Of a stretch of 64,000 nucleotides of DNA, positions 1 through 64,000 are shown piece by piece. Within the stretch, counting starts at the first letter, position 1, and each line of letters begins with the position of its first letter. Made by a program: the position numbers and the translations under genes. The stretch is from a virus: positions 33,297 to 97,296 of the IMG/VR virus record IMGVR_UViG_3300025030_000058; one strand, 5' to 3'. The notes under the pieces were generated by a model that was not told the origin of the DNA, did no database searches, and saw nothing but the letters and a program-made list of their open reading frames with translations.

Positions 1-293
1 AATTCGTTTTTCATGGCATTGCGGCAAAGCAACTCAAGGTACTTGAATAATTGCTCCTTGGACTCCAATTGCGTGCTCAGAATCTTGGGTAATTTCTCGA
101 CAATCCGCAAACGTGCCGCCTGCATCATGTCATCGTCGGTTCCGTCCCGTACACCGGACAAACGTAGGAATGGCCGTAGGGTGGACAGGACAATCGGCTC
201 CACATGCTCGACAAAGTCACTAACTGCATGAGGGGTTGTACCTTCTGCCTGCATCAGCAGATATACGTCATAAGCCCGCTTCAACCAAGGCAT
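1..293 (-). CDS. Sigma-like transcription factor, N-terminal part (cut by window edge)
   Basis: An open frame starts at ATG 293 and runs off the left edge, giving about 97 residues. A helical N-terminus is followed by DDMMQAARLRIVEKLPK and then FKYLELLCRNAMKNE. This order and spacing resemble region 2 of sigma70-family factors (D-x-x-Q-x-x-x-x-x-L, then F-x-x-Y-x-x-x-x-x-R-x-A), including compact phage late factors such as T4 gp55. It would direct host RNA polymerase to phage promoters. The upstream gene ends 10 bases before the start and the ribosome binding site is weak. The assignment rests on motif similarity only; the C-terminal half is outside the window. Confidence 0.5.
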   Translation of the reverse strand, partial: MPWLKRAYDVYLLMQAEGTTPHAVSDFVEHVEPIVLSTLRPFLRLSGVRDGTDDDMMQAARLRIVEKLPKILSTQLESKEQLFKYLELLCRNAMKNE

Positions 294-303
294 GATTACT
301 TTG

Positions 304-612
304 CTAATGCTTATTGGCGAAGTAGGACGACGGTGTGACCACGAGCGGAAGGTCAAAGACTGCGGGCTTGAACCCGCGCAAGTCATCCATGACTTTTTTA
401 TGCCGTCTAAGAAGGTAGGTGGTAATTTTGCGTGCTTTCATCATCCGGGATAGGTAACGATACCAGGAGCGTTGGCTATCGAAGGGGCGCAGGATATGCG
501 AGGTTGCTCCCAACGGCTTTTGGCGGGAAGGTTGTTCTCCTCTCCGTTTGGCTAACTGACGGGCTCGATTCCGACGCTGGATGCCATTGGCTTGATGAGG
601 GGCTCTAAGCAT
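304..612 (-). CDS. Hypothetical basic protein, 102 aa
   Basis: An AAGGAG site lies seven bases before ATG 612, and the start overlaps the end of the gene at 605. The protein is rich in Arg and Lys in its first 75 residues (RNRARQLAKRRGEQ, RRHKK), which suggests nucleic-acid or phosphate binding. The last 25 residues are hydrophobic. I recognise no family. The gene sits between a Cys-rich small protein and the sigma-like gene, in a run of small early-type genes. Confidence 0.65.
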   Translation of the reverse strand: MLRAPHQANGIQRRNRARQLAKRRGEQPSRQKPLGATSHILRPFDSQRSWYRYLSRMMKARKITTYLLRRHKKVMDDLRGFKPAVFDLPLVVTPSSYFANKH

Positions 613-931
613 GAGGACTCTCCTTAAGTTTTCCTTCTACGCAACCGTCCGTGGTGCGCATGATTCTATGGGTGAGGACGCGGCGCACATAGTCCTCGTT
701 GCAGGCAGCGATTCCCGTGCCCTCGAACGTGCCCTCCACTTCGCACACATTGTCAAAGTAAACGCCTCGGGGCAACTTGCAATGCCCGACGTTGATCTCG
801 TGGGCTACGTGGACGGGGCGGAAGCTCTGGCAGAATCCGCACGGAACCATGGGTTGCCCAATGGGAGTATCCTGTTGGTGTGGCGTGCTTATCTGTGCCT
901 TGAAGGCAGGCTTCTCGTTTTGGCGTTTCAC
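605..931 (-). CDS. Small Cys-rich protein, possible zinc binder, 108 aa
   Basis: I chose the GTG at 931 because AGGAGG lies directly upstream; an ATG further upstream (1045) would run deep into the neighbouring YopX-like gene. The protein contains CGFC, then single cysteines in GHCKLP, DNVCEV and AACNED, and a basic region near the C-terminus (RRVLTHRIMR). The pattern suggests a small zinc-binding fold. The family is not recognised. It overlaps the next gene by 8 bases, so the two are probably co-translated. Confidence 0.6.
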   Translation of the reverse strand: MKRQNEKPAFKAQISTPHQQDTPIGQPMVPCGFCQSFRPVHVAHEINVGHCKLPRGVYFDNVCEVEGTFEGTGIAACNEDYVRRVLTHRIMRTTDGCVEGKLKESPHA

Positions 932-939
932 CTTCCCTC

Positions 940-1323
940 CTAATTGTCCTGGGGTCCTGGTAACTCCCCAAAGGTCTGAGCGGATCCTTGGGGTGTATCC
1001 GTCTTGATTCGTTGCGCGATTTCCAGGACAGGGTTCACGGACCACAGATTATACGTCAACTCCAGCGGGCCTGGCAAGGCGCGATCCCAGAACCAGAACC
1101 CGCAGAGGTTGGTATCCCAATAGATCAGGAATTCCTTGCCGTCTACGTTGGGTTCACCATCGCATGTGACCCTCACCATATTGCCCTCGTAGATTTCCGC
1201 CCCGTGTTGATCGAATCGTCCCGTGGCCAGACGGATATCCTTGCCCTCGGGATCCTCCTCGGTGTTCAAATGCCTTGTCCAGAAGATGATATAATGCCGC
1301 TCTTTGATGGTCAACGGCTTCAC
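940..1323 (-). CDS. YopX-like protein, 127 aa
   Basis: The segment ATGRFDQHGAEIYEGNMVRV matches the hallmark of the YopX family (G-x-x-D-x-x-G-x-x-I-Y-E-G-D-x-V), followed by a conserved W-rich part (FLIYWDTNLCGFWFWD). YopX proteins are common small cytoplasmic phage and prophage proteins of unknown function. The GTG start overlaps the stop of the upstream gene as GTGA. The first 30 residues (ERHYIIFWTRHLN) precede the family core. Confidence 0.7.
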   Translation of the reverse strand: MKPLTIKERHYIIFWTRHLNTEEDPEGKDIRLATGRFDQHGAEIYEGNMVRVTCDGEPNVDGKEFLIYWDTNLCGFWFWDRALPGPLELTYNLWSVNPVLEIAQRIKTDTPQGSAQTFGELPGPQDN

Positions 1324-1637
1324 ACATCCCCCAAGCGAAACGCTACGCCGGATCCCGAACGATAGGCGATGTACCGACCCGGCTTGATTTGATTACCAAA
1401 CCGCTTCAATAACGGCCGGGGGACCGCCGTGACGGCCCCGGATTTATTTTTACGATTGCAGTAGGATACCCGATAACCCGTAGTCCGCGCAATGCTACGC
1501 CGGATCAGGATCACGTCCCCCGGAGGCATGACCACGAATTCCACGACGGATGGAAAGTGGAGTTCCTCCAAAAGTCTGGCGTTATAGGCGATGAACATCT
1601 TAGGGGTGATGCGGATAGCCATGTCAGGAGATTTCAA
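1320..1637 (-). CDS. Hypothetical protein, 105 aa
   Basis: The likely start is TTG 1637, which overlaps the previous stop (TTGA) and has GAGGTAAG just upstream. An in-frame ATG at 1622 has no ribosome binding site. The protein alternates beta-like stretches (VVEFVVMPPGDVILI, GRYIAYRSGSGVAFRL) with basic segments (RKNKSG). I see no recognisable domain. It is part of the small-gene run leading to the sigma-like gene. Confidence 0.55.
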   Translation of the reverse strand: MKSPDMAIRITPKMFIAYNARLLEELHFPSVVEFVVMPPGDVILIRRSIARTTGYRVSYCNRKNKSGAVTAVPRPLLKRFGNQIKPGRYIAYRSGSGVAFRLGDV

Positions 1638-1933
1638 GGCTTACCTCGTTTGGCACGCTTTCTTTTCTTCGGAAGCCCGTCGTCCACGTGGTCCAAGGCG
1701 TCATCCTTGGGAACGCCGAGATTGATAAACTTCTTGGAGCGGTCTTCCCATGCCGTACCTGGAATGTCTTTGGAGGTCTGTCCGCAGTAGAGGCATTCCA
1801 CCAATCCACGGGCGAGATGCTGGTTGTAGCTGGTCCCCATGGGGATGGCCACCAGGAAGATGCTCTGGCAGTTGGCGCACCGCACGCTGAGCACGTAGAC
1901 ACTGGAATCCGTCTCAACGACTTGTGTTGTCAC
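1634..1933 (-). CDS. Small zinc-ribbon-like protein, 99 aa
   Basis: GTG 1933 has GGGAG five bases upstream and gives only a 20-base overlap with the gene before it. The ATG at 2008 lacks a ribosome binding site. Two CxxC pairs (CANC and CLYC, about 27 residues apart) form a plausible zinc ribbon. The C-terminus is strongly basic (KKRKRAKRGK). The combination suggests nucleic-acid or protein binding; no specific family is recognised. Confidence 0.6.
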   Translation of the reverse strand: MTTQVVETDSSVYVLSVRCANCQSIFLVAIPMGTSYNQHLARGLVECLYCGQTSKDIPGTAWEDRSKKFINLGVPKDDALDHVDDGLPKKRKRAKRGKP

Positions 1934-2156
1934 AACGGCTCCCAGCGGCGTCTGGCGCGGCGGGCAACTTGGCGGCTTTGCAATGTTCCGCACAGCAATA
2001 GCTCCCATTATGCCGTGTCATGTTTTCACACCCGCGAAGGGCGCATTTGCGTAGGGGCTTTTCTTTGGGGAGTAAGCGTTTCGCCATTTCGTCCACCGAA
2101 GGGCACATTGAATATAGAAAATAGAAATATGTGATTGTCTTGTCCAGGTCGGTCAT
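1914..2156 (-). CDS. Small Cys/His-rich protein, 80 aa
   Basis: ATG 2156 overlaps the previous stop as ATGA. Residues 38-59 contain CALRGCENM, YCCAEHC and several basic residues, resembling the small C-x4-C...C-x3-C zinc-binding fingers found in phage proteins. ATG at residue 24 is a possible alternative start but has no clear ribosome binding site. The function is unknown. Confidence 0.6.
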   Translation of the reverse strand: MTDLDKTITYFYFLYSMCPSVDEMAKRLLPKEKPLRKCALRGCENMTRHNGSYCCAEHCKAAKLPAAPDAAGSRCDNTSR

Positions 2157-2407
2157 GGGGCCACCGCATGCCGCTTGGCCATACGCTCCATGACCTGCAT
2201 CCGGCGTTCGATGTTCTTCAACAGCGCTCGATCCTCCGGGCCGAGCGCACGTGTGTCCGTCTTTGTGTAGAGTTCAAAGAAGTCCGCCAGGAGTAGGCAG
2301 GTTTGCTCATGCGTCCACTCCGCGCCGCGCGACCATCCCACACCGTAGGCCATCAGGCAGAGGAAGAGGACCACTAAGATTTTGGCGAGCGTCCTATGCG
2401 ATGTCAT
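2153..2407 (-). CDS. Small membrane-anchored protein, 84 aa
   Basis: AAGGAG sits five bases before ATG 2407; a longer frame to 2530 has no such site. Residues 6-24 (TLAKILVVLFLCLMAYGVG) form one hydrophobic helix that could be a signal anchor. The remaining 60 residues are soluble, charged and helical (LLKNIERRMQVMERMAKRH) and probably face the periplasm or outside. It is the first of several small membrane proteins in this block. No family is recognised. Confidence 0.7.
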   Translation of the reverse strand: MTSHRTLAKILVVLFLCLMAYGVGWSRGAEWTHEQTCLLLADFFELYTKTDTRALGPEDRALLKNIERRMQVMERMAKRHAVAP

Positions 2408-2409
2408 GA

Positions 2410-2709
2410 TCACTCCTTGTTGGGAATATTGATCACGTGAAGGGTCAAGCAATTTAGGGCGCGTAATTGCCAGCGCATTCCAGATTGTATGTTGGTCTTG
2501 CCTCCCAGACTGGCTTCCACAAAACTCCACAGCCTGAATCTGGCCGCCGAGCTGCCCGGGTCGTTGCGTGACTCATCCCACAGTTCAAAGACCTGTTCCA
2601 CGTGTTCCTGCGGGATAATGTACATCAACGGAGGAGCATCCGATGTCTTCACATCTTTGTTGTGGTTCTTCATCAAGCCCAAGACCCTCTTCCAGAACCT
2701 CACGTACAT
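2410..2709 (-). CDS. Hypothetical protein, 99 aa
   Basis: AGGAGG lies five bases before ATG 2709. The protein is mixed alpha/beta, with an acidic middle (EHVEQVFELWDESRNDPG) and a hydrophobic end. There is no signal peptide, membrane segment or known motif. It lies between two genes for small membrane-associated proteins and is presumably co-transcribed with them from the promoter at 3460-3488. Confidence 0.7.
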   Translation of the reverse strand: MYVRFWKRVLGLMKNHNKDVKTSDAPPLMYIIPQEHVEQVFELWDESRNDPGSSAARFRLWSFVEASLGGKTNIQSGMRWQLRALNCLTLHVINIPNKE

Positions 2710-2718
2710 GCCGTCCTC

Positions 2719-2964
2719 CTACAATTTCGTGATAGTCCAACTGTTCCCTTGCGCCTTGGAGTAGATCATCCGGCATGACAACAGGGTACAGTAGAGTTTC
2801 AACTCCGACGCGGAAGCCTTGACTTGATGGGCGTGGAAAGTCCCGTGCAACACGGTCACGCCATCCTTGACGACCGTCACCTCCACATAGCCCGTGGGGA
2901 AAAAGTTAGCCAGACTACACCCTAAAAGAGTCAGGACAAGGAACAACAACGCGCAACGCTTCAT
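2719..2964 (-). CDS. Small lipoprotein, 81 aa
   Basis: The N-terminus MKRCALLFLVLTLLGCSLA is a short basic region, a hydrophobic stretch and a lipobox (LTLLGC), so the mature protein should start at a lipidated Cys16. GAGGAG precedes ATG 2964, which overlaps the upstream stop as ATGA. The mature part is a small beta-rich domain (GYVEVTVVKDGVTVLHGTFH). It could alter the host envelope, for example in superinfection exclusion. An Rz1-like role is less likely because the endolysin is far away. Confidence 0.7.
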   Translation of the reverse strand: MKRCALLFLVLTLLGCSLANFFPTGYVEVTVVKDGVTVLHGTFHAHQVKASASELKLYCTLLSCRMIYSKAQGNSWTITKL

Positions 2965-3194
2965 ACACAATCTCCTCGTGCGAACTTCTGGCACTCGCGC
3001 AGAGCACCAACAATGCGCATGACTAAAATGATAGGCCATACAGATCCAAGGATAAACGGGACCACGGCGACAACAAAGGCTTGAATAGCCCTATGCACCG
3101 GCTTCCGGCGTAAGTACGCAGGCCCCTCGGGAAGATAGTAAAGGGCGAAGATGCAGGCAACCCCGACGTAGAGTTGCCATAGAGGGATTGGCAT
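2961..3194 (-). CDS. Small two-helix membrane protein, 77 aa
   Basis: There are two hydrophobic segments: residues 4-22 (PLWQLYVGVACIFALYYLP) and about 37-60 (AIQAFVVAVVPFILGSVWPI). A basic loop (RRKPVHR) between them is probably cytoplasmic. The start ATG is within TAATG, shared with the upstream stop. It overlaps the lipoprotein gene, so the two products may act together in the envelope. No family is recognised. Confidence 0.65.
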   Translation of the reverse strand: MPIPLWQLYVGVACIFALYYLPEGPAYLRRKPVHRAIQAFVVAVVPFILGSVWPIILVMRIVGALRECQKFARGDCV

Positions 3195-3436
3195 TACTTC
3201 TTCCGGATGGCCCCCGAGGAGGTCATGCCATCGATTTCCGTGTTGAACTTCTCGACGGCCTCGGGGATACCCAGAAACACGTCTTCCTGCACCTTTTCAT
3301 CCAACAATGCGCGCACGTCCTCCTCCGTCTCCCCCTCTCCCACCTCCGCCTCCATCATCGTGGACATCGTAAGGGGATGGAACGGCCGCGCCTGGATGGT
3401 CAAAGAAAAATGCTTGCTGATTTTCGTGATTTTCAT
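3194..3436 (-). CDS. Hypothetical acidic protein, 80 aa
   Basis: This is the first gene after a near-consensus promoter, with AAGGAG five bases before ATG 3436. The N-terminal half is basic and beta-like (MKITKISKHFSLTIQARP). The C-terminal half is acidic and helical (EVGEGETEEDVRALLDEK). The position suggests strong early expression. The function is unknown. Confidence 0.7.
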   Translation of the reverse strand: MKITKISKHFSLTIQARPFHPLTMSTMMEAEVGEGETEEDVRALLDEKVQEDVFLGIPEAVEKFNTEIDGMTSSGAIRKK

Positions 3437-3459
3437 GTTCTCTCCTTCATTTCATCTGC

Positions 3460-3488
3460 ATTATACCGCATCTTATACAGTTTGTCAA
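3460..3488 (-). promoter_or_regulatory. Sigma70-like promoter for the 3436-to-1 gene run
   Basis: On the minus strand, TTGACA (3488-3483) and TATAAT (3465-3460) are perfect consensus boxes separated by 17 bases. The expected start of transcription near 3453 gives a 17-base leader that contains the AAGGAG site. This is the best promoter in the window. Confidence 0.9.
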
Positions 3489-3635
3489 GTGAGGTAAGCA
3501 TGTTTCCCCACGTTTCAGCACACCAAGCAGTCCAGGATTGAATTGGGCAGGATGACCGGGAGGAGGACACGGAAAATTGATCCGGGACGATCCTGACGCG
3601 AGCCATGACCTGCCAGACCGGGTTTGCGTGCCCAT

Positions 3636-4271
3636 CTACGCCCCCGGCTCCGGTGGTTTCTGCGCTTTCTTGGGCACGCGCTTCCGGCGAGGGGGGAGTT
3701 TGCGCCGTTTGTCCCGTTTGATGACCTTTCCGCCAAGGTCCTCCAGTACGGGGGAGACTTGCCCTGGTAGGGCGGGAGGTGTGGCTGGGGATTCGCCTCC
3801 AAGTGCCAACGTGGGAAGGTCCAACGCAGGGAGATCCCCGCCGATGTACTCCAATACGGTGGCAATGAGCTGCCGACGTTCGCCGTACACGTCCATGAGC
3901 AATTTGGCGGCTCCCTCGGCGCTGCGGAACGTGAGGGGTTTGCGCTCCCGATCCGTGCCCACGGCGTCCTCGGGGTTTTCAGGATTGTTGGGCCGGATGG
4001 CCGCCAGGGACATTTTCTGGAGTTCAGAGAGATCCCGGTCCATGTCCGACAACGTGCGCGCCAGCATGGTTCGCGCGCGCTCCTGCATGCCACGTTTGAT
4101 TTTTTTAAGGAATCGGTCGCGTTTGCGCGTCCAGTCCAGGTTATCCTTCCAAAAGTACACCATCCGCTCGTTCAGCCCCAGCGTCCGGGCGATCACGGGC
4201 ACGCTTTGCAAGGCCGTGCAGTACAACTCCTCCGCTTTTAGCTGGTTGAGTTCGTCGGCGCTGTCCCGCAT
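3636..4271 (-). CDS. HTH protein resembling small terminase subunits, 211 aa
   Basis: Residues 13-45 (EELYCTALQSVPVIARTLGL then NERMVYFW) look like the helix-turn-helix of phage small terminase subunits. A long charged helical region follows (residues 45-95), then a Pro-rich linker and a very basic tail (KRDKRRKLPPRRKRVPKK). GGGAG precedes ATG 4271, and the gene overlaps the NYN gene by 34 bases. A terminase role is inferred from architecture only. No large subunit is nearby, so a regulator of another kind is possible. Confidence 0.45.
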   Translation of the reverse strand: MRDSADELNQLKAEELYCTALQSVPVIARTLGLNERMVYFWKDNLDWTRKRDRFLKKIKRGMQERARTMLARTLSDMDRDLSELQKMSLAAIRPNNPENPEDAVGTDRERKPLTFRSAEGAAKLLMDVYGERRQLIATVLEYIGGDLPALDLPTLALGGESPATPPALPGQVSPVLEDLGGKVIKRDKRRKLPPRRKRVPKKAQKPPEPGA

Positions 4272-4789
4272 GCGTCTTTCTCCCGGCGGCGCTCCTCCAG
4301 TAGGTCCTCCACGCCCAATTCCACGACCGGGGTCAAGGCGCGGAAACTCGCGTTCAGCCGGTTCTTGAAGGAAAGCATGGTCACCTCATTATCCCCGCCG
4401 ACCAGGGACTCCACGAGACGAAGGAACCCACCGGAGCCGGATGCGATGACAAAGGCCGCATAGGGATCCGTCAACAGGGAGGTGATTTCGCCCGTCATCC
4501 ACTCCGACCACCGGATACCATCGCCTCCAGCGGCTGCGGCCAGGTTCACGTATTTCTTCTTGACCCGATAGCCCAACGCTTTGAGCATGGTGACAAACCG
4601 GGAACTGTCAAACTGATCGGACACGGCGACAAACGCCACCTTCACCACGTCCCGACCGTGAACTAATTCCGCCACACGCTTGTCGAGCTTCTGATAATCC
4701 AGCCGCGCCCATTCTCCGCTCAATTCCCGCGCGGAATAGAACAACTGCTGGCAATCCACCAGGACCAAGACCCGCCCGTTTCCCTGCAC
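4238..4789 (-). CDS. NYN-domain (PIN-like) protein, 183 aa
   Basis: The start VLVLVDCQQLFYSARELSG, with later YQKL, VAFVAVSDQFDSSRF and AFVIASGSGGFLRLV, fits the NYN branch of PIN-like nucleases (LabA family). In that fold, acidic residues after beta strands 1 and 4 bind metal. Here the first Asp (VDCQQ) is present. The expected S-x-D-x-D (as in SGDSD) reads SGSGG, so catalysis is uncertain. The GTG start has AAGGAAAA upstream. Possible roles are RNA processing or degradation. Confidence 0.65.
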   Translation of the reverse strand: MQGNGRVLVLVDCQQLFYSARELSGEWARLDYQKLDKRVAELVHGRDVVKVAFVAVSDQFDSSRFVTMLKALGYRVKKKYVNLAAAAGGDGIRWSEWMTGEITSLLTDPYAAFVIASGSGGFLRLVESLVGGDNEVTMLSFKNRLNASFRALTPVVELGVEDLLEERRREKDACGTAPTNSTS

Positions 4790-4790
4790 G

Positions 4791-5510
4791 TTAATTTTCC
4801 TTTCGTGGCGGAAAGGGAAGCGGTGCTGGTGAGGCTTGTTCCGCCGCTTCCAATTCCTCCCGTGTCGTAATGACCTGGACGCCCATGTCCTTTGCCAGCG
4901 CCTTCAACCGTTCCCGCTCCCGTTCGACGTTGAACTTAGCAATGCCCTTCACGTCCACCCATTGCACACCCAACCGGGTGCTGAGGCCGTGTTGTGTGTG
5001 CGCGTAGGCCTTGAGAAAGATAGGCAACGGGCACATTCCGTAGTATCCCAAACTGAATACCTGGTCAAAGAGAAGGGCTTCATCCTTGTAATCATCGAAC
5101 TTGAACACGGCGAACACGGGGAACAAGGGACGGCCCATAACAGCCAGCGGAGCATGGCCCTCAGGGCACTTCGTGCGCGTCTCTTCCAGAACTTTAATAG
5201 GGAACCAGGAATCCGCAGTCTCCTGGAACGGACCCTTGAAGAGGTAATCGAACGACCATTGCCGGACGGTTCTGTACTTGCACTCGATGAACAGCGGACG
5301 GTCCCCGGTATCGAACACGCCGTCGCCAAACAGGATATCCGACGCATTCAAAGACCGATGCCCTCCGGACAGCGGCGTACGGAAACACTCCTTCTCGTCC
5401 AACTTCCAAGCATCCCGGATCAGATGATACACAATCCGTTCAAATGCGTTGCCGTGCTGCTTTGCCCGACGCCCGGATGCACTTCTGCTATGGTCTTTTT
5501 TGCGCGGCAT
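4791..5510 (-). CDS. PD-(D/E)XK nuclease, Holliday-resolvase-like, 239 aa
   Basis: AAGGAAG lies three bases before ATG 5510. Residues 18-75 carry the core of a PD-(D/E)XK nuclease: FERIVYHLI (helix with Glu), SDILFGDG (metal-binding Asp) and PLFIECKYR (E-x-K). A preceding FRTPLSGGH resembles the loop seen in archaeal Hjc-type resolvases and in RecB-like phage nucleases. The C-terminus is helical and charged. A role in junction resolution or recombination fits its neighbours SbcC and SbcD. Confidence 0.6.
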   Translation of the reverse strand: MPRKKDHSRSASGRRAKQHGNAFERIVYHLIRDAWKLDEKECFRTPLSGGHRSLNASDILFGDGVFDTGDRPLFIECKYRTVRQWSFDYLFKGPFQETADSWFPIKVLEETRTKCPEGHAPLAVMGRPLFPVFAVFKFDDYKDEALLFDQVFSLGYYGMCPLPIFLKAYAHTQHGLSTRLGVQWVDVKGIAKFNVERERERLKALAKDMGVQVITTREELEAAEQASPAPLPFPPRKEN

Positions 5511-5880
5511 GATCTTCCTTTTTCTTGCGGTCGTTCTCGAAACGCACCGCACCCAGTATAGCATACCCAGCAATATCGCTAAACGGATTTTCTCCAAACG
5601 CATCCATACGACGTGAGGCGATCCGGAATAACTTGTCTATTGTCCGTACTAGGAACAGGAGGTCATCGTACTTCTCCACGGGCACACCGTCCGGGAATAG
5701 GACTTCTAAAATCTTCCCTGACTGACCAAATGCATCGCCATACGCGATATTCTTACTCTCCACGAGCTTCCCTATCTCCTCCCCCATTGCCGCATACGGT
5801 CCTAAGAGCAAGCCCTCAGGCTCAGGGTCTATTTCAAAGCCGCCTCCAACGGGGTGCATGCGCCCAACGTCGCTACTCAT
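5488..5880 (-). CDS. DUF1599-like protein (nucleotide-modification-associated), 130 aa
   Basis: The core, from YGDAFGQSGKILEVLFPDG through YDDLLFLVRTIDKLFRIA to FSDIAGYAILG, resembles the small helical DUF1599 family found in phages and linked by genome context to nucleotide modification. I recall this pattern from the family but could not search. ATG 5880 overlaps the end of the previous gene by 8 bases; the ribosome binding site is poor. A longer upstream frame is antisense-type sequence and was not used. Confidence 0.55.
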   Translation of the reverse strand: MSSDVGRMHPVGGGFEIDPEPEGLLLGPYAAMGEEIGKLVESKNIAYGDAFGQSGKILEVLFPDGVPVEKYDDLLFLVRTIDKLFRIASRRMDAFGENPFSDIAGYAILGAVRFENDRKKKEDHAAQKRP

Positions 5881-6181
5881 GGCCGCCCCGCGCCCCTTGC
5901 GCTTGATCCGCCGCCCGCTCCATCTTGGTGACAAACTCTCTCCAGAAGTAGGTAAACGTGCGGCCGTACTCCTTCCGTGCGATAGCAATGGGATGCCGCG
6001 CGTCCAGCAGTCCAGCGCGCACGGCATCATCAATCTTCTCCGCCAAGGAATCGGCCGCCACAAGATCGGTCAGTATGCGCCCCATCTGACGGTATAACTT
6101 CTGCTCCTCACTCCCGTCCGGCGGCGTAGACGCGGGATCCACAGATGCTGGTACGGAAGGCAACGTAGTCAAATCAACCAT
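5873..6181 (-). CDS. Hypothetical protein, 102 aa
   Basis: AAGGAG lies six bases before ATG 6181. A Pro/Ser-rich N-terminus (residues 1-25) is followed by a helical domain (EEQKLYRQMGRILTDLVAAD, FTYFWREFVTKMERAADQAQ). The gene follows the SbcC gene by 10 bases. There are no known motifs. Confidence 0.65.
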   Translation of the reverse strand: MVDLTTLPSVPASVDPASTPPDGSEEQKLYRQMGRILTDLVAADSLAEKIDDAVRAGLLDARHPIAIARKEYGRTFTYFWREFVTKMERAADQAQGARGGHE

Positions 6182-6191
6182 TGAACTCTCC

Positions 6192-8189
6192 TTAACTGGC
6201 CACGGGAATGGAGTGGGTTGAAGATATGCCCGTGGGGTCTTTGACACACTCGATGTGTTGGTCGTACTGAATGGTATCTTCGGGAACATGGGTCACCACA
6301 AAGACCTGACCCTGCGTCCGCATGGAGCCCACGGCGTCCGCCACGCTGTCCCGGCCGCTGCCGTCAATTTTGTCGAACACTTCGTCACTGATGAGGAAGC
6401 GGAACCCATTGGGAAAGGATTGGCCCAATTTCCACAGGCCGAAAAGCACAATCAATACAACCCGGCGGCGCTCCCCTGAGGACAATTGCTCGTAGAAGTA
6501 CTCCCGGTTATTAGCCGTGCGTAGGCATTTGATTTCAATCTTCCCCGTACTGCTGCCCGTGCGCTCCAAAACAAAGGACACACGGAAGCTGGGGAACGTC
6601 TGCGTCAACTCGGCCAATGTCTCATTGAGCACGTCGAGCACCCGTCCCAGCCGCCACGCCCTGAACCCACCGGCACCAAAGTGTTTTTTCCAGAACAAAT
6701 ACGGTTTGATGGCTTCCCGTTGCGCCACCAAGGCTTCGCGCAAGCGCGCGCGCTCCGCGTCCAATGCCTCAACTTGTTCCAAGTTTTCCTTAAGGGATTG
6801 TTCATAGTCCGCGACGGATTTTTTCAGCTCTGCCAAGGTTGTCGTTCCACGCTGAATTTCACGCTCCAAGGATATCTTCGAGGAAGTCTCCGTGCGGATG
6901 GAGGACTCTCGGGTTGATCGCTCATCGGACAGGCGCTTGCGCGTCTCCGCGAGGATACCCAACGCAGAGGCCTTGCGTTGAAGAATGGCGTCCCGCCTGG
7001 CCTCAATCGTCGCCCGTTCCGTAGCCAAGGCCTGCCCGTCCTGAATCTGCTGCGTCGCCAACGCCTCCACGTTAGAACTCGCGGCGCGTACAAGCGCAAC
7101 AATGGATTCCAGTTTCTCCTCAAAAGCATCTTTCTCCTGCTGGAGTAGGGCGAGATGGTTCTCCTTGTGTGTGGCATCCACGGCCTGTTCGCACGTCGGA
7201 CACGTCGGCCCCAGCGCTTCATACCGGGTGATGCGCGCGCCCACGGCGGTAATTGAGCCTTGAATGCCGCCCTGGTCCCGGATCAATGCCTCCTTATCGC
7301 TGGTGGCTTTCCGAATCCGGTCCGCGTACTTCGTCGGAAGACCCTTGATCCGCCGGTCCACGTCCGCCAGCATTGCCGGAGACGCTGTGTCCTGGATTTC
7401 CTTAGTGAACCGTGCCTCCGTGTCGGCGATCTGTGCGTCCACGCCTTGTAATACGGCCAGGGATTCCGTCTGCTCCGCTTCCAGTGCGGCCACGACATCC
7501 ACGGAGACACGATAGCTGGCCTGGAGGGAGTCCAATGCCGCCTGCGCGGTCACTTGGGCCGCCGCCACGCTCTGCGGATCGAATTTCTCCGCCAAACTCT
7601 CGCCGACCTGGATCAGCGTGTCAACCTTCGTCTGATTCTTCTCGCTATCCCTCTCCAGATCGGATATCCTCTTCTCAGCGCGCTCGATTTCCCCCGTGGC
7701 CGCATTCAAAGCCTTCTCCACGCGCTCCGCGCCAATGATCTTTTCCAAATGCTTTTGCCGCTCCGCCGGTTGCGCCGTCACAAAGGACACGGCAGTATCA
7801 TCGAAGACGTTGCAGATGGAGAAGAGGGAAAACGACAGCAGGCTCACGGGACGCGAGGTGACCAGGACCGAGGACTTGCCACGTTTCTTCGTGCGCTCAA
7901 AGACCAACGGACGCGGGTCGCTATCGTCATGGAATTCGGCGCGTCCGTACGCCTCGTCCTGGTCGTCTCGGATCAAGTCATTGGCGCGGGTTCCCCGTAA
8001 GTTTTCATCATAAACGATGAAGGACAGACCCTCGCCGAGCATTGTGCTCTTTCCACTGCCGTTGTCATCCTGACCGGGGTCAAATTCGTTCTTGCCAGAT
8101 ACTTTGACGGCTCCCGTCGGAGGAAAAGACTGGTCCACGGACCCAAACGGCCCGAAGTTTTTCAGAACAAGCCGCGTGAGGGTCAGCAT
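6192..8189 (-). CDS. SbcC/Rad50-like recombination ATPase (T4 gp46 type), 665 aa
   Basis: The Walker A loop DNGSGKST is at residues 42-49. Two long coiled-coil arms flank a zinc hook CPTC near residue 330. The ABC signature is LSSGERRRV, and Walker B plus D-loop read FLISDEVFDKIDGS. This is the complete Rad50/SbcC order at phage length (about 560-670 residues). It should pair with the SbcD-like nuclease encoded two genes upstream to process DNA ends for recombination-dependent replication. The ATG lies just after the previous stop with a weak ribosome binding site, so translation is probably coupled. Confidence 0.93.
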   Translation of the reverse strand: MLTLTRLVLKNFGPFGSVDQSFPPTGAVKVSGKNEFDPGQDDNGSGKSTMLGEGLSFIVYDENLRGTRANDLIRDDQDEAYGRAEFHDDSDPRPLVFERTKKRGKSSVLVTSRPVSLLSFSLFSICNVFDDTAVSFVTAQPAERQKHLEKIIGAERVEKALNAATGEIERAEKRISDLERDSEKNQTKVDTLIQVGESLAEKFDPQSVAAAQVTAQAALDSLQASYRVSVDVVAALEAEQTESLAVLQGVDAQIADTEARFTKEIQDTASPAMLADVDRRIKGLPTKYADRIRKATSDKEALIRDQGGIQGSITAVGARITRYEALGPTCPTCEQAVDATHKENHLALLQQEKDAFEEKLESIVALVRAASSNVEALATQQIQDGQALATERATIEARRDAILQRKASALGILAETRKRLSDERSTRESSIRTETSSKISLEREIQRGTTTLAELKKSVADYEQSLKENLEQVEALDAERARLREALVAQREAIKPYLFWKKHFGAGGFRAWRLGRVLDVLNETLAELTQTFPSFRVSFVLERTGSSTGKIEIKCLRTANNREYFYEQLSSGERRRVVLIVLFGLWKLGQSFPNGFRFLISDEVFDKIDGSGRDSVADAVGSMRTQGQVFVVTHVPEDTIQYDQHIECVKDPTGISSTHSIPVAS

Positions 8190-8190
8190 G

Positions 8191-8421
8191 CTATTTCTTC
8201 ACGACGCCACAGGCGCACTCACAGTAATCGCAAACGTACACTATGGTTGGCCCATCAAACATCTCTACCGTCGCGTGGTATACGCGGGATTGGCAACAAT
8301 CGGAGACATAGCGGTCGTCGGACCACTGGACGCCTGATGCTCCCCATTCGCGCAGAAGGCAATCCACATCCGCTCGGCTGCGGTGAATGGGGACCAACGT
8401 GTTACGGGCGAATGTGGTCAA
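8191..8421 (-). CDS. Small Cys-rich protein between the SbcD and SbcC genes, 76 aa
   Basis: The TTG at 8421 has GGAGG seven bases upstream and starts just after the SbcD-like stop; upstream in-frame ATGs lack such sites. The C-terminal half contains DCCQSRV and CDYCECACG, a plausible zinc site preceded by beta strands. Its position between the two nuclease subunit genes suggests a related role, but no function is known. Confidence 0.6.
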   Translation of the reverse strand: MTTFARNTLVPIHRSRADVDCLLREWGASGVQWSDDRYVSDCCQSRVYHATVEMFDGPTIVYVCDYCECACGVVKK

Positions 8422-8423
8422 CG

Positions 8424-9596
8424 CTATACCTCCAGCAGTTTCAATCCCGTGTTCAACACGAGAGCGGCGTCTTTCTCCTTGCATACGTTGCCAACGTAGG
8501 AGGACAAATCCTGCTCAATAGGAGCCAACAGGTCCGAGGGCTTTCCCACGGTTTGCGTGTCGGCGAGGAATAGGCTCCCCTCCCACGCGACAAATGCCTC
8601 GATGCCCAACTCCTGCACACGGGATTCAAATTCCGGCGTCCTGGGACAACGGAAGAATCCCACTTTCTCCCCCGGCGCGTATAACTCGTCCGGCGACACA
8701 AGCGCAGGATGGAAAAATGGCCCAAGCGGATTATTGATCGGCGTCACATCCACCTGGCCCGCGTCCGGGATGTCCACGATGACGCCGCCAATTTCTCCAA
8801 CATCACCGAAGGTATGGTGACAGGGAGGGCCAACATACACCCAGGAACACCGGTCCGGGATGTCCAGCAGCATGCGGTGATGAATATCGCCCGAGATGAA
8901 TGTCGTTCCCGCGCGCGCCACCTTCATCAACTCCTGCACGTCCACGCCCTCCGGCAAGGTCGCGCCCGTGGCCAACGGAACTCCCGCCAACGGTTGATGG
9001 CAGATCACCACGTCCGCCTCGTCCACACCCGCCTCGGCCAGCATGCGCGGAAAATGCTCATCAGGGACCCACGGCATCACAAGTAATCGGCGTCGGCAAC
9101 TTTTCAGCGCGGGCACGTAGACCGTCTGTTTGGTGTCGGACGTGTAGGACACAACACGCCAAGGGTCAAATCCAATCAGCGGAGCTTCCGTGGAGTAGGC
9201 ATCCGGCCAAAGGGACCGCTCCAGAACAACGGAATTTCGGGGAGCGACCAAGCCCACCCCACTCAGGGTGTTATCCCGGCGGCCCGTGATAAGGTCGTGG
9301 TTCCCATCCATCAGGAACAGGTTCACGCTATGAGAATGTACAAGGTCCCAAAGAATTTTACGAATGAGCACCAGGACATGCCCCGATGTTTTCTCGTGAT
9401 CCGCCAAGATATCTCCAGCCAGAATGATATCCTGTGCTCCCCGTGCCGCACACTGGCCAACCACATAATCCAACGCGCGCGCAATCAACGCCATCCTGGG
9501 CGGCATGCCAAGGATAGGAAAGGGAACCGGGACCGCCCCGAATTGACGGGACGGCCCCAGGTGAATATCCGTGATGACGCCAAACCGATAGGTCAC
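8424..9596 (-). CDS. SbcD/Mre11-like exonuclease (T4 gp47 type), 390 aa
   Basis: All calcineurin-like phosphoesterase motifs are present in order: DIHLG (residues 10-14), GDILADH, GNHDL, ICHQPLA and GDIHHR. These bind two metal ions in Mre11/SbcD nucleases. The length fits SbcD-type subunits. The GTG start follows the stop of the gp32-like gene as TGAGTG. With SbcC it forms the end-processing complex. Confidence 0.92.
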   Translation of the reverse strand: MTYRFGVITDIHLGPSRQFGAVPVPFPILGMPPRMALIARALDYVVGQCAARGAQDIILAGDILADHEKTSGHVLVLIRKILWDLVHSHSVNLFLMDGNHDLITGRRDNTLSGVGLVAPRNSVVLERSLWPDAYSTEAPLIGFDPWRVVSYTSDTKQTVYVPALKSCRRRLLVMPWVPDEHFPRMLAEAGVDEADVVICHQPLAGVPLATGATLPEGVDVQELMKVARAGTTFISGDIHHRMLLDIPDRCSWVYVGPPCHHTFGDVGEIGGVIVDIPDAGQVDVTPINNPLGPFFHPALVSPDELYAPGEKVGFFRCPRTPEFESRVQELGIEAFVAWEGSLFLADTQTVGKPSDLLAPIEQDLSSYVGNVCKEKDAALVLNTGLKLLEV

Positions 9597-10529
9597 TCAT
9601 TTGCCTTTTTTCAGCGCCGCCATTTTCTCCTGAAACTTGCGCTTTGCTTCGCTCAACTTTTCCGTGGGAACTTGCGGAACCGCCGGAGGTGCGGCAGGCC
9701 CGGACGCAGTTGGCGAAGCAACCGGAGGAAGAGGGGGCTTGGGGGCCTCCACAGGAGGAGCCACGGGAGCAACCGGTGCCGGAGGCGCGGGGGAAGCGGG
9801 AGGCCGCACCACGCGCGGAGGAGGGGGAGGCGTGGAAGGAGCCGGGGGAGGAAGGGGCGGAGGGGCCGCTCCCATGTCCGCAGGGGAGAAGCTATCCGCT
9901 CCGCCGTCGAGAATCGCCATGATCTCATCCGGTTCCTTCGGACAGTACGCGCGCGTTAGGTCCGGGAGATCGGCCAAGATAGCCTCGATTTCCTCCTGTG
10001 TGGCTCCAATGGAGGTTTTCTCAGGGCTGGGACGGAAATCGTATTCCGTGTCGATGCCCTGTCCCGGTCCGCGTTCCATCGTCCAGTCCCGGCCCTCATA
10101 GGGATCCAGGATATCCCCCCACGCGGGGTCGCAAACGAATCCCACGATCTTGCGGAAGAACTTGGGAGCCAAGTCCCAGCACAGGGGCTTGGGATCCCCG
10201 TCCACGAGAACCACGAAGGCATACCGCTCCTGGGCCAGCATGCCTTTGCCCAGGCGTTTCTCCTTCTCGTCCGTCGAGCGCATCAACTCCTGCGCCACTT
10301 CGTCAATGGGACAGTCGGTGGCGTGGATGGTCCGTCGGCAGAGAATCGGAACCTTCTCCGTTCCGATGTTGGAGTGTTGGTAGAACGGGAGGTAGAACTC
10401 CTCCACGTTCGGACGCTGGAGAATGCGGATGGTGTGCGTCGCCCCCGGTTTGGGCCTGAAATACAACCCGCCACGTTTTTGCGAGGAATCCAGGCGCAGT
10501 TTTAGAGCCATCAACTTTTCACGATTCAT
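9597..10529 (-). CDS. Single-stranded DNA-binding protein, gp32-like, 310 aa
   Basis: AGGAGG lies five bases before ATG 10529. The N-terminal two thirds has features of gp32-like SSBs: a basic start (ALKLRLDSSQKRGG), an OB-like core with aromatic residues (FYLPFYQHSNIG), a Cys/His pair region (CRRTIHATDCP) and YAFVVLVDGD. Residues 220-285 are an extended Pro/Ala linker. The end is basic (KRKFQEKMAALKKGK), not acidic as in T4 gp32. Its neighbours (UvsY-like, SbcD) support the role. The antisense strand of the Pro-rich part gives Gly-rich spurious frames. Confidence 0.65.
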   Translation of the reverse strand: MNREKLMALKLRLDSSQKRGGLYFRPKPGATHTIRILQRPNVEEFYLPFYQHSNIGTEKVPILCRRTIHATDCPIDEVAQELMRSTDEKEKRLGKGMLAQERYAFVVLVDGDPKPLCWDLAPKFFRKIVGFVCDPAWGDILDPYEGRDWTMERGPGQGIDTEYDFRPSPEKTSIGATQEEIEAILADLPDLTRAYCPKEPDEIMAILDGGADSFSPADMGAAPPPLPPPAPSTPPPPPRVVRPPASPAPPAPVAPVAPPVEAPKPPLPPVASPTASGPAAPPAVPQVPTEKLSEAKRKFQEKMAALKKGK

Positions 10530-10538
10530 GGTGACCTC

Positions 10539-10997
10539 CTATCGTTTGATTACGGGATCGAGATACTGTTGCTCGTGGCGCTGCGTCGCGCCCAGGGAGA
10601 TCAGCATCTCGGATTTTCGTTCATAGGCGCGAACACAGGCCGTCAGGACGTTGACGAGGTAGGCCAGATGCGCCACGGAACGGAGCTTCTCGTTGTACTT
10701 CGGGTCCAAGCGCATCTGCTGCTTGACCTGCGTCTCCGTGCATTTCGTTCCCATCCCCTCCCGGATCGGACCCGCCAACCGGGCCTCCAACTCCTCGCAT
10801 TCCATTGTGTCCAGTTCATGCAGGCGTCTGGTCTCGGCCAGTTTCAACGACCATCCGCAATACATGGCGCTGTACGTGGAGTACTCCAAGCTGAGGTTGG
10901 TCGTGTCAATGGCCAACTCCGCGTTGACTTGCGCAAGGATTTCCTGCGCGTCAGCCGGAATTTCCAGTTCATTGATTGGTTCAGGTTTGATTTTCAT
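10539..10997 (-). CDS. UvsY-like recombination mediator, 152 aa
   Basis: The layout matches T4 UvsY: a helical N-terminus (ELAIDTTNLSLEYSTYSAMY), W-x-x-K-L-x-x, a central Thr-Glu region (CTETQVKQQM) and a final helix (LVNVLTACVRAYERKSEMLI). UvsY helps load recombinase onto gp32-coated DNA. Placement next to the gp32-like gene fits. ATG 10997 has AAGGAG ten bases upstream and lies 21 bases after the predicted transcript start. Similarity is by pattern only. Confidence 0.5.
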   Translation of the reverse strand: MKIKPEPINELEIPADAQEILAQVNAELAIDTTNLSLEYSTYSAMYCGWSLKLAETRRLHELDTMECEELEARLAGPIREGMGTKCTETQVKQQMRLDPKYNEKLRSVAHLAYLVNVLTACVRAYERKSEMLISLGATQRHEQQYLDPVIKR

Positions 10998-11024
10998 GGT
11001 CTCTACTCTCCTTGTTAGGTCTGG

Positions 11025-11052
11025 ACTATACCACACTATTTCACTTTGTCAA
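11025..11052 (-). promoter_or_regulatory. Sigma70-like promoter for UvsY-like/gp32-like/SbcDC genes
   Basis: On the minus strand, TTGACA (11052-11047) and TATAGT (11030-11025) are separated by 16 bases. The expected start near 11018 gives a short leader to ATG 10997. The -35 context CTTGACAAA is shared with three other sites in the window. Confidence 0.8.
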
Positions 11053-11066
11053 GAGGCAAAATTACG

Positions 11067-11393
11067 TCATCGGTCCTCCTCCGCCACAAGTTGCTTAATC
11101 TGCTTGTGCAGGCCAACGACAGTGGCCAGCAGAGTAGCCGACTGAGCCTCCAAACTCCGCAGTTTGGCTCGTTTGGACGTTGGCGAGCGTTCTATGAGCC
11201 GTATATCCGTAGGTTCCGAGGGGGCAACCAAAGCATCCGGTGCGATAGGAAGCAATGGTTTCTTGGGTTGCCCTTTGTCAGGGGGGGGGGCTTCGCCCGC
11301 ATACTTTCTCGCACGTGCCCGAGCCATTGCCTCCCGAAAATTCTTCTTCTGCTCATCCGACATCCGAAACCCGACCGGCCTCCCACGTCCCAT
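11067..11393 (-). CDS. Hypothetical basic protein, 108 aa
   Basis: GAGGAG precedes ATG 11393 by six bases. The N-terminus is short and basic (MGRGRPVGFRMSDEQKKNFR), a motif type seen in small DNA-binding phage proteins. It is followed by a Pro-rich linker and a C-terminal coiled coil (SLEAQSATLLATVVGLHKQI). Codons for EAPPPDK include a run of ten C (G on the plus strand), which could cause slippage or a sequencing error. Confidence 0.65.
   Translation of the reverse strand: MGRGRPVGFRMSDEQKKNFREAMARARARKYAGEAPPPDKGQPKKPLLPIAPDALVAPSEPTDIRLIERSPTSKRAKLRSLEAQSATLLATVVGLHKQIKQLVAEEDR
11281..11290. repeat. Ten-base G/C homopolymer inside a gene
   Basis: Ten consecutive G on the plus strand fall within codons for APPPD in the 11067-11393 gene. 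It is the longest single-base run I noticed in the window. A change of one base would truncate or alter the C-terminal coiled coil. Confidence 0.9.
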
Positions 11394-11403
11394 AATTTTC
11401 TCC

Positions 11404-13881
11404 TCAGCCCAATATCTTTTCAGTGTTACCCCAGTTCATGCCAAGCTGCACGTCCAGGGAGAACGGAATCCCAAACTCCGTCAACTCAGGGAATGGCACG
11501 TCCTCACACCGGCGCTTGTACTCCGGGATCATATCCAGTTCCTTCTCAGGAACCGACAACAGGATGGAATCATGCACGGTTCCACGCAAGGTTGTTCCCA
11601 ATTCCTCCGCGCGCAGGAACGCATAGAGCCGAACAAGGGAGTTCAAGCAGATATCGGAGGCCGTGCTTTGGATGGGACTATTCACGGATCTCCGATCCCG
11701 CTCAGAATCAGAGAATCCTTGCAGGGTTCGGATGCGCCCCAGTGGGGTGGCGCACCAACCGTGCTTGCGCGCAAATGCCATGGCCTCCTCACGCCACCGC
11801 GCCACATCCGGGAACGTCTGGAAGTACTCCCTGTAAAATTTCTGCGCCTCCAACAGGGTTATTCCCAGGTCCACGGACAATGACTGCGGTTCCTTCCCGT
11901 ACAACAGTCCAAAGGTGATGGTCTTGGCGCGCTTGCGTTCCTCGTCTGTCACGTCCTCAGGGGGCTTCTTGCCAATGGCCGCCGCGACCTGACGATGCAA
12001 GTCCTGGCCAGACAGAAAGAATGCCCGCATGCGAGCATCCTGCGCTAGCACGGATACCACGCGCACCTCCAGTTGGCTAAAGTCCACCACGCACAGGAAT
12101 TCATCTTCCTCAGGTAGGAACAGTTCCTTGATATCCGAGTCGCGGGGAATGGTGTGAAGACTCGGATTTGAACACGATAGCCGTCCCGTCACGGTGCCGC
12201 CGTGATCCTTACCGTCGTCATACCGGGCGATCCAGTATGTTGGGTACACACGTCCGTTGACCACGGCGGCCTCCAGGCCATCCAAGTACGTGGTTTTCAA
12301 CTTACTCAGTCGCCGGTATTCCAGTAACAGCCCAGCCACACCCTCAGGCCCCGTCTGCTGTGACAGGAGTTTCAACGCCTCCTTGTCCGTGCTGGGGCGA
12401 GCATGGCCTGTTTTCCCTCCAGCCGTCTCCTTCACGATGGGATAGCCCAGAACTCCGTACAAGAGGGTTCCAAGCTGTTCTGAGGAGGCGATGTTCATCT
12501 CCGCCACGGCGTCACGAGAGATTACCCCCTTAGCGATAGCGCGTTCCACTTCCGCGTGCCAGCGAATCCGTCCGTCCAGTTCGATAATGCGCGTGGCATA
12601 GCTGACCTTCTTTTCCTGCAACGCCGACACGTCAATGCGGATCCCGCCGGATTCCATATCCGGCACGGCCATAGACGCTGGAGCAAGAATTTGATCCATG
12701 ACAACCGTGCGTTGCGCCCCCTTCAATCTCCGCTCCCGGATGAACCGGCGGTAAATGAAGTTGGCCACCACCACGTCCGCCCCGTTGTAATAGCGCAGGT
12801 TGTCGAGCGGGCAATGCTGCATGCCCTGCTCTATGTCGTAATCCAACGCCTCCTCATACCCTCCGTAGGGCGTCAGGCTCCACGCTATCTTTTTCAAGCT
12901 GGCCGAGGACTCCTCCGTCAACGAGTGCGCAATCATCGTGTCGTAGACAATTCTTGGTCGCCAGGCCCAATGTGCCGTCGTAAACCAAGCGTCAAATTTG
13001 ACGTGGTGACCAATCCATCCGCATCGTGACTCCCGTAGGAGGGTGAGGAATTTCTGCCCACCGGGGGACTCCCACGCGCCGCCGTCGTCATGTCTCCATA
13101 GGACAAAATATACCTCATCCATTCCGCCGGAAGGTAAAGGCTTGGAAACCGTAAAGGCCATGCTGACAATGAATGCGTCCGGCGCATAGGGTTCCTTGCG
13201 AGACGTTTCCAGATCCATCACCACAGACACGTCGGGATCCTGCAAAAAGGGCAGCATGGAACTCAGGTCCTGCTCCGTTGTATCCGGGTGCATCAACATG
13301 GGCGTCAGGTCCAAGAGGTCCATCGGCACGGTGACGCTGGATCCGCGCTGTTCCCGCATGGCAACCTGGACGGCTTGGGAAAGCAATGGCACGTCAGCCG
13401 GATTGCGCAGGACATAGGCGGGATGAACGCCAAGCACGACGGCGTATTCTTTTTGCGTGACGGGATGCAACCACTTCACCACGGTCCCGGACGCCTTCGC
13501 GATCTTGATTTTAGCGTTCCCGGAGAAGAACACGGCCGCCAGCTTCCCTAAGGCCAGGATGACCTTCGGTTCCAGCGCAGTGATCTCATCCAGTAGCCAC
13601 GCCTGCGTACAGACAGCCGCCTGCTCCGGGGAAGGCGTCTTTTGGATGGAGGGGAAGCACCGGCAGATATTAGAGATAGACACGGTATCTCGCGCGATGC
13701 CAGACTCTTTCATGATCTCCATGAGCAGTTCACCGGATTCCCCGATGAACGGACGCCCCTTAGCATCTTCGGCGCGACCGGGCGCTTCGCCGACAATCAA
13801 CAAGCCCGAGTAGTTATCCCCGATCTCCGCCGGAACGGGCGCTCGGCATTCAACGCGCAAGCCACACTGTGAGCAGATCAT
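11404..13881 (-). CDS. Uracil-DNA glycosylase / PolA-type DNA polymerase fusion, 825 aa
   Basis: Residues 1-190 are a family-4-type uracil-DNA glycosylase: GEAPGRAED (31-39), PFIGESG, GVHPAY (152-157) and Cys 3, 6, 75 and 91, spaced as for a 4Fe-4S cluster. A 3'-5' exonuclease follows with DLE (motif I), HHVKFD (II) and YYNGAD (III). The polymerase part has motif A DFSQLEVRV, motif B KRAKTITFGLLYG and motif C VHDSI. All catalytic residues are present, so it should be the replicative polymerase with proofreading. The fusion may let the enzyme sense or remove uracil. GGGGG precedes ATG 13881. Confidence 0.92.
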   Translation of the reverse strand: MICSQCGLRVECRAPVPAEIGDNYSGLLIVGEAPGRAEDAKGRPFIGESGELLMEIMKESGIARDTVSISNICRCFPSIQKTPSPEQAAVCTQAWLLDEITALEPKVILALGKLAAVFFSGNAKIKIAKASGTVVKWLHPVTQKEYAVVLGVHPAYVLRNPADVPLLSQAVQVAMREQRGSSVTVPMDLLDLTPMLMHPDTTEQDLSSMLPFLQDPDVSVVMDLETSRKEPYAPDAFIVSMAFTVSKPLPSGGMDEVYFVLWRHDDGGAWESPGGQKFLTLLRESRCGWIGHHVKFDAWFTTAHWAWRPRIVYDTMIAHSLTEESSASLKKIAWSLTPYGGYEEALDYDIEQGMQHCPLDNLRYYNGADVVVANFIYRRFIRERRLKGAQRTVVMDQILAPASMAVPDMESGGIRIDVSALQEKKVSYATRIIELDGRIRWHAEVERAIAKGVISRDAVAEMNIASSEQLGTLLYGVLGYPIVKETAGGKTGHARPSTDKEALKLLSQQTGPEGVAGLLLEYRRLSKLKTTYLDGLEAAVVNGRVYPTYWIARYDDGKDHGGTVTGRLSCSNPSLHTIPRDSDIKELFLPEEDEFLCVVDFSQLEVRVVSVLAQDARMRAFFLSGQDLHRQVAAAIGKKPPEDVTDEERKRAKTITFGLLYGKEPQSLSVDLGITLLEAQKFYREYFQTFPDVARWREEAMAFARKHGWCATPLGRIRTLQGFSDSERDRRSVNSPIQSTASDICLNSLVRLYAFLRAEELGTTLRGTVHDSILLSVPEKELDMIPEYKRRCEDVPFPELTEFGIPFSLDVQLGMNWGNTEKILG

Positions 13882-13892
13882 TTGACCCCCGA

Positions 13893-14780
13893 TTAAAAAT
13901 ACACACGTTCCGCCGTGGGGAGCAGACGTTGCATCGCGCCCACGGGTAAGCTGCCAGGATCGCCGGTCGGCAGATTGAGGATGTAGGTTTCCGTATACGT
14001 CGCCATGCGTTTAGCCAATGCCAGGCGCTCCGTCAACCGCGTATCCGCGTCCAAGCAGAAGTATATCCTCTTCCAATTGCCTTGGACCAGCTTTCGCATC
14101 TGTCCGGGGGACGCCGATTTCCCCAACAACGCCACGGCATTATATCCCGTACGGATCGAATCGAATGGGCCTTCAACAACGACGCATTCATCAAAGGCCA
14201 GCGCGCGGTCGAAATTGAACAGGCAGTCCTTGCCGGAGTTGGCGTCCATGAGCATCTTCGGTTCCCGGTCTGGCGTCCATGCCCGCGCCGCCCAATTGAT
14301 GACCTTGCCGGATTCCCGAATGGGGAATATGACGCGGTGCGCGCAGGGTCCTGAAAAGGCATACCCGATTTCATACACCCGCCATTCGTCCGGCGTGACA
14401 TTCCGGGAAGTCAAATAACGCCGCGCCACATCAGCCAAGTAGCCGTCCAGCCACACGGGCCGATAGCCTTCCGGCAACGCACCCACAGGTACGTCCGGCT
14501 CCACCTTCGGCAATCGCGCCAAAAGCCGGTCCATGAGTTGCCGGTCAAATTGGTCTGGATGATAATCCGTCCCAAAAGCGTCGTTGTACGCATGCAAGAA
14601 CTTTCGGAACGCCCCCTTGCCGGAGCACTTGTAACATTGGAACAGCCCTGAGCCAAGGTGGAGATACATGTGCCCCTTCGTGTCCCGGCACCCCGGCAAA
14701 AAGCAACACAAGACCGCGTTCTTCCCATCGGTGGTGACGTGATGTTTGGGGAGTCTGGTTACCAGGTCAAGAATTTTCAT
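13893..14780 (-). CDS. DnaG-like DNA primase, 295 aa
   Basis: A zinc-binding N-terminus (CCFLPGCRDTKGH at 25-37, CYKC at 49-52) is followed by a primase core and a TOPRIM domain (VVVEGPFDSI near 200, CLDADT near 243). At 295 residues it is shorter than bacterial DnaG and has no helicase-interaction domain. It would make RNA primers at the fork with the helicase encoded immediately upstream. The start has a poor ribosome binding site 5 bases after the helicase stop, so coupled translation is likely. Confidence 0.85.
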   Translation of the reverse strand: MKILDLVTRLPKHHVTTDGKNAVLCCFLPGCRDTKGHMYLHLGSGLFQCYKCSGKGAFRKFLHAYNDAFGTDYHPDQFDRQLMDRLLARLPKVEPDVPVGALPEGYRPVWLDGYLADVARRYLTSRNVTPDEWRVYEIGYAFSGPCAHRVIFPIRESGKVINWAARAWTPDREPKMLMDANSGKDCLFNFDRALAFDECVVVEGPFDSIRTGYNAVALLGKSASPGQMRKLVQGNWKRIYFCLDADTRLTERLALAKRMATYTETYILNLPTGDPGSLPVGAMQRLLPTAERVYF

Positions 14781-14787
14781 AGGCAGT

Positions 14788-16053
14788 TTACTTCATCCTC
14801 ACGAATTGCATCCTGGAAAGGTCCTGGAGGATGCGGAAGCGATGGCCCGTGCGCCCGCCACGGTTGGCCGCCAAGCTGATGCCGAATACGTCCGCGTCGT
14901 CACTCTTGCGCAAACCCCCGACCAGCAGGTCCGCCACCATCGCCTTGCCATAGGCTTCCGCCACATCCTCCTGGTCAAGCCACTCCTTTTGCGCGCCTTT
15001 CCGTCCCGCCTGAGTCGCCGTCCACATGTACAAGTTCCGCTCGTCGGCCAGCTTGCGTAGTTCCTGGAACGTGTCTTTGTGCTCGTGCCGCTTCTCGTTG
15101 TACCGGCGGGATGGCATCAGCTCATCCCCATAGTCCACGACCAGGAGTTCAGTCTGAAATCCGCGCGAGGCGTGATCGTCAATGATGGCCCCAATGTCCT
15201 GGACGCCGATGGAGCCGCCGGGGTAATGCACGATGCACAGCCGTCCCGTGTACTTCCGTAGAGCCGCCTCCAGTTCCGATGACAGCACGTCCTCTGATGT
15301 CAACTCCTCCCGCGTCCGGCCCGTGAACGTTTGGTCAAAGCGCCGCGCGATCTTCTCCTCACTCATTTCCAGGGACACGTACAGGGTGTTCTTGCGCATG
15401 AACAAGGCAATTTTGGAAAGGTGGATCAACGCCGCTGTTTTCCCGGACTTTGGTGGTCCCATCCAGACGTTCAATTCCCGGCGGAAGATCCCACCGCCAA
15501 TCTGTTCATCCAGTTCCGAGATCCCCGTGGACAACGGCATCAGCCCGCCCTCATGGCTGGCCGCCATCCAGCGCATCAGGCGGTCCACAATGTTTGTGTA
15601 CTCGTACATCTCCTTGCCGACGCCGCGATTCTTCAACAGCGTGTCCGTGCGCAGTGCTCCCGAAAGGTGCTCGGCCGCCGCGTCACACCCATCACGGGCC
15701 AGGGCGTCAATCGCCGCCGTTAGTTCCGCCTTCATCTTCGAGGCGCGCGCAAACTCCAAGGCATGGGACCGGAGCGCACGCACTTCGGATACAGGAAGCG
15801 GTTGCGCCTCCATCTTCTCCAGCAGAGGGCGTAGGAAATTCCCATCAGACCCCCGCAGGACCAGCGCGTCCAGTTCCCGGCGCATCTCTGTGTACGAGGG
15901 GCGTGTCTGGTGATTCCCGTAGAATTTATCCGTGATCTCCGCCAACACGTCCACGCCGTCGTAGCCCCGGAATACGTCGGACCAGTGCCCGGCGAACAAC
16001 CCGAACACCTCCTCGCTTTCCAGAACGGCCTTGAACGTGTCGAGGATCAGCAC
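14788..16053 (-). CDS. DnaB-like replicative helicase, 421 aa
   Basis: A helical N-terminal domain is followed by a RecA-fold motor: Walker A GPPKSGKT (199-206), LYVSLEMSEEKIARR (DnaB motif 1a), Walker B LLVVDYGDEL near 290, WTATQAGRKG (sensor Gln) and the DnaB-type end RGGRTGHRFRI. It should unwind DNA at the fork like T4 gp41. The GTG start overlaps the previous stop (GTGCTGA) and has AAGGGAAA upstream. Confidence 0.9.
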   Translation of the reverse strand: MLILDTFKAVLESEEVFGLFAGHWSDVFRGYDGVDVLAEITDKFYGNHQTRPSYTEMRRELDALVLRGSDGNFLRPLLEKMEAQPLPVSEVRALRSHALEFARASKMKAELTAAIDALARDGCDAAAEHLSGALRTDTLLKNRGVGKEMYEYTNIVDRLMRWMAASHEGGLMPLSTGISELDEQIGGGIFRRELNVWMGPPKSGKTAALIHLSKIALFMRKNTLYVSLEMSEEKIARRFDQTFTGRTREELTSEDVLSSELEAALRKYTGRLCIVHYPGGSIGVQDIGAIIDDHASRGFQTELLVVDYGDELMPSRRYNEKRHEHKDTFQELRKLADERNLYMWTATQAGRKGAQKEWLDQEDVAEAYGKAMVADLLVGGLRKSDDADVFGISLAANRGGRTGHRFRILQDLSRMQFVRMK

Positions 16054-16439
16054 TTAGTCTTTCCCTTCGACGGAAATCCTTTTATCTGTTGCGATAAATC
16101 AATGTTGGGTCTTTCAGGTCCTGTGGGGGGGACCCACATGTTATCATCTGATCGTGGACGTGTAGGACGGTCCGGAAAGTCCAAGTTTTTGTCCAACAAA
16201 ACTTGCATCTTAGCCTGTCCTTCTTCGGAGCCCCAAAATCTCGCAAAACTCTGTACGCGGCACAGATGACGATTCCTCCGGTTCATTGGAATCGCCACGA
16301 TGTTTCCAGCGGAAGAACCTCCTTCAATCAGGCATAGTATATGACTCAACGGGAAGGAGACAATATAGTCTAAAGTCTCCTTGGACAGGTTTAACTTTCC
16401 AAGCGCGACTGCTTTCAGTATCTTCCTAATGGTCAGCAT
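16047..16439 (-). CDS. Hypothetical protein in the replication cluster, 130 aa
   Basis: The start is within TGATG, shared with the stop of the upstream gene. The first 40 residues are helical (MLTIRKILKAVALGKLNLSK); the rest is mixed and Pro-rich, ending in a basic tail. Position directly before the helicase gene suggests a helper such as a loader, but nothing in the sequence proves it. Confidence 0.6.
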   Translation of the reverse strand: MLTIRKILKAVALGKLNLSKETLDYIVSFPLSHILCLIEGGSSAGNIVAIPMNRRNRHLCRVQSFARFWGSEEGQAKMQVLLDKNLDFPDRPTRPRSDDNMWVPPTGPERPNIDLSQQIKGFPSKGKTKC

Positions 16440-16879
16440 CAGACCGCCACAGTCAATCGGAGCAGGGGATCATTAGCGATGGATTCCACGGATTCCCCCG
16501 TTGCTTGAGCGATGCGGGCCAGCAGGACTTTCCCCATCGCAATGCCCTCCATGCGCAAGTCGCCGCGTAGCAAGGGAGCCTTGCGTATGCCCAACTGCTT
16601 AAAAGCCAGATACCGGTCAATCGCGCCCTGCGTCACCAGCACGTCCGGCGTGGGGTACGTTCGGAACCGCGTAGGCCGGAACATGACCATTTGCGCTTCC
16701 AGAAACCGCTTGACCGACCATCGGTGCAGGTGGCAGAGGTCCAGGAGCCGGAGAAAGTAGGGCTCATACGTGACGGAGGTTTTCTGTCTTCCAAACACGT
16801 GAATGCGACCCGTCTTGACAAAAACCATCTCCTCGTAGATCCGACGGACCTCCTCCACTTCGGGTATCGCGCCCCCCAC
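16439..16879 (-). CDS. Hypothetical protein in the replication cluster, 146 aa
   Basis: The frame starts at GTG 16879, 28 bases after the UvsW-like stop, with only a weak ribosome binding site. An ATG at residue 18 is a possible alternative. The protein looks helical (YFLRLLDLCHLHRWSVKRFL, GAIDRYLAFKQLGI) and basic. It lies between two helicase genes, so a loader or fork role is possible. The family is not recognised. Confidence 0.6.
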   Translation of the reverse strand: MGGAIPEVEEVRRIYEEMVFVKTGRIHVFGRQKTSVTYEPYFLRLLDLCHLHRWSVKRFLEAQMVMFRPTRFRTYPTPDVLVTQGAIDRYLAFKQLGIRKAPLLRGDLRMEGIAMGKVLLARIAQATGESVESIANDPLLRLTVAV

Positions 16880-16909
16880 GTTACACCGGCGTCCGTTGTC
16901 CTGGTGCGC

Positions 16910-18553
16910 TCATACCACGACTTCCTGAATCTCCATGAAAATTCCCTCCTCTTCGTAGAACCGCTGACGCGCTCTTGAATGCGCGGATAAGAACCGTGAT
17001 CCCTTGTCCTTGAAGTCTATCACTTCCACGCCGTTGACCTTCGGGCGCAGGCCCCGTCCGATGCGTTGCACGATCTTCACGTAGGACTTGCCCCCGTATG
17101 CCAGCAGCACGCAGTCCAAGTCTGGACAGTCTATTCCTTCATCTAACCAGATCGTGGCGATGGCAATGTCCACATCCCCTGAGTTGATTTCGTGGCGTAG
17201 GCGCGTCGTCTCCTTCACACCGTCTTCCGTAGCCGCCACAAAGCGCGTGCGCAGTGCAGGATGTCGCTCCTGAAGAAGGGTTTCCAGCGCGCGGCCATGC
17301 GCGATGGAAGTTCCTACGATAATGAGTATTTTCTTCCCGCTTTCAGAACGCTGGGCCGCCATGCGCACGATGGTATCATTGCGTTCGATATTTTCCACAA
17401 CGGAGAATTTTCGCACAGCTTGCCAGGTCATGCCGCGATCCGAAGGGACCTGGTTGTCCACCAGAGTCAGCACGGCCTTGGACAGATACCCAGCCTCCTG
17501 GAGTGTCGTCGTCGGCAGATCGAAGACCAGGGGACCCACCACGGCGGATAGTTTCATGTCCTCCACAACCATCCGGCGATAGGGGGTGCCGGACATCCCC
17601 CAATGCAGGGGCGTGGTGATTTTCATCAGGACGGAGTACCACGTCTTGGACGTGGCATGATGGGTTTCATCGTTCACCACGGCGGGAACCGTCTTGAGGA
17701 TACGCTTGACTTCGGGATCCGCCGAGCGGGAATCCAGTGTGTCAATCGAGGCTACGGTGTATTTCCGGTAGTCCACCGTATTCTCGCCGATGATGCCAAT
17801 TTCCTCTCCCAGGTACTTGTGAAAGACCTCCCGCGATTGGGCCAGCAGGTCACGCCCCTTCACAATCAGCATGCCCCCACCATAGGCGTAGAGTATTCCG
17901 GCACCTATCAAACTTTTTCCCGATCCCGTTGGCGAATGCACGACTCCACCACCCATCAGGCACGCGGCTTCGACGGCCTCCCGTTGATATGGGCGGAACA
18001 CCTTGTCTCCCAGTTGGTCGGGAATGACACCGGGGAACACAGTCCGGAGGCACGCGGCGTTTCGGGCTAGGAAAGCGGGCACATCACGAGGCTTTTGCTC
18101 GCCAATCAGTTCCAGCACCATGTCCCGGTAGAGGAGAAACTCCGGCGGCAGATGAGGATAGACCCCTGTGGAATCCGACACGTTCACCGTGAGCCCCTCC
18201 GCGTCCGGCCAGGTCATGGTCTCCCACAGCAACCCCGTGGGGAACCCGCGTGTGGCCACGCTGTAAAAATGCTTCCGCCCGTCCCACTTCGTCCAGCCCA
18301 CCGCCTTACAGGAAGCATTCAGGCAATGGAACACACCATCGAATGGACGCCGGTTGTACTTCCCGTTACCGCGATATCCACACTTGCCGCATGTGTTAAA
18401 CGCCGTCGAGTACCACGCCGTGGGATCCGCGATGGATAGACGTTCATCAATCACCGACGCCGGGAGTGTAGTCACTACCCGCGTCGTGTTCCCCGAAACC
18501 GTCAGTACCAAGCTGGGCACGGCCCTCGACGCCGTGATCTCTACGTGTGACAT
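16910..18553 (-). CDS. Superfamily 2 helicase, UvsW-like, with N-terminal zinc ribbon, 547 aa
   Basis: A zinc ribbon (CGKCGY ... CLNASCK) near residues 55-85 precedes a complete SF2 motor: VFRPYQREAVEAA (Q-like), Walker A HSPTGSGKS, NDETHH (DExH type), GMSGTP, and C-terminal IVQRIGRGLRPKVNG. UvsW-type helicases drive branch migration and origin control in T4. The ATG at 18553 is almost at the predicted transcription start, so the mRNA seems leaderless and has no Shine-Dalgarno site. A longer frame to 18670 crosses the promoter and was rejected. Confidence 0.88.
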   Translation of the reverse strand: MSHVEITASRAVPSLVLTVSGNTTRVVTTLPASVIDERLSIADPTAWYSTAFNTCGKCGYRGNGKYNRRPFDGVFHCLNASCKAVGWTKWDGRKHFYSVATRGFPTGLLWETMTWPDAEGLTVNVSDSTGVYPHLPPEFLLYRDMVLELIGEQKPRDVPAFLARNAACLRTVFPGVIPDQLGDKVFRPYQREAVEAACLMGGGVVHSPTGSGKSLIGAGILYAYGGGMLIVKGRDLLAQSREVFHKYLGEEIGIIGENTVDYRKYTVASIDTLDSRSADPEVKRILKTVPAVVNDETHHATSKTWYSVLMKITTPLHWGMSGTPYRRMVVEDMKLSAVVGPLVFDLPTTTLQEAGYLSKAVLTLVDNQVPSDRGMTWQAVRKFSVVENIERNDTIVRMAAQRSESGKKILIIVGTSIAHGRALETLLQERHPALRTRFVAATEDGVKETTRLRHEINSGDVDIAIATIWLDEGIDCPDLDCVLLAYGGKSYVKIVQRIGRGLRPKVNGVEVIDFKDKGSRFLSAHSRARQRFYEEEGIFMEIQEVVV

Positions 18554-18560
18554 GCCGGGG

Positions 18561-18588
18561 AGTATACCATAACTTTTTTGTTTGTCAA
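18561..18588 (-). promoter_or_regulatory. Sigma70-like promoter for the replication operon
   Basis: On the minus strand, TTGACA (18588-18583) and TATACT (18566-18561) are 16 bases apart. The expected +1 falls at 18554-18553, at or one base before the UvsW-like ATG. The promoter lies immediately after an intrinsic terminator. Confidence 0.82.
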
Positions 18589-18594
18589 GACAAT

Positions 18595-18621
18595 AAAAAG
18601 GCGCGCCGAAGGCAGCGCGCC
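18595..18621 (-). terminator. Intrinsic terminator after the HU-like gene
   Basis: Minus-strand GGCGCGC and GCGCGCC form a perfect 7-bp stem (18621-18615 with 18606-18600) with an 8-base loop, followed directly by five T. It ends the transcript of the HU-like and 18997 genes. Confidence 0.88.
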
Positions 18622-18623
18622 AT

Positions 18624-18659
18624 CCCCGTTGCGGGGAGCGGGACGAGGGCGGTCCCGCT
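18624..18659. repeat. Two extra hairpins before the terminator
   Basis: Inverted repeats CCCCG/CGGGG (18624-18636) and AGCGGGAC/GTCCCGCT (about 18637-18659) lie between the HU-like stop and the terminator. They could stabilise the 3' end of the mRNA or assist termination. Confidence 0.6.
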
Positions 18660-18674
18660 GGGATAAACAATGGG

Positions 18675-18995
18675 TCAGTCTTCGCCGGTCTCGTTCACGT
18701 CCTCCGCTTCCGCCGTTCCCCGGATGAAGTCATTGAGCCGTCGCCCGATCTTGCAGGTCACGACACGATGCTCGGGAACCGTCAACGGGGAACCATCCAC
18801 GGGGTTCCGGTAATTCCGTTCCTTGACGATCTTGGTGCCAAAAGTCGCCAACCCGCGAATGACCACGACCTCATCCCGATTCAGCGATTCCCGAATCGTC
18901 CGGATGAAGACGTTCACCGCCTCCAGGGCTTGCTTCTGGGAGAGGGGCAACTGCTGCTCAAGGGCGTGCGCCAGTTCGTGCTTCCGCGTGGTCAT
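18675..18995 (-). CDS. HU/IHF-like DNA-binding protein, 106 aa
   Basis: GGAGGG precedes ATG 18995 by four bases. The protein has the HU order: helical dimer part (ELAHALEQQLPLSQKQALEA), VVVIRGLATFGTKI, a beta-arm segment with RNYRNPVDG and a final helix. It should bend and compact DNA. An acidic tail of about 13 residues is added after the HU fold. It sits close to the non-coding region, where such a protein could act in replication initiation or chromosome organisation. Confidence 0.85.
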   Translation of the reverse strand: MTTRKHELAHALEQQLPLSQKQALEAVNVFIRTIRESLNRDEVVVIRGLATFGTKIVKERNYRNPVDGSPLTVPEHRVVTCKIGRRLNDFIRGTAEAEDVNETGED

Positions 18996-18996
18996 A

Positions 18997-19287
18997 CTAC
19001 CCTCCGAAGGCGGAAGTCAGGATCTCCACGGCCAGCTCGATGAGCAGATTGATGCGATTCTCCTTCACCTCACGCCCCTTGGCCTTAAACCACTCCACCA
19101 GGCCGTCGTATACGAACTTGTACTTCGTGTCCCCGTCCCAGTCCGTGTGACTTTCCGCCTCTTTGACGAGCGCGACCGCGCGCTTGTAGCCGTCCATCCC
19201 GATGGTCAGGAAGAGATGCTTCAAAGCGGGATAAATGGCCTTAATGAAAAACGCGAACAGGACTTTCAGATCGATCTTTACTTTCAT
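18997..19287 (-). CDS. Hypothetical protein with N-terminal hydrophobic segment, 96 aa
   Basis: AAAGGAGG precedes ATG 19287. Residues 8-30 are hydrophobic (KVLFAFFIKAIYPALKHLFL) and could be membrane-associated. The rest is helical and charged, with KFVYDGLVEWFKAKGREV and LLIELAVEIL, a pattern reminiscent of LLH-type small phage holins. That similarity is weak and the gene is far from the endolysin, so the role is open. It is the first gene left of the non-coding region. Confidence 0.55.
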   Translation of the reverse strand: MKVKIDLKVLFAFFIKAIYPALKHLFLTIGMDGYKRAVALVKEAESHTDWDGDTKYKFVYDGLVEWFKAKGREVKENRINLLIELAVEILTSAFGG

Positions 19288-19315
19288 GGCTTGTATAGCC
19301 TCCTTTCAGATTTCG

Positions 19316-19349
19316 ATTATATAAAAACACGCCAAATAGCTTTTGTCAA
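19316..19349 (-). promoter_or_regulatory. Probable promoter with CTTGACAAA -35 box
   Basis: TTGACA lies at 19349-19344 on the minus strand in the same CTTGACAAA context as three other promoters. A perfect TATAAT (19321-19316) is 22 bases away, too far for standard spacing. TTTTAT at 19326-19321 would be 17 bases away. It is probably a promoter for the 19287 gene, but the -10 box is uncertain. Confidence 0.55.
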
Positions 19350-20094
19350 GAGGAAGATGCGGAATCCTGGAGTTAGCGCGCTGGCCCAAACCTCCCGGCT
19401 TACGGTTGCATCTCGAACAGCGGAGCGGAAACGTATTGGCATGGCGCAAGGGTGGGGGAGGGAGGACTGCGCCTGCCAATACCCGAGACTCGTGGGGGCT
19501 GGGAGGGTGTGAAGAGTCTCGCAGAGGAACAAGGAATCGGAACGAAGGGAAGTACAGGAAGAGCGTTGAGAGATAGTGGAGAGAAAGCCCATACCTGTAC
19601 CAATGGCTCGTGGAGTGAGTTTGGAGAAGAGAACCGTTGCAAATAAGAGTAAACTTTGTTTCTACTCTGCGAGTCTAAACGAAAAGCTGAGGTAGAAAAC
19701 CTGAACAAGTAGCGAAGCTACTTGGAAGGTTTTCGATCTAAAACTCTCTTATCTATCTATCTTTCCTTATATGGGTTTTCTTCCTTCCTTTTCCCTCTTT
19801 TGCCTAAATCCCGGCCCCTCCGCGCGAGTTCATGTGGCAAGCACGGAAGGATCAACATAGACTATAACATATTAAATAACTGTGCTGGCAGACAGTACAA
19901 GTGTACCAAGTTCCCATAAACTTATGCCAGTTATTGACAACTAAAGACTTAGTACAACTAACCAGCGCATTCATTGTGTATGTTTGCACAAGTAACTGTA
20001 GAAAATATCAGTAGTTTAGATACACTTTTGTTATAGGTGTGGATATAACACGGAAATATTCCGTATGTCAAAGCGTCACTCAGACATACAAAGT
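19350..20094. other. Non-coding region between early and late modules
   Basis: About 750 bases hold no convincing gene on either strand: open frames are short, Ser/Arg-rich and lack ribosome binding sites. The plus strand is purine-rich at 19440-19640 and pyrimidine-rich at 19741-19820 (repeats of TCTA and TTCC). From about 19735 to 20090 it is clearly more AT-rich than the flanking genes. It contains the hairpins listed separately. Candidates are a replication origin, a regulatory RNA or a late-promoter region. I found no tRNA. Confidence 0.7.
19695..19734. repeat. Strong two-part hairpin, possible bidirectional terminator or RNA
   Basis: GAAAACCT (19695-19702) pairs with AGGTTTTC (19727-19734), and CAAGTAGC (19706-19713) pairs with GCTACTTG (19717-19724) around a 3-base loop. 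The arms are separated by a small 3/2-base internal loop. A-rich and T-rich flanks in both directions resemble a bidirectional intrinsic terminator. A smaller hairpin (AGAGTA/TACTCT, 19646-19668) lies beside it. Confidence 0.75.
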
Positions 20095-20116
20095 GGGGGC
20101 TGATGGTTTAGCCCCC
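20095..20116 (-). terminator. Probable terminator of the late operon
   Basis: GGGGGCT and AGCCCCC form a perfect 7-bp stem with an 8-base loop, 39 bases past the stop of the last late gene. The following bases (ACTTTGT) are only moderately T-rich, so termination efficiency is uncertain. Confidence 0.6.
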
Positions 20117-20154
20117 GACAAGGCTGTATCGGTTCTGGAGGTGTATGAAGGCTT

Positions 20155-20694
20155 TTACGAGGAGAGTTTTCCAACCAGATTGGCAATGTACCTTTCGATG
20201 CGGAGGAGGTCCATTTTGTCCAAGGAACCATCCATTCGGGCACGCACGATATCACCAACGGAGGTGACTAAGGATTGGACTTCCGGCGAGGATAGCCCCA
20301 TGCGTTTCAGCACAGTGGTAAACACCTGATCCATGCGGTCCAGATCATCCGCGTGGTCAAACGCCTCCGATTCCTTGACAGTGTGTATCTTGGCAACTTG
20401 GCTGGCGTGGTAGGCTTCCAGGATCTTGCGGACGGGGCTATCGGCCATGAGACTTTCCTCCTGTGCTGTGGCGTCGTACTGAATGAACTCATTCTCATCC
20501 GGTCCCAGATAGAGAATGATCTTAGCGGGCTCGTGGTCAGTCTGATCCGCATGCTGGACATTCTTGGCGATTGCGGCCAGGCGCGGCGGTGTGGAACCGG
20601 ACACGCTATGCGCCCATTCTACCGGTTGCATCTTCTGTGCCTTAATGATGGCAAGGGCGCGTTGGGGATCAATAGCCGTGGTGGAATAGCCCAT
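20155..20694 (-). CDS. Hypothetical protein, last gene of the late module, 179 aa
   Basis: AAGGAG lies six bases before ATG 20694. A mixed N-terminal part (to about residue 80) is followed by a helical C-terminus with charged repeats (DHADDLDRMDQVFTTVLKRM, DKMDLLRIERYIANL). It lacks the clear xDxLLxE motif of the genes upstream. The function is unknown; a virion-internal role is possible from position only. Confidence 0.65.
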   Translation of the reverse strand: MGYSTTAIDPQRALAIIKAQKMQPVEWAHSVSGSTPPRLAAIAKNVQHADQTDHEPAKIILYLGPDENEFIQYDATAQEESLMADSPVRKILEAYHASQVAKIHTVKESEAFDHADDLDRMDQVFTTVLKRMGLSSPEVQSLVTSVGDIVRARMDGSLDKMDLLRIERYIANLVGKLSS

Positions 20695-20704
20695 GAGTTT
20701 CTCC

Positions 20705-21559
20705 TTAGAAGGTCAGCGGCTTCATCTTAACAACCGCCACCGTGAATTGATTCAACGCTGCATCATTGCTTGGAGAAGCATCTTTTAGGAAGCTATAGAG
20801 CTTGCTTGGATCTACGTTGTACTGCCGCATCCAGCCCTCGATGCGATCCGCGCGCATGGCCAATCGGCGGGCCAGCAGCTTAGCTACTGCCGTCGTCTTA
20901 TCCCATGCGCCCGGAGCGTCTTCACTCTCCAGCAGGGCGTCAACGATGACTGAGACCGATTCCAGCTTCAAATGTCGTTTGCCAGGGTACACGGCATCTG
21001 GGGGTGTATTGCGCTGTGCGGAAACATCCACGTGGACGCCAAGATCCTTGGAGATGGACTCGGCCGCCTTTTTGGCCAGCGCCAGGTCCTTGTACGTGAA
21101 CTCCCACACGGGATCGGTTGAGACACGAACGTGGATAGTGCCTCCCGTAGGCGGAACAGCGGCCAAGGCGCTCTGGAGCGCATCCGGCATCATCCCGGCC
21201 TTGGATAGCCCCTCACGGGTCAGCAGAGCGTCTGTGAGAGTGGCTATGCGTAAAATTGACTCCGTGCTGGAACCGGGGGCCTTGTTCAAGAACGCCTCAA
21301 TGCCTTTATATGTGTTGGGGATTTTCAATTCCTTGGTCGTCCACACAAAGGCCTTGCTATTGATGTTGACATGGCCTAAGCCTTTCACTACCACCACGTC
21401 TCGAATTTTTGAGGTAGTGGCTTCTGCCTGTTTTCGTGCTCCGGCCGGACCTTGTTCAGGGTCAAATCCATAGTCGGCGGGGTACTTGAGAATCGCCTTC
21501 TCCAAGTTCTTAACATACAGGGAGAAGAACTGATCTACTTGCTCAGGAACGTACGGCAT
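20705..21559 (-). CDS. Putative capsid-internal protein with LLxE motifs, 284 aa
   Basis: The start is ATG 21559, eight bases after the previous stop; an ATG at 21601 would overlap that gene. Two motif-like segments occur: LTDALLTREG and IVDALLESED (near residue 208). If a gp21-type protease cuts there, the C-terminal part of about 73 residues would be released. The central part (GGTIHVRVSTDPVWEFTYKD) is beta-like. No known domain is recognised. Confidence 0.6.
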   Translation of the reverse strand: MPYVPEQVDQFFSLYVKNLEKAILKYPADYGFDPEQGPAGARKQAEATTSKIRDVVVVKGLGHVNINSKAFVWTTKELKIPNTYKGIEAFLNKAPGSSTESILRIATLTDALLTREGLSKAGMMPDALQSALAAVPPTGGTIHVRVSTDPVWEFTYKDLALAKKAAESISKDLGVHVDVSAQRNTPPDAVYPGKRHLKLESVSVIVDALLESEDAPGAWDKTTAVAKLLARRLAMRADRIEGWMRQYNVDPSKLYSFLKDASPSNDAALNQFTVAVVKMKPLTF

Positions 21560-21566
21560 ATAGGGC

Positions 21567-21842
21567 CTACTTTTCCTCACCGGACAGAATGCGTTCGGCA
21601 TGGGCCTTGGCCTCTTTGGCGTTGGCCTCTCCGTACAGCCCGGCGATTTCTCCGATTTTCAGTCCGCCTGCCATTTGATAAATGATGCCTTCGATGTTCG
21701 TCTTGAACAAAATATCGTTCAACGAGGCACCGGGACGAGTCTTGGTAACTACATAGAACTCTACCGTGGGCAGCCCTTTGCCGGGGAAGCGGTTTTCTTT
21801 GAGTAGGCCGTCCACGAGAGAACGGACAGGGAACTTTTTCAT
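21567..21842 (-). CDS. Putative capsid-internal protein, N-terminal LLxE motif, 91 aa
   Basis: Residues 8-17 read SLVDGLLKEN, a copy of the cassette motif placed near the N-terminus like a propeptide. The remaining 75 residues form a small alpha/beta domain (VEFYVVTKTRPGASLNDILF, then a helix-rich end). AAGGA precedes ATG 21842 and overlaps the upstream stop. The function is unknown. Confidence 0.65.
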   Translation of the reverse strand: MKKFPVRSLVDGLLKENRFPGKGLPTVEFYVVTKTRPGASLNDILFKTNIEGIIYQMAGGLKIGEIAGLYGEANAKEAKAHAERILSGEEK

Positions 21843-21852
21843 TGTGGATTCC

Positions 21853-22392
21853 TTACAGCACGATCACGCGGTAGCTTTCGCCACCGGCTTGGCCACGCAG
21901 GTAGATGCTGGTCCGGCTGATCCAGTCCATCTCAAACGGCGGATCCCCGAGTTCCAGGCGACCCGCGACGGCCAGACCATCCCAGGACCATTCAATCCAG
22001 TTGGCCCCGTCGTCGTTGTATAGCACAACCTTACGTGCTGTGAAGCCGAAAGCCTGCTGGACAAAGGCGTTGGTCAGCGCCGTACCCGCCTGGTTCTCAT
22101 AATAGGCATTGGAAGACCGGGCCATAGCCGTGGCGAGGAGCGCCAACGTGTCTTCCGTGGCTGGGTTGACCGCCGCAGCGGCGATATTCTTCAAGCCAAC
22201 GGGGTCAGGCGTCAGGACCGCCGCCGTCTGGATTTCCTCAAAGGAGAACCGTTCCACGCCACTCCAATTGGCCCAGAACGTTGTGTCAGCCTGCGCCAAA
22301 GCCACGGCGGCAAGGCTGGTGGCGGCCGCGTAGATTTTCCCGCCAATGACTCCACCATCCGGGTGATGACCGATGATGAGGTAATTTGCCAT
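21853..22392 (-). CDS. Putative virion structural protein, 179 aa
   Basis: TAGGAGC precedes ATG 22392. The protein is Ala-rich in the middle and beta-rich at the end (GLAVAGRLELGDPPFEMDWI, SIYLRGQAGGESYRVIVL), the texture of head-decoration or fibre proteins. It lacks the LLxE motif although its neighbours on both sides have it. It may be an outer or accessory virion protein. Confidence 0.55.
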   Translation of the reverse strand: MANYLIIGHHPDGGVIGGKIYAAATSLAAVALAQADTTFWANWSGVERFSFEEIQTAAVLTPDPVGLKNIAAAAVNPATEDTLALLATAMARSSNAYYENQAGTALTNAFVQQAFGFTARKVVLYNDDGANWIEWSWDGLAVAGRLELGDPPFEMDWISRTSIYLRGQAGGESYRVIVL

Positions 22393-22401
22393 GCTGTGCT
22401 C

Positions 22402-23184
22402 CTACTTTCCCATCGGGGGCACGCCCGCGAGGTCTTCCAACGCCCCACCACGCGGGACCAGCTCATTGATGACTCGCACGGGTAGCGGCTCATCCGGGTC
22501 CATTCCCTTCGGCAAGGGCTTGGTGGCGGCCTTGATCTTGGCGACGACGGCGGGCGTGAAAATGTCTTTGCCCTTGTAGGTGTACCCCGCTTGGATCTGT
22601 CGGGCTTGGATGGCCAGCGCCGCGTTGTAGCTCACGCGCACGCCGGATGTAATTGCGTCCTCAGACAGAAGATCATCTACTGCGGCGCTTGGAGAAACTG
22701 ATTCCACTGCCCCCTGCTTGCCCGTGAACACGGCCGCGTCGCCCATGAGTTTGACGATAGCAGACAACTCATCCGCGAATCCCGAGACCAGAGAGGCCTC
22801 GATTTTCCACGTCCTGGCGTCAATCTCCGGCATCTTCTGCGTGAGGATGTCGGAAGCCCTCTCGATTTGTCGGGACACTTCACCCAGGCGATGGATGGCC
22901 TCGTAGCGCACGTCCTTATACTCCAGTTCCTTCAACAGTCTATCCAGCAGAGGTCGAATAGGCATAGAAACTCCTTCTTGAATGCGTAATCTTCCAGCGT
23001 GCAGTGACTTTTCCAGTTCCGCCGGAGTCATTTCAGACATCCGGTTATCCTGCGCGCGCTTCAAATGAATTGCCACAGCATTATACTGTCGAGTTTCAAC
23101 TTCGGTTACCATAAATATCTGACCGTCTACGGGTTCTCCTGGAGCGTGCAGCACGTACTTAGTCCCAACAGGAGGTATCTTCAC
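22402..23184 (-). CDS. Two-start protein: 260-aa long form, 187-aa short form with LLxE motif
   Basis: The long form starts at GTG 23184 (GTGA overlap, AAGGGC upstream). An in-frame ATG at 22965 has a perfect AAGGAG five bases upstream and begins MPIRPLLDRLLKELEY, so the short form has the cassette motif at its N-terminus. The 73 extra residues of the long form are a separate small beta domain (VGTKYVLHAPGEPVDGQIFM). A second motif, AVDDLLSEDA, lies later. The rest is helical. The two parts may also be separated by the prohead protease. Confidence 0.65.
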   Translation of the reverse strand: MKIPPVGTKYVLHAPGEPVDGQIFMVTEVETRQYNAVAIHLKRAQDNRMSEMTPAELEKSLHAGRLRIQEGVSMPIRPLLDRLLKELEYKDVRYEAIHRLGEVSRQIERASDILTQKMPEIDARTWKIEASLVSGFADELSAIVKLMGDAAVFTGKQGAVESVSPSAAVDDLLSEDAITSGVRVSYNAALAIQARQIQAGYTYKGKDIFTPAVVAKIKAATKPLPKGMDPDEPLPVRVINELVPRGGALEDLAGVPPMGK

Positions 23185-23711
23185 GCTTTGCCCTTCGTCC
23201 CGGCCACAAGATCTTCCAGCCATTTTGTGTCTCGGACCAGGCGTTGAATATCCTCGTGCGCCTCTTTCTCAGCGGACTCCTTGGAACTGCAATCGTCCCG
23301 TGTGAATAACTCTTTGCCTTTCCAGTACACCGTAAAAGACCACTCTCGCGCACCAAAAGCGTCAGGGTTCTTGAAGACTTTGAACTTCAAGTCCTTCTCC
23401 AAGTACTCTTTCAACAAAAGGGTATTGACAACATGGGCAATGGATTCTTCTTGGCCCAGGACTTCGATACCAAGGCCAAGACTTTCCAGCTTGCGCAACA
23501 TCGCCTCGTACTCAGTCTCAGTGATGGAACCTCCAAACCCAAGGGATCGCATGATGGCTTGGTCCGCGAGGGTATTCCCATAGAGTTTCCCGTGAAGTCT
23601 CTTTAGCCGTACGGCTCCAAAGTCCCATACAGATGAAACATCCACGCCGCCCAAACGCTGGGCAGGCTCAGCTTCTAAAAGCATGGCGTCAACAAGACTT
23701 CTGCGAGTCAC
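23181..23711 (-). CDS. Putative capsid-internal protein, N-terminal LLxE motif, 176 aa
   Basis: GTG 23711 overlaps the previous stop as GTGA, with AAGGGGAC upstream. The product begins MTRRSLVDAMLLEAEPAQ, so the motif is at residues 5-13. The body is mixed alpha/beta, with a double-stranded-RNA-binding-like or transport-like segment (EWSFTVYWKGKELFTRDDCS) and a charged helical end. No family is recognised. Confidence 0.65.
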   Translation of the reverse strand: MTRRSLVDAMLLEAEPAQRLGGVDVSSVWDFGAVRLKRLHGKLYGNTLADQAIMRSLGFGGSITETEYEAMLRKLESLGLGIEVLGQEESIAHVVNTLLLKEYLEKDLKFKVFKNPDAFGAREWSFTVYWKGKELFTRDDCSSKESAEKEAHEDIQRLVRDTKWLEDLVAGTKGKA

Positions 23712-24016
23712 ACCGTCCCCTTCACGAAACGAACAATTGCGGTTTTCTCCAGTTCATTCAATTTTGTTTGAACCTTAAACAGGTCAGACTTAATTGTGTG
23801 AAACTCCACCGCCAGCTTGGCAACGGCTTCAGGGTCCTTCAACTTGACATCCCCGGCTTTGGCCTTTGCCTGGAAATCCAATAAGTTCTGGAGCGCGTAT
23901 TCGATAGTGTCTTGGACGGCGGAGATATCCTTGTTGGCCTTCTGGGCAAATGACGCTGAGCTGCCGCTCATGAAACCTTCGGTCAACAATCGGTCCGTGA
24001 GTCGCTGAATGTCCAT
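23708..24016 (-). CDS. Putative capsid-internal helical protein, N-terminal LLxE motif, 102 aa
   Basis: AAGGAG precedes ATG 24016. The protein begins MDIQRLTDRLLTEGFMSG; cutting after Glu13 would leave a Gly start, the best match in the set to the T4 gp21 rule (L-x-E then G/A). The remaining 89 residues are almost all helix (heptad-like LLDFQAKAKAGDVKL, VEFHTIKSDLFKVQTKL). Confidence 0.7.
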   Translation of the reverse strand: MDIQRLTDRLLTEGFMSGSSASFAQKANKDISAVQDTIEYALQNLLDFQAKAKAGDVKLKDPEAVAKLAVEFHTIKSDLFKVQTKLNELEKTAIVRFVKGTV

Positions 24017-24026
24017 GACATTCTCC

Positions 24027-25400
24027 TTAGCCCGAGGTGACCGTGAAATCCGGGTTGGTTTGCGCCGCCGCGTCTAAGATTGCTTTGACCACCACGTCAT
24101 AGGGTTTCTGCGCCGTCTTGCAGAACCCAAACTTGTCCCCTTCACGCTGGATTGTACACGTCTCGTACCCATCGGGGTTGGCTCCATTGAACATCACAAC
24201 CTTGTCGTCTACGACAGGTTTCCCAGTTCCGTTTCCACCGGCAAGGACAATCTTCTTCCGCGCGGCGGCTTGGATAATCTGCTTGGCCTTGGCCGTGAAT
24301 GCCGTCCACTGCTCATCTGTGAAGCCGTCAGGGTTCTCCCAATAGCGAGAAAATCCTTCCAGTAGAAGGTGATCTACCAAACGAGGCAAAGACACCTTCT
24401 GGGATTCCATGGGAGAAACCGCCGTGGGCCGATAGCGGGCAAATATCTGGAAGTACCCTCCGTTCCCAGAGTGTTGCCCAAGGGGTTTTCCATCATAGCT
24501 GGAGAATCCAAGGGCGTTGAGCTTTTCAGCGGCGTCAAGCGTCCAGTTCTCGTACCCCTCCAACCCCTTTCCACGGACCTTGTTGTAAATCCGCCAGGTG
24601 CCCCGCATGCTTCCCTTGTCAATGTACATCGGCACCGCATTGGGGAAGCCATGGGACCGTAGAAAAGCCTGCATGCGCTTGTTATGGTCAGCCTGCACGC
24701 CGATGGATGCCATTTCTGGGAGTAACCGGTCCACAAGGGCAGATAGGCTAAACACGCGAACCTTTGTATGAGATTCCAAGGGGTTCTTAGTAGGCAATTC
24801 AGATATTTGAACTTTATGCCCGTCGTCAGCGAATAGCGTTGCTTCCGAATTCAGTTCCATGTACCCGCGAATCTCCGGGGTCAGGCGTACAATCGGAAGA
24901 CCCATTTGACCATGCGAATGTGCCGAGATATAGAGCTTTCGGAACACCCAATCTGGGAGATCGCCCGCAGGATAGGAGACTTCATTCTTTATACCCTCCA
25001 AAAGATATGCTGTCGTTCCGTCCAGGCCGGTCAGGCGCTCATCAAGGCAGTCCTTAAGTGTCATCCCCCCGACAAGCCCCGCCGAACGATCCTGGGGCAT
25101 TTCTGAGGGCGTTTTCACACTTTCCACCTTGACAATCCCTAAAACATCAAGCGGAATGGGCTCGTTAGGGTCTAAGAAGCTGAATTTTACACCCTGCTGG
25201 TTCGCAAGGGCGGTTACGCGCTCCGGTTCCAACGCCAGGACGGCCATTTTTCCGCCGACGGTGAACCAGCGCACGGGCATTTGCTGGAGAAGGATGGCCT
25301 CCGAGAACGTCCGAAGTTGATCCGATCCAGGTTGGAGGGCCGGAAACACCACTGCTCGGCTGGTCTTATTGGAGGTCGGGTTCGGCGTACTGGAGGCCAT
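24027..25400 (-). CDS. Putative capsid-internal polyprotein with two internal LLxE sites, 457 aa
   Basis: Two copies of the motif divide the protein: SALVDRLLPEM near residue 220 and RLVDHLLLEGF near 350. The three parts look like independent domains: an N-terminal domain of about 210 residues with YISAHSHGQMG, a middle domain (GTWRIYNKVRGKGLEGYENW) and a C-terminal domain of about 100 residues. The internal motifs have no ribosome binding sites, so processing rather than re-initiation would release the parts. ATG 25400 follows the previous stop closely. Confidence 0.65.
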   Translation of the reverse strand: MASSTPNPTSNKTSRAVVFPALQPGSDQLRTFSEAILLQQMPVRWFTVGGKMAVLALEPERVTALANQQGVKFSFLDPNEPIPLDVLGIVKVESVKTPSEMPQDRSAGLVGGMTLKDCLDERLTGLDGTTAYLLEGIKNEVSYPAGDLPDWVFRKLYISAHSHGQMGLPIVRLTPEIRGYMELNSEATLFADDGHKVQISELPTKNPLESHTKVRVFSLSALVDRLLPEMASIGVQADHNKRMQAFLRSHGFPNAVPMYIDKGSMRGTWRIYNKVRGKGLEGYENWTLDAAEKLNALGFSSYDGKPLGQHSGNGGYFQIFARYRPTAVSPMESQKVSLPRLVDHLLLEGFSRYWENPDGFTDEQWTAFTAKAKQIIQAAARKKIVLAGGNGTGKPVVDDKVVMFNGANPDGYETCTIQREGDKFGFCKTAQKPYDVVVKAILDAAAQTNPDFTVTSG

Positions 25401-25407
25401 TGAGAAC

Positions 25408-25653
25408 CTACTGAGCCAACGAATTGACTAGAGCTTGAATCTTTGCCGTTCCAGCCGGGGTCAACGTGTTTCTTCCCGTCATGATGATCAAGGCTTTGAC
25501 AATGTTAAGAACACGCTCTTTAACCACTGGAGGCGTTTCCTTGAAGGAGGAAAACTTGGAAGAAAGCGCGGAGACGGCTGCGTCGGCAATCTTATACTCT
25601 TGTCCAGATTCTTCGGAAAGCAACTTATCAACGGCTTCGGCGATATTGACCAT
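25408..25653 (-). CDS. Putative capsid-internal protein, N-terminal LLxE motif, 81 aa
   Basis: AGGAGG lies five bases before ATG 25653. It begins MVNIAEAVDKLLSEESGQEY, with the motif at residues 6-14. The rest is helical (VVKERVLNIVKALIIMTG, KIQALVNSLAQ). After cleavage the mature product would be only about 67 residues. Confidence 0.7.
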   Translation of the reverse strand: MVNIAEAVDKLLSEESGQEYKIADAAVSALSSKFSSFKETPPVVKERVLNIVKALIIMTGRNTLTPAGTAKIQALVNSLAQ

Positions 25654-25662
25654 TATGTCCTC

Positions 25663-25944
25663 CTACTTTGCGGCGCTAATATGCGCGTCGTCCAGCATCG
25701 TTACAATCTGTGTGACCACGTCCGTGCGCAAACCGCCTGTGCCCGCGCCGACGATGAGCCTGTAGATGATATCGGCCACAGGACCCACCAGCGCGGCGCG
25801 GTCTGACGACAGGTTCATAGACAGGGTTTTAGCCACGTCGCCAGCTACCCTATTGGCGTCGTCAACGGCGCGGTCGTGCTTCTTCTGGAGGTCGTTGTCC
25901 TGCTCCAGAAGTGCGTCGAGGCGGGCACGGAAAGTATGTGTCAC
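25663..25944 (-). CDS. Putative capsid-internal helical protein, 93 aa
   Basis: GTG 25944 overlaps the previous stop (GTGA) and has GGAGG upstream. The start MTHTFRARLDALLEQDND holds a variant of the motif (LDALLEQ, one residue shorter before Glu). The rest is helical (LQKKHDRAVDDANRVAGDVA, TDVVTQIVTMLDDAH). Confidence 0.65.
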   Translation of the reverse strand: MTHTFRARLDALLEQDNDLQKKHDRAVDDANRVAGDVAKTLSMNLSSDRAALVGPVADIIYRLIVGAGTGGLRTDVVTQIVTMLDDAHISAAK

Positions 25945-26585
25945 TCGTCCTCCGGCAGCATAATCGTCGCGGTTGGAGCGTCAGTGTCCCCAGGACCGAT
26001 GATGGCCAAGAGTTTGACAGTGACGTGCTTTTTCCCCTTGGCGAAGATCACGGGATAGGTCATGCGCGACCCGCTGGTGCGCTTGGCGTAGACGGTAAAC
26101 ATATACACCACGTCCCACAGTCTTCCTTGGAGGTCTTGGCCGTACTTCTTATCCTCAGCGCTGGGTTCAATCCATTTGGTGAATAGATTCCGCGTGACTG
26201 CCGTTGGGAACTTGATTCCGGCTTCCTTGGCGATCTTACTCACGTCCACCAGTTCCCCATCTTCTAATGCCTGCGCGCGGGAGTAGCTGGAAATGACATC
26301 GCCGAAGGAGCTATCTTCTTTCAGAAGCTGGTCAACGAGCGAGGCCGGTTTCCGGGCAGACTCCAACGGCTTAAATACTCCCTTATTGGAGAGGGCAAGA
26401 TTATGTTTTTTTGCTGCTGCAAATACCTTCGGGGCGGATTCATCGGACACAACCAGCGTACCCTCGCGGCTGCTGATGTATCCATCCCACGCGAACGTAT
26501 TGAGTGCTCGCAGGAATTCCTTCCACTCGGGACTTCCAAGAAGACTTCCACCATTCGTATCTAAGACATACTTGCGATAGGCCAT
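25941..26585 (-). CDS. DUF6573-like domain behind an LLxE motif, 214 aa
   Basis: Residues 1-80 form a small alpha/beta domain. SLVDQLLKEDS at about 82-92 is the cassette motif. The C-terminal 120 residues (VISSYSRAQALEDGELVDVS, then GRLWDVVYMF and IIGPGDTDAPTATIMLPEDE) match my memory of the DUF6573 family, common on plasmids and phages and of unknown function. Protease cutting at the motif would free this domain. GAGGG precedes ATG 26585. Confidence 0.7.
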   Translation of the reverse strand: MAYRKYVLDTNGGSLLGSPEWKEFLRALNTFAWDGYISSREGTLVVSDESAPKVFAAAKKHNLALSNKGVFKPLESARKPASLVDQLLKEDSSFGDVISSYSRAQALEDGELVDVSKIAKEAGIKFPTAVTRNLFTKWIEPSAEDKKYGQDLQGRLWDVVYMFTVYAKRTSGSRMTYPVIFAKGKKHVTVKLLAIIGPGDTDAPTATIMLPEDE

Positions 26586-26599
26586 GCCGTCCCTCGTCG

Positions 26600-26638
26600 T
26601 TAGTTCTCGGCCAACAGGTTCAAGGCCATGGTCTTCAT
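26600..26638 (-). CDS. Possible 12-residue peptide resembling a capsid-targeting sequence
   Basis: A tiny frame MKTMALNLLAEN starts one base after the stop of the 26640 gene and fills the gap before the 26585 start. It ends in LLAE-N and looks like T4 internal-protein propeptides (which begin MKTYQEF and end in a cut L/I-x-E site). No clear ribosome binding site is present, so expression would need coupling. It could be a relic of a lost cassette gene. Confidence 0.3.
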   Translation of the reverse strand: MKTMALNLLAEN

Positions 26639-26639
26639 C

Positions 26640-27098
26640 TTACAGGTCTAGGAAAGCGTCCCATTGGACGGGGCTATAGTTGTCATTGAATAGCCTGGAC
26701 ATAGGCGCACCAGGGTCACTCCGCTGATACTTGGGGACAAAATCCCATGCCCAACTGGTGATCTTCTCCGGGCGATCCAGCATCCGCAAGTACCAACTGA
26801 CAAACTCGTCAACGGTAATGGTGGTGGACTTGATGGAGGACACTGGCTTGGGAAGAGCCTTGACCAAGGCGTGAATCGTGGCCGCGTGACGACCAATGAA
26901 TCCCATGCCGAGTTCCTTGGCTTGGGCCTCGATCTCAGGAGTTACTTCCTGGCCCTTTGGCTTCAAGGCGTACATCTGCTTGAGCGTCTTCCACCCGTCC
27001 CGCGCCATGGCCAGGGCCTTCGTCCGAAGATCATCCGGCAACCGCGCAGCGGCGGATTCCTCCGTAAGCAACCGATCAACGACCTGAGCGACGTTCAT
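26640..27098 (-). CDS. Putative capsid-internal protein, N-terminal LLxE motif, 152 aa
   Basis: AGGAGG precedes ATG 27098. The product starts MNVAQVVDRLLTEESAAARL, the clearest N-terminal copy of the motif (residues 6-14). The body is helical in the first half (LRTKALAMARDGWKTLKQMY) and mixed later. It is the first cassette gene after the endolysin in reading direction. No family is recognised. Confidence 0.7.
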   Translation of the reverse strand: MNVAQVVDRLLTEESAAARLPDDLRTKALAMARDGWKTLKQMYALKPKGQEVTPEIEAQAKELGMGFIGRHAATIHALVKALPKPVSSIKSTTITVDEFVSWYLRMLDRPEKITSWAWDFVPKYQRSDPGAPMSRLFNDNYSPVQWDAFLDL

Positions 27099-27110
27099 CT
27101 CAAACTCCTC

Positions 27111-27599
27111 CTACACTTGCCGCGCGTATTGAAAATGTTGCCCGTCGGGGCGACGCCATGCGCCCCCCCACACCCATCCCAGATCAGTAAACGCTGTTAC
27201 CAAGGCATCCGGCATCTCGGGCTTCTTTCCCAGGGGGTTTGAGACGCAGCAGAAGTCCAGTGCCATCCCAAAACTGTGAACCGACAGTTTACTGGCGTAT
27301 CCCCGCTTGGTGCGGTACATATACGCTCCACCGAAGTCCTCCAACAGACTCCACAGTCCGTTCGTGTACAGAACCATAAAGGTATCCGTTACCACGTCTT
27401 GAATGTACTTATGCACCCACACCTGTGTAGCCTTGGTCTTGGGATCCCACGCTAGGGGAATAGGAGCTAAGAACGGGACGCGAACGAGGTTATGCGCCTC
27501 CCAATTGCGCCTGTGCTCCATGTCCTCCGGGGGCTGACTGCACACGCGGGTCAACCCCTCGTAGCCGACCGGAACATCCGGCCGACGCGGGTCCTCCAT
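27111..27599 (-). CDS. Endolysin, M15-type peptidoglycan peptidase, 162 aa
   Basis: The C-terminal half carries the zinc peptidase M15 (VanY / D-Ala-D-Ala carboxypeptidase) signature: SVHSFGMALDF (His and Asp ligands), LGWVWGGAW and DGQHF (last His ligand). Such enzymes cut peptide bonds in peptidoglycan and serve as phage endolysins. There is no signal peptide, so it needs the neighbouring holin. ATG 27599 lies one base after the previous stop; a longer frame to 27704 overlaps the upstream gene and was rejected. Confidence 0.85.
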   Translation of the reverse strand: MEDPRRPDVPVGYEGLTRVCSQPPEDMEHRRNWEAHNLVRVPFLAPIPLAWDPKTKATQVWVHKYIQDVVTDTFMVLYTNGLWSLLEDFGGAYMYRTKRGYASKLSVHSFGMALDFCCVSNPLGKKPEMPDALVTAFTDLGWVWGGAWRRPDGQHFQYARQV

Positions 27600-27600
27600 G

Positions 27601-27987
27601 TCACTTGCCCTGCCAAACGAGACAGATGTTGGGTTCGCCAGGCTTCTGCGTCCAGTCCACGAGGTTGAAATACGTGTGGAGCTTGACCACACGGTACTCT
27701 TCACCGCACGACTTGGTGCCCGGTTGGTAGTACCGGCACGTGGCGCATTTCTGATCGTTGGGGTCCGTGGCTTCGGTCAAGGCGTTGAGACGTTTTAGGG
27801 CCTCGTCAAACTTGCTCATGAGAGCCTCCTGCTTAGGGTTGCGCTGCCACTCGCGCACCGCCGATACCGCCTCAGCGATAATGGCCGCGCGCGTGGATTT
27901 TCTATCGTTGCCCATTTTCTCCTGGCAATATTCCAGTTCTGTAATCGCTTTTTGCAATGCCAGGACAAGACGGTCAATAGGCTTCAT
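27601..27987 (-). CDS. Two-start protein in the lysis cassette, 128 aa (internal form 72 aa)
   Basis: ATG 27987 has GGAGG six bases upstream and overlaps the holin-candidate stop (ATGA). A second in-frame ATG at 27819 has AGGAGG five bases upstream, so a 72-residue C-terminal form starting MSKFDEALKRLNAL is likely. The N-terminal part is helical; the C-terminal part has CATCRYYQPGTKSC, a probable metal site. Its place between holin candidate and endolysin suggests a lysis role, unproven. Confidence 0.6.
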   Translation of the reverse strand: MKPIDRLVLALQKAITELEYCQEKMGNDRKSTRAAIIAEAVSAVREWQRNPKQEALMSKFDEALKRLNALTEATDPNDQKCATCRYYQPGTKSCGEEYRVVKLHTYFNLVDWTQKPGEPNICLVWQGK

Positions 27988-28241
27988 TGGATTCCTCCAG
28001 GTTGGACCTCCGGTGGTGCCGGGGGGATTCCTTGAGTGGCAGTCATACGCTGGACGAAGTAGAAGACCATCACCATGCCAATGACTTCCGGGGTATCGGA
28101 AAATGCGTCCTTGACCGTCGCCCCTTGTACCATAATCGCCCACCCAACAAAAAACAGCCACCCCGAAACTAACAGGAGGGATAAAAGGGCGCGAACGGAG
28201 CCACGCGGGAGTCCCAGCGGTTCATCCAGTCTGAATTTCAT
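27984..28241 (-). CDS. Holin candidate, 85 aa
   Basis: Two hydrophobic segments are present: residues 16-40 (VRALLSLLLVSGWLFFVGWA) and about 50-63 (PEVIGMVMVFYFVQRM). Both termini are soluble and the C-terminus is Pro-rich. The size, two-helix topology and place two genes before the endolysin fit a class II holin. The ribosome binding site (AAAAGG next to ATG) is poorly spaced, which could keep expression low. No sequence family is recognised. Confidence 0.55.
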   Translation of the reverse strand: MKFRLDEPLGLPRGSVRALLSLLLVSGWLFFVGWAIMVQGATVKDAFSDTPEVIGMVMVFYFVQRMTATQGIPPAPPEVQPGGIQ

Positions 28242-28297
28242 CCTTTTCTGACAGGATTTAGCCGGGCTTCCAACCCCCCACCGCTATCAGGAACCTC

Positions 28298-30553
28298 CTA
28301 TCGGTACAGACCGTTGAAGCCCAGCGGGCCATTCGACCAGGACCCTATAGCCGCCTCAATAACGTCTCCCGTGTGCAGAAACCCCTTAAAGGGATATGGG
28401 CCGTAGAAGAACGTCGTCGGAACGGATTGGACCGTGTAGGACAGAGAGACCTCATCCAAGTCACGGGACATAACCTCAAATCGTAAGATGCTATTAAGCA
28501 AGGCTTCCCGATTTTTACACCCCACTACAATCTCCACGAGGTCGCCTTGGTTTGGGTGAGAGTTGCCGAGCACAACCTCATCCGTCCCCATAAAGGCAAG
28601 GGATCCAAATGTCGGGGAGCCTCCCTGTGTCCAGAACAGGATTTTAGTCCCTGCCGAAGGCTTGTTGACGACCGACCCAGCAGTCCGATACGTGGAGTTG
28701 TCTGCGTCGTACGTGTGCAGAGGAATATAGTTATCGTTGCCCATCAAGGGGTTGGCGACGATATCGTTGTACGCGACTCCAACCGTAGCGGTTACCCCAG
28801 GATCAGCAGGGTATTTATTGGAGTATTTCCCTGTTCCTGTTCCCCAGGTCCCACCATAAGAACCGTCAAGCGAGGTTGCCGGGAGCATTTGATAAATAGG
28901 GTTTCCACCTGACAGCCCGAGATAATTGATATCATGGGTGGTCAGCCCTAGCTTATCATGCACGAGTTTCGGGAAGGACACGGCGGCAATCCAGGCGGGA
29001 TATTGTGCGGAATAGGAACGCAGAAGGAACCGAAAGCTACCTGTAGGTATGAACATCCAGCGCACGGCGGTTCCGCCCGTTAAGGTAGCCGTAGAATTTC
29101 CCAACCCTCTGCGCGTCACATGGAATTTCGCGGTTGTGCCCGAACCGGTATAGCTGTCGTAAAACATAATCTCGTGGTCATACGGCGCGAAGTCTCGGAT
29201 AATATACAAATACCCGATGCTGTTCCAAGACATATCGCCCGCCGTCAGATTGGTTAATTCCCAGTTTCCGCGCCCCAAGTAAGTGAGATCAATGGTGTCG
29301 GATCTCCATGTGGTTGTATACAAGTTGCCAGGAGATTCATCCATCCATTCCCGGCTACTGACATAACGCGCCCATTTTTCCAGCAATGTGGACCGCTGTT
29401 TGACGTATAGGATGAACCGGGCGTAGTAGTTCGTCCATGCGGCTTTGGTCTCGGAGAGAATATCCGTCGGTTGCCAAATACCCCCCGCAATATCGCCGTA
29501 CGTGTCATGGAAGAAATCCAAGTTGCTCCCCGCATTGCCAAAGCCCCAATCCCGCATGTAGGGGATGCTGGCCTGAATGGCTGGGAACACGCCCCGATTG
29601 AATTTGAGTTTCATCTTCAACCAGTCCAGGATATCCCGCCATTCCCCCGTCGCAGACCCATCGTTTTGAAGCACCCACACACCGCTGTTAACGTCCAGGT
29701 TCACTTCGTCCGTGATGTCGGGGCGCATGTAGAGGGAGATGAACGTTTCCCCCACCTGCGCGGGATTCTCCGAGGCGTCGTAGGTTGTGTCACTGACGCC
29801 GCTCCATCCGAAGATGCTATTCGCCGTGCCCGTGGACTTCACTACGATCTGCGGACGGGTCCCCGTCGGCCCCGTTGGTTGCCGGGAGAATAGTGCCAAG
29901 TGATGATGACCGGAGGTTTCCACGAAATCAAAGGCTCCGATTTTAGCCATGTCGGACGCAAATGAGGGGATATTTTCCACCGTGTCCAGGACTTCGCAGA
30001 TGCACCGGATCACTTCCCGCATGGGAACGTCCCCCGTCAGCGGGGCACCACCAGCATCGTTGAAGTTGATGGTCTGATTCCCTCCGCCATTGATGGCGAC
30101 GATGAGTGTTTCCCCGCCCATGAACGAATAGCAATATTCACTACCAACCAGGGTGGCTTCCGTCGGGGCTACGCCCAACGCCGCCTTCGGGTGATAGATA
30201 CCGCTGTAGACGCGGGAACGGGTCAGAAACGCCCATGTGGCTCCCGTCCAATAGTAGATATCTTGGTCGTTACTCCCGTTGGCTCCTAATTTAGTCTTGA
30301 TCCATACCGCCTTCTGTGCATCGGGGACGGCGGGAATCAATCCCGTTCCGGAGGGTTCCGTTGGAGTGATATACACGTTGCCCAGAATGAACCGCTGGTA
30401 GAGCCACTCACTGCGCTGCGCCTCATCCTCGACAGGCAGGTTGTCATACGTGGACACATACGGGTCGGAGGACACAAACTCCTCGACCGTGGCGGGCCAG
30501 TTGTCATTGCGGGCTTCCGTGATAATGGCGCTGGGGTCATACGGGATAGTCAT
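28298..30553 (-). CDS. Large tail/fibre protein, 751 aa
   Basis: The protein is Gly/Thr/aromatic-rich and beta-like throughout, with acidic pI texture typical of distal tail or fibre proteins (ISLYMRPDITDEVNLDVNSG, GTAVRWMFIPTGSFRFLLRS). It is the last tail gene before the lysis genes, where receptor-binding proteins often lie. No enzyme motif, collagen repeat or chaperone domain was seen. Receptor binding is inferred from position. Confidence 0.6.
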   Translation of the reverse strand: MTIPYDPSAIITEARNDNWPATVEEFVSSDPYVSTYDNLPVEDEAQRSEWLYQRFILGNVYITPTEPSGTGLIPAVPDAQKAVWIKTKLGANGSNDQDIYYWTGATWAFLTRSRVYSGIYHPKAALGVAPTEATLVGSEYCYSFMGGETLIVAINGGGNQTINFNDAGGAPLTGDVPMREVIRCICEVLDTVENIPSFASDMAKIGAFDFVETSGHHHLALFSRQPTGPTGTRPQIVVKSTGTANSIFGWSGVSDTTYDASENPAQVGETFISLYMRPDITDEVNLDVNSGVWVLQNDGSATGEWRDILDWLKMKLKFNRGVFPAIQASIPYMRDWGFGNAGSNLDFFHDTYGDIAGGIWQPTDILSETKAAWTNYYARFILYVKQRSTLLEKWARYVSSREWMDESPGNLYTTTWRSDTIDLTYLGRGNWELTNLTAGDMSWNSIGYLYIIRDFAPYDHEIMFYDSYTGSGTTAKFHVTRRGLGNSTATLTGGTAVRWMFIPTGSFRFLLRSYSAQYPAWIAAVSFPKLVHDKLGLTTHDINYLGLSGGNPIYQMLPATSLDGSYGGTWGTGTGKYSNKYPADPGVTATVGVAYNDIVANPLMGNDNYIPLHTYDADNSTYRTAGSVVNKPSAGTKILFWTQGGSPTFGSLAFMGTDEVVLGNSHPNQGDLVEIVVGCKNREALLNSILRFEVMSRDLDEVSLSYTVQSVPTTFFYGPYPFKGFLHTGDVIEAAIGSWSNGPLGFNGLYR

Positions 30554-30562
30554 TGTCAGTCC

Positions 30563-31051
30563 TTAAAACTGAATTTCCCACGTGTAGATGAGGGAGATGG
30601 CATCGGTTTTAGTTACGTCTGGATGTGTTGTGCGGGAAAAGAGTATATCATAGGCCGCCGCGTTGTCACAGAACAGCCCCGCCTCGGACAGCACGGTGGA
30701 ATCGGGGATCCCCGAGCCCAACTTGGGAATAGTGAACTGGTACAAAATCTTCCCGTCCGTTGGGTACTGCGGATACGTGGCATCGGGGTTGTATGCGTTT
30801 CCAATCGGATCATGCAGGTCTACGTCCGTCAACGCCGGGGCGTGCGGGCCACCCACGTCTTCTCCAACACGCAACGCCGTGACCTTATAGAGGGATTGTG
30901 TGGTTCCCCCAACTAATCGGGTCAAGGCGTTTCGGCCTGTCCAGACCACGAGATTCTTCACGCTGACGGTGCGCAAGAGGCGGTCTACGCCGTCACGGTT
31001 TTCCATGACCCGAATGGTCAAATGGCCTTTAACTTCAACGCGATCTTTCAT
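30563..31051 (-). CDS. Small tail/fibre-associated protein, 162 aa
   Basis: The protein is beta-rich, with an N-terminal strand region (HLTIRVMENRDGVDRLLRTV) and a conserved-looking end (TDAISLIYTWEIQF) like small tail proteins found after gpI-type genes in contractile phages. It lies between the gpI-like and the large fibre-like genes. It may connect fibre and baseplate. Confidence 0.55.
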   Translation of the reverse strand: MKDRVEVKGHLTIRVMENRDGVDRLLRTVSVKNLVVWTGRNALTRLVGGTTQSLYKVTALRVGEDVGGPHAPALTDVDLHDPIGNAYNPDATYPQYPTDGKILYQFTIPKLGSGIPDSTVLSEAGLFCDNAAAYDILFSRTTHPDVTKTDAISLIYTWEIQF

Positions 31052-31059
31052 GATTCCTC

Positions 31060-34000
31060 CTACGTAGAAAATCCTACGGTGACGATTTCCGTGGGCCCTA
31101 AGAAGAAATTAGAGCCTCGTGTGTGATTGATCAAGTGTCCGGTCGTAGCCAAGCGAAGGTGCTCAAGTATTTCCCGAACGCTGTACTCTCCTGGCGCAAA
31201 GGTCACTATCTTTGCCGTATGCGGGGTCGTGACGGGATTACCTTCTACAATATGGACGCGCAGTGTTCTATCCGAAACACCGGAAAAATCATAAGGCCCG
31301 TCAATTGTACTGATGACTTTGGTATGCCAAGGGTTCCCAATCAATGCCCAATACGTCCCGTTTGGAGGGCGTTTCGCGGCGTCCGCAGTGTGGTTTAAAA
31401 TACAGTTATACTCCAAGCCGAGGTCTTCGACATGATCTCCAACGGTGTACGCGGTGCCATCCGTCCAGATATATAGCACCGTCAATCCTAATATGGTTGC
31501 GGCATCCAGTGTGGATTTCTCAAACAAGAATTGCACCAGTGTGGGCTCCGTGGCAAGAATACGCACGCGATTCGCCATGGCTACGATAGGGGACCACCAT
31601 GCCGGGCTGGTCACGGGGTTATGATTGAGATTCCCATTTTGTAGGCTTTGATATAGTACGTCCTTGAAACATGCGTAATCATTCAAAGCATAGGTCGTTC
31701 CAGAATCCCACGTGTCTGGGGAAATCTGCATCCAATAGGCGGGGCTGGACGCAGGGGGTTGATTTACGTTGGGCGTTTGCAGACTGGCCCAATACACCTG
31801 TTGCGTCTCGACAATGGCATTGACGGCGTAGTCATAGGCGGCGTCCCACAGACAGTAATCCACCACACCCCCCGCTCCCGTGACGCCGACTAGGGTAATG
31901 CCTTCCCGCCCATCCCTGCGTCCGGGGGTTCGGAACGCGATCCCGGCCACACCCTCGTATGACCGGGTACTGTCGTATTCCGGGCCCTCCGCCGGAAGCG
32001 CCGCCGTCCACCACAACGGACTCACGTCCGGCGTATTCCCGATATTCCCATCCTGGATGCTTTGATAGTGAACCAGTTGATAGGTCACCCAGTCTCCGGT
32101 GGCATAGGTAGCCCCCACGCCCCACTGAGGCTGTTCCTGGCTCCATTCCCCCCGATTGAAGGGGATTCTGTTTACGCTGACTTCAAACGCATTCTCATCC
32201 AGACCATAACCCAGCCCTAAGTTTTCTTCCGGCTCATCGGCGTTTTCGATAATGGTGTCCACCACCGAGAACAAGTCAAAGACGATATGCGCGGGGCGCA
32301 ATAGTTCCAGAACGCGCTCAAATGCCGTCTGTCTCTGAACCAAGGTATCTCCTGTAATGGATGGGTCTGTATTGGTAAATTTGATACTGACGTGTGGCGT
32401 CGGGAAGTAGTCATTGGTTTGATGATGCCAGGAATAGTAGAATTTTACGGTGCCGTTGGCCAGGAACGCATTGAAAGCCGCCACGTCGGAGATATGGATA
32501 TACCCCTCCGTGAAGTACACATACCCCACGATAGCTTGTGTGCCATCCGCCGCTATGGCCACAAAATCCCCGACACCGGAACGGATACCACGACCCTCTC
32601 CGTCCTTGTCCGTGGTCCTGCGGTGCGTAGAGAACGCCCGGACCTCTCCATTGTTGACCAGCCGCACGGACCCCACCATCAACGGGTACTCTTTGTAATC
32701 ATCCGGGTTCATGGAGATCGCCGACGGATCATGCGGCAAGTAAATGCGCAGAGTATTCCCCACCGTGGAGGACAGTATGCTGGGATCCATCGTCCAGGCA
32801 TCCGTGGCATAAAACGCCACCTCCAGACCTAGGACGGTTTGCTGTATCTCTTTCCACCACGCTGGGCTGGCAGCAGGGTCGTGATTGAGATTCCCGTTTT
32901 GCAGACTTTCCCAGGTCTTGGAATCGCTGCGTACCACCCGTCCGAGAGCGTAAGTGACCCCAGCGTCCCAAGGAATACCCCACATGGGGCCATGAGTTGA
33001 CGGAATATCTGTGTACTTGATGAACGTCTGATAATCGCATGACCATAGCTCATCTACAACCGTGGCATACGCCAGCAGGTATTTAACCATTTGCAGAGAA
33101 GGAAGCGCGCCTTTTAGACGGTAGAATTCCACTAAGTTCCCGAGCAACCAGCGCTTGTCCGCCTCAGGCATAAAATACACCAATGGAAATCCAAATTCAT
33201 TGGCAATCTCATTCAAAAAGCGGTCAGCCGCCGTTTCCAAGGCTCGGATACCCGGATAGTTCCGGATGGAGTACAACATCTCATCCATATACTTTGCCAG
33301 TATCTTCATGTAGAACCGGAGATTACTATCATAGCCCGTCCACACGACCCTCAACGTGTACGCTGTGACGCCTGCGAGTTTATTCAATAACAGGGACACT
33401 CGGCCTTCCGTATCCCCGCTTAACACGTACACGTGGGCATCCAGGACCGTCCCCTCCAATGAGGAGACCCTTGTCCAAGTTTCCAATCCAGCACCGATGT
33501 CCACCTGGACGACAATTCTCCTGCCGATCAACGGTACCCGGTCTGCGGATTGAATGATAATTTGAATTTTTCTCCACCATGTGTCCGTGGCATTCCCCGT
33601 CGGCGTGTGCGCGAGGTTCCCGTTTTGCAGACTGACCCATCCCACATTGTCATAGAGCACGGTGTCTCCGGCGGCGTAGGTCGTGACCACTGACCACGGC
33701 GAGGCATTCCGCGCGGGGATATCTACCTTAGTGGATTCCCCAAACACCACCGAGTAGTCCCCCATAGCATCCATGGTCACTTGGAACACCTTGGCGTAAG
33801 GAGGGGGAGGGGGCAACGCCGTCAAATCGTCCACACGGAAATACTCATCCCCGTCAACGGTAACGTAAATGGCTTCGGGTAGTGTCCCCGAGCAAAACAC
33901 AGGGTACGTTTGGTTGTCCCCGCCGACGGCATTTTCCGTCTGATTGAAATGACAGAGATACACCCGCAAGCCGTCCCGCGTTCCATCCAGTTCCGTTGGG

Positions 34001-34101
34001 AGGTGCTCGCTGTAGAGATTAAACTCTAGTCCCGTGCTCTCTTCCTCCCGCGCAACCTGAGGCAGGTACTGAAACAGGTTATTCCAAAACGTCCAGGACA
34101 T
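31060..34101 (-). CDS. gpI-like baseplate protein with six carbohydrate-binding-like modules, 1013 aa
   Basis: Around residues 270-360, FYMKILAKYMDEMLYSIRNY, FPLVYFMPEADKRWLLGNLV and FYRLKGALPSLQMVKYLLAY fit tail protein I of contractile tails. Six copies of a module of about 40 residues (W-x-x-x-x-x-Y-x-x-G-D-x-V, y-x-S-L-Q-N-G-N, x-P, S-P-x-W-W) lie at roughly 33700-33560, 32985-32845, 32130-32000, 31850-31715, 31710-31580 and 31480-31340. They resemble type-3 chitin-binding (CBM5/12) folds and suggest multivalent glycan binding on the host surface. Confidence 0.7.
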   Translation of the reverse strand: MSWTFWNNLFQYLPQVAREEESTGLEFNLYSEHLPTELDGTRDGLRVYLCHFNQTENAVGGDNQTYPVFCSGTLPEAIYVTVDGDEYFRVDDLTALPPPPPYAKVFQVTMDAMGDYSVVFGESTKVDIPARNASPWSVVTTYAAGDTVLYDNVGWVSLQNGNLAHTPTGNATDTWWRKIQIIIQSADRVPLIGRRIVVQVDIGAGLETWTRVSSLEGTVLDAHVYVLSGDTEGRVSLLLNKLAGVTAYTLRVVWTGYDSNLRFYMKILAKYMDEMLYSIRNYPGIRALETAADRFLNEIANEFGFPLVYFMPEADKRWLLGNLVEFYRLKGALPSLQMVKYLLAYATVVDELWSCDYQTFIKYTDIPSTHGPMWGIPWDAGVTYALGRVVRSDSKTWESLQNGNLNHDPAASPAWWKEIQQTVLGLEVAFYATDAWTMDPSILSSTVGNTLRIYLPHDPSAISMNPDDYKEYPLMVGSVRLVNNGEVRAFSTHRRTTDKDGEGRGIRSGVGDFVAIAADGTQAIVGYVYFTEGYIHISDVAAFNAFLANGTVKFYYSWHHQTNDYFPTPHVSIKFTNTDPSITGDTLVQRQTAFERVLELLRPAHIVFDLFSVVDTIIENADEPEENLGLGYGLDENAFEVSVNRIPFNRGEWSQEQPQWGVGATYATGDWVTYQLVHYQSIQDGNIGNTPDVSPLWWTAALPAEGPEYDSTRSYEGVAGIAFRTPGRRDGREGITLVGVTGAGGVVDYCLWDAAYDYAVNAIVETQQVYWASLQTPNVNQPPASSPAYWMQISPDTWDSGTTYALNDYACFKDVLYQSLQNGNLNHNPVTSPAWWSPIVAMANRVRILATEPTLVQFLFEKSTLDAATILGLTVLYIWTDGTAYTVGDHVEDLGLEYNCILNHTADAAKRPPNGTYWALIGNPWHTKVISTIDGPYDFSGVSDRTLRVHIVEGNPVTTPHTAKIVTFAPGEYSVREILEHLRLATTGHLINHTRGSNFFLGPTEIVTVGFST

Positions 34102-35612
34102 CAGACAAACCTCGACAAGGCGTCCTGCGCAGGACTGTCACCGTACGTGTGCGTGGTGATGGCTATAGGCTCCGGCGTAGCGCGCAGCTTGGGAATCTCC
34201 CAGCGGTGGAGTGCTTTGGTTTGAATAAGGGAAGAGGTATCAATGTAGGGGTCGGGAATGAACTTGGACGCCGAGCGTTGCAGCGCCGTGATCACTACAC
34301 TTTGGACACCCTCCACGGCTAGAATAATTTTGTACAATTCCCCAGGGTAGATATCCTGCCCAAAGTCAACGGCGTCCAAGGCGAAGTATGCTTGCACGGC
34401 CGCGCGCACGGCGGTTTCTACACCGGCTTTGCTGTACTGAGAGCCAACGTAGAGGTCCATGGCCATGTTGAATTCCGCCCAGTGCCGAACGACATGCACC
34501 ATGGACACGTCCATGACTCGTTTCGATTCCAAGGCGGCCACCACCGCCACGGCAACGGGTTCCGGATCGGAGTCTCCCGTGGCGACGATGGAGAACTGCA
34601 CCCGATTCATCATGTCGTAGTTCGGGGGGAGTTCCTCTTGTTCCCCCCACACGACGGCCTTGACGACGCTGGGATTCTCCAGAATCCAGTACCGATAATC
34701 GGGAGTCGCCACGGCGCGGTTGAGGGAGGCCATTAGCGGAGGCGCTTGACGCTTGGCGTCTTCGATGGTCTGTTGCGCGCGTCCCCCCGTCATCGCCTCT
34801 GCGTTGGCGCAGGTCAGCCCCGAAACTGCGGGGGATAATGCGGCGACTTTACCCGCCCCGACATTGCCGGAACTGGCGTCCGTCCGAAGATAATAGGCGA
34901 CCCCGGCTCCCGCCGGAGGAATCGCGCCAAAGATGCCATCGCCAAACACAATGTAAAAGCGGTCCTCATCATCCAGATAGACCTCAAAATGCTTGTCCAA
35001 TGCGCCGGAACCCACCAGAGAGTCAACCCGCGTCCATTGATCCGCCCCCCACCAAATGTCAATGCCGTTGTAGGCTATGTCTTTGACGCGAGGGGGTACG
35101 GTCTCGGACAGTAATACACTTTGGCTGGCCGTGCTTCCGTCCGAAGTTAATGCGTGCGTCACCAAGGTTCCTTGAACCACGTCCACGTCCAGGAAGGAGT
35201 TGGCGGGAACGGCCACGTCCACGGGGATAACGAACGGGAGCGACGTGACGGTTTCCACGGTCTGCGCGGCGTGTGTGTACTTAGAGAAACTTACCGGCCC
35301 CCCCGAGGTATTAGTCAGACGAATCGTTCCGACGGCGGAGTAGGGGGGTTTCAATTCATAGGCAATGCCCCGGCATAGGTGTTTGACGTTTTTCCGCTGT
35401 CTCGCCTGCATGAGGAAGCATTCCCCGACGTTGTTGTCGGCGTAAAACTGCATTGTAGACATCATGCCTGCCAGGAGTTCCAAAATGACCATGCCGGGGT
35501 CGTATTCATTGAAATCCGTCCAGAGGTCCGTGAGCTTCGGGATCTGAGTCACTGCCTCTTCGCGGATCTTCCCGAAGTCTCTGGCCAGGAGGGATAGTTT
35601 TGCGTTTGCCAT
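34101..35612 (-). CDS. Baseplate wedge protein, gp6/J-like, 503 aa
   Basis: The N-terminus contains LWTDFNEYDPGMVILELLAGM and later FYADNN, typical of baseplate J/gp6 proteins. The middle has FYIVFGDGIFGAIPPAG and GNVGAGKVAALS, also hallmarks of the family. It follows the gp25-like gene and precedes the gpI-like gene, the usual W-J-I order. It forms the inner ring of the baseplate wedge. Confidence 0.88.
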   Translation of the reverse strand: MANAKLSLLARDFGKIREEAVTQIPKLTDLWTDFNEYDPGMVILELLAGMMSTMQFYADNNVGECFLMQARQRKNVKHLCRGIAYELKPPYSAVGTIRLTNTSGGPVSFSKYTHAAQTVETVTSLPFVIPVDVAVPANSFLDVDVVQGTLVTHALTSDGSTASQSVLLSETVPPRVKDIAYNGIDIWWGADQWTRVDSLVGSGALDKHFEVYLDDEDRFYIVFGDGIFGAIPPAGAGVAYYLRTDASSGNVGAGKVAALSPAVSGLTCANAEAMTGGRAQQTIEDAKRQAPPLMASLNRAVATPDYRYWILENPSVVKAVVWGEQEELPPNYDMMNRVQFSIVATGDSDPEPVAVAVVAALESKRVMDVSMVHVVRHWAEFNMAMDLYVGSQYSKAGVETAVRAAVQAYFALDAVDFGQDIYPGELYKIILAVEGVQSVVITALQRSASKFIPDPYIDTSSLIQTKALHRWEIPKLRATPEPIAITTHTYGDSPAQDALSRFV

Positions 35613-35622
35613 GGGGATCTCC

Positions 35623-36087
35623 TTAACGCACCACGTTGGCGTAGTTCTCGCCGGTAATCAGGTCCTGCGTCGGCATCGCCCCCTGTTGGAAGGGGTAGGT
35701 ATATGTTCCGGATACCGGTGTTCCGATGACTGTGTACTCGATGACGAGTGCAGTGGCATTATTCTCCGCGTCCACCAGAAAAGTCGCTCCCGTGACGGAA
35801 ATGATTGGCACCCAGCGCTGCAACGCCTCGACGGAGTACAGATAGATCAAATCCCGCCCCGCTTCGTCAATAAAATCGAAGAGACATTCATCGAGGAGAG
35901 AGCCGCACTCATTATTCATGAATCGCTCACTCAAGGAAGTTTGCAGAATCATTTTGATAGCGTCATTGATTTTGTCCAAGCTGGTATCTGTCGCCGTACC
36001 CCGAACATTCCCACGTTGGGAGAACGTGAACGGCAATTTGATGCCTTTCCCAATCCGGGACAAGGAGTCCATGAAGTTTGAGGACAT
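35623..36087 (-). CDS. Baseplate wedge protein, gp25-like, 154 aa
   Basis: The pattern DKINDAIKMILQTSLSERFM followed by NNECGSLLDE and FIDEAGRDLIYLYSVEALQR fits the GPW/gp25 family (conserved I-x-x-x-L-x-T-x-x-G-E/S-R and acidic helix). The protein links sheath and baseplate. It starts immediately downstream of a small tail protein and precedes the gp6/J-like gene, the standard order. Confidence 0.85.
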   Translation of the reverse strand: MSSNFMDSLSRIGKGIKLPFTFSQRGNVRGTATDTSLDKINDAIKMILQTSLSERFMNNECGSLLDECLFDFIDEAGRDLIYLYSVEALQRWVPIISVTGATFLVDAENNATALVIEYTVIGTPVSGTYTYPFQQGAMPTQDLITGENYANVVR

Positions 36088-36488
36088 TAGCTCCCCTCCG
36101 CTAAGTTCTTGTCATGAAATCCAGCCGACCAGGATGCTTGTGCTGGGATTACGATGGTATCGGGCGCGCCCCCGCTACCTGAAAATTTAACTAACGTGCT
36201 TCCTACGGTAACAATACGACTCGTGCCCGTAGGGGTTGTCGCGGTCACATCTTGGAGTGTGGAGTAGTCTGCTGTGTACTGTCCAGACACAATCCCACGG
36301 ACCCATTGAAACACAGTATCTCCTGTCTGATTACCAGGCCCGGCGTGTTTAACTGCTGTTTGGATACCGGCTCCGGCCGAGTCTGACATTTTTAAATTTA
36401 CGGCTGCTCCAACAGTGATTACTGTAACAGTTCCAAGGGAATATGAAAACACAGCGTCAACGCCTACCATTTCTCTCTGTAGGGTCAT
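36087..36488 (-). CDS. Small beta-rich tail protein, 133 aa
   Basis: ATG 36488 follows the previous stop by one base; the longer frame to 36575 lies inside the upstream gene. The product is Gly/Thr/Val-rich (SLGTVTVITVGAAVNLKMSD, TPTGTSRIVTVGSTLVKFSG). It probably forms part of a short fibre or a spike attachment. No family is recognised. Confidence 0.6.
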   Translation of the reverse strand: MTLQREMVGVDAVFSYSLGTVTVITVGAAVNLKMSDSAGAGIQTAVKHAGPGNQTGDTVFQWVRGIVSGQYTADYSTLQDVTATTPTGTSRIVTVGSTLVKFSGSGGAPDTIVIPAQASWSAGFHDKNLAEGS

Positions 36489-36489
36489 G

Positions 36490-38682
36490 TTATACCAACT
36501 CGTGCGTGGCTTCGCCACCGATGGCCAATGTACGCGCTTTGGATCCGGCCTTGTCGGTGATGTACGCAAAGTCATCCGTAGCTTTTATTGTTGCCGTCTG
36601 CGCGGCAGTATCAGCCAAGACGCCGTAAAATTCTGTTGAGGATATTTTTGATCCTACTTCACACACTCCAGCGGATACTCCAATTCCAAGAGAATTATCA
36701 GGAAGCACGTCCCCAAGGTAGACCAGTTTCACGGCACTCGTCGCCGTCACCGTCAACGCGGTTCCGACTAAAAGGAGGTCCCCGCTATCCAAGGCGGTAA
36801 AGGAGCCTGTACACGCGACGAACACCCCTTGGGCCGAGGCAACGGAACTTGCGCTGATCGTAATAGATACTGCGTGGGCGACCAAGGGACCATCGCCCTC
36901 AAAAGCATCAAAGGTGGAATCTAAGGCATGGACGCGCAAGGCTTCGGTCAACGTCCAATCTCCCGCCCATGTGTCCCCTTGGGACTGCATGCGGCTGGCA
37001 CCAGAAACCGTGTACGCTGTGGCCGTGATTGAGGAGTCCTCGCTGTGGATAGCGGCGGCATTCAGGGTAACCGTTCCCGTGAGAGTTAACGTCGCCTCCC
37101 GGAACGTGGCGGCAAGGTTGGTCAGCGTACTGGAATCGCTGGACGCCGTAATAGTCGCCTTCTCCACGCGCAGGGAACCTTGAAAGGTCTTAAACGCCGT
37201 GCCGGAACTGGTGTACATTCCTCCATAGATGGCCACGGACCCGGTTGCGCCCATTTCCCACAAAGCACCCGTGGCGTTGACGGTCATCCCACTCTCAGTC
37301 AGTGTGGTTTGCACTCCCATATACACGTAGGGCCCCAAGCAATTGACCGTTGTGTCGTCCAAGCGCACCGTGGCCGAGGAACAGGACAGAATCTTAATCA
37401 ATCCAGCGCTTGCGAAATTTAACGTCCCCCCCTGATGACTGAGGTGAATGTTCCCGCCCCCCACCACCTCCATGTAGTGCTTGGTGCCGGACAACGTTCC
37501 CATACGGGTTGCAATAACCGTGCAGTCACCATCCAGGATCTTGATAAAGGAATCCGTCAATTCCGCGTTGGCCTTCACATTGTCCAAGCGCAGAGTAGTC
37601 CCCGTCAACTCGAACGCGGGCCCCACGGCTTGCAGGTTATCCACGGTGTCAATGGTAAGGTCGCTATCCTGTGCCACCATCCATTGTCCCGCTGATTCTG
37701 TGGTCTTAATGTTATGTGCCTTTACGGTGGAATCCGCCACGGACATGCCCTTGATAAACCCACCCTCCGTGGAGATATTCTCCAGTGTAATTTCCGACTG
37801 ATTGGTGGCTTGAATGGAGCCTCCGGTCCCCTTGACGAATTGCTTGACATTGCGTAGCTCCAACCGACCTTGATCCATGTTGATCGCGGCGGGGTAAGTG
37901 CCCAACTGGAGGATATCCGTAACACCGTCCAAGGCGATCACGCCACGTTCCAGGCATTCAATGACCCACCCCTCTTGACACGCCAACGTGGAGAGGTTCC
38001 GTCCGACGAGGGTTCCCTTGCTGCGCACGCCGCCATTCTGGGACATCCACGTCCCGTAGACATTCTCCACCAACATGTATCCGTCCGCTTCCACGTCGAG
38101 AATCAACCCGTTGACCTGACACTCCCCGACGCTGTTCATGTGCAAGCGCGCGTGTTTAACCGTGAACAGGGTCCCCGCCTGAGTAGACAGAAACTGTACC
38201 GTGTCCTGAGGAAAGCGTGTCTCGGAGGCCAAGCGCCCGTACAGCCTGTCGTCTTGCGGAGATCCTTCCACGGTTACCGTGGAATAATCATCCAATGTAT
38301 AAAACGGGTCCGATGCGCTGGCCGGGGCAAACTGGCATCCCGTGAAGGTCACTCGGCCTCCGCGTATCATGATTGTGCCCGTGATCTTGCAGTCCCGGAA
38401 TTCAATTCGGCAATTAGTCAAAGAAATATCTTTTACTTCACATTGGTAGATGTTGCCTGTTTGCACGTTGTCCAGTTCCACCGTGTCAATGGTACTCCGG
38501 CTGATGTTGACCCACCCTCCAGTGCCGTCCAAGCGGTCCACGGCGCTATCGTATAGATTCAGATCTACGCCGGGCTGTAGGGTGGCGTTACCCGTCCCCT
38601 GGTCCAGGACAACCCTGTACAGCTTGTAGGGCAGAGCCGCCGAAGGAGTGAGGTGTTCGCGGATCGTCGCATTAATGTCCAT
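36490..38682 (-). CDS. Beta-helix tail protein, 730 aa
   Basis: ATG 38682 has GGAG seven bases upstream and overlaps the spike stop by 11 bases. The protein is built of short repeats of about 22-25 residues with a stacked-Asn/Cys/Val pattern (STIDTVELDNVQTGN, CRIEFRDCKITGTIMIRGG, GRLELRNVKQF), as in right-handed parallel beta-helices of phage tailspikes. No catalytic residues for depolymerase activity could be assigned. It sits between spike and gp25-like genes. Confidence 0.65.
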   Translation of the reverse strand: MDINATIREHLTPSAALPYKLYRVVLDQGTGNATLQPGVDLNLYDSAVDRLDGTGGWVNISRSTIDTVELDNVQTGNIYQCEVKDISLTNCRIEFRDCKITGTIMIRGGRVTFTGCQFAPASASDPFYTLDDYSTVTVEGSPQDDRLYGRLASETRFPQDTVQFLSTQAGTLFTVKHARLHMNSVGECQVNGLILDVEADGYMLVENVYGTWMSQNGGVRSKGTLVGRNLSTLACQEGWVIECLERGVIALDGVTDILQLGTYPAAINMDQGRLELRNVKQFVKGTGGSIQATNQSEITLENISTEGGFIKGMSVADSTVKAHNIKTTESAGQWMVAQDSDLTIDTVDNLQAVGPAFELTGTTLRLDNVKANAELTDSFIKILDGDCTVIATRMGTLSGTKHYMEVVGGGNIHLSHQGGTLNFASAGLIKILSCSSATVRLDDTTVNCLGPYVYMGVQTTLTESGMTVNATGALWEMGATGSVAIYGGMYTSSGTAFKTFQGSLRVEKATITASSDSSTLTNLAATFREATLTLTGTVTLNAAAIHSEDSSITATAYTVSGASRMQSQGDTWAGDWTLTEALRVHALDSTFDAFEGDGPLVAHAVSITISASSVASAQGVFVACTGSFTALDSGDLLLVGTALTVTATSAVKLVYLGDVLPDNSLGIGVSAGVCEVGSKISSTEFYGVLADTAAQTATIKATDDFAYITDKAGSKARTLAIGGEATHELV

Positions 38683-39742
38683 GCATTTCTCCATGGACCA
38701 TTAGGTCCCCGGTTCCTCGCACGTCCCCGTCTACGTAGACATTGCCCCGAACAGCCACGTCTCCCTCCAATGTCGTGCGCTCGCCGACGATAGTCACTTC
38801 CGTGGCGGCGAGGCGCATCCGGTTGGCGTCAGCGCGGATGCCAAATTGTTGCACTCCCTGTAGAGTGTTTTCGATGCGGAATTCCCCTCGGGAAAGATTG
38901 GCGTGAATAAGAAGTTCTTGGTCTCCATTAGGTTCCCGAAGAACAATTTCCAAGCCTCTGTTCCCCGTGAAGGATCGTAGGGCGATCTCTTGCCCCAGGA
39001 AGTCAAACAAAAGAACTTCACCCCCCTGTAGAGGCAACTTCGGACCAACGGCTCCCTCTTTGTTGGCGTAGTCCGGTATCTCCGCGTCATGACGGCGGAA
39101 CGCATTCCCCGTATTGGCGACGGTGCTGATGCGGCCGGAAACTTTAAGACCCTGCCCCAAACGGTCCAGAATTTCAACCGCTTCCGCCTCATCCCGGTCG
39201 TCAATGAGAAACAGTGCTCCCTTGGGACTCTTGTACAGGACCAAGGTTGAAGGGACAAAGTTCTTATTCCGGTTTGTTTCCTCTGGGGCGTCCTGCCCGA
39301 CGGGGGCATGCCAAGGCGTCCGGTTCTCCCCGATCATGTCTCCTTCGGTCTCAGGGAGCTCGTCTGTGGCAAGATAGGTCACATCGTCCACTTCTTGGAT
39401 ACTAATATTTGCACCCATGTAGACAATATTCTCTTGGTTCCCAGCCTCAAATAACACCATAACCGCTGTTCCAACGGGAGGAACAAGAAATTCCCCAAAG
39501 TCGTTTCCCGACGGGGCGCAAATCCCTGGAACCGCCCATTTCAAGTCCTCGGTGGTCATACGGCCTTCGTCGGCGAACCCATGAAGCGTCGGAACCCGGA
39601 CCTTGCACCGCTTGAGTCCCAGAGGGTCTGCGTTGAATTCCACTACTCCGCGCACCATGACAAAGAGTTGACCTCCAGGGCCAACAATCTTTTGCTGTGT
39701 TACGTTATGCCGGAACCGGCGCTGCCCCTTAGCAATCGTCAT
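38672..39742 (-). CDS. Baseplate central spike, gp5/gpV-like, 356 aa
   Basis: An N-terminal OB-fold segment (DPLGLKRCKVRVPTLHGFAD, then LKWAVPGICAPSG and PPVGTAVMVLFEAGNQENIV) is the typical start of gp5/gpV/VgrG spikes. The end (EGDVAVRGNVYVDGDVRGTG) is the repeat of a triple beta-helix needle. It pierces the outer host layer. No lysozyme domain is inserted, unlike T4 gp5. Confidence 0.88.
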   Translation of the reverse strand: MTIAKGQRRFRHNVTQQKIVGPGGQLFVMVRGVVEFNADPLGLKRCKVRVPTLHGFADEGRMTTEDLKWAVPGICAPSGNDFGEFLVPPVGTAVMVLFEAGNQENIVYMGANISIQEVDDVTYLATDELPETEGDMIGENRTPWHAPVGQDAPEETNRNKNFVPSTLVLYKSPKGALFLIDDRDEAEAVEILDRLGQGLKVSGRISTVANTGNAFRRHDAEIPDYANKEGAVGPKLPLQGGEVLLFDFLGQEIALRSFTGNRGLEIVLREPNGDQELLIHANLSRGEFRIENTLQGVQQFGIRADANRMRLAATEVTIVGERTTLEGDVAVRGNVYVDGDVRGTGDLMVHGEMHGH

Positions 39743-40980
39743 GCGTTCACCCGACCTACCGTAGGCTCCTGTCCACTATGCGAGCCGTTTTTCAACAGGG
39801 TCAGCGTAGTCTCGAATGTTCCCGGCGTTATGGTATCTGTAATTTCATTTATAAGGTAGATTCCAGATGTGTGATCCAAAGCACCGTTTCCGCAGAAGAT
39901 ATTTGCTTTTATAGTCTCATTGGCTTTGATAGTAGGATCTCCCATTAAAATCATGGTCGCCTCATAGCATGCCATGTCCATCATCGAAACCCATAATTCC
40001 GTAGCACGTGCCTGTGTCACGACCGGATTTGGTTGGGCCGGTTGAACTAGTTTTAAATTACTGGCGTCTTTGGAGCGATTGAGCTGGCGTCCTCCTGTAG
40101 TAACTTTGGTGCTGGTGTTTTCGTTATTGCTGACCCGGTAGACCTCCGCCTTTCCCGTGACACTATTGATGGTTGCGGTTTCAATCGCAGCTCCCCCCGT
40201 TCCAATGCCTTGGGCCATGGCTCCTTGGAATTGTGTTACCCAATTCAAAACGGGGGTCTCTTTGTTGTTCCACCACGTGTACTCTCTCTTAGGAGATTCC
40301 TCATAAGCTGGAGGCCTAAATATAAGGGTTTTCGTATCATCCTCAAACGCAACGGTGTGCCCGGATCGGCCGCTTTCCTCATCCACGGATTCCGGGGCAA
40401 GGACGTGTTTGACAAAGTCCAGGTCACTCATATTGGACTGGTTGTAGACGCGCATTTCCGCTTGTGTCCCACGCAGTCCTTGACAGCGATCCATCATCGC
40501 CGCGCAGCGTTTGGTTCGTTCGTCTGTCTTCCAGCCGTTCTCTACCGCAATTTGCGACACAATCTCATTGATGCTTTTATCCCGCCATACCCGTGTTTTT
40601 AGTTCGCTTTGACCTGAGAGGAAGATTTGGGAAATCCCTGAAATTTCAATCTCTTTCCCCTCCGATTTTATGTCCGGCTTCCAATCCACGTCCGCAGAAC
40701 TCTTGTACCATGGAGACATCAGTCCCCCGACATACCCATACCGGAACTCCAGAATACGATCCCCCCCAAATAACTCCGCCTCCACACGGGTCCACTCGCT
40801 GTCCGAAACCCGAATTGCGACAGTGTTTCCCTGATCCTCCATGGACCGCACATGGGTAAGGCTTAACAGCATTTGTGGGCGTGATCCGAAGCTGGATAGG
40901 TACAGACTACCCAACTTTACTTCCGCGTAGGCTAAGAACGGCTGCGGGACATAGGCGGTGCTGCCACGTAAATTGGTCAT
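39739..40980 (-). CDS. Baseplate hub, gp27/gpD-like, 413 aa
   Basis: ATG 40980 overlaps the previous stop (ATGA), with GGAG upstream. The protein has hub-type features: an early beta-barrel (AIRVSDSEWTRVEAELFGGD), then INEIVSQIAVENGWK, a DLDFVKHVLAPE segment and a second barrel ending YLINEITDTITPGTFETTLT. Gene order LysM-hub-spike supports a hub that joins the tube to the spike. Confidence 0.85.
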   Translation of the reverse strand: MTNLRGSTAYVPQPFLAYAEVKLGSLYLSSFGSRPQMLLSLTHVRSMEDQGNTVAIRVSDSEWTRVEAELFGGDRILEFRYGYVGGLMSPWYKSSADVDWKPDIKSEGKEIEISGISQIFLSGQSELKTRVWRDKSINEIVSQIAVENGWKTDERTKRCAAMMDRCQGLRGTQAEMRVYNQSNMSDLDFVKHVLAPESVDEESGRSGHTVAFEDDTKTLIFRPPAYEESPKREYTWWNNKETPVLNWVTQFQGAMAQGIGTGGAAIETATINSVTGKAEVYRVSNNENTSTKVTTGGRQLNRSKDASNLKLVQPAQPNPVVTQARATELWVSMMDMACYEATMILMGDPTIKANETIKANIFCGNGALDHTSGIYLINEITDTITPGTFETTLTLLKNGSHSGQEPTVGRVNA

Positions 40981-41321
40981 CGGATGATCTCCGCGTATAC
41001 GACCCGCTTGGAGGGGATACGAAGCACCGTCCCAACGGGAGTCTCGTCCATGGGGAAGAATATCGCATTGGCCACGGCAATCACCCACCACAGCGTATCG
41101 TCCAGATAGTACTTGTACGCCAACTTATCCAACCGCGCTACTTCATTCGGTTTGATAATGTGAAACTCGTCGTCAGGATTTGACGCGATAGCTGGAATCG
41201 TCGGAACCTCATAGTACAAGACTCCGCTATCCTGGACGAGGCCTACGACGTACCACAGGGATTTCATCTCCTTTAGACGATCCCGGTAGTACGCCGCCTG
41301 AACGGGAAGTTCGTTGGTCAC
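40977..41321 (-). CDS. LysM/gp53-like baseplate protein, 114 aa
   Basis: HIIKPNEVARLDKLAYKYY, DDTLWWVIAVANAIFFP and GTVLRIP form the LysM-like fold of T4 gp53 / tail protein X. It ties the baseplate wedges to the hub. The GTG start overlaps the upstream stop (GTGA), with GGGAG about ten bases before. Confidence 0.85.
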   Translation of the reverse strand: MTNELPVQAAYYRDRLKEMKSLWYVVGLVQDSGVLYYEVPTIPAIASNPDDEFHIIKPNEVARLDKLAYKYYLDDTLWWVIAVANAIFFPMDETPVGTVLRIPSKRVVYAEIIR

Positions 41322-41863
41322 TTTTGATGTGCTCCCGTTTGCACTTCTTTGTAACTGATGGAGGAGTCACGAATCTCCATAATTTGCAAGGTGATCTCAA
41401 CGTGCATAGGCAGGCGTGCGTCCAAGTCCCACGGGGTGTCATCCGGCACGTCCACGTTCCACGACGTGATGACGCCGGTCATCTTCAACCAATTCTCAAT
41501 TTTAAGAATGCAACGGGGGGGCGTACCCGCACCGTTGCTATGGTCGGGGTATAGCGTGGATTGCAGCTTCCACACGTAGTCCTTAATCTTCGCTGTGTCT
41601 ATTTTGGAGTCTTTGGGGTCGGCAAAGAAGATGAAGGTCACACCTATGGTGCGAGGGCCGGAGTTGTTGTACCCCTGAATGGGTGCGCTACGGCCGATGA
41701 TTTCAGACGCGCTATAGGCTGCGGAGTTGGACTCAGACAGTCCTTTGGGCTTGAACTGAAAGGGAATTTTCACCCCGCCGACGATTTGCAAATAAGACTT
41801 CGGAACGGGAAAGGTAACCCCGTTGGAGGATGCGGAATCACCGGTAGTGGGGAAGAAGGGCAT
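41318..41863 (-). CDS. Tube-initiator/baseplate tube protein (CIS-tube-like), 181 aa
   Basis: The beta-rich order PVPKSYLQIVGGVKIPFQFK, ASEIIGRSAPIQGYNNSGPR and GVTFIFFADP, with a later VITSWNVDVPDDTPWD, resembles the tube-like proteins between tape measure and LysM genes in contractile systems (T4 gp48/gp54 role). It starts two bases after the tape-measure stop. Confidence 0.7.
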   Translation of the reverse strand: MPFFPTTGDSASSNGVTFPVPKSYLQIVGGVKIPFQFKPKGLSESNSAAYSASEIIGRSAPIQGYNNSGPRTIGVTFIFFADPKDSKIDTAKIKDYVWKLQSTLYPDHSNGAGTPPRCILKIENWLKMTGVITSWNVDVPDDTPWDLDARLPMHVEITLQIMEIRDSSISYKEVQTGAHQK

Positions 41864-41865
41864 AG

Positions 41866-44766
41866 CTATGACTGCACCGATGACAAGTCTTGGGGCGCGT
41901 ATGCGGGCATAGTTCGAGAATACCCGGAGTTACGCCGCGCCGCCGAAGCAGGTGCCTTCTTGTCTTTCGTGTCCGCTTCTACCAGGTCGTTGTTCTTTTC
42001 ATTTGCTACCAGGATGCTTTTCAAGTGCTTGTTCTGCTCACGGGTTTCCATGAGAAGTTGTTGCGACACGTCCAATGTGGTGGCGTAGGGTTTCTTTTCC
42101 TTTCCAGCAACTAACGCCTTGCCTACAGGAACCGCCTGTGGAGCGGCTTGCGGAGCTGCCTTTCCCCCTAGGAACCGGCCAAGGATGCCGCCTGCAAATT
42201 GTGCCACGGCTCCAAGGGCTTTCAACACTTTGTCTAGTCCTAAGAACTCTAAAATACGGTTGCCAATAGCCTGAATGGGCTTGATGAACGTGTCCTGCAC
42301 AAAGGCTGCAATCTTTTGCGCGATGCCTTGCAGGCCGGATAGGAACTGTCCCACCCACCCTTTAACCCCTTTGGATAATCCTGTTAACGCCCTTACCGGA
42401 CTTGTAAAAAGCGTTTTCCAGAACCGAATTACGGATTTTTCGGCTTTTATAAGCCAAGTAATGACTTTTATCACGGCTTGAAACACTTTTACTACGATTT
42501 TAAGACTAAACGCCACGTATTTCAGTTGAAGAACCAACCCTTTCCCAAGAACTTTAACCAGTAATCCGACGGCAGCTCCCACGTACTCAAAAAACACCTT
42601 CGCACCTTCACCCTTACTTTTAAACAGCCCAATTTCTTGGAAAATATCCACTATAGCCGACCAAAGATCCTTGAACGCGGGAATCAAAGGCTTTAAAGCG
42701 TCCATCACCTCTTTAAACCCTTCTCGTACGGGCCCCCATGCCTCCTGTAAGCCTTGCAGGACATTATCTTTGAAGAGTACCCAACCAGACTTCAAAGACG
42801 ACCACAGGGCCTTAAACGGGGCTGCCAATTTTCCGAGGAACTTGTCCCATGCCGCCAATGCTTCCTTACCACCAAGTTTCTCAATCAGTGGCCGCAGAAC
42901 ATACTTGTTGAAAAGTTTCACCAAGTCAAACGCCAGGAATGCAATTCCGATGCCTCCCAATAATCGCAGGCCTAATTTAAGCCCTATTTTAGGGAGAAAT
43001 TTCAAAATAGGGGATAAGGCGCTCTGGAAAAGCCCCAAGACTTTGCCCCCTTTACCCTTCCCTAAGATGGATCCCAGAAATCCTCCAGGAGATATGCCCG
43101 AGAGCTTGTCCAGGACCTTTCCAACAGCAGGTATTTTCTTAGCGATCCCAAGAAATCCGCTAAGTTTGTCGGTAATTGTGCTGGCAATCCCAACCCCTGA
43201 CAACGCGCCGGATAACATAACGAGGGCAACGGCGGCGGCCTTGACGGGCCCTGGAATCTTGGAGACAATGGCAAAGAATGGTTCCGTCACCTTCAAGGCC
43301 AGCTTTAACCCCGCAATCAACGGGGATAACACGGGCAGGACAAAGTTTCCAATGACGTTCTTCCACAGGGCTTTGAGCTGGTCTTTCAAATCAGAGACAG
43401 TGCCTCGGAAACTATCATAGGTCGTGTCCAAAGTATCAGTTTTTCCGTTCGCCTCCGTCATGGACTTGGCGATCTTGTCAATCTCAGCCTCGGAAGCGTT
43501 GCGCAGAGTTCTCAGCATATCTGCGCTGCTTCCGGTCATTCGGGCGTAGTTGTCAATCATCCCCGCATTCATCCCTTTGGCTTTGCGTGCCATCCCCTTA
43601 ACCAGCGCCGTCATGGCTTTGTCAATGCCCTTGCCGGAATTGATAGCCTCACGCGCGGCGCGGGCGGACATTCCCCCCAAGGGGGCGTAGATGCCGAGCA
43701 GTTTATGCCCGTCCACGTCAGCGGCGTCCCCGACTTTTTGGAGCATGTCCAGAATGTCGCTTTCTCCCACGCCGATTTGCCCGAAGAGTCCACGCACGGC
43801 CAGGAGTTGCTTCTGCACGGATTCCCGCAGATCCCCGGCTCGGAAGCGCTTGACGTAATCTTGCGCCTGTCCCAGGAAGCCCATCAATTCCGTCGTGGAC
43901 TCCCCTGTGGCCTTGGCGACGTTGAGCATGGCGGATCCAATGCGGTTGATGCCCTCAGGGGATAAGCGGTTGATCCGCACCTGATTGGCGATGAATTCCG
44001 CCGCTTCCGCGTTGCCCATGCCGAAAACCTTAGCATATTTCACTCCGCTGGAGGTCAAGGTATCCAGTTGATCGGCCGCGATCCCTGACTTGGCGTACGC
44101 ACCAAAGAACTCCCCGATGAGGGCGGAGTCTACTTTGAGCTTGGCTCCCAGGTTAACGGCTTGGTCGGTGAGGGCTTTAATGCCCGCAGCCCCCACCTCC
44201 ACGCCCTTGGCAGACGCGGCGACACCTGCCATAGTATTCTGGAGGTCCGCCATGTCGTCAATGGCATCGCCGAAGGCCAACATGCCCGCGATGGAGCCCA
44301 GTTGGGCTACCCAGCTATCCGTGATGCGCATAGCCTTGCGGACAAACAACTTGTACTCCACTTCTTTTCGCCGCATGTCCTTGGCGGATAGCACCTTTTC
44401 CAGGAACCCGGATTTTTCCGCCGACGAGGCCTTGGGCATCAGGGCGTCAATCCATCGACGCCCCGTGCGGATCATGGCCGTCTCCCCTTGCTCCTTCCCG
44501 ATTTTCTCCATGTTCCGGATCAGCACATTCAACCGCCCGGCTACCTCGTCCGCCTGCTCCTTCTTGGCGAACTGCTTGAAGGCGTCCCCCCACTTCTTAA
44601 TGGTGTTCTCGGTGACGCCAACGGATGTGGATGAGGCCTTTTCCGCCGACACGATCCGCTTCTTGAACCGCTCCCAACGGTCGCCGATATTCTTCAAAGG
44701 ACGGGTCATATCGTCCTTCAACGAATACACGTATTGCATGGCGAGCAGTTCAGTGTCGGCGGCCAT
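41866..44766 (-). CDS. Tail tape measure protein, 966 aa
   Basis: AAGGGAAATA precedes ATG 44766, which overlaps the frameshifted chaperone stop. The N-terminal 500 residues are helical with charged periodicity. Several hydrophobic segments follow (VKAAAVALVMLSGALSGVGI, LGGIGIAFLAFDLV, YVGAAVGLLVKVLGKGLVLQ), as in TP901-type tape measures that fix tail length and help DNA passage. It is the longest tail gene after the gpI-like gene and lies in the standard position. Confidence 0.92.
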   Translation of the reverse strand: MAADTELLAMQYVYSLKDDMTRPLKNIGDRWERFKKRIVSAEKASSTSVGVTENTIKKWGDAFKQFAKKEQADEVAGRLNVLIRNMEKIGKEQGETAMIRTGRRWIDALMPKASSAEKSGFLEKVLSAKDMRRKEVEYKLFVRKAMRITDSWVAQLGSIAGMLAFGDAIDDMADLQNTMAGVAASAKGVEVGAAGIKALTDQAVNLGAKLKVDSALIGEFFGAYAKSGIAADQLDTLTSSGVKYAKVFGMGNAEAAEFIANQVRINRLSPEGINRIGSAMLNVAKATGESTTELMGFLGQAQDYVKRFRAGDLRESVQKQLLAVRGLFGQIGVGESDILDMLQKVGDAADVDGHKLLGIYAPLGGMSARAAREAINSGKGIDKAMTALVKGMARKAKGMNAGMIDNYARMTGSSADMLRTLRNASEAEIDKIAKSMTEANGKTDTLDTTYDSFRGTVSDLKDQLKALWKNVIGNFVLPVLSPLIAGLKLALKVTEPFFAIVSKIPGPVKAAAVALVMLSGALSGVGIASTITDKLSGFLGIAKKIPAVGKVLDKLSGISPGGFLGSILGKGKGGKVLGLFQSALSPILKFLPKIGLKLGLRLLGGIGIAFLAFDLVKLFNKYVLRPLIEKLGGKEALAAWDKFLGKLAAPFKALWSSLKSGWVLFKDNVLQGLQEAWGPVREGFKEVMDALKPLIPAFKDLWSAIVDIFQEIGLFKSKGEGAKVFFEYVGAAVGLLVKVLGKGLVLQLKYVAFSLKIVVKVFQAVIKVITWLIKAEKSVIRFWKTLFTSPVRALTGLSKGVKGWVGQFLSGLQGIAQKIAAFVQDTFIKPIQAIGNRILEFLGLDKVLKALGAVAQFAGGILGRFLGGKAAPQAAPQAVPVGKALVAGKEKKPYATTLDVSQQLLMETREQNKHLKSILVANEKNNDLVEADTKDKKAPASAARRNSGYSRTMPAYAPQDLSSVQS

Positions 44767-44978
44767 TATTTCCCTTTCGTCATGTGCGCGACCTCATCCG
44801 CGTACTTATCCAGCCTGGCCATCCACCACTGGCGCTGGGCGATGGTCATCTCCTCGATTTCCGTCAGTTGTAGCTTTCCCCCCATTTTCAGGAGGAATTC
44901 CTGTTCGAGAATATCCTCCCACGTTGATCTTGGGCCGAAAAAACTCCGCGGACGGCTGCACGTCCTGCCGGGTCTCAT
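44766..44978 (-). CDS. C-terminal extension of the chaperone reached by a +1 frameshift
   Basis: The frame from about 44936 reads STWEDILEQEFLLKMGGKLQ then IAQRQWWMARLDKYADEV, typical of the second product of tail chaperone genes. It has no ribosome binding site of its own. A shift on TTT-TTT-C (44943-44937), which has GGAG three bases upstream of the slippery codon as in prfB, would give one protein of about 329 residues. An extra T from a sequencing error would look the same. Confidence 0.6.
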   Translation of the reverse strand: MRPGRTCSRPRSFFGPRSTWEDILEQEFLLKMGGKLQLTEIEEMTIAQRQWWMARLDKYADEVAHMTKGK

Positions 44979-45756
44979 GCCCGCATTCGGGGCACACGGC
45001 TACGGTTTCCATCACAAACCCGAATTGCTTGTCCCGCATGGCGGTTTCGAGGAACTGCGCGTCGTACATCACGAGGTCGTCCAGAACCTCGATCTTTCGG
45101 CGCATGGAGAAATTGGCGCTCATGTCCTCGCCGTCGATGCTGACCACGGCCTGCGCCATACGCACGACCATGATGATGTTCTTGAGGTCCTCCAGGGCTT
45201 TCTTGCGCGCCTCAGGGTCCCGTTCCTGGGCCGCGTCCTCCATGATCTTGCGCACGCGCTTGGTGATCTCCGGCTCATCCTTACCGAACAGGTAGCGCCA
45301 CCCGAATTTCTTGCCGCACACGGGGAGCACGGTGTAAAACGGCGGCTTGTCCTCTTCCGTGGCCACCAGCGTGTCCAGGTCGTCGGGCCACCGCATGTAA
45401 TGCGTGTACTTGCTCTCACACCGGGGGCAGATCATAGTCTGCTCAATGTCGTGCCCCAGACTGATGGACCGCAGGACCACCATCAGGTACATGACATCCA
45501 TCAGGAGCAGCTCGTTCGGCGGGAACGGGAGATCCGTGCATTCGCTGAAAATCTGGAGCATTGTCTTGAACATGGTATCGTTCGTGACCGACGCCAGAAG
45601 GCGCTCATGCCGGGTTTTCATGGGAGTGACGGTTACGATGCCGTCCGGAGGCTGCCCCCCGTAAAACAATCCCGCAGAGGGGAGGCGGATCTCCGTGGGG
45701 CCGAACCGGCTGGTTTCCTTGTTGAGCGAGGGGGTTACAATTTTCACTTCCGACAT
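44806..45756 (-). CDS. Tail assembly chaperone / T4-baseplate-like protein, zero-frame form, 316 aa
   Basis: The protein resembles the T4 gp26-like baseplate chaperone family: FPPNELLLMDVMYLMVVLRS, two CxxC pairs (CPRC, CPEC) and a CPECGHETRQDVQPSAEFF segment. It lies between tube and tape-measure genes, where tail assembly chaperones are found. After EFF the zero frame continues with 43 residues of low-complexity type. The neighbouring frame (44978-44766) continues with a protein-like sequence, so a frameshift at 44943-44937 is likely. Confidence 0.75.
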   Translation of the reverse strand: MSEVKIVTPSLNKETSRFGPTEIRLPSAGLFYGGQPPDGIVTVTPMKTRHERLLASVTNDTMFKTMLQIFSECTDLPFPPNELLLMDVMYLMVVLRSISLGHDIEQTMICPRCESKYTHYMRWPDDLDTLVATEEDKPPFYTVLPVCGKKFGWRYLFGKDEPEITKRVRKIMEDAAQERDPEARKKALEDLKNIIMVVRMAQAVVSIDGEDMSANFSMRRKIEVLDDLVMYDAQFLETAMRDKQFGFVMETVAVCPECGHETRQDVQPSAEFFRPKINVGGYSRTGIPPENGGKATTDGNRGDDHRPAPVVDGQAG

Positions 45757-45850
45757 GGTGTTCTCCTTCAGTTATTTTTCTCTCCGTCGGGTCTCTATCG
45801 TCGGTTGTCGGAAGTAAGCGTGGGAAGAAACAATGTCTCTACGGTGGGGA

Positions 45851-46354
45851 TTATGCCTCCTTGATGAACTTGTCGAAGGCGATGGTGACGGGGATGCCGA
45901 TTTCCTCAGCGCTTCCGTGTTCCAGTGCCACGGAGCCTATAGCAGACGGCCAGGCGTTGATGAGCTTGAACTTGCGCTCTATGCTGCCGTCACTGGACAC
46001 GAGCAACAGATAGCCGTTTTTCTTATACTGGTCATTGGACTTAATTGCGCCCGTCTCGGGATCGTATACCGATTTCCGCCACTGGATCACCTTGTCAAAG
46101 GAGTCCTGGTCCACGAAGTCCCGGATAACGATCTCCCCCTCCTCAATCGTCACCATGCCGGGGTACTTGGAGAAGGTGTTCATGTACGGCATGGACATGA
46201 CTTCATTGGACTCCGAGGGAGTGAAGGCGCTCTTGACCATCAGCTTGAGCGTGTCCCCTCCCGGAAAGCCGTCGAACTCCAACTCGAAATGCCCCGAGCG
46301 CTGCGGTTCAAACTTCCCGCCGGAAACCAAGTGCCCCGCGTCCATTCTTGACAT
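45851..46354 (-). CDS. Tail tube protein, gp19-like, 167 aa
   Basis: AAGGAG lies six bases before ATG 46354. The fold pattern fits gp19-type tubes: HFELEFDGFPGGDTLKLMVK, then IEEGEIVIRDFVDQDSFDKV, IQWRKSVYDPETG and a beta end with FKLINAWPSAIGSVALEHG. It polymerises as hexamer rings inside the sheath. The gene follows the sheath gene but a likely terminator lies between them. Confidence 0.9.
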   Translation of the reverse strand: MSRMDAGHLVSGGKFEPQRSGHFELEFDGFPGGDTLKLMVKSAFTPSESNEVMSMPYMNTFSKYPGMVTIEEGEIVIRDFVDQDSFDKVIQWRKSVYDPETGAIKSNDQYKKNGYLLLVSSDGSIERKFKLINAWPSAIGSVALEHGSAEEIGIPVTIAFDKFIKEA

Positions 46355-46380
46355 GAGTGACTCCTTTATTGTCCCCTCAG

Positions 46381-46413
46381 AAAAAGACCACTCCCCCCCG
46401 GTTGCCGGGGGAG
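46381..46413 (-). terminator. Possible intrinsic terminator between sheath and tube genes
   Basis: CTCCCCCGG and CCGGGGGGGAG form a very GC-rich stem (9 pairs, a 2-base bulge, 3-base loop), followed after five bases by TTTTT. The T-run is slightly too far for a classic terminator. It might attenuate or protect the end of the sheath mRNA. Confidence 0.55.
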
Positions 46414-46447
46414 AGGGTCTCGACGGAGAGGGGGTTCATGAAGGCCA

Positions 46448-48586
46448 TTAGATAGTGAACTCGTTCAGGTCCGCGCCGGAGGGCGTGACCACGAAGTCGA
46501 TCTGGATGATTTCCGCCACGCGCGTGGGGTCCAAGATAATGACCCCGTGCATTTCATTCCGGGCAATGGCGTCCGGGGGATTGGTGGCCGCGTCACACTT
46601 GACGGCGTAGCTATTCAACCCCCGGCGGTTCTTGACGCCCTCCAGGAACGGTTCCACCAACCCCTTGAACCGCCGCCAGGTCACGGCATCGTCCAATTGG
46701 AACAACAGCAGGTAGGAAGATGCAGCAATCGTCTTGCGGAGGTACAGGAGCAACCGGCGGACGTTGATCCGATCCATGGCCGTCGGGGCGCGTTGGAGCG
46801 TCCGCTGACCGAAGATGGTTACGCCATGACGCGGGGGAGCGATGATGGGATTGACCGCGTTGCCGTTCCCATACAGGAGATCCCGGTCCCCCTGATCCGC
46901 CTCGAATTCCAGTTCCATCACGTTGATGAGACGACCGTAGACGGGACCGGCGGGAGCCTGCCAGACCTCGGCGTTGAAGTCGGTGTAGGCGATGGCTCCC
47001 GCGACGAAGCCGGACGGCGGAACCCACACTTCCTGCTTGTTCGTGTAGTCCTGGACCTTCAACCACGGCCAGAATAGCGCGCCGTAGGACGAGTCATAGG
47101 CGACATGCGAACTGTTGGGGGCCAACCAGCCGTTGTGCCAGTCGATCACTTCCGACACGTCAAAGCCGATGGGAGGATCAATCAGGGCCAGGCAGTCACC
47201 CCGTGTCTCCGCGATGGTCAGCAGTTCCGTGACGACGGCATGGGCGTACTCGCCGGGGACAGCCAGAAGATTGACATCCACGCGGTCCACATTAGTGAAC
47301 GCCTGGAGGGACGCGACGAAATCCGCGTCCAAGGCCGCTGCATCCACACCGGCGGCCAGGGTGAAGGTCCCCAACGTAGGAGTTGTCAACGTGGATCCCG
47401 TCATGTCGATCTCAATGTAATGCGAGGAGATCTTTTTCATGATGAAATACGGGGATGTGGGGTCCATGTCCAGCACGTCCGCGACGTAAAGGGAATTCCC
47501 GCCTGTATCCTTGACAGTTAACTTGAATGTGCTGGAAATACTGCCCGCAGACGTGACGACCTGGAACCCGTTGGCCCAGACGCCTTTGGAATAGGCGTAC
47601 GCGGTAAACGCCGTTCCGCCGGAGGCCACGCCGGTGTACGTGACATTATCCCATCCTAACGCGGTTTCGCAAAGGGAATCGGCATGCATGGTGAGGTTAG
47701 AGGCCGCACCTGTAGTCAAGGAGGAAATCTTAATCTTGTTGTTGACAACTTCCGCCAGGCCCCACAGGCTGAAATCCGTCAGAGCGTTGATAGCGGTAGC
47801 AACCTGCGACGCCGTCAGCGTCCCGCCGCCGAGGTAACCAGTGATTGTGTGACCCGTGTCAATGACCAACTTGATGTAATCCGTCCCCGCGATGACATCC
47901 GCGCCCGCCTTTGCCACGCCGACGGCTGCTGTAAATCCCAACGTGGTATAGCAATCGTTGGCGACGGCGGTAACCGTGAACGTGGCGGCCGCGCCCGTAG
48001 TATTGTGTGTAACCTTGATCTTGCCTCCATCGGGAGCAAACGTTAGTCCAGCGGATCCAGCGTTCAATTCACCGCAGATTTGCGCGGCCGTTCGACTGCC
48101 AGCGGTCAACGTGACCGTATAGGGCGACGCGCCGGGATCTGGAACAATGGCCACCAGGAACTTGTCATTCACGCCGGTGGAGATGTTGAAGTTCTCCGCC
48201 TCGATCCCCGTGAACGTCGCGGCCTGCGCGTCCACGTGCGCCACGAGCGTAAACGGCCCCGCCACGGTGCCGGTATGCGATCCAGGCGTGGCTCCAGCCG
48301 TCACAATAATCCGTGCTTCATCGGCGGCAGCTCCGGTGGTGCGTAGCACTTTGGCGTTTTTCCCGTTCCGCAGGTACGCAATGACGGCGTAGGTGGCCAG
48401 ATAATTAGGATTCACATTGCCAAACTCTAACGCTAAATCCAGAACGTTGGTGATGTCCGTGATTTTGTCCGTACGCCCCTTTTCAAACTCCCCGGCGACG
48501 CCGAAGATGCACGTGGACAGATTGGCCACATAGGCCGAGAGATCCCGTTCTGTGGTGTAAATTCCAGGGCTGACATGTACAGACAT
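46448..48586 (-). CDS. Tail sheath protein with inserted domains, 712 aa
   Basis: AAGGAG precedes ATG 48586. The start VHVSPGIYTTERDLSAYVAN and the end (QRAPTAMDRINVRRLLLYLR, then AASSYLLLFQ, and NEMHGVIILDPTR) are standard sheath sequence. Between them lie two related repeats of about 75 residues (YTVTLTAGSRTAAQICGELN; HTITGYLGGGTLTASQVATA), each with a conserved A-x-x-I/L-x-x-x-I/L-N core and an end in A/T-L-G, like flagellar hook IN motifs. They probably protrude from the tail surface. T4 gp18 is of similar length. Confidence 0.9.
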   Translation of the reverse strand: MSVHVSPGIYTTERDLSAYVANLSTCIFGVAGEFEKGRTDKITDITNVLDLALEFGNVNPNYLATYAVIAYLRNGKNAKVLRTTGAAADEARIIVTAGATPGSHTGTVAGPFTLVAHVDAQAATFTGIEAENFNISTGVNDKFLVAIVPDPGASPYTVTLTAGSRTAAQICGELNAGSAGLTFAPDGGKIKVTHNTTGAAATFTVTAVANDCYTTLGFTAAVGVAKAGADVIAGTDYIKLVIDTGHTITGYLGGGTLTASQVATAINALTDFSLWGLAEVVNNKIKISSLTTGAASNLTMHADSLCETALGWDNVTYTGVASGGTAFTAYAYSKGVWANGFQVVTSAGSISSTFKLTVKDTGGNSLYVADVLDMDPTSPYFIMKKISSHYIEIDMTGSTLTTPTLGTFTLAAGVDAAALDADFVASLQAFTNVDRVDVNLLAVPGEYAHAVVTELLTIAETRGDCLALIDPPIGFDVSEVIDWHNGWLAPNSSHVAYDSSYGALFWPWLKVQDYTNKQEVWVPPSGFVAGAIAYTDFNAEVWQAPAGPVYGRLINVMELEFEADQGDRDLLYGNGNAVNPIIAPPRHGVTIFGQRTLQRAPTAMDRINVRRLLLYLRKTIAASSYLLLFQLDDAVTWRRFKGLVEPFLEGVKNRRGLNSYAVKCDAATNPPDAIARNEMHGVIILDPTRVAEIIQIDFVVTPSGADLNEFTI

Positions 48587-48595
48587 GGGGTCTCC

Positions 48596-48847
48596 TTAAC
48601 GTCCGGCGCGGCGGCCCGCGCGGTTAAACGCGGCCGGTTTGGGGGAGTCCTCGGCGGGAGCGGTTCCGGGAACGTCGGGAACGTCCTGAATGAGAATGCG
48701 CTTGTTGGCGACGTTCTTGTACGACTCCGGCACAAATTCCTCGTTGGGAATAGGATCGCTCCGACCATACGCCTTGAGGCGGAGGACTTGTCCCCCGCGC
48801 AACACGACGCTCATTGCCTGGTTCAAACGATTCAGGACGATCTTCAT
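48596..48847 (-). CDS. Hypothetical protein before the sheath gene, 83 aa
   Basis: GAGGAG lies five bases before ATG 48847 and two before another ATG, so the second was chosen. The first 30 residues are beta-like (MKIVLNRLNQAMSVVLRGGQ). The C-terminus is Pro-rich and ends in a basic tail (FNRAGRRAGR). It may be a small neck or tail-terminator accessory. No family is recognised. Confidence 0.6.
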   Translation of the reverse strand: MKIVLNRLNQAMSVVLRGGQVLRLKAYGRSDPIPNEEFVPESYKNVANKRILIQDVPDVPGTAPAEDSPKPAAFNRAGRRAGR

Positions 48848-48931
48848 CATGACTCCTCATGCCATAGTTCGGCAGTCTGGTTCTCTGTTCTGACACCCTC
48901 GGGTTTGGAAGATTCGGCCCCAGCGCAAGGC

Positions 48932-49630
48932 TCAACCCTCCTGGAGAACGATCTCGGCGACCAAGGTAGGCTCGGCGTCGCCAGGTTGTTGAACGTACGC
49001 ATCGACAAGCACCTTGCGGACGGTGCGCGCCCATTCCGGTGTAAACTGTAACGGCATCTCCACCTGCAACGATGCAGTCAGGCGCAGACGGCGCTCCTGC
49101 TCCAAGCCCTCTAAATCAGAGTTGTCCACCAAGGGAGGCTCCCAAATAATGTCAACTCGCCACCGGCCCGGATGGTCCGGAAGTTCAATGGATGACGATA
49201 TGACCTTTCGTGGGAACTTCTGATTGAAGAGCACGATAAATTCATTGATGTCCCTGTGCCACTTGGCTTCAAAGTCCATCTGGTATGGGACTCGTATCCA
49301 CCGGGGAATCTGGACCACCTTCATCAGGTTCCCATCACGGGACAGTTCCAAATCACGTAATAGCGCGTTGCTCTCCCCCTCAGAAAGGTCAAATCCAAAG
49401 GACTTTTGCAAGGTCAGCGACGGGAACCGCAACCGGTCGGCCTCATTATCCGGGAGCAGAAAGCTATTTTGCGGGTCCACGTCCTTTTGATACGCCAATT
49501 CTGGCCTTGGAACGACCATGACGGGGACGACGGTCACCTTCGCTGAGGGTAGGGTCAGCGTGAAATACGTCTGCAATAGAGCATCCACGGACCCTATCGG
49601 ATTAGGAACTACGTTCACTTGGGGGCTCAT
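48932..49630 (-). CDS. Neck/tail-terminator-region protein, 232 aa
   Basis: The start overlaps the upstream stop (ATGA), with GAGGAAG before it. The N-terminus (SVDALLQTYFTLTLPSAKVT) and beta-rich middle (GRWRVDIIWEPPLVDN) suggest a virion protein of the head-tail connection. Its location between the gp10-like neck gene and the sheath gene fits a tail terminator. No direct motif supports this. Confidence 0.55.
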   Translation of the reverse strand: MSPQVNVVPNPIGSVDALLQTYFTLTLPSAKVTVVPVMVVPRPELAYQKDVDPQNSFLLPDNEADRLRFPSLTLQKSFGFDLSEGESNALLRDLELSRDGNLMKVVQIPRWIRVPYQMDFEAKWHRDINEFIVLFNQKFPRKVISSSIELPDHPGRWRVDIIWEPPLVDNSDLEGLEQERRLRLTASLQVEMPLQFTPEWARTVRKVLVDAYVQQPGDAEPTLVAEIVLQEG

Positions 49631-50175
49631 GAGTTCTTCCTCTTGTACTTGACGCCCTTGCGCACGTCGTCCCGGATCGGCTTTAGCACGTCCTTTTGAA
49701 ATCGACGGAAGGTCTTAGCCATCTCGCGTTTGATCTTCGCCGCCACGGGCCGCCAGCTTTGACGTGCTGGGATATTGCGGGACGGAACGCCAAACTCCAT
49801 CCATCGGGCGATCTTGGGCAACATGGGGCCGTCATACCGGCCCGTGAGGGGATTCTGGTGCCGCCGACGCAGGGGACCGACGACAATGCGATCTTTGGTC
49901 GTCCACCGGGCGGAAATACTTCTGACGTAATCCCCTCCCGCGATCAGCTTCCGAAGATCCAACCGGTTGCGTTCCTTGAACTGGAGATACTTCGGGGATA
50001 AGGGCTTCCACCGGTACAATTGCGTGTCGATGACGCTCTTGACCTCCTCAGCCTGCGCCTGCGCAATCTTCATGGCCACGATTCGGGACAGCACCATGCC
50101 TTTCTTCTTGAAGACATTGAGGTGGACGGTCACTGGATTCGTGGTGGCCACCGTGGACCGCACCCGTAGAGTCAT
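49627..50175 (-). CDS. Neck/tail completion protein (HK97 gp10-like), 182 aa
   Basis: The pattern YRWKPLSPKYLQFKERNRLD, then GGDYVRSI, IARWMEFGVPSRNIPARQSW and a basic helical tail resembles the HK97-gp10/neck family, in which G-x-P-x-R-P-F follows a conserved E-x-G. It should join the completed head and tail. The start overlaps the previous gene by 4 bases. Confidence 0.65.
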   Translation of the reverse strand: MTLRVRSTVATTNPVTVHLNVFKKKGMVLSRIVAMKIAQAQAEEVKSVIDTQLYRWKPLSPKYLQFKERNRLDLRKLIAGGDYVRSISARWTTKDRIVVGPLRRRHQNPLTGRYDGPMLPKIARWMEFGVPSRNIPARQSWRPVAAKIKREMAKTFRRFQKDVLKPIRDDVRKGVKYKRKNS

Positions 50176-50666
50176 CGGACGCTCCGACCCCGGCGGGGGG
50201 GATTGACCTTGTCATGGTGATAGAGCCGCATGAAGACGGAGTAGATGAGTTGGTATTCCTGGTTGGCGAAGTTGTCCATGGGGTCCGTGTCTTTGATTTC
50301 GTAGTACTGATCGTCAATGACCAGTAGGTCCCCGATCAACGGCCATTCCACGTTCATCTCGCGCAACATGTCCACGCTGAAATGGCACTTCAACTCCCGC
50401 GTGGAGTCCATTCCGGCCTTGGTCAAGTTCGGATCCCAACCGGGTTTATCGTCTACATACCCTTCCACGGAATAGGCGCTATACAATATGCGGTCAGGAG
50501 ACTCCAAGTAGATTTTACTCGCCTCATCAGGGGTATTCTTCCACTTCCAGATTTCAATTTTCTTAAAGAACGTCTTCCATGCGTCCATCACGACATGGCT
50601 GAAAAACTCCCTGTCCGTACTTGATGCGGCCAGTTTGGCGGGAATCGTCCCCCGAAAGCGTCCCAT
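50172..50666 (-). CDS. Head-tail connector/neck protein, 164 aa
   Basis: A soluble mixed alpha/beta protein with a short aromatic-rich beta segment (LLVIDDQYYEIKDTDPMDNF). It lies inside the run of neck genes and its start overlaps or abuts the previous stop. A head-closure role is inferred from position. No family was recognised with confidence. Confidence 0.5.
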   Translation of the reverse strand: MGRFRGTIPAKLAASSTDREFFSHVVMDAWKTFFKKIEIWKWKNTPDEASKIYLESPDRILYSAYSVEGYVDDKPGWDPNLTKAGMDSTRELKCHFSVDMLREMNVEWPLIGDLLVIDDQYYEIKDTDPMDNFANQEYQLIYSVFMRLYHHDKVNPPRRGRSVR

Positions 50667-50667
50667 G

Positions 50668-51411
50668 TCATCCCCACAGCAGGAGGATATCCGCCGTCAA
50701 GGACACGGACTCCGCCTGTGCTGCCTCCGCGCCGGGCTCCAACTTACCAAAGCGCTGTTTGGCCCAGGAGGCGATACCACGGACCACGGCCACGAGGAAC
50801 TTAGCCGACGTTGGGCCGGGCCAGGGGAACGAAGCCCCCAGGAGGCCCGTGGCCAAGAGCAGAAGGAGCTTCACCCCATCCGTACCCGCAAATAACGCCG
50901 ATAGGGAGAACTGACCGGTCAGCGCCTTCACGGCGTCCGTCAGGTCAAAATCATACTTGACATCCCCCGTGAATGCCATGTTCAGCCAAATGTAAATCAG
51001 GAGGCCAGCGACGGCCACGCCCGCCAAGGTTCTGGTCTTCGGGTGGGATTTAAGAAACTGGTCTAATGCCTCCAGCCGTTCTCCGGTCCACTTCCCTACT
51101 CCGCTCTTGGCTACGTAGTCGGCGATGGCATCCAAAACGTTTTTATAGGCTTCAAAGCCCTTTTTCAGCACGTCCCATAGCTTCTTGATATCCCAACCGA
51201 TCTTAGAAAACAGCGCAAATACCGTTTTGTCCAGGAACCCCTTCACCAGGTCCTTTACGCTGGTTCCCGTCTCTACGGCCAGCGTCTTGATGAAATTGAA
51301 CTTGGCTTTCAATGCGACGGGCACGGGTAGAGAGAACTCCTCCAAGCGGGTTCCGTAATCCGTTACCTTGGCATACCAGCAGAACTCCGCGTACTCCCGC
51401 TCGTATAGCAC
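50668..51411 (-). CDS. Virion-module membrane-like protein, 247 aa
   Basis: Two hydrophobic segments are visible: about residues 127-146 (LAGVAVAGLLIYIWLNMAFT) and 182-196 (VKLLLLLATGLLGAS). Long amphipathic helices precede them (KKLWDVLKKGFEAYKNVLDA). Such a protein inside a head/neck operon might be an internal ejection or membrane-inserting protein. The function is unknown. Confidence 0.5.
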   Translation of the reverse strand: MLYEREYAEFCWYAKVTDYGTRLEEFSLPVPVALKAKFNFIKTLAVETGTSVKDLVKGFLDKTVFALFSKIGWDIKKLWDVLKKGFEAYKNVLDAIADYVAKSGVGKWTGERLEALDQFLKSHPKTRTLAGVAVAGLLIYIWLNMAFTGDVKYDFDLTDAVKALTGQFSLSALFAGTDGVKLLLLLATGLLGASFPWPGPTSAKFLVAVVRGIASWAKQRFGKLEPGAEAAQAESVSLTADILLLWG

Positions 51412-51701
51412 TACGACTCCTCATCGTCCAAGGTATCGACTTCCTGTTGCAGTTCTTCAACCTTGGCATCCAACTTCACACGGAACGCCGTCAGTTTCTC
51501 CTTGAAGTCTTTGGCCGCCGTGTAGAGATGGTCAAATTCATCCTGAAGCCCCCACCGGCGGAATCCATGCCCCGCCTGTTGCTGCACCAGGGCGTTCGCC
51601 AACTCCTCCCAAGCACTGTCCATGGAGGTTACGGCATCCTCAACGTCAGACAACGCCATGGACGCCGTGTGCGTCTCAGCGAACTTATCCCACAGAACCA
51701 C
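51411..51701 (-). CDS. Small helical protein in neck module, 96 aa
   Basis: The GTG start overlaps the previous stop (TAGTG), with GGAG upstream. The protein is nearly all helix with acidic ends; the last 40 residues form a coiled coil (FKEKLTAFRVKLDAKVEELQ then QEVDTLDDEES). No family is recognised. Confidence 0.6.
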   Translation of the reverse strand: MVLWDKFAETHTASMALSDVEDAVTSMDSAWEELANALVQQQAGHGFRRWGLQDEFDHLYTAAKDFKEKLTAFRVKLDAKVEELQQEVDTLDDEES

Positions 51702-52069
51702 TATCGCTTCTCCAAGAGATAGATCAGCAGTTCACCGACGCTGGGCGGAACTCCCAACTCGGTCACGTGCGCGGGGAACTTCACGCTCTGCGATAGACGC
51801 ACCACTTCCCGCAAGGGCCGGTTCTCACAGTACATCTGGAGAGTCTGCCCAAGTTTCTTGACATCCTTGAGCGTGTCCGTGGCCACTTGTAACGCCAAAT
51901 CGTCGGAGTCCACGCCGGTTTTCACCGTCACGGCTTGCACGCAGGATATGAGATTGCCTCCCGCGTTGTACACGCGAATGAACTCCTCCGTGAGGGGCTC
52001 ATTGCGCAACTCCAAACGAATTTGCCGCAGGACAAAAGCAATGATCTTCTGCGTGATCCAGCGTTTCAT
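51701..52069 (-). CDS. Hypothetical neck-module protein, 122 aa
   Basis: GGGGG lies five bases before ATG 52069; an upstream in-frame ATG at 52081 lies inside the preceding gene end. A basic amphipathic N-terminus (MKRWITQKIIAFVLRQIRLE) precedes a mixed domain and a hydrophobic C-terminal helix (SVGELLIYLLEKR). Unknown function. Confidence 0.6.
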   Translation of the reverse strand: MKRWITQKIIAFVLRQIRLELRNEPLTEEFIRVYNAGGNLISCVQAVTVKTGVDSDDLALQVATDTLKDVKKLGQTLQMYCENRPLREVVRLSQSVKFPAHVTELGVPPSVGELLIYLLEKR

Positions 52070-52071
52070 AA

Positions 52072-52803
52072 CTACCCCCATCGCGGGAATAGCGTCGCAG
52101 AGGAATTTTTCAACTCCTCGATCAGCGCTTCCCGCTCTTCTTTGCTTTCCGTGAGTAAACGTTCCCCGTCCATCTGGAGTGTCGTGCCCGCAACGGGAAC
52201 CGCGTCATATTTTGACCTCGCTCGTCCCAAAGGCTCCTTGACGGCCGCCAACGTATACCGCTTGATCCAGTCGTGATCCGTCTGTGGCACCCGCTCCAGG
52301 TCATCGGGGTACAGGCCCGGTTGCAACCAATCCACGGTCACTTTGCAACTGGTGCCGGGAGAGACGATTTTCAGTTCATCCGTGTAGTAGTCATAGTACC
52401 AGTCCGGATCGGATCCAAGGATGCGCCCCGTCAGGTCCAGCCACTTCTGGGATAGCTCTACCGTGTGCAGATCCACGGAGGTAGGCGCGAACACGCGGAC
52501 GCCCATGGGGGCAAACAGACCTCCGCCATCCAAGGATCGGAGCGGGCTCAACTCCGTTTCTCGGACAATGCGGCAGTTGGATAAGCCTTTGCACCCGTCC
52601 GGAGGGATGATGGTGGACGAGTCCGCAGGCTGATTATAGGTTTTGATGATCCGGAGCGGCTTGTGCTTGAAATACTTCTCCACGGCTTCTTGCAAAGCAT
52701 CCGTGTAGTCGTCCGGCCGGATTTCCAAGTCTACCGTGTTGCCACCGAGCTTCCGGCGCACCCAATCCCGAATCGCGGTCTCCGTCAGCGTCGCGGTGGC
52801 CAT
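52072..52803 (-). CDS. Neck protein, 243 aa
   Basis: The N-terminus (TAIRDWVRRKLGGNTVDLEI, DDYTDALQEAVEKYFKHKP) and later segments DWYYDYYTDELKIVSPG and VPQTDHDWIKRYTLAAVKEP resemble the neck proteins that follow the capsid gene in T4-like environmental phages: a helical start and a conserved W-I-K/R-x-Y end near which subunits pack. It should form part of the head-tail joint. Confidence 0.6.
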   Translation of the reverse strand: MATATLTETAIRDWVRRKLGGNTVDLEIRPDDYTDALQEAVEKYFKHKPLRIIKTYNQPADSSTIIPPDGCKGLSNCRIVRETELSPLRSLDGGGLFAPMGVRVFAPTSVDLHTVELSQKWLDLTGRILGSDPDWYYDYYTDELKIVSPGTSCKVTVDWLQPGLYPDDLERVPQTDHDWIKRYTLAAVKEPLGRARSKYDAVPVAGTTLQMDGERLLTESKEEREALIEELKNSSATLFPRWG

Positions 52804-52811
52804 AGGCCCCC

Positions 52812-53396
52812 CTACTCCGCCGCAGTAGCTTCAGCAATACGCTGGATGAGCAGGTCCTTGGAGACGCCGAAGCTCTTAACGCCGAGCTTCTTGGCTTCCT
52901 CACGGAGTTCGGTCATGTCCAGACCGGCCAATTCCTCTTTGATGGATTCCACACTGAGGGTGGGCAACGCCTCAGACGCGCCCACAGGCTCCTGGGCGGC
53001 CTCCACGACCGGTTCCGCAAGGGAAGGCTCTGGAACAGGTTCCGGCGAAGGTTCAGGCGCAACCTTTGCGACTTTCACGGGAGGAGGAACACTTACAGGA
53101 GCGGGCGTCGAAACGGGCGCAGCCGTCAACGGATAGGGAAGGGACATGTCCTCCCCGTTGCGATGCCGTTGCAGAATGTCCATGTACTCCGGCATCGTCT
53201 GCGCCTCGTCCAACTTCGTCTTGGGCCACCATACGAGGGTCTCCGGCGTGGCGGAATCCATTCCAACGAGGAATTCCCCGGCGTAGCGCCGCCACCAGAC
53301 CCCCGCAACCACCTGGCCAGGAAGAATGAGAATCGAACCCCCCCGAGGCGTCGGGAGGGTTCGAGGATTTGACTTCGCGTTTTTCCAGAATTCCAT
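52812..53396 (-). CDS. SAP-domain virion protein, 194 aa
   Basis: The first 65 residues are a small beta domain (GGSILILPGQVVAGVWWRRY). A Pro/Glu/Val-rich linker follows (VPPPVKVAKVAPEPSPEPVP). The last 40 residues (LDMTELREEAKKLGVKSFGV, then SKDLLIQRIAEA) form a SAP-like helix-extended-loop-helix, a DNA-binding module. It lies next to the capsid gene, so it may tether DNA or decorate the inner head. Confidence 0.65.
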   Translation of the reverse strand: MEFWKNAKSNPRTLPTPRGGSILILPGQVVAGVWWRRYAGEFLVGMDSATPETLVWWPKTKLDEAQTMPEYMDILQRHRNGEDMSLPYPLTAAPVSTPAPVSVPPPVKVAKVAPEPSPEPVPEPSLAEPVVEAAQEPVGASEALPTLSVESIKEELAGLDMTELREEAKKLGVKSFGVSKDLLIQRIAEATAAE

Positions 53397-53410
53397 GAGG
53401 AGGTCTACCC

Positions 53411-54811
53411 TTACGACTGGGTGACGAGCCCCTTCACGTAGTAGTTCTTGTTGATGATCTTCTTGGCGTACCGGGTCATGAGGCCCTTGCGGAGCTTCAT
53501 GTCATCCAGCTCGTACGTCGCGGTGGTGTAGAGCGGGATGTACGGGAGCAGGACATACCCGGCGTCCACGGTGGAGTTGGTCCCTTTGGCCACGACGAGA
53601 TAGGTGTTGGGGTCCATGTCGGGATCCCTGTAGCAATCCCACCGGTTGTTGAGCTTGCCGACGAAGATCACGCCGTCGCCCTTGAGCGTGTCACCCTTGA
53701 AGGTGGGGAGCGACTCGATCTCATTGGAGACGTTCTCGCCCATGACCACGGCGGATGCGATCTGCTTCTTGACCTTGCGGTGCACGACGCCAGACGCCTG
53801 GATGAACTTGCTGGGGAGCAGCATCTTGTGCGTCAGGGGGTCCTGGCCCAGGCCGGGGGTGAGGTCGAAGACGCCGACGGAGGTGCTATCCGCGACGGAC
53901 AGCAGGTCGGTGATGACTTCCCGGTCGGTCTCATACCGGAACTGCTCACCAACATCGGCCACCAAGTCGGCCTCTGCGTCACCGCCATGAATCGCGGCGT
54001 AGTCCTGCTGCGCTTCCACGGACCAGACGATCCGTAGCTTGCGGGGCATGGCCTGCACGGGAACCGAGGAGATGACGAATTCGAGGCTGGGCGTGTCGGC
54101 GCTGCCTTCGGAATCATATGTGTAGGAGATGGAGATGTTGGCCAGGGAATCAGGGGCGTCAGCGAACACCACGGCGATGGCACCGGTGGTGTAGTTGACG
54201 GTCCCGGAGGAAATCTCGGGGCCGACGATTCCACCCGCGCCGTCATCCTGGAACTGGACGGTCACGCTGCCCACGATGGTCTCTCCCACGACGGAACCGG
54301 GCCGGATGGGGTGATAGGACAGAACGGAGGACCCGAACGAGGTGGTCCCGCCGTCACCGACCCACCCGGCCGGGACTTCCATGGGAACCGTCTCGGACGA
54401 GTATGTGGAATCCGCCGTGGCGTGGCCGACCTGGGAGCCGAAGGCCGTATCGCCGCGCCGAATCCTACCCTTGTTGCTCCCGTAGATCACATCGCGGTAG
54501 AACACGAGCGAAATGGGGCCCGGCATGGGCTGCATGGCCACGAGGTCCTTGGAAATAAGGTTGGGGTACGTGTGCCGGACGATGGGAAGAGCGTACTTGG
54601 CGAAGGAGCCGATGTTGATGGCCCGCACGTCCTCTTCCAGGTTGTTGATGTACCGGAACTCGTTCTCCAGCATGCAGGCCGTGATGTGCCGATCCCACCC
54701 CTCCAGCGGGGTCTTGCCGTCCTTCTGGACCAGCCACTTCTCCCACACCTTCTTCTTGGAGATGTGCGCCAGTTTTCCCAGGTATTCCTCGTACAATTGC
54801 TTATGGTCCAT
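53411..54811 (-). CDS. Major capsid protein, gp23-like, 466 aa
   Basis: AAGGAGG lies five bases before ATG 54811. SFAKYALPIVRHTYPNLISK followed by DLVAMQPMPGPISLVFYRD is the conserved start of the T4 gp23 capsid fold. Beta segments and a late RYAKKIINKNYYVKGLV end complete an HK97-type shell protein. A possible protease site, CMLE-N, lies at about residues 47-51 before the conserved core, consistent with removal of an N-terminal peptide by the protease encoded upstream. Confidence 0.92.
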   Translation of the reverse strand: MDHKQLYEEYLGKLAHISKKKVWEKWLVQKDGKTPLEGWDRHITACMLENEFRYINNLEEDVRAINIGSFAKYALPIVRHTYPNLISKDLVAMQPMPGPISLVFYRDVIYGSNKGRIRRGDTAFGSQVGHATADSTYSSETVPMEVPAGWVGDGGTTSFGSSVLSYHPIRPGSVVGETIVGSVTVQFQDDGAGGIVGPEISSGTVNYTTGAIAVVFADAPDSLANISISYTYDSEGSADTPSLEFVISSVPVQAMPRKLRIVWSVEAQQDYAAIHGGDAEADLVADVGEQFRYETDREVITDLLSVADSTSVGVFDLTPGLGQDPLTHKMLLPSKFIQASGVVHRKVKKQIASAVVMGENVSNEIESLPTFKGDTLKGDGVIFVGKLNNRWDCYRDPDMDPNTYLVVAKGTNSTVDAGYVLLPYIPLYTTATYELDDMKLRKGLMTRYAKKIINKNYYVKGLVTQS

Positions 54812-54848
54812 GTCGTCCTCCTTGTGGTCTGACTGTTGGGTTTGGGGC

Positions 54849-55817
54849 CTACCGGCCGCCGCGCATCGCAACGGACTTCAGGGCAAGCTCCACGCCCCTC
54901 GGACCATTCATTGACTCTTTCAGGTTCCTCAGTGACCGATCCCGCGCCGCCACCATTCCCTCGGACTGAGGAATCGCCAAAGTATCGTCTTCCTCTTCCA
55001 CGGGCTCCAGTTCCAGATTTTCCTCTTCATCGACGGGCTTGTCCTCGGCCTCCGGACCCGCGATCAGGCTGGTCAGAAGGTCATCCTCTTCCTCTTCAAC
55101 GGGGGGAGCGGGAGGAGTGGGAGGGACCGCTTCCGCGAGCGGCTTGCCTGCCTTGGGCTTGCCGAGGAATTCCGTGATGGGGACCGTCCCCTTCTTCACG
55201 ACGCTCTTGATCCTACCGACCATCTCCTCGATGACCTTGGCGTAGGAATCGGCCTTGGCCGCTTCCGTCTTGAGCTTCTCGATGATGCCCGACGCGCGGT
55301 TGAGAGCGGTCGTGTACTGCGCCGACCGGGCGAGGTAGCGCTGCCGCATCTCCAGGATGGTTTTGACCAGTTGCTTGGTGTCCATCTTGGAGAGCTTGGA
55401 TTCCCACTTCTTGGCTTCCATCTTGTCCCCCTCGCATCCCTCCGGAAGCTCGGGGTCCTCATCCTCTTCCTCCATGGGGATCTCGGGCTTCTCCTCTTCC
55501 TCCACGGGCGGGACGGGAGCGGGCTTGGGAGGAACTACTTCCGCCTCAGGGACTTCCGGCTTCTCCTCTTCCTCCGGCGGGAATTCCTGGTCCAGCAGCT
55601 TCACGCGGGACTCTTCCAGCCGGGCCGACAGGGTGTCAATGGCGGGGACGAGCGAGGGGTCGATCTCCCGCAGGCCGTGGATGTCCGACTGGATATCCAG
55701 GATCTGCTCGCAGATGACGGGCATCGCCTTAGGGTCCACCTTCTTCGGGTTGATGCCGAAAATCGTCCGGGCTTCGGACTCGGCTTCCTTGAACAGCATC
55801 CTGGCGTCTTTCGCCAT
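54849..55817 (-). CDS. Nested scaffold protein from internal start, 322 aa
   Basis: An in-frame ATG at 55817 (MAKDARMLFKEAESEA) has AAGGAGG five bases upstream, as strong as any site in the window. This would produce the scaffold part alone in excess over the protease fusion, as lambda gpC/Nu3 does. The early LFKEAESE could be a protease cut site. The nested product is inferred from the signals, not seen directly. Confidence 0.7.
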   Translation of the reverse strand: MAKDARMLFKEAESEARTIFGINPKKVDPKAMPVICEQILDIQSDIHGLREIDPSLVPAIDTLSARLEESRVKLLDQEFPPEEEEKPEVPEAEVVPPKPAPVPPVEEEEKPEIPMEEEDEDPELPEGCEGDKMEAKKWESKLSKMDTKQLVKTILEMRQRYLARSAQYTTALNRASGIIEKLKTEAAKADSYAKVIEEMVGRIKSVVKKGTVPITEFLGKPKAGKPLAEAVPPTPPAPPVEEEEDDLLTSLIAGPEAEDKPVDEEENLELEPVEEEDDTLAIPQSEGMVAARDRSLRNLKESMNGPRGVELALKSVAMRGGR

Positions 55818-56381
55818 GTCTTCCTCCTTGTTGGGCTTGTGCGTGATGGTACGTTCCACGAGTGCTGGGATGGCGTCGGCAACGGATTGGCGGTACACAA
55901 AGTCGAAGGTCTCAAAGTCAAACCCTTCCGGCTTCACGTACTCCAGACCATCCCGCAGCACCACATCTCCCGTCGAGCGGGAGGACACTCCAATTTGGAC
56001 TTTCTTGCGGGCGTACTCCTGCAACAGCGCTCCCCGAGGGGTATCCAGAACTTCCGCCTCCAGGAACACTTCCTTGTTCTCTTTCCACAGGCGCGTCAGA
56101 ACAGCGGCCCCTCGTTCCAAGCGGGTTTCGCCGTCATTGGGATGATCCAATTCCATGATGACGGCGCGGGACGCAATGCGTTTCTGCAACCCCTCGTCAT
56201 GCACGACGCCTTCCCACAGTTCATCGGGGTATACACGTCGATTGCCGTTCGGCTTATCGCCCTCCTGGCACTTCCCGCGAAGCACCATGGGGCGATACCC
56301 GCCGTCCGTCTTCAACGCCTCCTGGAGAACCTCACAGGAAAACGCAAACGGGGCTTTTCGTTCGTCGAGTTGCTTTTTCAT
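54849..56381 (-). CDS. Prohead protease (gp21-like) fused to scaffold, 510 aa
   Basis: Residues 1-160 hold the gp21 protease signature: ELDHPND (catalytic His), VFLEAEVLDTPRGALLQEYA and VGVSS-type VQIGVSSRSTG (catalytic Ser). After residue 188 comes a Glu/Pro-rich, coiled-coil region of about 320 residues, typical of a scaffold core (EEEEKPEVPEAEVVPPKP, SYAKVIEEMVGRIKSVV). The start overlaps the previous stop (ATGA). The protease should cut virion precursor proteins after L-x-E-type sites, including perhaps the internal-protein cassette. Confidence 0.88.
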   Translation of the reverse strand: MKKQLDERKAPFAFSCEVLQEALKTDGGYRPMVLRGKCQEGDKPNGNRRVYPDELWEGVVHDEGLQKRIASRAVIMELDHPNDGETRLERGAAVLTRLWKENKEVFLEAEVLDTPRGALLQEYARKKVQIGVSSRSTGDVVLRDGLEYVKPEGFDFETFDFVYRQSVADAIPALVERTITHKPNKEEDMAKDARMLFKEAESEARTIFGINPKKVDPKAMPVICEQILDIQSDIHGLREIDPSLVPAIDTLSARLEESRVKLLDQEFPPEEEEKPEVPEAEVVPPKPAPVPPVEEEEKPEIPMEEEDEDPELPEGCEGDKMEAKKWESKLSKMDTKQLVKTILEMRQRYLARSAQYTTALNRASGIIEKLKTEAAKADSYAKVIEEMVGRIKSVVKKGTVPITEFLGKPKAGKPLAEAVPPTPPAPPVEEEEDDLLTSLIAGPEAEDKPVDEEENLELEPVEEEDDTLAIPQSEGMVAARDRSLRNLKESMNGPRGVELALKSVAMRGGR

Positions 56382-56587
56382 AGCAGCTTACCCGTCGAGG
56401 ACTCGAAGGCTCCGGACCGGAAATTCCACGTGTAATCCAGCATGGAATTGGCATGATCGGGCTGAACGCCCTTGGACAGTAGAATCCGCTTGATGGCCGC
56501 AGGGGATTCCACGATGGTATCCCCTCCGATGTCCAGCATGAAACTGGCGTCCATGCCCGTGCCTATCTTCTCGATCCGAACCAACAT
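56378..56587 (-). CDS. Small virion-module protein, 69 aa
   Basis: The start lies in TAATG, sharing a base with the previous stop, so translation is coupled. The product begins with a strand (MLVRIEKIG) and contains a DTIVESPAAIKRILLSKGVQ helix region. It lies just before the protease gene. Function unknown. Confidence 0.55.
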   Translation of the reverse strand: MLVRIEKIGTGMDASFMLDIGGDTIVESPAAIKRILLSKGVQPDHANSMLDYTWNFRSGAFESSTGKLL

Positions 56588-57162
56588 TACTCGGCGACGA
56601 CCAGCTTGCGCAGCAGGACGAAATCGGAGGCCAGCGATGCCACGAGCGCGGCCATGCCAGGCTGCCAGTTGAGGGTGAAGTCCAGGGTGATCTTGGTGTT
56701 GGCGCTGGGCGCACCGCCGCCGAAGGTCAGGGAGATGTAGCCGTTGGCGTAATCAATGGCCCCCGCCGTGAGGAAGCTGGCCGGGGTGAACGTGCCGTTG
56801 GCCAGACCAACCGTGGTGTGTGCAACGGCGGGATCGCCCTCGTACCAGTGCAGGGTCACCACGTAAGCCCCACCAGCCGGGACGGCGATGGGGACGCGGG
56901 TCACGAGCTTCTTGAACGCGGTCAGGACGCCATCGGCGTCGCCAAGTTCATAGCCCGTGGTCACGAGAATGTCCGTGACGCGCTGCGGCATGATCTCATA
57001 GGTCCCGTTCTGGTCGGAATCGAACGCCCGCAGTGCCGTCAGCGCGGACCCAAGGTTGGTCAGCGCGTTCTGGAGAGTTCGGTCCTTGAAGTCTCCGGCG
57101 TCCTGGACGGACAGATCCGGGAGCTTTCGATTGTCCACATTCGGGAATCCAACATTGCTCAT
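56587..57162 (-). CDS. Putative virion structural protein, 191 aa
   Basis: AAGGAGG precedes ATG 57162; a longer frame to 57213 runs through the terminator region and was rejected. Residues 10-60 are charged; the second half is beta-rich (GGAYVVTLHWYEGDPAVAHT, DYANGYISLTFGGGAPSANT) and ends with a helix (PGMAALVASLASDFVLLRKL). It is the first gene after the terminator at 57200 and may be a head decoration or fibre-base protein. Confidence 0.6.
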   Translation of the reverse strand: MSNVGFPNVDNRKLPDLSVQDAGDFKDRTLQNALTNLGSALTALRAFDSDQNGTYEIMPQRVTDILVTTGYELGDADGVLTAFKKLVTRVPIAVPAGGAYVVTLHWYEGDPAVAHTTVGLANGTFTPASFLTAGAIDYANGYISLTFGGGAPSANTKITLDFTLNWQPGMAALVASLASDFVLLRKLVVAE

Positions 57163-57199
57163 GAAGAGCCTCCTTGAGTTTTCAGACACTTCTCTGACC

Positions 57200-57225
57200 A
57201 AAAATCCCCGCATGAATAACGGGGA
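57200..57225 (-). terminator. Intrinsic terminator before the head module
   Basis: TCCCCG and CGGGGA form a 6-bp stem with a 9-base loop, followed by five T. It ends transcription of the right-edge genes. The head genes to the left must therefore have their own promoter or depend on read-through. Confidence 0.75.
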
Positions 57226-57237
57226 CTTTGCGCAAAG
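57226..57237. promoter_or_regulatory. 12-base perfect palindrome next to the terminator
   Basis: CTTTGCGCAAAG is self-complementary and directly abuts the terminator stem. It could be an operator for a dimeric regulator or an extra stem in the terminator. No protein is known to bind it. Confidence 0.5.
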
Positions 57238-57270
57238 AGGCTTATTTTTCAGGAATTCTATAACGCAGGG

Positions 57271-58131
57271 CTAAATGGCGAACTCCTCCAGCTTGAGATA
57301 TCCGGATGTGGTTGGCAAGCGACCGGACTTGGCATACCGGAGTTCTGGTATCTCCACACTGACCCATAGTCCGAGCACAAGTTGAAGCTCAAAGTAGCCC
57401 TGCACGTTGGTGGTCGTCAGCACGGAATAAGCATCAATCCACGACCCATCGGAGGACTGTTGCGGGGCCTTGGAAAGCGCCACCTGGACCTCCGCGTCCG
57501 CAATGGGATTTCCTTTCGGGTCTAAAATCCAGCCATACAGGACCACGTGCCCCGGAATCGGCGGCGTGATCTCCTCAGAGGTTCCCAAAACATCCACGGA
57601 CGCGGCGTGATCCAGCACAGTCAGTACAACGGGCATAACGGACCACGTTGTCCGCAAGCGGGACGCCCAGACATGATAAACTCCCGTGGCCAGACCCAGG
57701 ACAACGATCCCGTCCGGGTCCGTCGTCAGTCCCGTGGTAATCAAGGCGGTGTCATCACTGTTGTACACGGAGATATGCGTGTCAGGGAACGGATCTCCAG
57801 ACACCAGTGCCTTGGCGGTGATGGTGACCGGCCAAGGCCCACCAGCGCCTTGACCGGATCCTAATCCCTCCCTTGTCAGGGACGCAATGAGGGTATTGTC
57901 CGATGCCCAGGAAACCACGATTTCGTCTTTGGCGCGGTCGGCCACGTCGGGAAACCCCACGAGCCTGTAGAGTCCTGGAACGTCGGCGTCCGTCTCCAAC
58001 GTGAGTGCTGGTAGCGTCACCGCCGCTCCCGTGTATAAATTGCGCCATTGAATGTCAAGGTCATTCAGCACGACGCCCACAGCGGGGTTTCCCGTTGTGG
58101 GGTCGAGGATTTGCAGAGAGGGGAGTCTCAT
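57271..58131 (-). CDS. Protein with carboxypeptidase-regulatory/Ig-like domains, 286 aa
   Basis: At least two modules with a G-x-x-x-x-A-x-V-x-L / G-x-F pattern are seen: PFPDTHISVYNSDDTALITT to GIVVLGLATGVYHVWA, and GWILDPKGNPIADAEVQVAL to NVQGYFELQLVLG. These resemble carboxypeptidase-regulatory-like beta domains found on phage surfaces (Hoc-like). It may be displayed on the capsid or fibre. The ribosome binding site is weak. Confidence 0.6.
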   Translation of the reverse strand: MRLPSLQILDPTTGNPAVGVVLNDLDIQWRNLYTGAAVTLPALTLETDADVPGLYRLVGFPDVADRAKDEIVVSWASDNTLIASLTREGLGSGQGAGGPWPVTITAKALVSGDPFPDTHISVYNSDDTALITTGLTTDPDGIVVLGLATGVYHVWASRLRTTWSVMPVVLTVLDHAASVDVLGTSEEITPPIPGHVVLYGWILDPKGNPIADAEVQVALSKAPQQSSDGSWIDAYSVLTTTNVQGYFELQLVLGLWVSVEIPELRYAKSGRLPTTSGYLKLEEFAI

Positions 58132-58137
58132 GGGAAT

Positions 58138-58548
58138 CTACTTCGACGCAGCCACCGTTATGCCAAAGAGCAGGTACTTTCCCAGGCCCAAAATAATCGC
58201 ACCAGCAATGATGGCTAAGAGCCACTTCATAAACGTCAAGGCGTTGGCGGCGTCGTTTACTTTGGTTTCCATGCCGACAATCGCCCCCTTCAAGCGGTCC
58301 TCGCTTTCCTTGTGCAAGGTATCCTGCTTGTCCTTATATTGGGCGAGCAACTGAATGTGCTCCGCGCACCGAGTCCGCTGCTCCGACGCCCCGTCCCGGA
58401 AGGTTTGGAGGATTTCCGAAACCATGCCGTTGTTGAGACGCGCGCTGATCGCCGATAGCTGTTGCGCGACCGTGGCCATCTGCTGAGCGGCATTTTGGCT
58501 GACTTCAACAATGGCTTTCAGTTCCGCTTGCGTTACGGCTCGCCCCAT
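58138..58548 (-). CDS. Coiled-coil protein with C-terminal membrane helix, XhlA-like, 136 aa
   Basis: GGAGGAG lies seven bases before ATG 58548. A long coiled coil (VSQNAAQQMATVAQQLSAIS, DKQDTLHKESEDRLKGAI) is followed by a single membrane helix (LTFMKWLLAIIAGAIILGLG). The architecture is that of XhlA-type holin-associated proteins. The lysis genes are 30 kb away, so another envelope role is possible. Confidence 0.6.
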   Translation of the reverse strand: MGRAVTQAELKAIVEVSQNAAQQMATVAQQLSAISARLNNGMVSEILQTFRDGASEQRTRCAEHIQLLAQYKDKQDTLHKESEDRLKGAIVGMETKVNDAANALTFMKWLLAIIAGAIILGLGKYLLFGITVAASK

Positions 58549-58705
58549 CTTCAATCTCCTCCAAACATCTTTCGACGACTTCTAAGTCCTTGCCAATGGC
58601 TTGAATTCCGGTCCTCAGCGCGTTTCCCAGAGCATCTTGTTTGGTTACAAGAGCCAAAGCCTCCGTGACGGTATCACGCACCCGCTGGCCTTGAACGCAC
58701 ACCAT
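58505..58705 (-). CDS. Small helical protein, 66 aa
   Basis: AGGAG lies four bases before ATG 58705. The gene overlaps both neighbours (32 and 44 bases). The protein is mostly helix (VTEALALVTKQDALGNALRT, KDLEVVERCLEEIE) and may pair with the coiled-coil protein encoded downstream. Function unknown. Confidence 0.55.
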   Translation of the reverse strand: MVCVQGQRVRDTVTEALALVTKQDALGNALRTGIQAIGKDLEVVERCLEEIEDGASRNASGTESHC

Positions 58706-58874
58706 CAGACTCCTGCTTGGCGATCCACGCCTGCATGGCCAGGGCTTCCGTGTCGGCCATCGCCGCCTTGCGTCCGCACCCCTCGCACTCGACCACGTAG
58801 CGCTGGTTCATGCGAAGGAGCAGTTGCATGGGCGACCGGCATTCGGAGCATGGCGTGAGGAAGATCCTGTGCAT
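58674..58874 (-). CDS. Lar-like zinc-ribbon protein, 66 aa
   Basis: CSECRSP and CEGCGRKA form a zinc ribbon, followed by DTEALAMQAWIAK. This is the layout of the Lar restriction-alleviation family (C-x2-C ... C-x2-CG ... A-x-x-x-W). Lar of the Rac prophage modulates type I restriction-modification. Whether this protein does so is unknown. The start has no good ribosome binding site. Confidence 0.55.
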   Translation of the reverse strand: MHRIFLTPCSECRSPMQLLLRMNQRYVVECEGCGRKAAMADTEALAMQAWIAKQESDGVRSRPAGA

Positions 58875-58884
58875 TTAGCACGGG

Positions 58885-60474
58885 TTAGTAATTGTAATTA
58901 AGAAACCACGTGTTGGTGGACTCGTCCGCGACGAAGATCACCTGCTTGTTGGTGTAGTCCGTCCAGAAATCCGTATCCTCCAGTTTTTCGGTCGGCGAGT
59001 GACCCGTTATCGCAGCGGTGACGATGGAATACGCGCCGGTGTACTCGGCATAGAGAGGAATCTGCTTGAGCGTCACAAGCCCGGAGGCGTCATAGCGCAG
59101 GCCATTGTCCACGTAAAGGTCAAAGGTCTTAGCGGCACCGGCGGCGCTGACGGCGAAGCCCCAGGCGTCCGTGTCACTGCGGGTCAGTGCGGAGACGTTG
59201 AAGCGCACGTAGGTCCAGGTTGTAGCTGTCAGTGCGGGGAAATTAACGTACTGCGTTCCGCCCGTCCCATCCACCAGTTTCAGCTTAGCGTCGCCCGCGT
59301 CCAACGCAATCGAGGCGTTCGCCCACAGGCCGACGTACTCTCCGGTCCAGTTCTCGCTGACGTGGGTCACAGCGTCGTTCACGGCGTCATTCAGGGCGGC
59401 AGTACCGTCACAGGAGAGCTTGAGGGACCCGGTTCCCTTGCGATAGGTCACGGCGTCGGCGGCGACGGTGAAGTGGATATCGGAAGCAACCCAGTTTCCA
59501 ATCACCTCAAAAGAGTCCAGAAGATCATAGCCGGTATTCACCAGGCCATCGAACATCTCAAAGCGTTGGTGCGACGTCCGGGAATCCACGTAATTCTTTG
59601 TCGCGGCATCCTGCGCCGAAGTCGGATCGAGGAGGTTCTGAGCCACGGAATTGCTGAATCCGACGGCTTTGACGGTTGGATTCAGGATAATGGAATCGTC
59701 CGAGGACAGGGTATGCCCCACGACATTAAACTCATGAATTTCCACCCCACCGGTCCCGCCGTTAATGTCAACCTTGCCGGTGCCTTTAGCGGTTACCGCG
59801 ATGCTGGCGTTGACTGCGGCGGCCTCTGCGGAAACGGTGAATCCACCTTCGCCGGTAACCATGGAGATAGAGCCGTTGCCCTTTCCGGTTAAGCTCGCGG
59901 ATGCGTTGGTCGCGGCAGAACTGGACCAAGCAAAATCAGCGGCGGACGTGATGGACGGAATGATCAAGCCCGCGAAGGTTGGCGTGGTGGACGTTTTTGT
60001 GCTTTGATCAAACCAGTCGCTAAGTGTAGGGTTTCCGCTTAGGGTCAACGAGCGAGCCGCGTCACCGGTGATGATGGTGAATATCCGGTCCGCCGTAAGA
60101 TTGGATCCCGGCTTGATGATTAAGTCATGGGTAGCGTTCGTATCCAGGATGTGCAGGCTTTCATTCCCGAAGGTCCACACCCCGGCCGCGCCGAAGGAAA
60201 TGGCCCCATCGTACCCGATTTTGAAGTAGCTCGTGCCGTTGGCCGACTGGACATCGAAGAGCGGCTGTGTCTGGCTGGCCACGCGCCGGAGGGTGAACAG
60301 CGCTTGCGCGGAGGTCACGGGCTTGGTCGGGTCAAACTCCAGGAGCATCCCCTGGGTCTGGAGCTTGAAGTTCTCCCCGTGCATGGGCCAGGTCGGCCGT
60401 GTGTAAGTATCCGCGTTGAGGACGGTTCCGAATAGAATCACGAGGGTGAGAACGGCGAAGAATCGTAGTTTCAT
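58885..60474 (-). CDS. Fibre-like protein with a Sec signal peptide, 529 aa
   Basis: AAAGGAGG precedes ATG 60474. Residues 1-21 (KLRFFAVLTLVILFGTVLNA) form a signal peptide with a likely cut after LNA. The mature part begins with a domain also seen in the 61072 gene (LFTLRRVASQTQPLFDVQSA), followed by Gly/Ser/Thr repeats (AAAVNASIAVTAKGTGKVDI) and a beta-jelly-roll-like end (GSLKLSCDGTAALNDA). Phage fibres rarely carry signal peptides, so a secreted or cell-surface product must be considered. Confidence 0.7.
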   Translation of the reverse strand: MKLRFFAVLTLVILFGTVLNADTYTRPTWPMHGENFKLQTQGMLLEFDPTKPVTSAQALFTLRRVASQTQPLFDVQSANGTSYFKIGYDGAISFGAAGVWTFGNESLHILDTNATHDLIIKPGSNLTADRIFTIITGDAARSLTLSGNPTLSDWFDQSTKTSTTPTFAGLIIPSITSAADFAWSSSAATNASASLTGKGNGSISMVTGEGGFTVSAEAAAVNASIAVTAKGTGKVDINGGTGGVEIHEFNVVGHTLSSDDSIILNPTVKAVGFSNSVAQNLLDPTSAQDAATKNYVDSRTSHQRFEMFDGLVNTGYDLLDSFEVIGNWVASDIHFTVAADAVTYRKGTGSLKLSCDGTAALNDAVNDAVTHVSENWTGEYVGLWANASIALDAGDAKLKLVDGTGGTQYVNFPALTATTWTYVRFNVSALTRSDTDAWGFAVSAAGAAKTFDLYVDNGLRYDASGLVTLKQIPLYAEYTGAYSIVTAAITGHSPTEKLEDTDFWTDYTNKQVIFVADESTNTWFLNYNY

Positions 60475-60706
60475 AAATTCCTCCTTTGCGCTGGTTCGCT
60501 CAATAGTCTGACAGGACCGCTTGAAAAAACAAAACACGGTCGGTAACTTCTCATCCCTCCAGAAATAAGAGTGCGCCGCGCTTAATTGCGAAAATGTATG
60601 CCCGTTGCTACATCTGAACGATGTCGTACAGGTGTTGCAATCTCTTGGGGAGTAGTTTGCTCATTGCGGGCACACGCACTTATCCAACGCGGTTACCCAT
60701 GTACAG
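60475..60706. other. Intergenic region of 230 bases without a clear gene
   Basis: No frame with a ribosome binding site was found. Very short minus-strand frames occur (for example MSKLLPKRLQHLYDIVQM from 60662, and a 21-residue Cys-rich one from 60726), but nothing supports them. The stretch is AT-richer near 60520-60600. No convincing promoter was seen. Confidence 0.5.
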
Positions 60707-61072
60707 TTATCTCTGCATAGTGGCATCGCGTTGCGTCCAGGTGAAGTCAGTGGACAGCAGGATGGCACCGGACCGCGTGTAGACGTTGACATGTGACCTA
60801 TCGCCGGGGGCGTTGTACATGGCGAACGCCGTCGCGTGGACCGGGCCCGGCAGCGGACTAATCCAGTAATCGGCGACCCATTTCCCGGCGTTCCAATACT
60901 CAATTTTGGCCGATGCGCCGGTCCACCATCCGGGATGGTTCTCGGGGTGAATCCAGATTGAATATTGCACTTGCGGCGGGTAGGGCACCGCCCGAAGGAC
61001 AACGGTCTTCGGGGCCGTCGCACACGATAGCAGGACCATGCACAGCAGCGCGGCGAGGAAGATGCGGGGCAT
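60707..61072 (-). CDS. Small lipoprotein between two fibre-like genes, 121 aa
   Basis: The start MPRIFLAALLCMVLLSCATA has a lipobox (VLLSC), so the mature protein should be lipid-anchored at Cys17. The mature part is beta-rich with many Trp (PENHPGWWTGASAKIEYWNA). The ATG overlaps the previous stop (TGATG), with GGAG ten bases upstream. It may anchor or chaperone the secreted fibre-like proteins. No family is recognised. Confidence 0.7.
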   Translation of the reverse strand: MPRIFLAALLCMVLLSCATAPKTVVLRAVPYPPQVQYSIWIHPENHPGWWTGASAKIEYWNAGKWVADYWISPLPGPVHATAFAMYNAPGDRSHVNVYTRSGAILLSTDFTWTQRDATMQR

Positions 61073-63420
61073 CAGTTATTACTCCGGCTGATTTCGTAGT
61101 AGGAATTATCGGCTGCGACATAGAGGACGATATTGTCCCCTACGCTGTCGGGTGCCCACGCGGCGGAGAGCGCGAAGTTCCCCGCGTCCGCGATGCTGAT
61201 CGGGTTCGTCGCGCTCCCGACAATCAGGATGTAGATCTGACCAACGGTGGGGTTGTCGAGGTCGGTGATGGCCGTGGCCCCGCCGTTCGCAACGCTGGTC
61301 CAGATTCGCGCCCCGCGAACATCTGGCGTTACATCGTCAACGGTCAACGCGGCGGTGCCGTTGAGTTGCACCACGCCGCTTTCGTCTGGCATGACCTGGA
61401 ACCGGTCGGCGGTCGGATTCGTTTGCACCATTTCGGCCTCGAAGCCGTCGGCAACAGACCCTTCCGCGAACCACAGCGCGGGCGTGGCAGTGTTCTGATT
61501 GTATCCGAAATTGACGGAATTGGCTGCACCGTAGGCGGTCCCGTAGGCATGCACTCCCGTACCAGCGTAGAACTGACTGCCAATAGAGAGCGATGACCCG
61601 CAAGTGGCCCCGAATCCAGTCGGGTCTATTGCCACCTTGTTCGCGGCGGTGCCCTGTATCAAAATAAAATCGTTTGTATTTAGAGCGTTTCGGACTGCGA
61701 TGGATGCCCCGTTCGGCATGCGAATTAGGCCCGTAGCCGCGGCCGGGTTTGTACCCAATGAAATGACTGTGCTGGCGTCGCCGGTGATGTTTCCGTTGAA
61801 TGTGGCATCGTCTTCTGAATGGAATTTCCCTCTGTTGTAAATGCCATAGTTCGCGACGCCGGAGGTCGGGGCGTTGACATACAGGGAGTATGCCGTCGTG
61901 GCGGTGATGCCAGCGCTCTTGGTCGGGGCCAATAGCGCCAGCGTTGCGAGCGCAGTGATTGTCCGCGCCGATCCGTCGTCATCGGCATCAACCCCGAGGC
62001 GCGTGCCGTACATTTCCGTGAGGGCGCTTGCGGCAACAATTCGCGGTGCCGTCCATATTCCGTAGCCAGTTGTGTTCGCACCGCCCAGCGTCAAATCATC
62101 CTGTCCAAGCCCCTCCCCGATCATGAAGAGCGTGTTGGCATGCGGGCCTGCCACTTGGCTTCCGAGGCCGATTTTGCTAAAGTTCTGCGCCGCCGTCCAT
62201 GTGTTCGCGTTCGCCAGGTTGAGCCCCAGCGTATACGGGTCGCCGGAAGTGCCAGCGCCCAAGCGCGTCAGGGTGGCGTTCGTGGCGTTCGTTACCTCGT
62301 TGCCCGTGACCGCGTCACCATCCGCAGGCAGTGCCGTTGCCGCCCATGCCCCCGCGCTCGCCGTCAGCACCTTGCCATCGTCCCCAGGGTTCGCGGGCGT
62401 CGGCAGGCGCGGGTCTACCTCAGCGGGGAGCGCCGACCATTCCGCGTCGCCGCGTGCGGCCGTTAGAACCTTGCCATCATCAGTTGGATCAACAGGGATA
62501 GGCAGGCGTGGATCTACCTCAGCTTGAATGTCGGATATAAGGGCCAGGGTTCCAGTAGCCGTAGGCCACGCTATATCATGCGTGTGGCCGCTATGCGTTA
62601 AACGCCATAAGCCAGGCGGCACTACTGAGTAGTACGATGCAGACGGCTCAGGCGAGGTCTGATACATCCATGTCCCTGTGATCATCTCATCCACATCCCT
62701 ATGCGTTGCGATGGGGTCGGCCTCGGCAGTCACAGGAGCATCGGTAGCACAATTAACTACACTACCATCAGTTACACACCATTTCGTATTTGTTAATGTT
62801 CCTACTTTAGGATCAACCTCTGCGGTCACGGCAGTCTGCCAGGACAATGCCCCGCTTCCATTCGTCTGCATGAATTCACCAGCATCACCGTCATCCGGTG
62901 GGAGCGTATAGGCGATATTCTGTGTTTGGCTTCCAGCGGAAAACGTAGTCCGATAGCACGCCGCCCCACTATCGTCTGAAGAAATGAACGTCAACGGGGC
63001 AGGGATAGACAGGCACGACGCCGGGTAATTGTCGTATCCGATTTCCACGCCGGCATGGAATTTCGGAACGAGCGTTGTAGTCCGGCCGCGTCCCAACACA
63101 GTCGCCAGCGTGTCAGTTTCTACCCCAGAAATATCAGCATTAGTTAAAGCATGACCATGAAAATCCCAATCCCCTGTAGAATCCACTTCACACATGGGGG
63201 CAGCATCGGTATCCAGGATATCAAAAATATTCTGTACTTGCCCCGTTGCTTTCTTCAAAGTCATTGACGCCCGTGTAGATAGAGAGGCATCAGGTTGAAG
63301 TTGATAAAGATTGCCCTGCTTATGCATCCGATGATTCGCTCCCGTCTCATCCACGACAGGGATTTGCGCAAGGCACGGTAGGGCAATGAGAAGAATCAAG
63401 CGTAGCAGCGCGTTTTTCAT
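61072..63420 (-). CDS. Large fibre-like protein with a Sec signal peptide, 782 aa
   Basis: AAGGAG lies five bases before ATG 63420. MKNALLRLILLIALPCLAQ is a signal peptide (cut after CLA likely). The next 60 residues are paralogous to the 58885 protein (SMTLKKATGQVQNIFDILDT). Short repeats follow (AEVDPRLPIPVDPTDDGKVL, AEVDPRLPTPANPGDDGKVL), then a beta-helical fibre region (YGIYNRGKFHSEDDATFNGN) like the shafts of tail fibres. Export of such a protein is unusual for phages. Confidence 0.7.
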   Translation of the reverse strand: MKNALLRLILLIALPCLAQIPVVDETGANHRMHKQGNLYQLQPDASLSTRASMTLKKATGQVQNIFDILDTDAAPMCEVDSTGDWDFHGHALTNADISGVETDTLATVLGRGRTTTLVPKFHAGVEIGYDNYPASCLSIPAPLTFISSDDSGAACYRTTFSAGSQTQNIAYTLPPDDGDAGEFMQTNGSGALSWQTAVTAEVDPKVGTLTNTKWCVTDGSVVNCATDAPVTAEADPIATHRDVDEMITGTWMYQTSPEPSASYYSVVPPGLWRLTHSGHTHDIAWPTATGTLALISDIQAEVDPRLPIPVDPTDDGKVLTAARGDAEWSALPAEVDPRLPTPANPGDDGKVLTASAGAWAATALPADGDAVTGNEVTNATNATLTRLGAGTSGDPYTLGLNLANANTWTAAQNFSKIGLGSQVAGPHANTLFMIGEGLGQDDLTLGGANTTGYGIWTAPRIVAASALTEMYGTRLGVDADDDGSARTITALATLALLAPTKSAGITATTAYSLYVNAPTSGVANYGIYNRGKFHSEDDATFNGNITGDASTVISLGTNPAAATGLIRMPNGASIAVRNALNTNDFILIQGTAANKVAIDPTGFGATCGSSLSIGSQFYAGTGVHAYGTAYGAANSVNFGYNQNTATPALWFAEGSVADGFEAEMVQTNPTADRFQVMPDESGVVQLNGTAALTVDDVTPDVRGARIWTSVANGGATAITDLDNPTVGQIYILIVGSATNPISIADAGNFALSAAWAPDSVGDNIVLYVAADNSYYEISRSNN

Positions 63421-63429
63421 AACCTCTCC

Positions 63430-64000
63430 TTAAAATTCAATGTTACTAAATTGTAGGGTATCTTGACCTTCATCCAGGATTGTTCCGCCATCGTACAGGA
63501 AGCACTCGGAAACAATTATTTTCCCCTCCGAGGCAGGCAGAATATGCACGGTCCCCAAGGAACGGCAACGGGTGACGATTGCAAGCACGGTCCCGGAAGA
63601 GGAAACTCCATTAAGATTCAGCCCTCCTGCAAACTGGCAATCCTGGACGCGGATGGATTCGGACAGGGTGAGATTGAGAGTCACGGCACCTGAGAAGGCC
63701 AGACCCTCAAACGTAATCTCTGTCCCGGTTGTTATATCGGCCAGCACCCCCCCCGCGAACGAGAACACCGTCCCGGATTCCCCCAGGATACGGAGATTGG
63801 ACACGGAGGCCAAGGTTAACGTCTCCACGCCCGTAAACGCATACGTTCCAGCGGGGCAGAAGATAGTATACCCACCCCCCTCCCCTGCGGCGAACGCGAC
63901 GGCAGCAAGCAGCTTGTCCTTGTAGGTGGCACCGGCGTACCGGCGGATGTCCAGCCAGGGGCCGGATGCTATCACTCGGGGGGCGTAATTCCAACCACTC
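63430..64000 (-). CDS. Pectate-lyase-fold tail protein, C-terminal part (cut by window edge)
   Basis: The frame is open to the right edge, and PRVIASGPWLDIRRYAGATY is the typical N-terminal part of pectate-lyase-like beta-helix proteins (later TIFCPAGTYAFTGVETLTLA). The remaining length is about 190 residues of short beta-helix turns. A GTG at 63975 is possible but the frame continues upstream without a stop, so the true start is beyond the window. Confidence 0.6.
   Translation of the reverse strand, partial: SGWNYAPRVIASGPWLDIRRYAGATYKDKLLAAVAFAAGEGGGYTIFCPAGTYAFTGVETLTLASVSNLRILGESGTVFSFAGGVLADITTGTEITFEGLAFSGAVTLNLTLSESIRVQDCQFAGGLNLNGVSSSGTVLAIVTRCRSLGTVHILPASEGKIIVSECFLYDGGTILDEGQDTLQFSNIEF

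Follow-up and report, generated by a model that had tools for sequence, protein, structure and literature searches.

Predicted +1 and −1 Frameshifts at the Same Phe-Phe Codons of a Homologous Phage Tail Assembly Chaperone Gene

Introduction

Frameshifts in phage tail genes are known and are usually backward, while the forward shift in prfB (RF2) is a +1 P-site slip accompanied by GGAG 3 nt upstream and by a stop codon. Tail chaperone frameshifts have been described as widely conserved, with the exception of T4 (PMC5009743). In lambda, gpG and gpGT constitute a short and a long chaperone related by a −1 shift (Xu, Hendrix, Duda 2004, as cited in PMC5009743), and a −1 shift in the chaperone of another myovirus was reported in 2025 (PMC12846349).

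Forward frameshifts are described in one account as having no general motif (PMC10885494). A +1 tail chaperone shift has been predicted for HSTV-2 and for haloviruses of the HF1 group, in the latter at TTT-CGC (PMC7230728, PMC5009743). In influenza A PA-X, a +1 shift at UCC_UUU_CGU was established by mass spectrometry, and a P-site slip on UUU_C is the explanation preferred by its authors (PMC3498833). Tail assembly chaperones of T4-like phages are the subject, according to its title, of Vladimirov, Gautam, Davidson 2022 (Virology 566:9), and another paper summarizes that the chaperone is present in a short and a longer copy in some T4-like phages.

Here, we consider a 64,000-nt stretch of viral DNA, referred to below as the window (positions 33,297 to 97,296 of the IMG/VR record IMGVR_UViG_3300025030_000058, which has 97,296 bases; all coordinates are those of the window unless another locus is named). 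One gene in this window very probably produces both a short and a long tail assembly chaperone via a programmed +1 frameshift, as judged by comparison with related sequences.

Results

The Candidate Chaperone Gene and Its Neighbors

The order of genes on the minus strand is tail sheath, tail tube, a gene encoding a 316-aa protein, and tape measure. The tail sheath protein (46448..48586, minus strand; 712 aa) matches phrog_23 with E 5e-77 as well as PF04984, the tail tube protein (45851..46354, minus strand) matches phrog_4542 with E 2.5e-14, and the tail length tape measure protein (41866..44766, minus strand; 966 aa) matches phrog_991 with E 5.1e-11. The location of the candidate chaperone gene between the tail tube and the tape measure is observed both in the window and in relatives.

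The zero-frame ORF (44806..45756, minus strand), which would encode the short form (TAC-N), yields a 316-aa protein that matches PF12322 (T4 bacteriophage base plate protein) with E 5.2e-12 and 46.3 bits, above the curated cut-off of 24.5; T4 gp26 and gp51 belong to the same family. The protein also matches phrog_150 (baseplate hub; E 6.6e-18). The PF12322 domain ends at Phe273, that is, at the slip codon itself. In the AlphaFold2 model, with the overall mean pLDDT of 86.5, the N-terminal domain is confident and the blocks of the extension have values of ~58–74. The model matches the SP-15 homolog (TM 0.84 on the target) as well as further baseplate hub proteins of T4-like phages; no structural relatives were found in PDB at E <= 0.001. 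The window protein also has two zinc-ribbon-like CxxC pairs, C110/C113 and C255/C258, which are kept in several relatives and missing from the aligned sequences of immuto and Mel-JY01.

The Frameshift Site and the Overlapping Frames

The initial annotation had proposed a likely +1 frameshift at GAG TTT TTT CGG, leading to a C-terminal extension. Direct inspection confirms this sequence, ...GCG GAG TTT TTT CGG CCC..., and places it on the minus strand, which had not been specified, while the extension turns out to be longer than the quoted WEDILEQEFLLKMGGK. The slippery TTTTTTC (44937..44943, minus strand), delineated from direct sequence and from slip-codon conservation in relatives, consists of the first TTT (44943–44941), the second TTT, which is the predicted slip codon (44940–44938), and C at 44937, which makes the +1 codon TTC. 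The zero-frame A-site codon is CGG (44937–44935).

An open +1 frame extends from 44999 to 44769. Its 56 codons past the slip (44769..44936, minus strand), identified as the TAC-C domain by profile match, are followed by the stop codon TAA (44768–44766), which overlaps the tape-measure ATG at 44766, forming TAATG. If TTTC is read as one step, the result is a single 329-aa protein without a stop. The zero frame continues for 43 codons past the slip (44809..44937, minus strand), and this tail is read in two frames. In most relatives the zero-frame tail comprises from few to ~12 codons, and the 43 codons of the window exceed those of nearly all relatives listed, both frames using ~130 bases there.

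A canonical −1 tail chaperone frameshift of the X_XXY_YYZ type was considered for the window and rejected, since the −1 frame closes both 37 nt before the zero-frame stop and 8 codons past it. By itself, TTT_C lacks specificity, as it occurs in frame 18 times in 15 window genes. Moreover, CCC-A just 3′ of the slip site is another possible +1 site, and TTTTTTC in the window, taken alone, permits also a −2 slip.

The Out-of-Frame Extension

An HMM built from the extensions of 21 relatives with the same slip type, the window being left out, matches the window extension with E 4.1e-7, the next window segment having E 1.1. The predicted extension is the only convincing match among 915 segments (six-frame window segments of at least 40 aa), which exceeds what chance would give. 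The HMM from the extensions of 101 +1 relatives, also without the window, matches it with E 4.1e-4, and the profile from 73 −1 relatives, with E 0.032. A comparison of extension fragments with PHROGs and Pfam yielded nothing convincing, the best match being phrog_634 (baseplate hub assembly catalyst) with E 0.02, for L099.

Six T's are present at the site in two further public contigs, each matching the window with 100% identity (over 10,948 and 6,217 bases, respectively), although these are weak as independent reads, because they possibly come from the same site. That the reads would contain five T's, reducing the locus to a plain single gene, is very unlikely given the out-of-frame domain in relatives. 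The six consecutive T's might also suggest transcriptional slippage on the run, or an error of sequencing or assembly. Either is extremely improbable, as the run is short, other assemblies concur, and several relatives in which the run has three T's still keep the out-of-frame domain.

Survey of Relatives

A tblastn search in phage genomes identified the gene in Bacillus phage SP-15, Listeria phage LIS04, Streptococcus phage GXN1, two uncultured jumbo phages, as well as in phages that are more distant. At least 195 further loci came from three pattern searches in viral contigs, two of these searches contributing the best 80 each; the patterns were N-terminal, outside the C-terminal part. Out of 208 loci with the gene, four end before the zero-frame stop, and 204 among the matches listed were counted. 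An extension was called automatically if it overlapped the zero frame by at least 6 nt and had at least 35 codons past the stop. Among these listed matches, 111 loci had a +1 extension only, 85 a −1 extension only, five both, and three neither; the latter are L129 and L192, located at contig ends, and the window with its late zero-frame stop. The eight unsettled loci were assigned by clade, yielding 116 +1 and 88 −1 loci, which are counts among the best matches listed and hence not frequencies. The 204 loci form 176 non-redundant representatives, 103 +1 and 73 −1 among the matches listed, and the out-of-frame C-terminal domain is conserved across relatives.

PBECO4, RaK2, Vibrio 2.275.O, CM1, Bellamy, and KVP40 are all of the −1 type with T_TTT_TTY. 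A scan of genome contigs yielded one relative, L214, which is located in a bacterial assembly and is +1 with TTT_CGT. A large ORF is found downstream in 77 of the 84 +1 representatives with enough sequence and in 2 of 66 −1 representatives (both among the matches listed), so the sampled −1 members are mostly not beside a same-strand tape measure.

In PBECO4, Bellamy, and KVP40, the annotation has separate small genes (L215 3283–3492, L219 3199–3369, and L220 3322–3489) at the location of the predicted −1 extension of the gp26-like gene. Alishewanella phage Slickus01 (L011) was retained in the survey as +1 and excluded from the extension models and the slip-type counts; its locus (2899–3720) has no FF site, and the downstream +1 frame carries SPESISKMSVSKYDFYISALEKDL, which resembles the extension motif and the C-terminus of T4 gp51.

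Conservation of the Slip Codons

The slip codons are conserved at the frame junction. Of the 73 −1 representatives among the matches listed, 72 have the heptamer T_TTT_TTY (TTC in 70 and TTT in two), the exception, L151, having T_TTT_TCC. In the +1 set, TTT followed by C or T is observed in the overlap in 99 of 103 representatives, and CCC-A is the only candidate in four of 103, again among the matches listed. In a +1 subclade formed by L037, L041, L042, and L047, TTT_C is absent and AAT CCC AGT is kept at the junction, which may indicate that the slip has moved to a proline codon.

By slip type, the 102 +1 representatives (L011 excluded) were split into 22 FFR/FFH/FFS, including the window, 76 FFW/FLW-like, and four ELFNP, for which CCC-A is the common candidate. 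Among the matches listed, in the window type the second Phe codon is TTT in all 22 cases (121/183 in the background), the base after it is C in 21 of 22, and the following Arg, where present, is always CGN (19/19, compared to 75/255 in the background). The window site, TTT_CGG, fits UUU_CGN, and 19 of the 22 window-type loci have CGN. In the FFW/FLW type of the same listed matches, the first Phe codon is TTT in 76 of 76 (background 503/643), and the next codon is TTT in 58 cases, CTT in 17, and CTA in one. The binomial values for second-Phe TTT (1e-4), Arg CGN (8e-11), and FFW/FLW first-Phe TTT (8e-9) are guides only, as the relatives are not independent.

In the window type, the first Phe codon is TTC in 7 of the 22 listed loci (site TTC TTT C), and because of that the slip is neither −2 nor transcriptional as a common mechanism. 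Slippage by −2 has been reported in phage Mu, and on TTTTTT it would add one extra residue. Perfect re-pairing two bases back would be available in 15 of the 22 window-type loci among the matches listed, including the window, whereas in the seven with TTC TTT C and in 17 of 76 FFW/FLW sites with TTT CTT it would create a mismatch, the +1 move onto TTC pairing well. Moreover, the C that follows TTT in 21 of 22 is needed by the +1 slip only, and we consider the −2 slip very improbable.

A separate small gene in the downstream frame, with its own start and translated by coupling, is another reading. It would agree with the annotation of separate ORFs there in SP-15, Mel-JY01, immuto, Bellamy, KVP40, and PBECO4, and with the start codons in the extension frame upstream of its last 40 codons in 96 of 102 +1 and 63 of 73 −1 representatives among the matches listed. 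On the contrary, no ATG, GTG or TTG is found there in six of 102 and 10 of 73 of these listed representatives, respectively, and the slip codons are conserved beyond codon usage, differing as each direction requires. The window has an ATG in the +1 frame at 44978, but this codon is internal to the zero-frame gene and precedes the slip codon by 38 bases. We consider a separate gene very improbable. The slip of tRNA-Phe by +1 from TTT to TTC in a tail assembly chaperone, as initially suggested, is supported by synteny, the out-of-frame domain, and codon conservation.

Opposite Shift Directions in One Family

The HMM of the +1 extensions matches 26 of 73 −1 extensions, and the HMM of the −1 extensions matches 49 of 102 +1 extensions (E<1e-3, among the matches listed in both cases); control-frame translations yield no matches to either HMM at E<10. 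The two profiles are aligned by hhalign with E 5.9e-9. By sequence comparison, the extensions reached by predicted +1 and −1 shifts are homologous.

In the tree constructed for 74 of the 176 representatives, three changes of direction are required. A single change would suffice in none of 200 bootstrap trees, although the branches with strong support enforce by themselves just one. The branch of the window is long (1.89) and has no starred set, and the five rows nearest to the window are all +1.

We consider it likely that one homologous chaperone gene uses the same Phe-Phe codons for opposite frameshifts depending on the phage lineage, with UUU_CGN acting as a bacterial +1 signal and with two to three switches of direction. 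The −1 shift would occur on U_UUU_UUY in T4-like and jumbo phages, and the +1 shift on UUU_C (or UUU_U, CCC_A) in a broad group that comprises the window, SP-15, Listeria LIS04, Streptococcus GXN1, Flavobacterium immuto, and Microcystis Mel-JY01. In such a case, UUU_CGN would work without a stop codon or a strong Shine-Dalgarno sequence, being convergent with the signal of influenza PA-X.

Proposed Mechanism and Candidate Stimulators

We infer that translation from a single start yields two chaperones. Most ribosomes would stay in the zero frame and produce the 316-aa short form. In a fraction of ribosomes at GAG-TTT-TTT-CGG, the P-site tRNA-Phe, paired with the second TTT while CGG waits, would move one base forward, from TTT to TTC, where pairing is better. 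The 56-codon C-terminal domain would then be added, yielding the 329-aa long form, which exceeds the short form by only 13 residues and whose translation would finish in TAATG at the start of the tape measure gene. By analogy with lambda gpG/gpGT, the short form may coat the tape measure, and the extra domain of the long form may recruit the tail tube.

GGAG located 3 nt 5′ of the slip codon (44944..44947, minus strand) is a possible weak Shine-Dalgarno stimulator. It is not conserved: among the 22 non-redundant window-type loci (among the matches listed), GGAG at the 3-nt spacing is seen only in the window and in L034. With two such loci out of 22 and a sense A-site codon, the parallel drawn initially with the Shine-Dalgarno stimulator of prfB is not supported. 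The in-frame stop of a prfB-type +1 site was rejected for the window, where the A-site codon is CGG, and so was a rare A-site codon, CGG being the commonest Arg codon in 15 window genes (17.0 per 1000); as CGG is not rare, slow A-site decoding is not evident. A search for downstream RNA structure at the window site revealed nothing unusual, with a fold z of −0.77 and no Rfam match. The identity of the E-site and A-site codons provides candidate stimulators.

Discussion

While tail-chaperone frameshifting itself is known, the new feature is the use of the same Phe-Phe codons in the same chaperone gene with the predicted shift in opposite directions. In the literature searched, with Vladimirov 2022 and most subscription papers outside the scope, we found no report of a +1 shift in PF12322 genes. 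If true, the presence of bacterial-phage UUU_C +1 sites beside −1 homologs would allow for a direct test of what sets the frameshift direction, on a +1 phage set that is large and partly cultivated. It would also account for small “hypothetical” ORFs between gp26-like genes and tape measures, leading to better annotation of many phages.

The window site resembles that of prfB in the predicted +1 P-site slip and in GGAG, and differs from it in having no stop codon and in that GGAG is not conserved. With PA-X and related eukaryotic-virus sites it would share P-site UUU moving to UUC, with CGN as the next codon, whereas the ribosomes there are eukaryotic and the gene is unrelated, so that the likeness is one of the shift signal only. 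The HF1-group haloviruses are alike in the predicted +1 direction, the TTT_CGN motif, and the gene position; they differ in the archaeal host and in the protein family, as tested for HF2. The HF2 chaperone was rejected as a homolog, having no PF12322 match, and its first ORF matches phrog_14268 and phrog_12163.

With lambda gpG/gpGT, the window shares the predicted set of a short and a long chaperone and the position of the gene beside the tape measure, but the shift is −1 in lambda and would be +1 on TTT_C in the window, whose protein belongs to a different family (PF12322). Among T4-like phages, KVP40 and Bellamy show the −1 arrangement, with T_TTT_TTC as the site, compared to the predicted +1 in the window.

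In T4 itself, the two copies are reportedly genes 26 and 51, and frameshifting is said to be kept in several T4-like groups. T4 gp26 (208 aa; PF12322), with the C-terminus KEFFELL, corresponds to the window short form, and gp51 (249 aa; PF12322), with ~48 residues beyond the domain, to the long form, T4 having two genes versus one in the window. The gp51 extension was not accepted as a clear homolog, as it matches the family weakly, with E 0.021 for the −1 model, which is suggestive only, and scores below some shuffles with the +1 model. Still, as T4 gp26 and gp51 are both from PF12322 and some T4-like phages carry short and long copies, the window phage most likely makes by frameshift from one gene what T4 makes from two.

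Follow-up and report, generated by a model that had tools for sequence, protein, structure and literature searches.

Tail fibres are generally taken to be parts of the virion that are assembled in the cytoplasm. Two fibre-like proteins of a tailed phage (virus record IMGVR_UViG_3300025030_000058), here called fibre A and fibre B, begin with Sec signal peptides and have a lipoprotein gene between them, which raises the question of where they act. The window analysed is a stretch of 64,000 nucleotides (positions 33,297 to 97,296) forming the end of this 97,296-base record. Similar signal-bearing fibres recur in unrelated viruses and on bacterial chromosomes; fibres A and B and the lipoprotein are therefore probably sticky proteins sent out of the cell, and not ordinary tail fibres. 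Our best explanation, to which we give about an even chance, is that A and B are chimeras of phage-fibre modules that leave by the Sec path and serve as adhesins, either presented by the infected cell or released from it.

Genome and Gene Organization

The phage is a T4-like myophage encoding a gp23-type capsid protein, S77 protease, portal, terminase, sheath, tape measure and baseplate wedge. The ends of the record overlap by about 150 bases, the outermost ~30 excepted, and both are bridged by a second assembly from this phage (IMGVR_UViG_3300025015_000025), so the genome is circular and about 97 kb long. In the reading direction, terminase and portal are followed by small genes, a 99-aa signal-peptide protein and a 129-aa lipoprotein (LVSC). 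Next come a terminator-like hairpin, a 192-aa spike-like protein, fibre A, the 121-aa lipoprotein and fibre B, and then a coiled-coil membrane protein, the protease and the capsid protein (Table 1). Terminator-like hairpins are no more frequent in this region than in shuffles. The spike-like gene, cut by the window end, is complete in the second assembly (L005:7413-7991) and lies 9 bases before A. The 99-aa and 129-aa exported proteins upstream of it are encoded beyond the window (L005:6598-7298, equal to L002:277-977). Five of the ten signal-like genes among the 123 called genes fall within seven consecutive genes (p = 0.0023).

Table 1. Coordinates of the fibre cluster, its neighbours and the signal-less tail-module candidates in the window.
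Feature	Position	Strand	Parts	Evidence
Fibre A, 782 aa	61072..63420	-	Sec signal peptide, residues 1-18; shared domain, about 19-95; YTLP..DG module, about 139-206; shaft; C-terminal tip domain, about 690-782	ORF, homology, structure
Lipoprotein, 121 aa	60707..61072	-	Lipobox LLSC	ORF, lipobox
Fibre B, 529 aa	58885..60474	-	Sec signal peptide, residues 1-21; shared domain, about 22-105; fibre-like rest, C-terminus unlike that of A	ORF, signal, shared domain
Upstream spike-like neighbour	63430..63999 (cut by window end)	-	No signal	Tail-spike profile match, weak (E = 0.05)
Downstream neighbour, 136 aa	58138..58548	-	Coiled coil, one C-terminal membrane span	Weak holin/haemolysin-like profile matches
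Beta-helix-like protein, ordinary spike candidate	36490..38694	-	No signal; tail module	Beta_helix below cut-off
Tail protein, 1013 aa, ordinary binding candidate	31060..34101	-	No signal	CBM_5_12 module

The three genes lie where the earlier note had placed them, with the 121-aa lipoprotein gene between A and B. A longer ORF for fibre B with a GTG start (550 aa) is not needed, and we placed the start at the ATG at 60474 because AGGAGG precedes it. The ATG of fibre A is preceded by AAGGAGAGG, so that both fibre genes have strong ribosome-binding sites. The start codon of the lipoprotein gene overlaps the stop codon of fibre A (TGATG), and the lipoprotein gene is translationally coupled to A.

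Profile and module matches, together with a fold search for the tip of A, place fibre or spike modules in both proteins, and B matches the tail protein profile phrog_1640. Searches of the PDB by sequence with fibre A, fibre B and the tip domain gave no meaningful match, and a structure prediction for the C-terminus of B, made without an alignment, was useless (pLDDT 32). Relatives of full-length fibre B and of the lipoprotein were found only in the same phage, the lipoprotein having no relative in any other phage. The 121-aa and 129-aa lipoproteins, the 99-aa exported protein and an 81-aa lipoprotein were compared as possible mutual paralogues, and the comparison argued against it.

Several further genes of the phage deserve mention. 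A 66-aa ORF between B and the next gene (58674-58874) is zinc-ribbon-like and resembles Lar restriction-alleviation proteins, below the Pfam cut-off. The 1013-aa tail protein contains several similar W-rich stretches, suggesting repeated carbohydrate-binding modules. Two lysis candidates are widely separated. One, a transglycosylase (L002:13518-14246), has a membrane span at its N-terminus and may be a signal-anchor endolysin; the other, an endolysin-like protein (27111-27704 in the window), has no such span.

The C-terminal part of the sheath protein (46448-48586) is closest to the same part of the sheath of Bacillus phage SP-15 (51%); despite this, the lipoprotein and spanin-like genes suggest a diderm host. 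Isolated relatives did not narrow the host down, as those of the sheath and polymerase span many hosts, and a capsid-based search for close relatives keeping the fibre region found none that was close. DNA matches to one bacterial order were short only; seven of the nine match regions were inspected by eye, and no CRISPR-like array was apparent in them. The best DNA match in that order reflects fibre-module homology to a chromosomal exported protein.

Export Signals and the Shared Domain

Both fibres carry the Sec signal peptides that the earlier note had read from the sequence, each with n-, h- and c-regions and a cut site: MKNALLRLILLIALPCLA followed by QIPV in A, and MKLRFFAVLTLVILFGTVLNA followed by DTYT in B. 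The 121-aa protein has the lipobox LLSC at the end of its signal peptide, followed by A, as in bacterial lipoproteins. These calls come from a rule set, not from SignalP, and about 3-6% of background genes score positive. When the first 60 residues of each protein were shuffled, about 5% of the shuffles also contained such a signal; a single signal is thus only suggestive, and it is recurrence in relatives that carries the case.

Directly after the cut, A and B share a paralogous domain of ~75 residues, as the same note had claimed. The Smith-Waterman score of 70 compares with 25 +/- 4.5 for shuffles, none of 5000 of which reached it.

The exact three-gene set was found only in the second assembly of this phage, and looser versions recur elsewhere. 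The proposal that these proteins leave the cytoplasm gained ground from signals on proteins with the same tip, from a variant with a lipobox and from chromosomal relatives. Export of A and B is well supported; its purpose is inferred.

The Tip Domain of Fibre A and Its Carriers

The last ~90 residues of fibre A form a tip domain that AlphaFold predicts with high confidence (pLDDT 95) as a tailspike/baseplate-like fold, and it occurs in many phage proteins. Foldseek comparison with the PDB retrieved the capsid spike 9ny6, CBA120 TSP4 and T4 gp9/gp10, all weakly (best E 0.017); matches among predicted viral structures reached E values down to 7e-8. Sorted by hand, the carriers are of two kinds: proteins of the capsid type often have two copies, and in those of the fibre type the tip usually forms the extreme C-terminus. 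The capsid-type phage proteins (L112-L122, L133-L151) have one or two C-terminal copies of the tip, and several have a hydrophobic N-terminus.

Leaving this phage aside, 13 carriers are of the fibre type, and 9 of them have export signals; in the background the count is 44 of 773 genes (p = 8.5e-9). The queries that retrieved the carriers contained no signal sequence. The signal-bearing carriers are L103, L104, L106, L107, L111, L129, L131, L152-154 and the chromosomal L155; L105, L139, L142 and L146 have no signal. The signals of L104, L107 and L129 hinge on the choice of start codon, and without these three the count is 6 of 13 (p = 6e-5). In L152-154 a lipobox (FVGC) takes the place of the type I signal. 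Among fibres with the inner YTLP..DG module of A, signals were found in 3 of 22 clusters outside this phage.

Other genes near exported fibres also tend to be exported: 15 of 86 carry export signals, compared with 18 of 666 in other loci (p = 4e-7). In L103 the exported fibre is followed by two similar small signal-bearing proteins, the second a clear lipoprotein, and additional exported proteins are found in L024, L028, L106, L111, L129 and L131.

Exported Relatives on Bacterial Chromosomes

The chromosomal carrier L155 comes from a Flavobacteriales assembly, in which ordinary genes surround it. The tip domain was found in 10 of 396 Bacteroidota genomes; the nine besides that of L155 all belong to one order, 18 of whose 123 genomes have the domain. 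In the same order we observed chromosomal runs of consecutive signal-bearing fibre-like genes with phage-fibre modules (L172, L173; also L174, L175). The contigs of L172 and L173 measure 1.05 and 2.84 Mb, and no virus genes were noticed beside these two runs on reading their neighbours. A further exported protein of 1526 aa (L196) matches the inner module of A (E = 2e-24), and the genes downstream of it look ordinary. The modules of A therefore serve in exported proteins with no virion in sight. L172-L175 have a G+C content (0.55-0.57) close to that of this phage (0.56), and no spacer-like match links the phage to that order.

Possible Function of the Exported Fibres

We propose the following course of events. 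The genes of A and B, located in the portal-to-capsid block, are presumably expressed late. Their signal peptides would be cut by host signal peptidase I, and the proteins would then fold, and perhaps trimerise, outside the cytoplasm. The shared domain may hold A and B to a common partner, with their differing ends binding surface ligands. The coupled lipoprotein would be lipid-anchored in the same envelope and may be a partner. On or around the infected cell, A and B could mediate adhesion or block receptors, in the way of MAT fibres on Bdellovibrio. Of the roles offered in the earlier note (a coat on the infected cell, decoy or adhesion factors, or secreted proteins picked up by virions at release), the sequence evidence leans towards an adhesin outside the cell, since signal-less binding candidates are present in the tail module and one relative appears to be lipid-anchored.

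Counting against this reading, the genes of A and B, like those of several relatives, sit among virion genes: L104 follows a capsid gene, L107 lies between the tape measure and central fibre J, and L111 follows a baseplate wedge gene. The tip, too, has the predicted fold of virion proteins, and it is found in capsid-type proteins as well. In our judgement, the strongest rival is that the exported fibres fold and trimerise in the periplasm and dock on virions at lysis through the shared domain, a course of events we regard as unlikely. The position among structural genes is what such pick-up would lead one to expect; signal-bearing relatives in L106 and L107 are tail-spike-like, and paralogous fibres of one virion often share an N-terminal domain. 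However, the chromosomal exported relatives have no virion to join, the relative in L152-154 appears anchored in lipid, and the tail module of this phage still holds its own signal-less receptor-binding candidates.

We judge it less likely still, and improbable overall, that the hydrophobic N-termini do not serve export, being either uncut anchors in the virion or at membrane assembly sites, or segments removed by the prohead protease. Capsid proteins of Porphyromonas gingivalis phages do have signal-like N-termini thought to be cut by that protease (PMC10367356), several capsid-type tip carriers also begin with hydrophobic stretches, and A and B adjoin the protease gene. Yet the cut sites are typical of signal peptides, one variant has a lipobox, and the chromosomal relatives occur without a prohead protease; the T4-type cleavage pattern [IL]xE is found once in the first 140 residues of B and is absent from those of A. 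It is very improbable that the 121-aa lipoprotein is an outer-membrane spanin and the stretch mainly a lysis region. A holin/haemolysin-like membrane protein is encoded nearby and a spanin profile matches weakly (phrog_456, E = 0.01), but this match covers residues 3-34 only, mostly the signal, and the gene is coupled to that of a fibre.

Beyond this phage, we speculate, with confidence somewhat short of even, that cassettes of Sec-exported adhesins made of tail-fibre modules, accompanied by lipoproteins, recur in unrelated tailed phages, where they arm the infected cell's surface, and that their modules are shared with chromosomal families of exported fibres. If a class of tail fibres is exported, it would often be a mistake to annotate such genes as receptor-binding proteins and to predict host range from them, and phages would own a little-studied means of altering the surface of the cell they occupy. 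The tie to chromosomal arrays of exported fibres also bears on the origin of phage-like adhesins in bacteria such as Bdellovibrio.

Comparison with Known Systems

Ordinary tail fibres and spikes, such as CBA120 TSP4 and S-CRES2 gp92, have the same fibre modules and tip fold as A and B, but they are assembled in the cytoplasm and have no signal peptides, whereas A and B both carry one. The chromosomal Bacteroidota proteins (L155, L172, L173, L196) resemble A and B in having a signal peptide with the YTLP..DG module and/or the C-terminal tip; they differ in being located on chromosomes, often in arrays, and in module order.

In phages of Porphyromonas gingivalis, genes with signal peptides conform to the Bacteroidetes Q rule (PMC10367356). 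They likewise use the host Sec path, and the predicted cut of A exposes Q in keeping with that rule; the predicted cut of B exposes D, and those P. gingivalis phage genes whose function is unknown are not described as fibres. Phage DGR target proteins are without detectable signal peptides (PMC6199706). A search of the open-access literature turned up no published description of phage tail-fibre-like proteins exported by Sec, an absence that is not proof.

The MAT fibres of Bdellovibrio bacteriovorus consist of a signal peptide, a constant domain directly after it, a phage-fibre-like shaft and varied adhesive C-termini; several are encoded per genome, and they are displayed on the cell surface (PMC10769870). 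Their constant domain is beta-rich, of about 130 aa, and without a structural homologue in the PDB (PMC10769870). Fibres A and B repeat this layout, with a Sec signal peptide (by our rule set), then a domain common to both, a phage-fibre-like shaft and differing ends. Unlike MAT fibres, they are phage-encoded inside a block of structural genes, their shared domain is shorter (about 75 against about 130 residues), and an S74 domain was not found in either. We liken A and B to MAT fibres by layout, without claiming that they belong to the family; in our judgement they may work as MAT fibres do.
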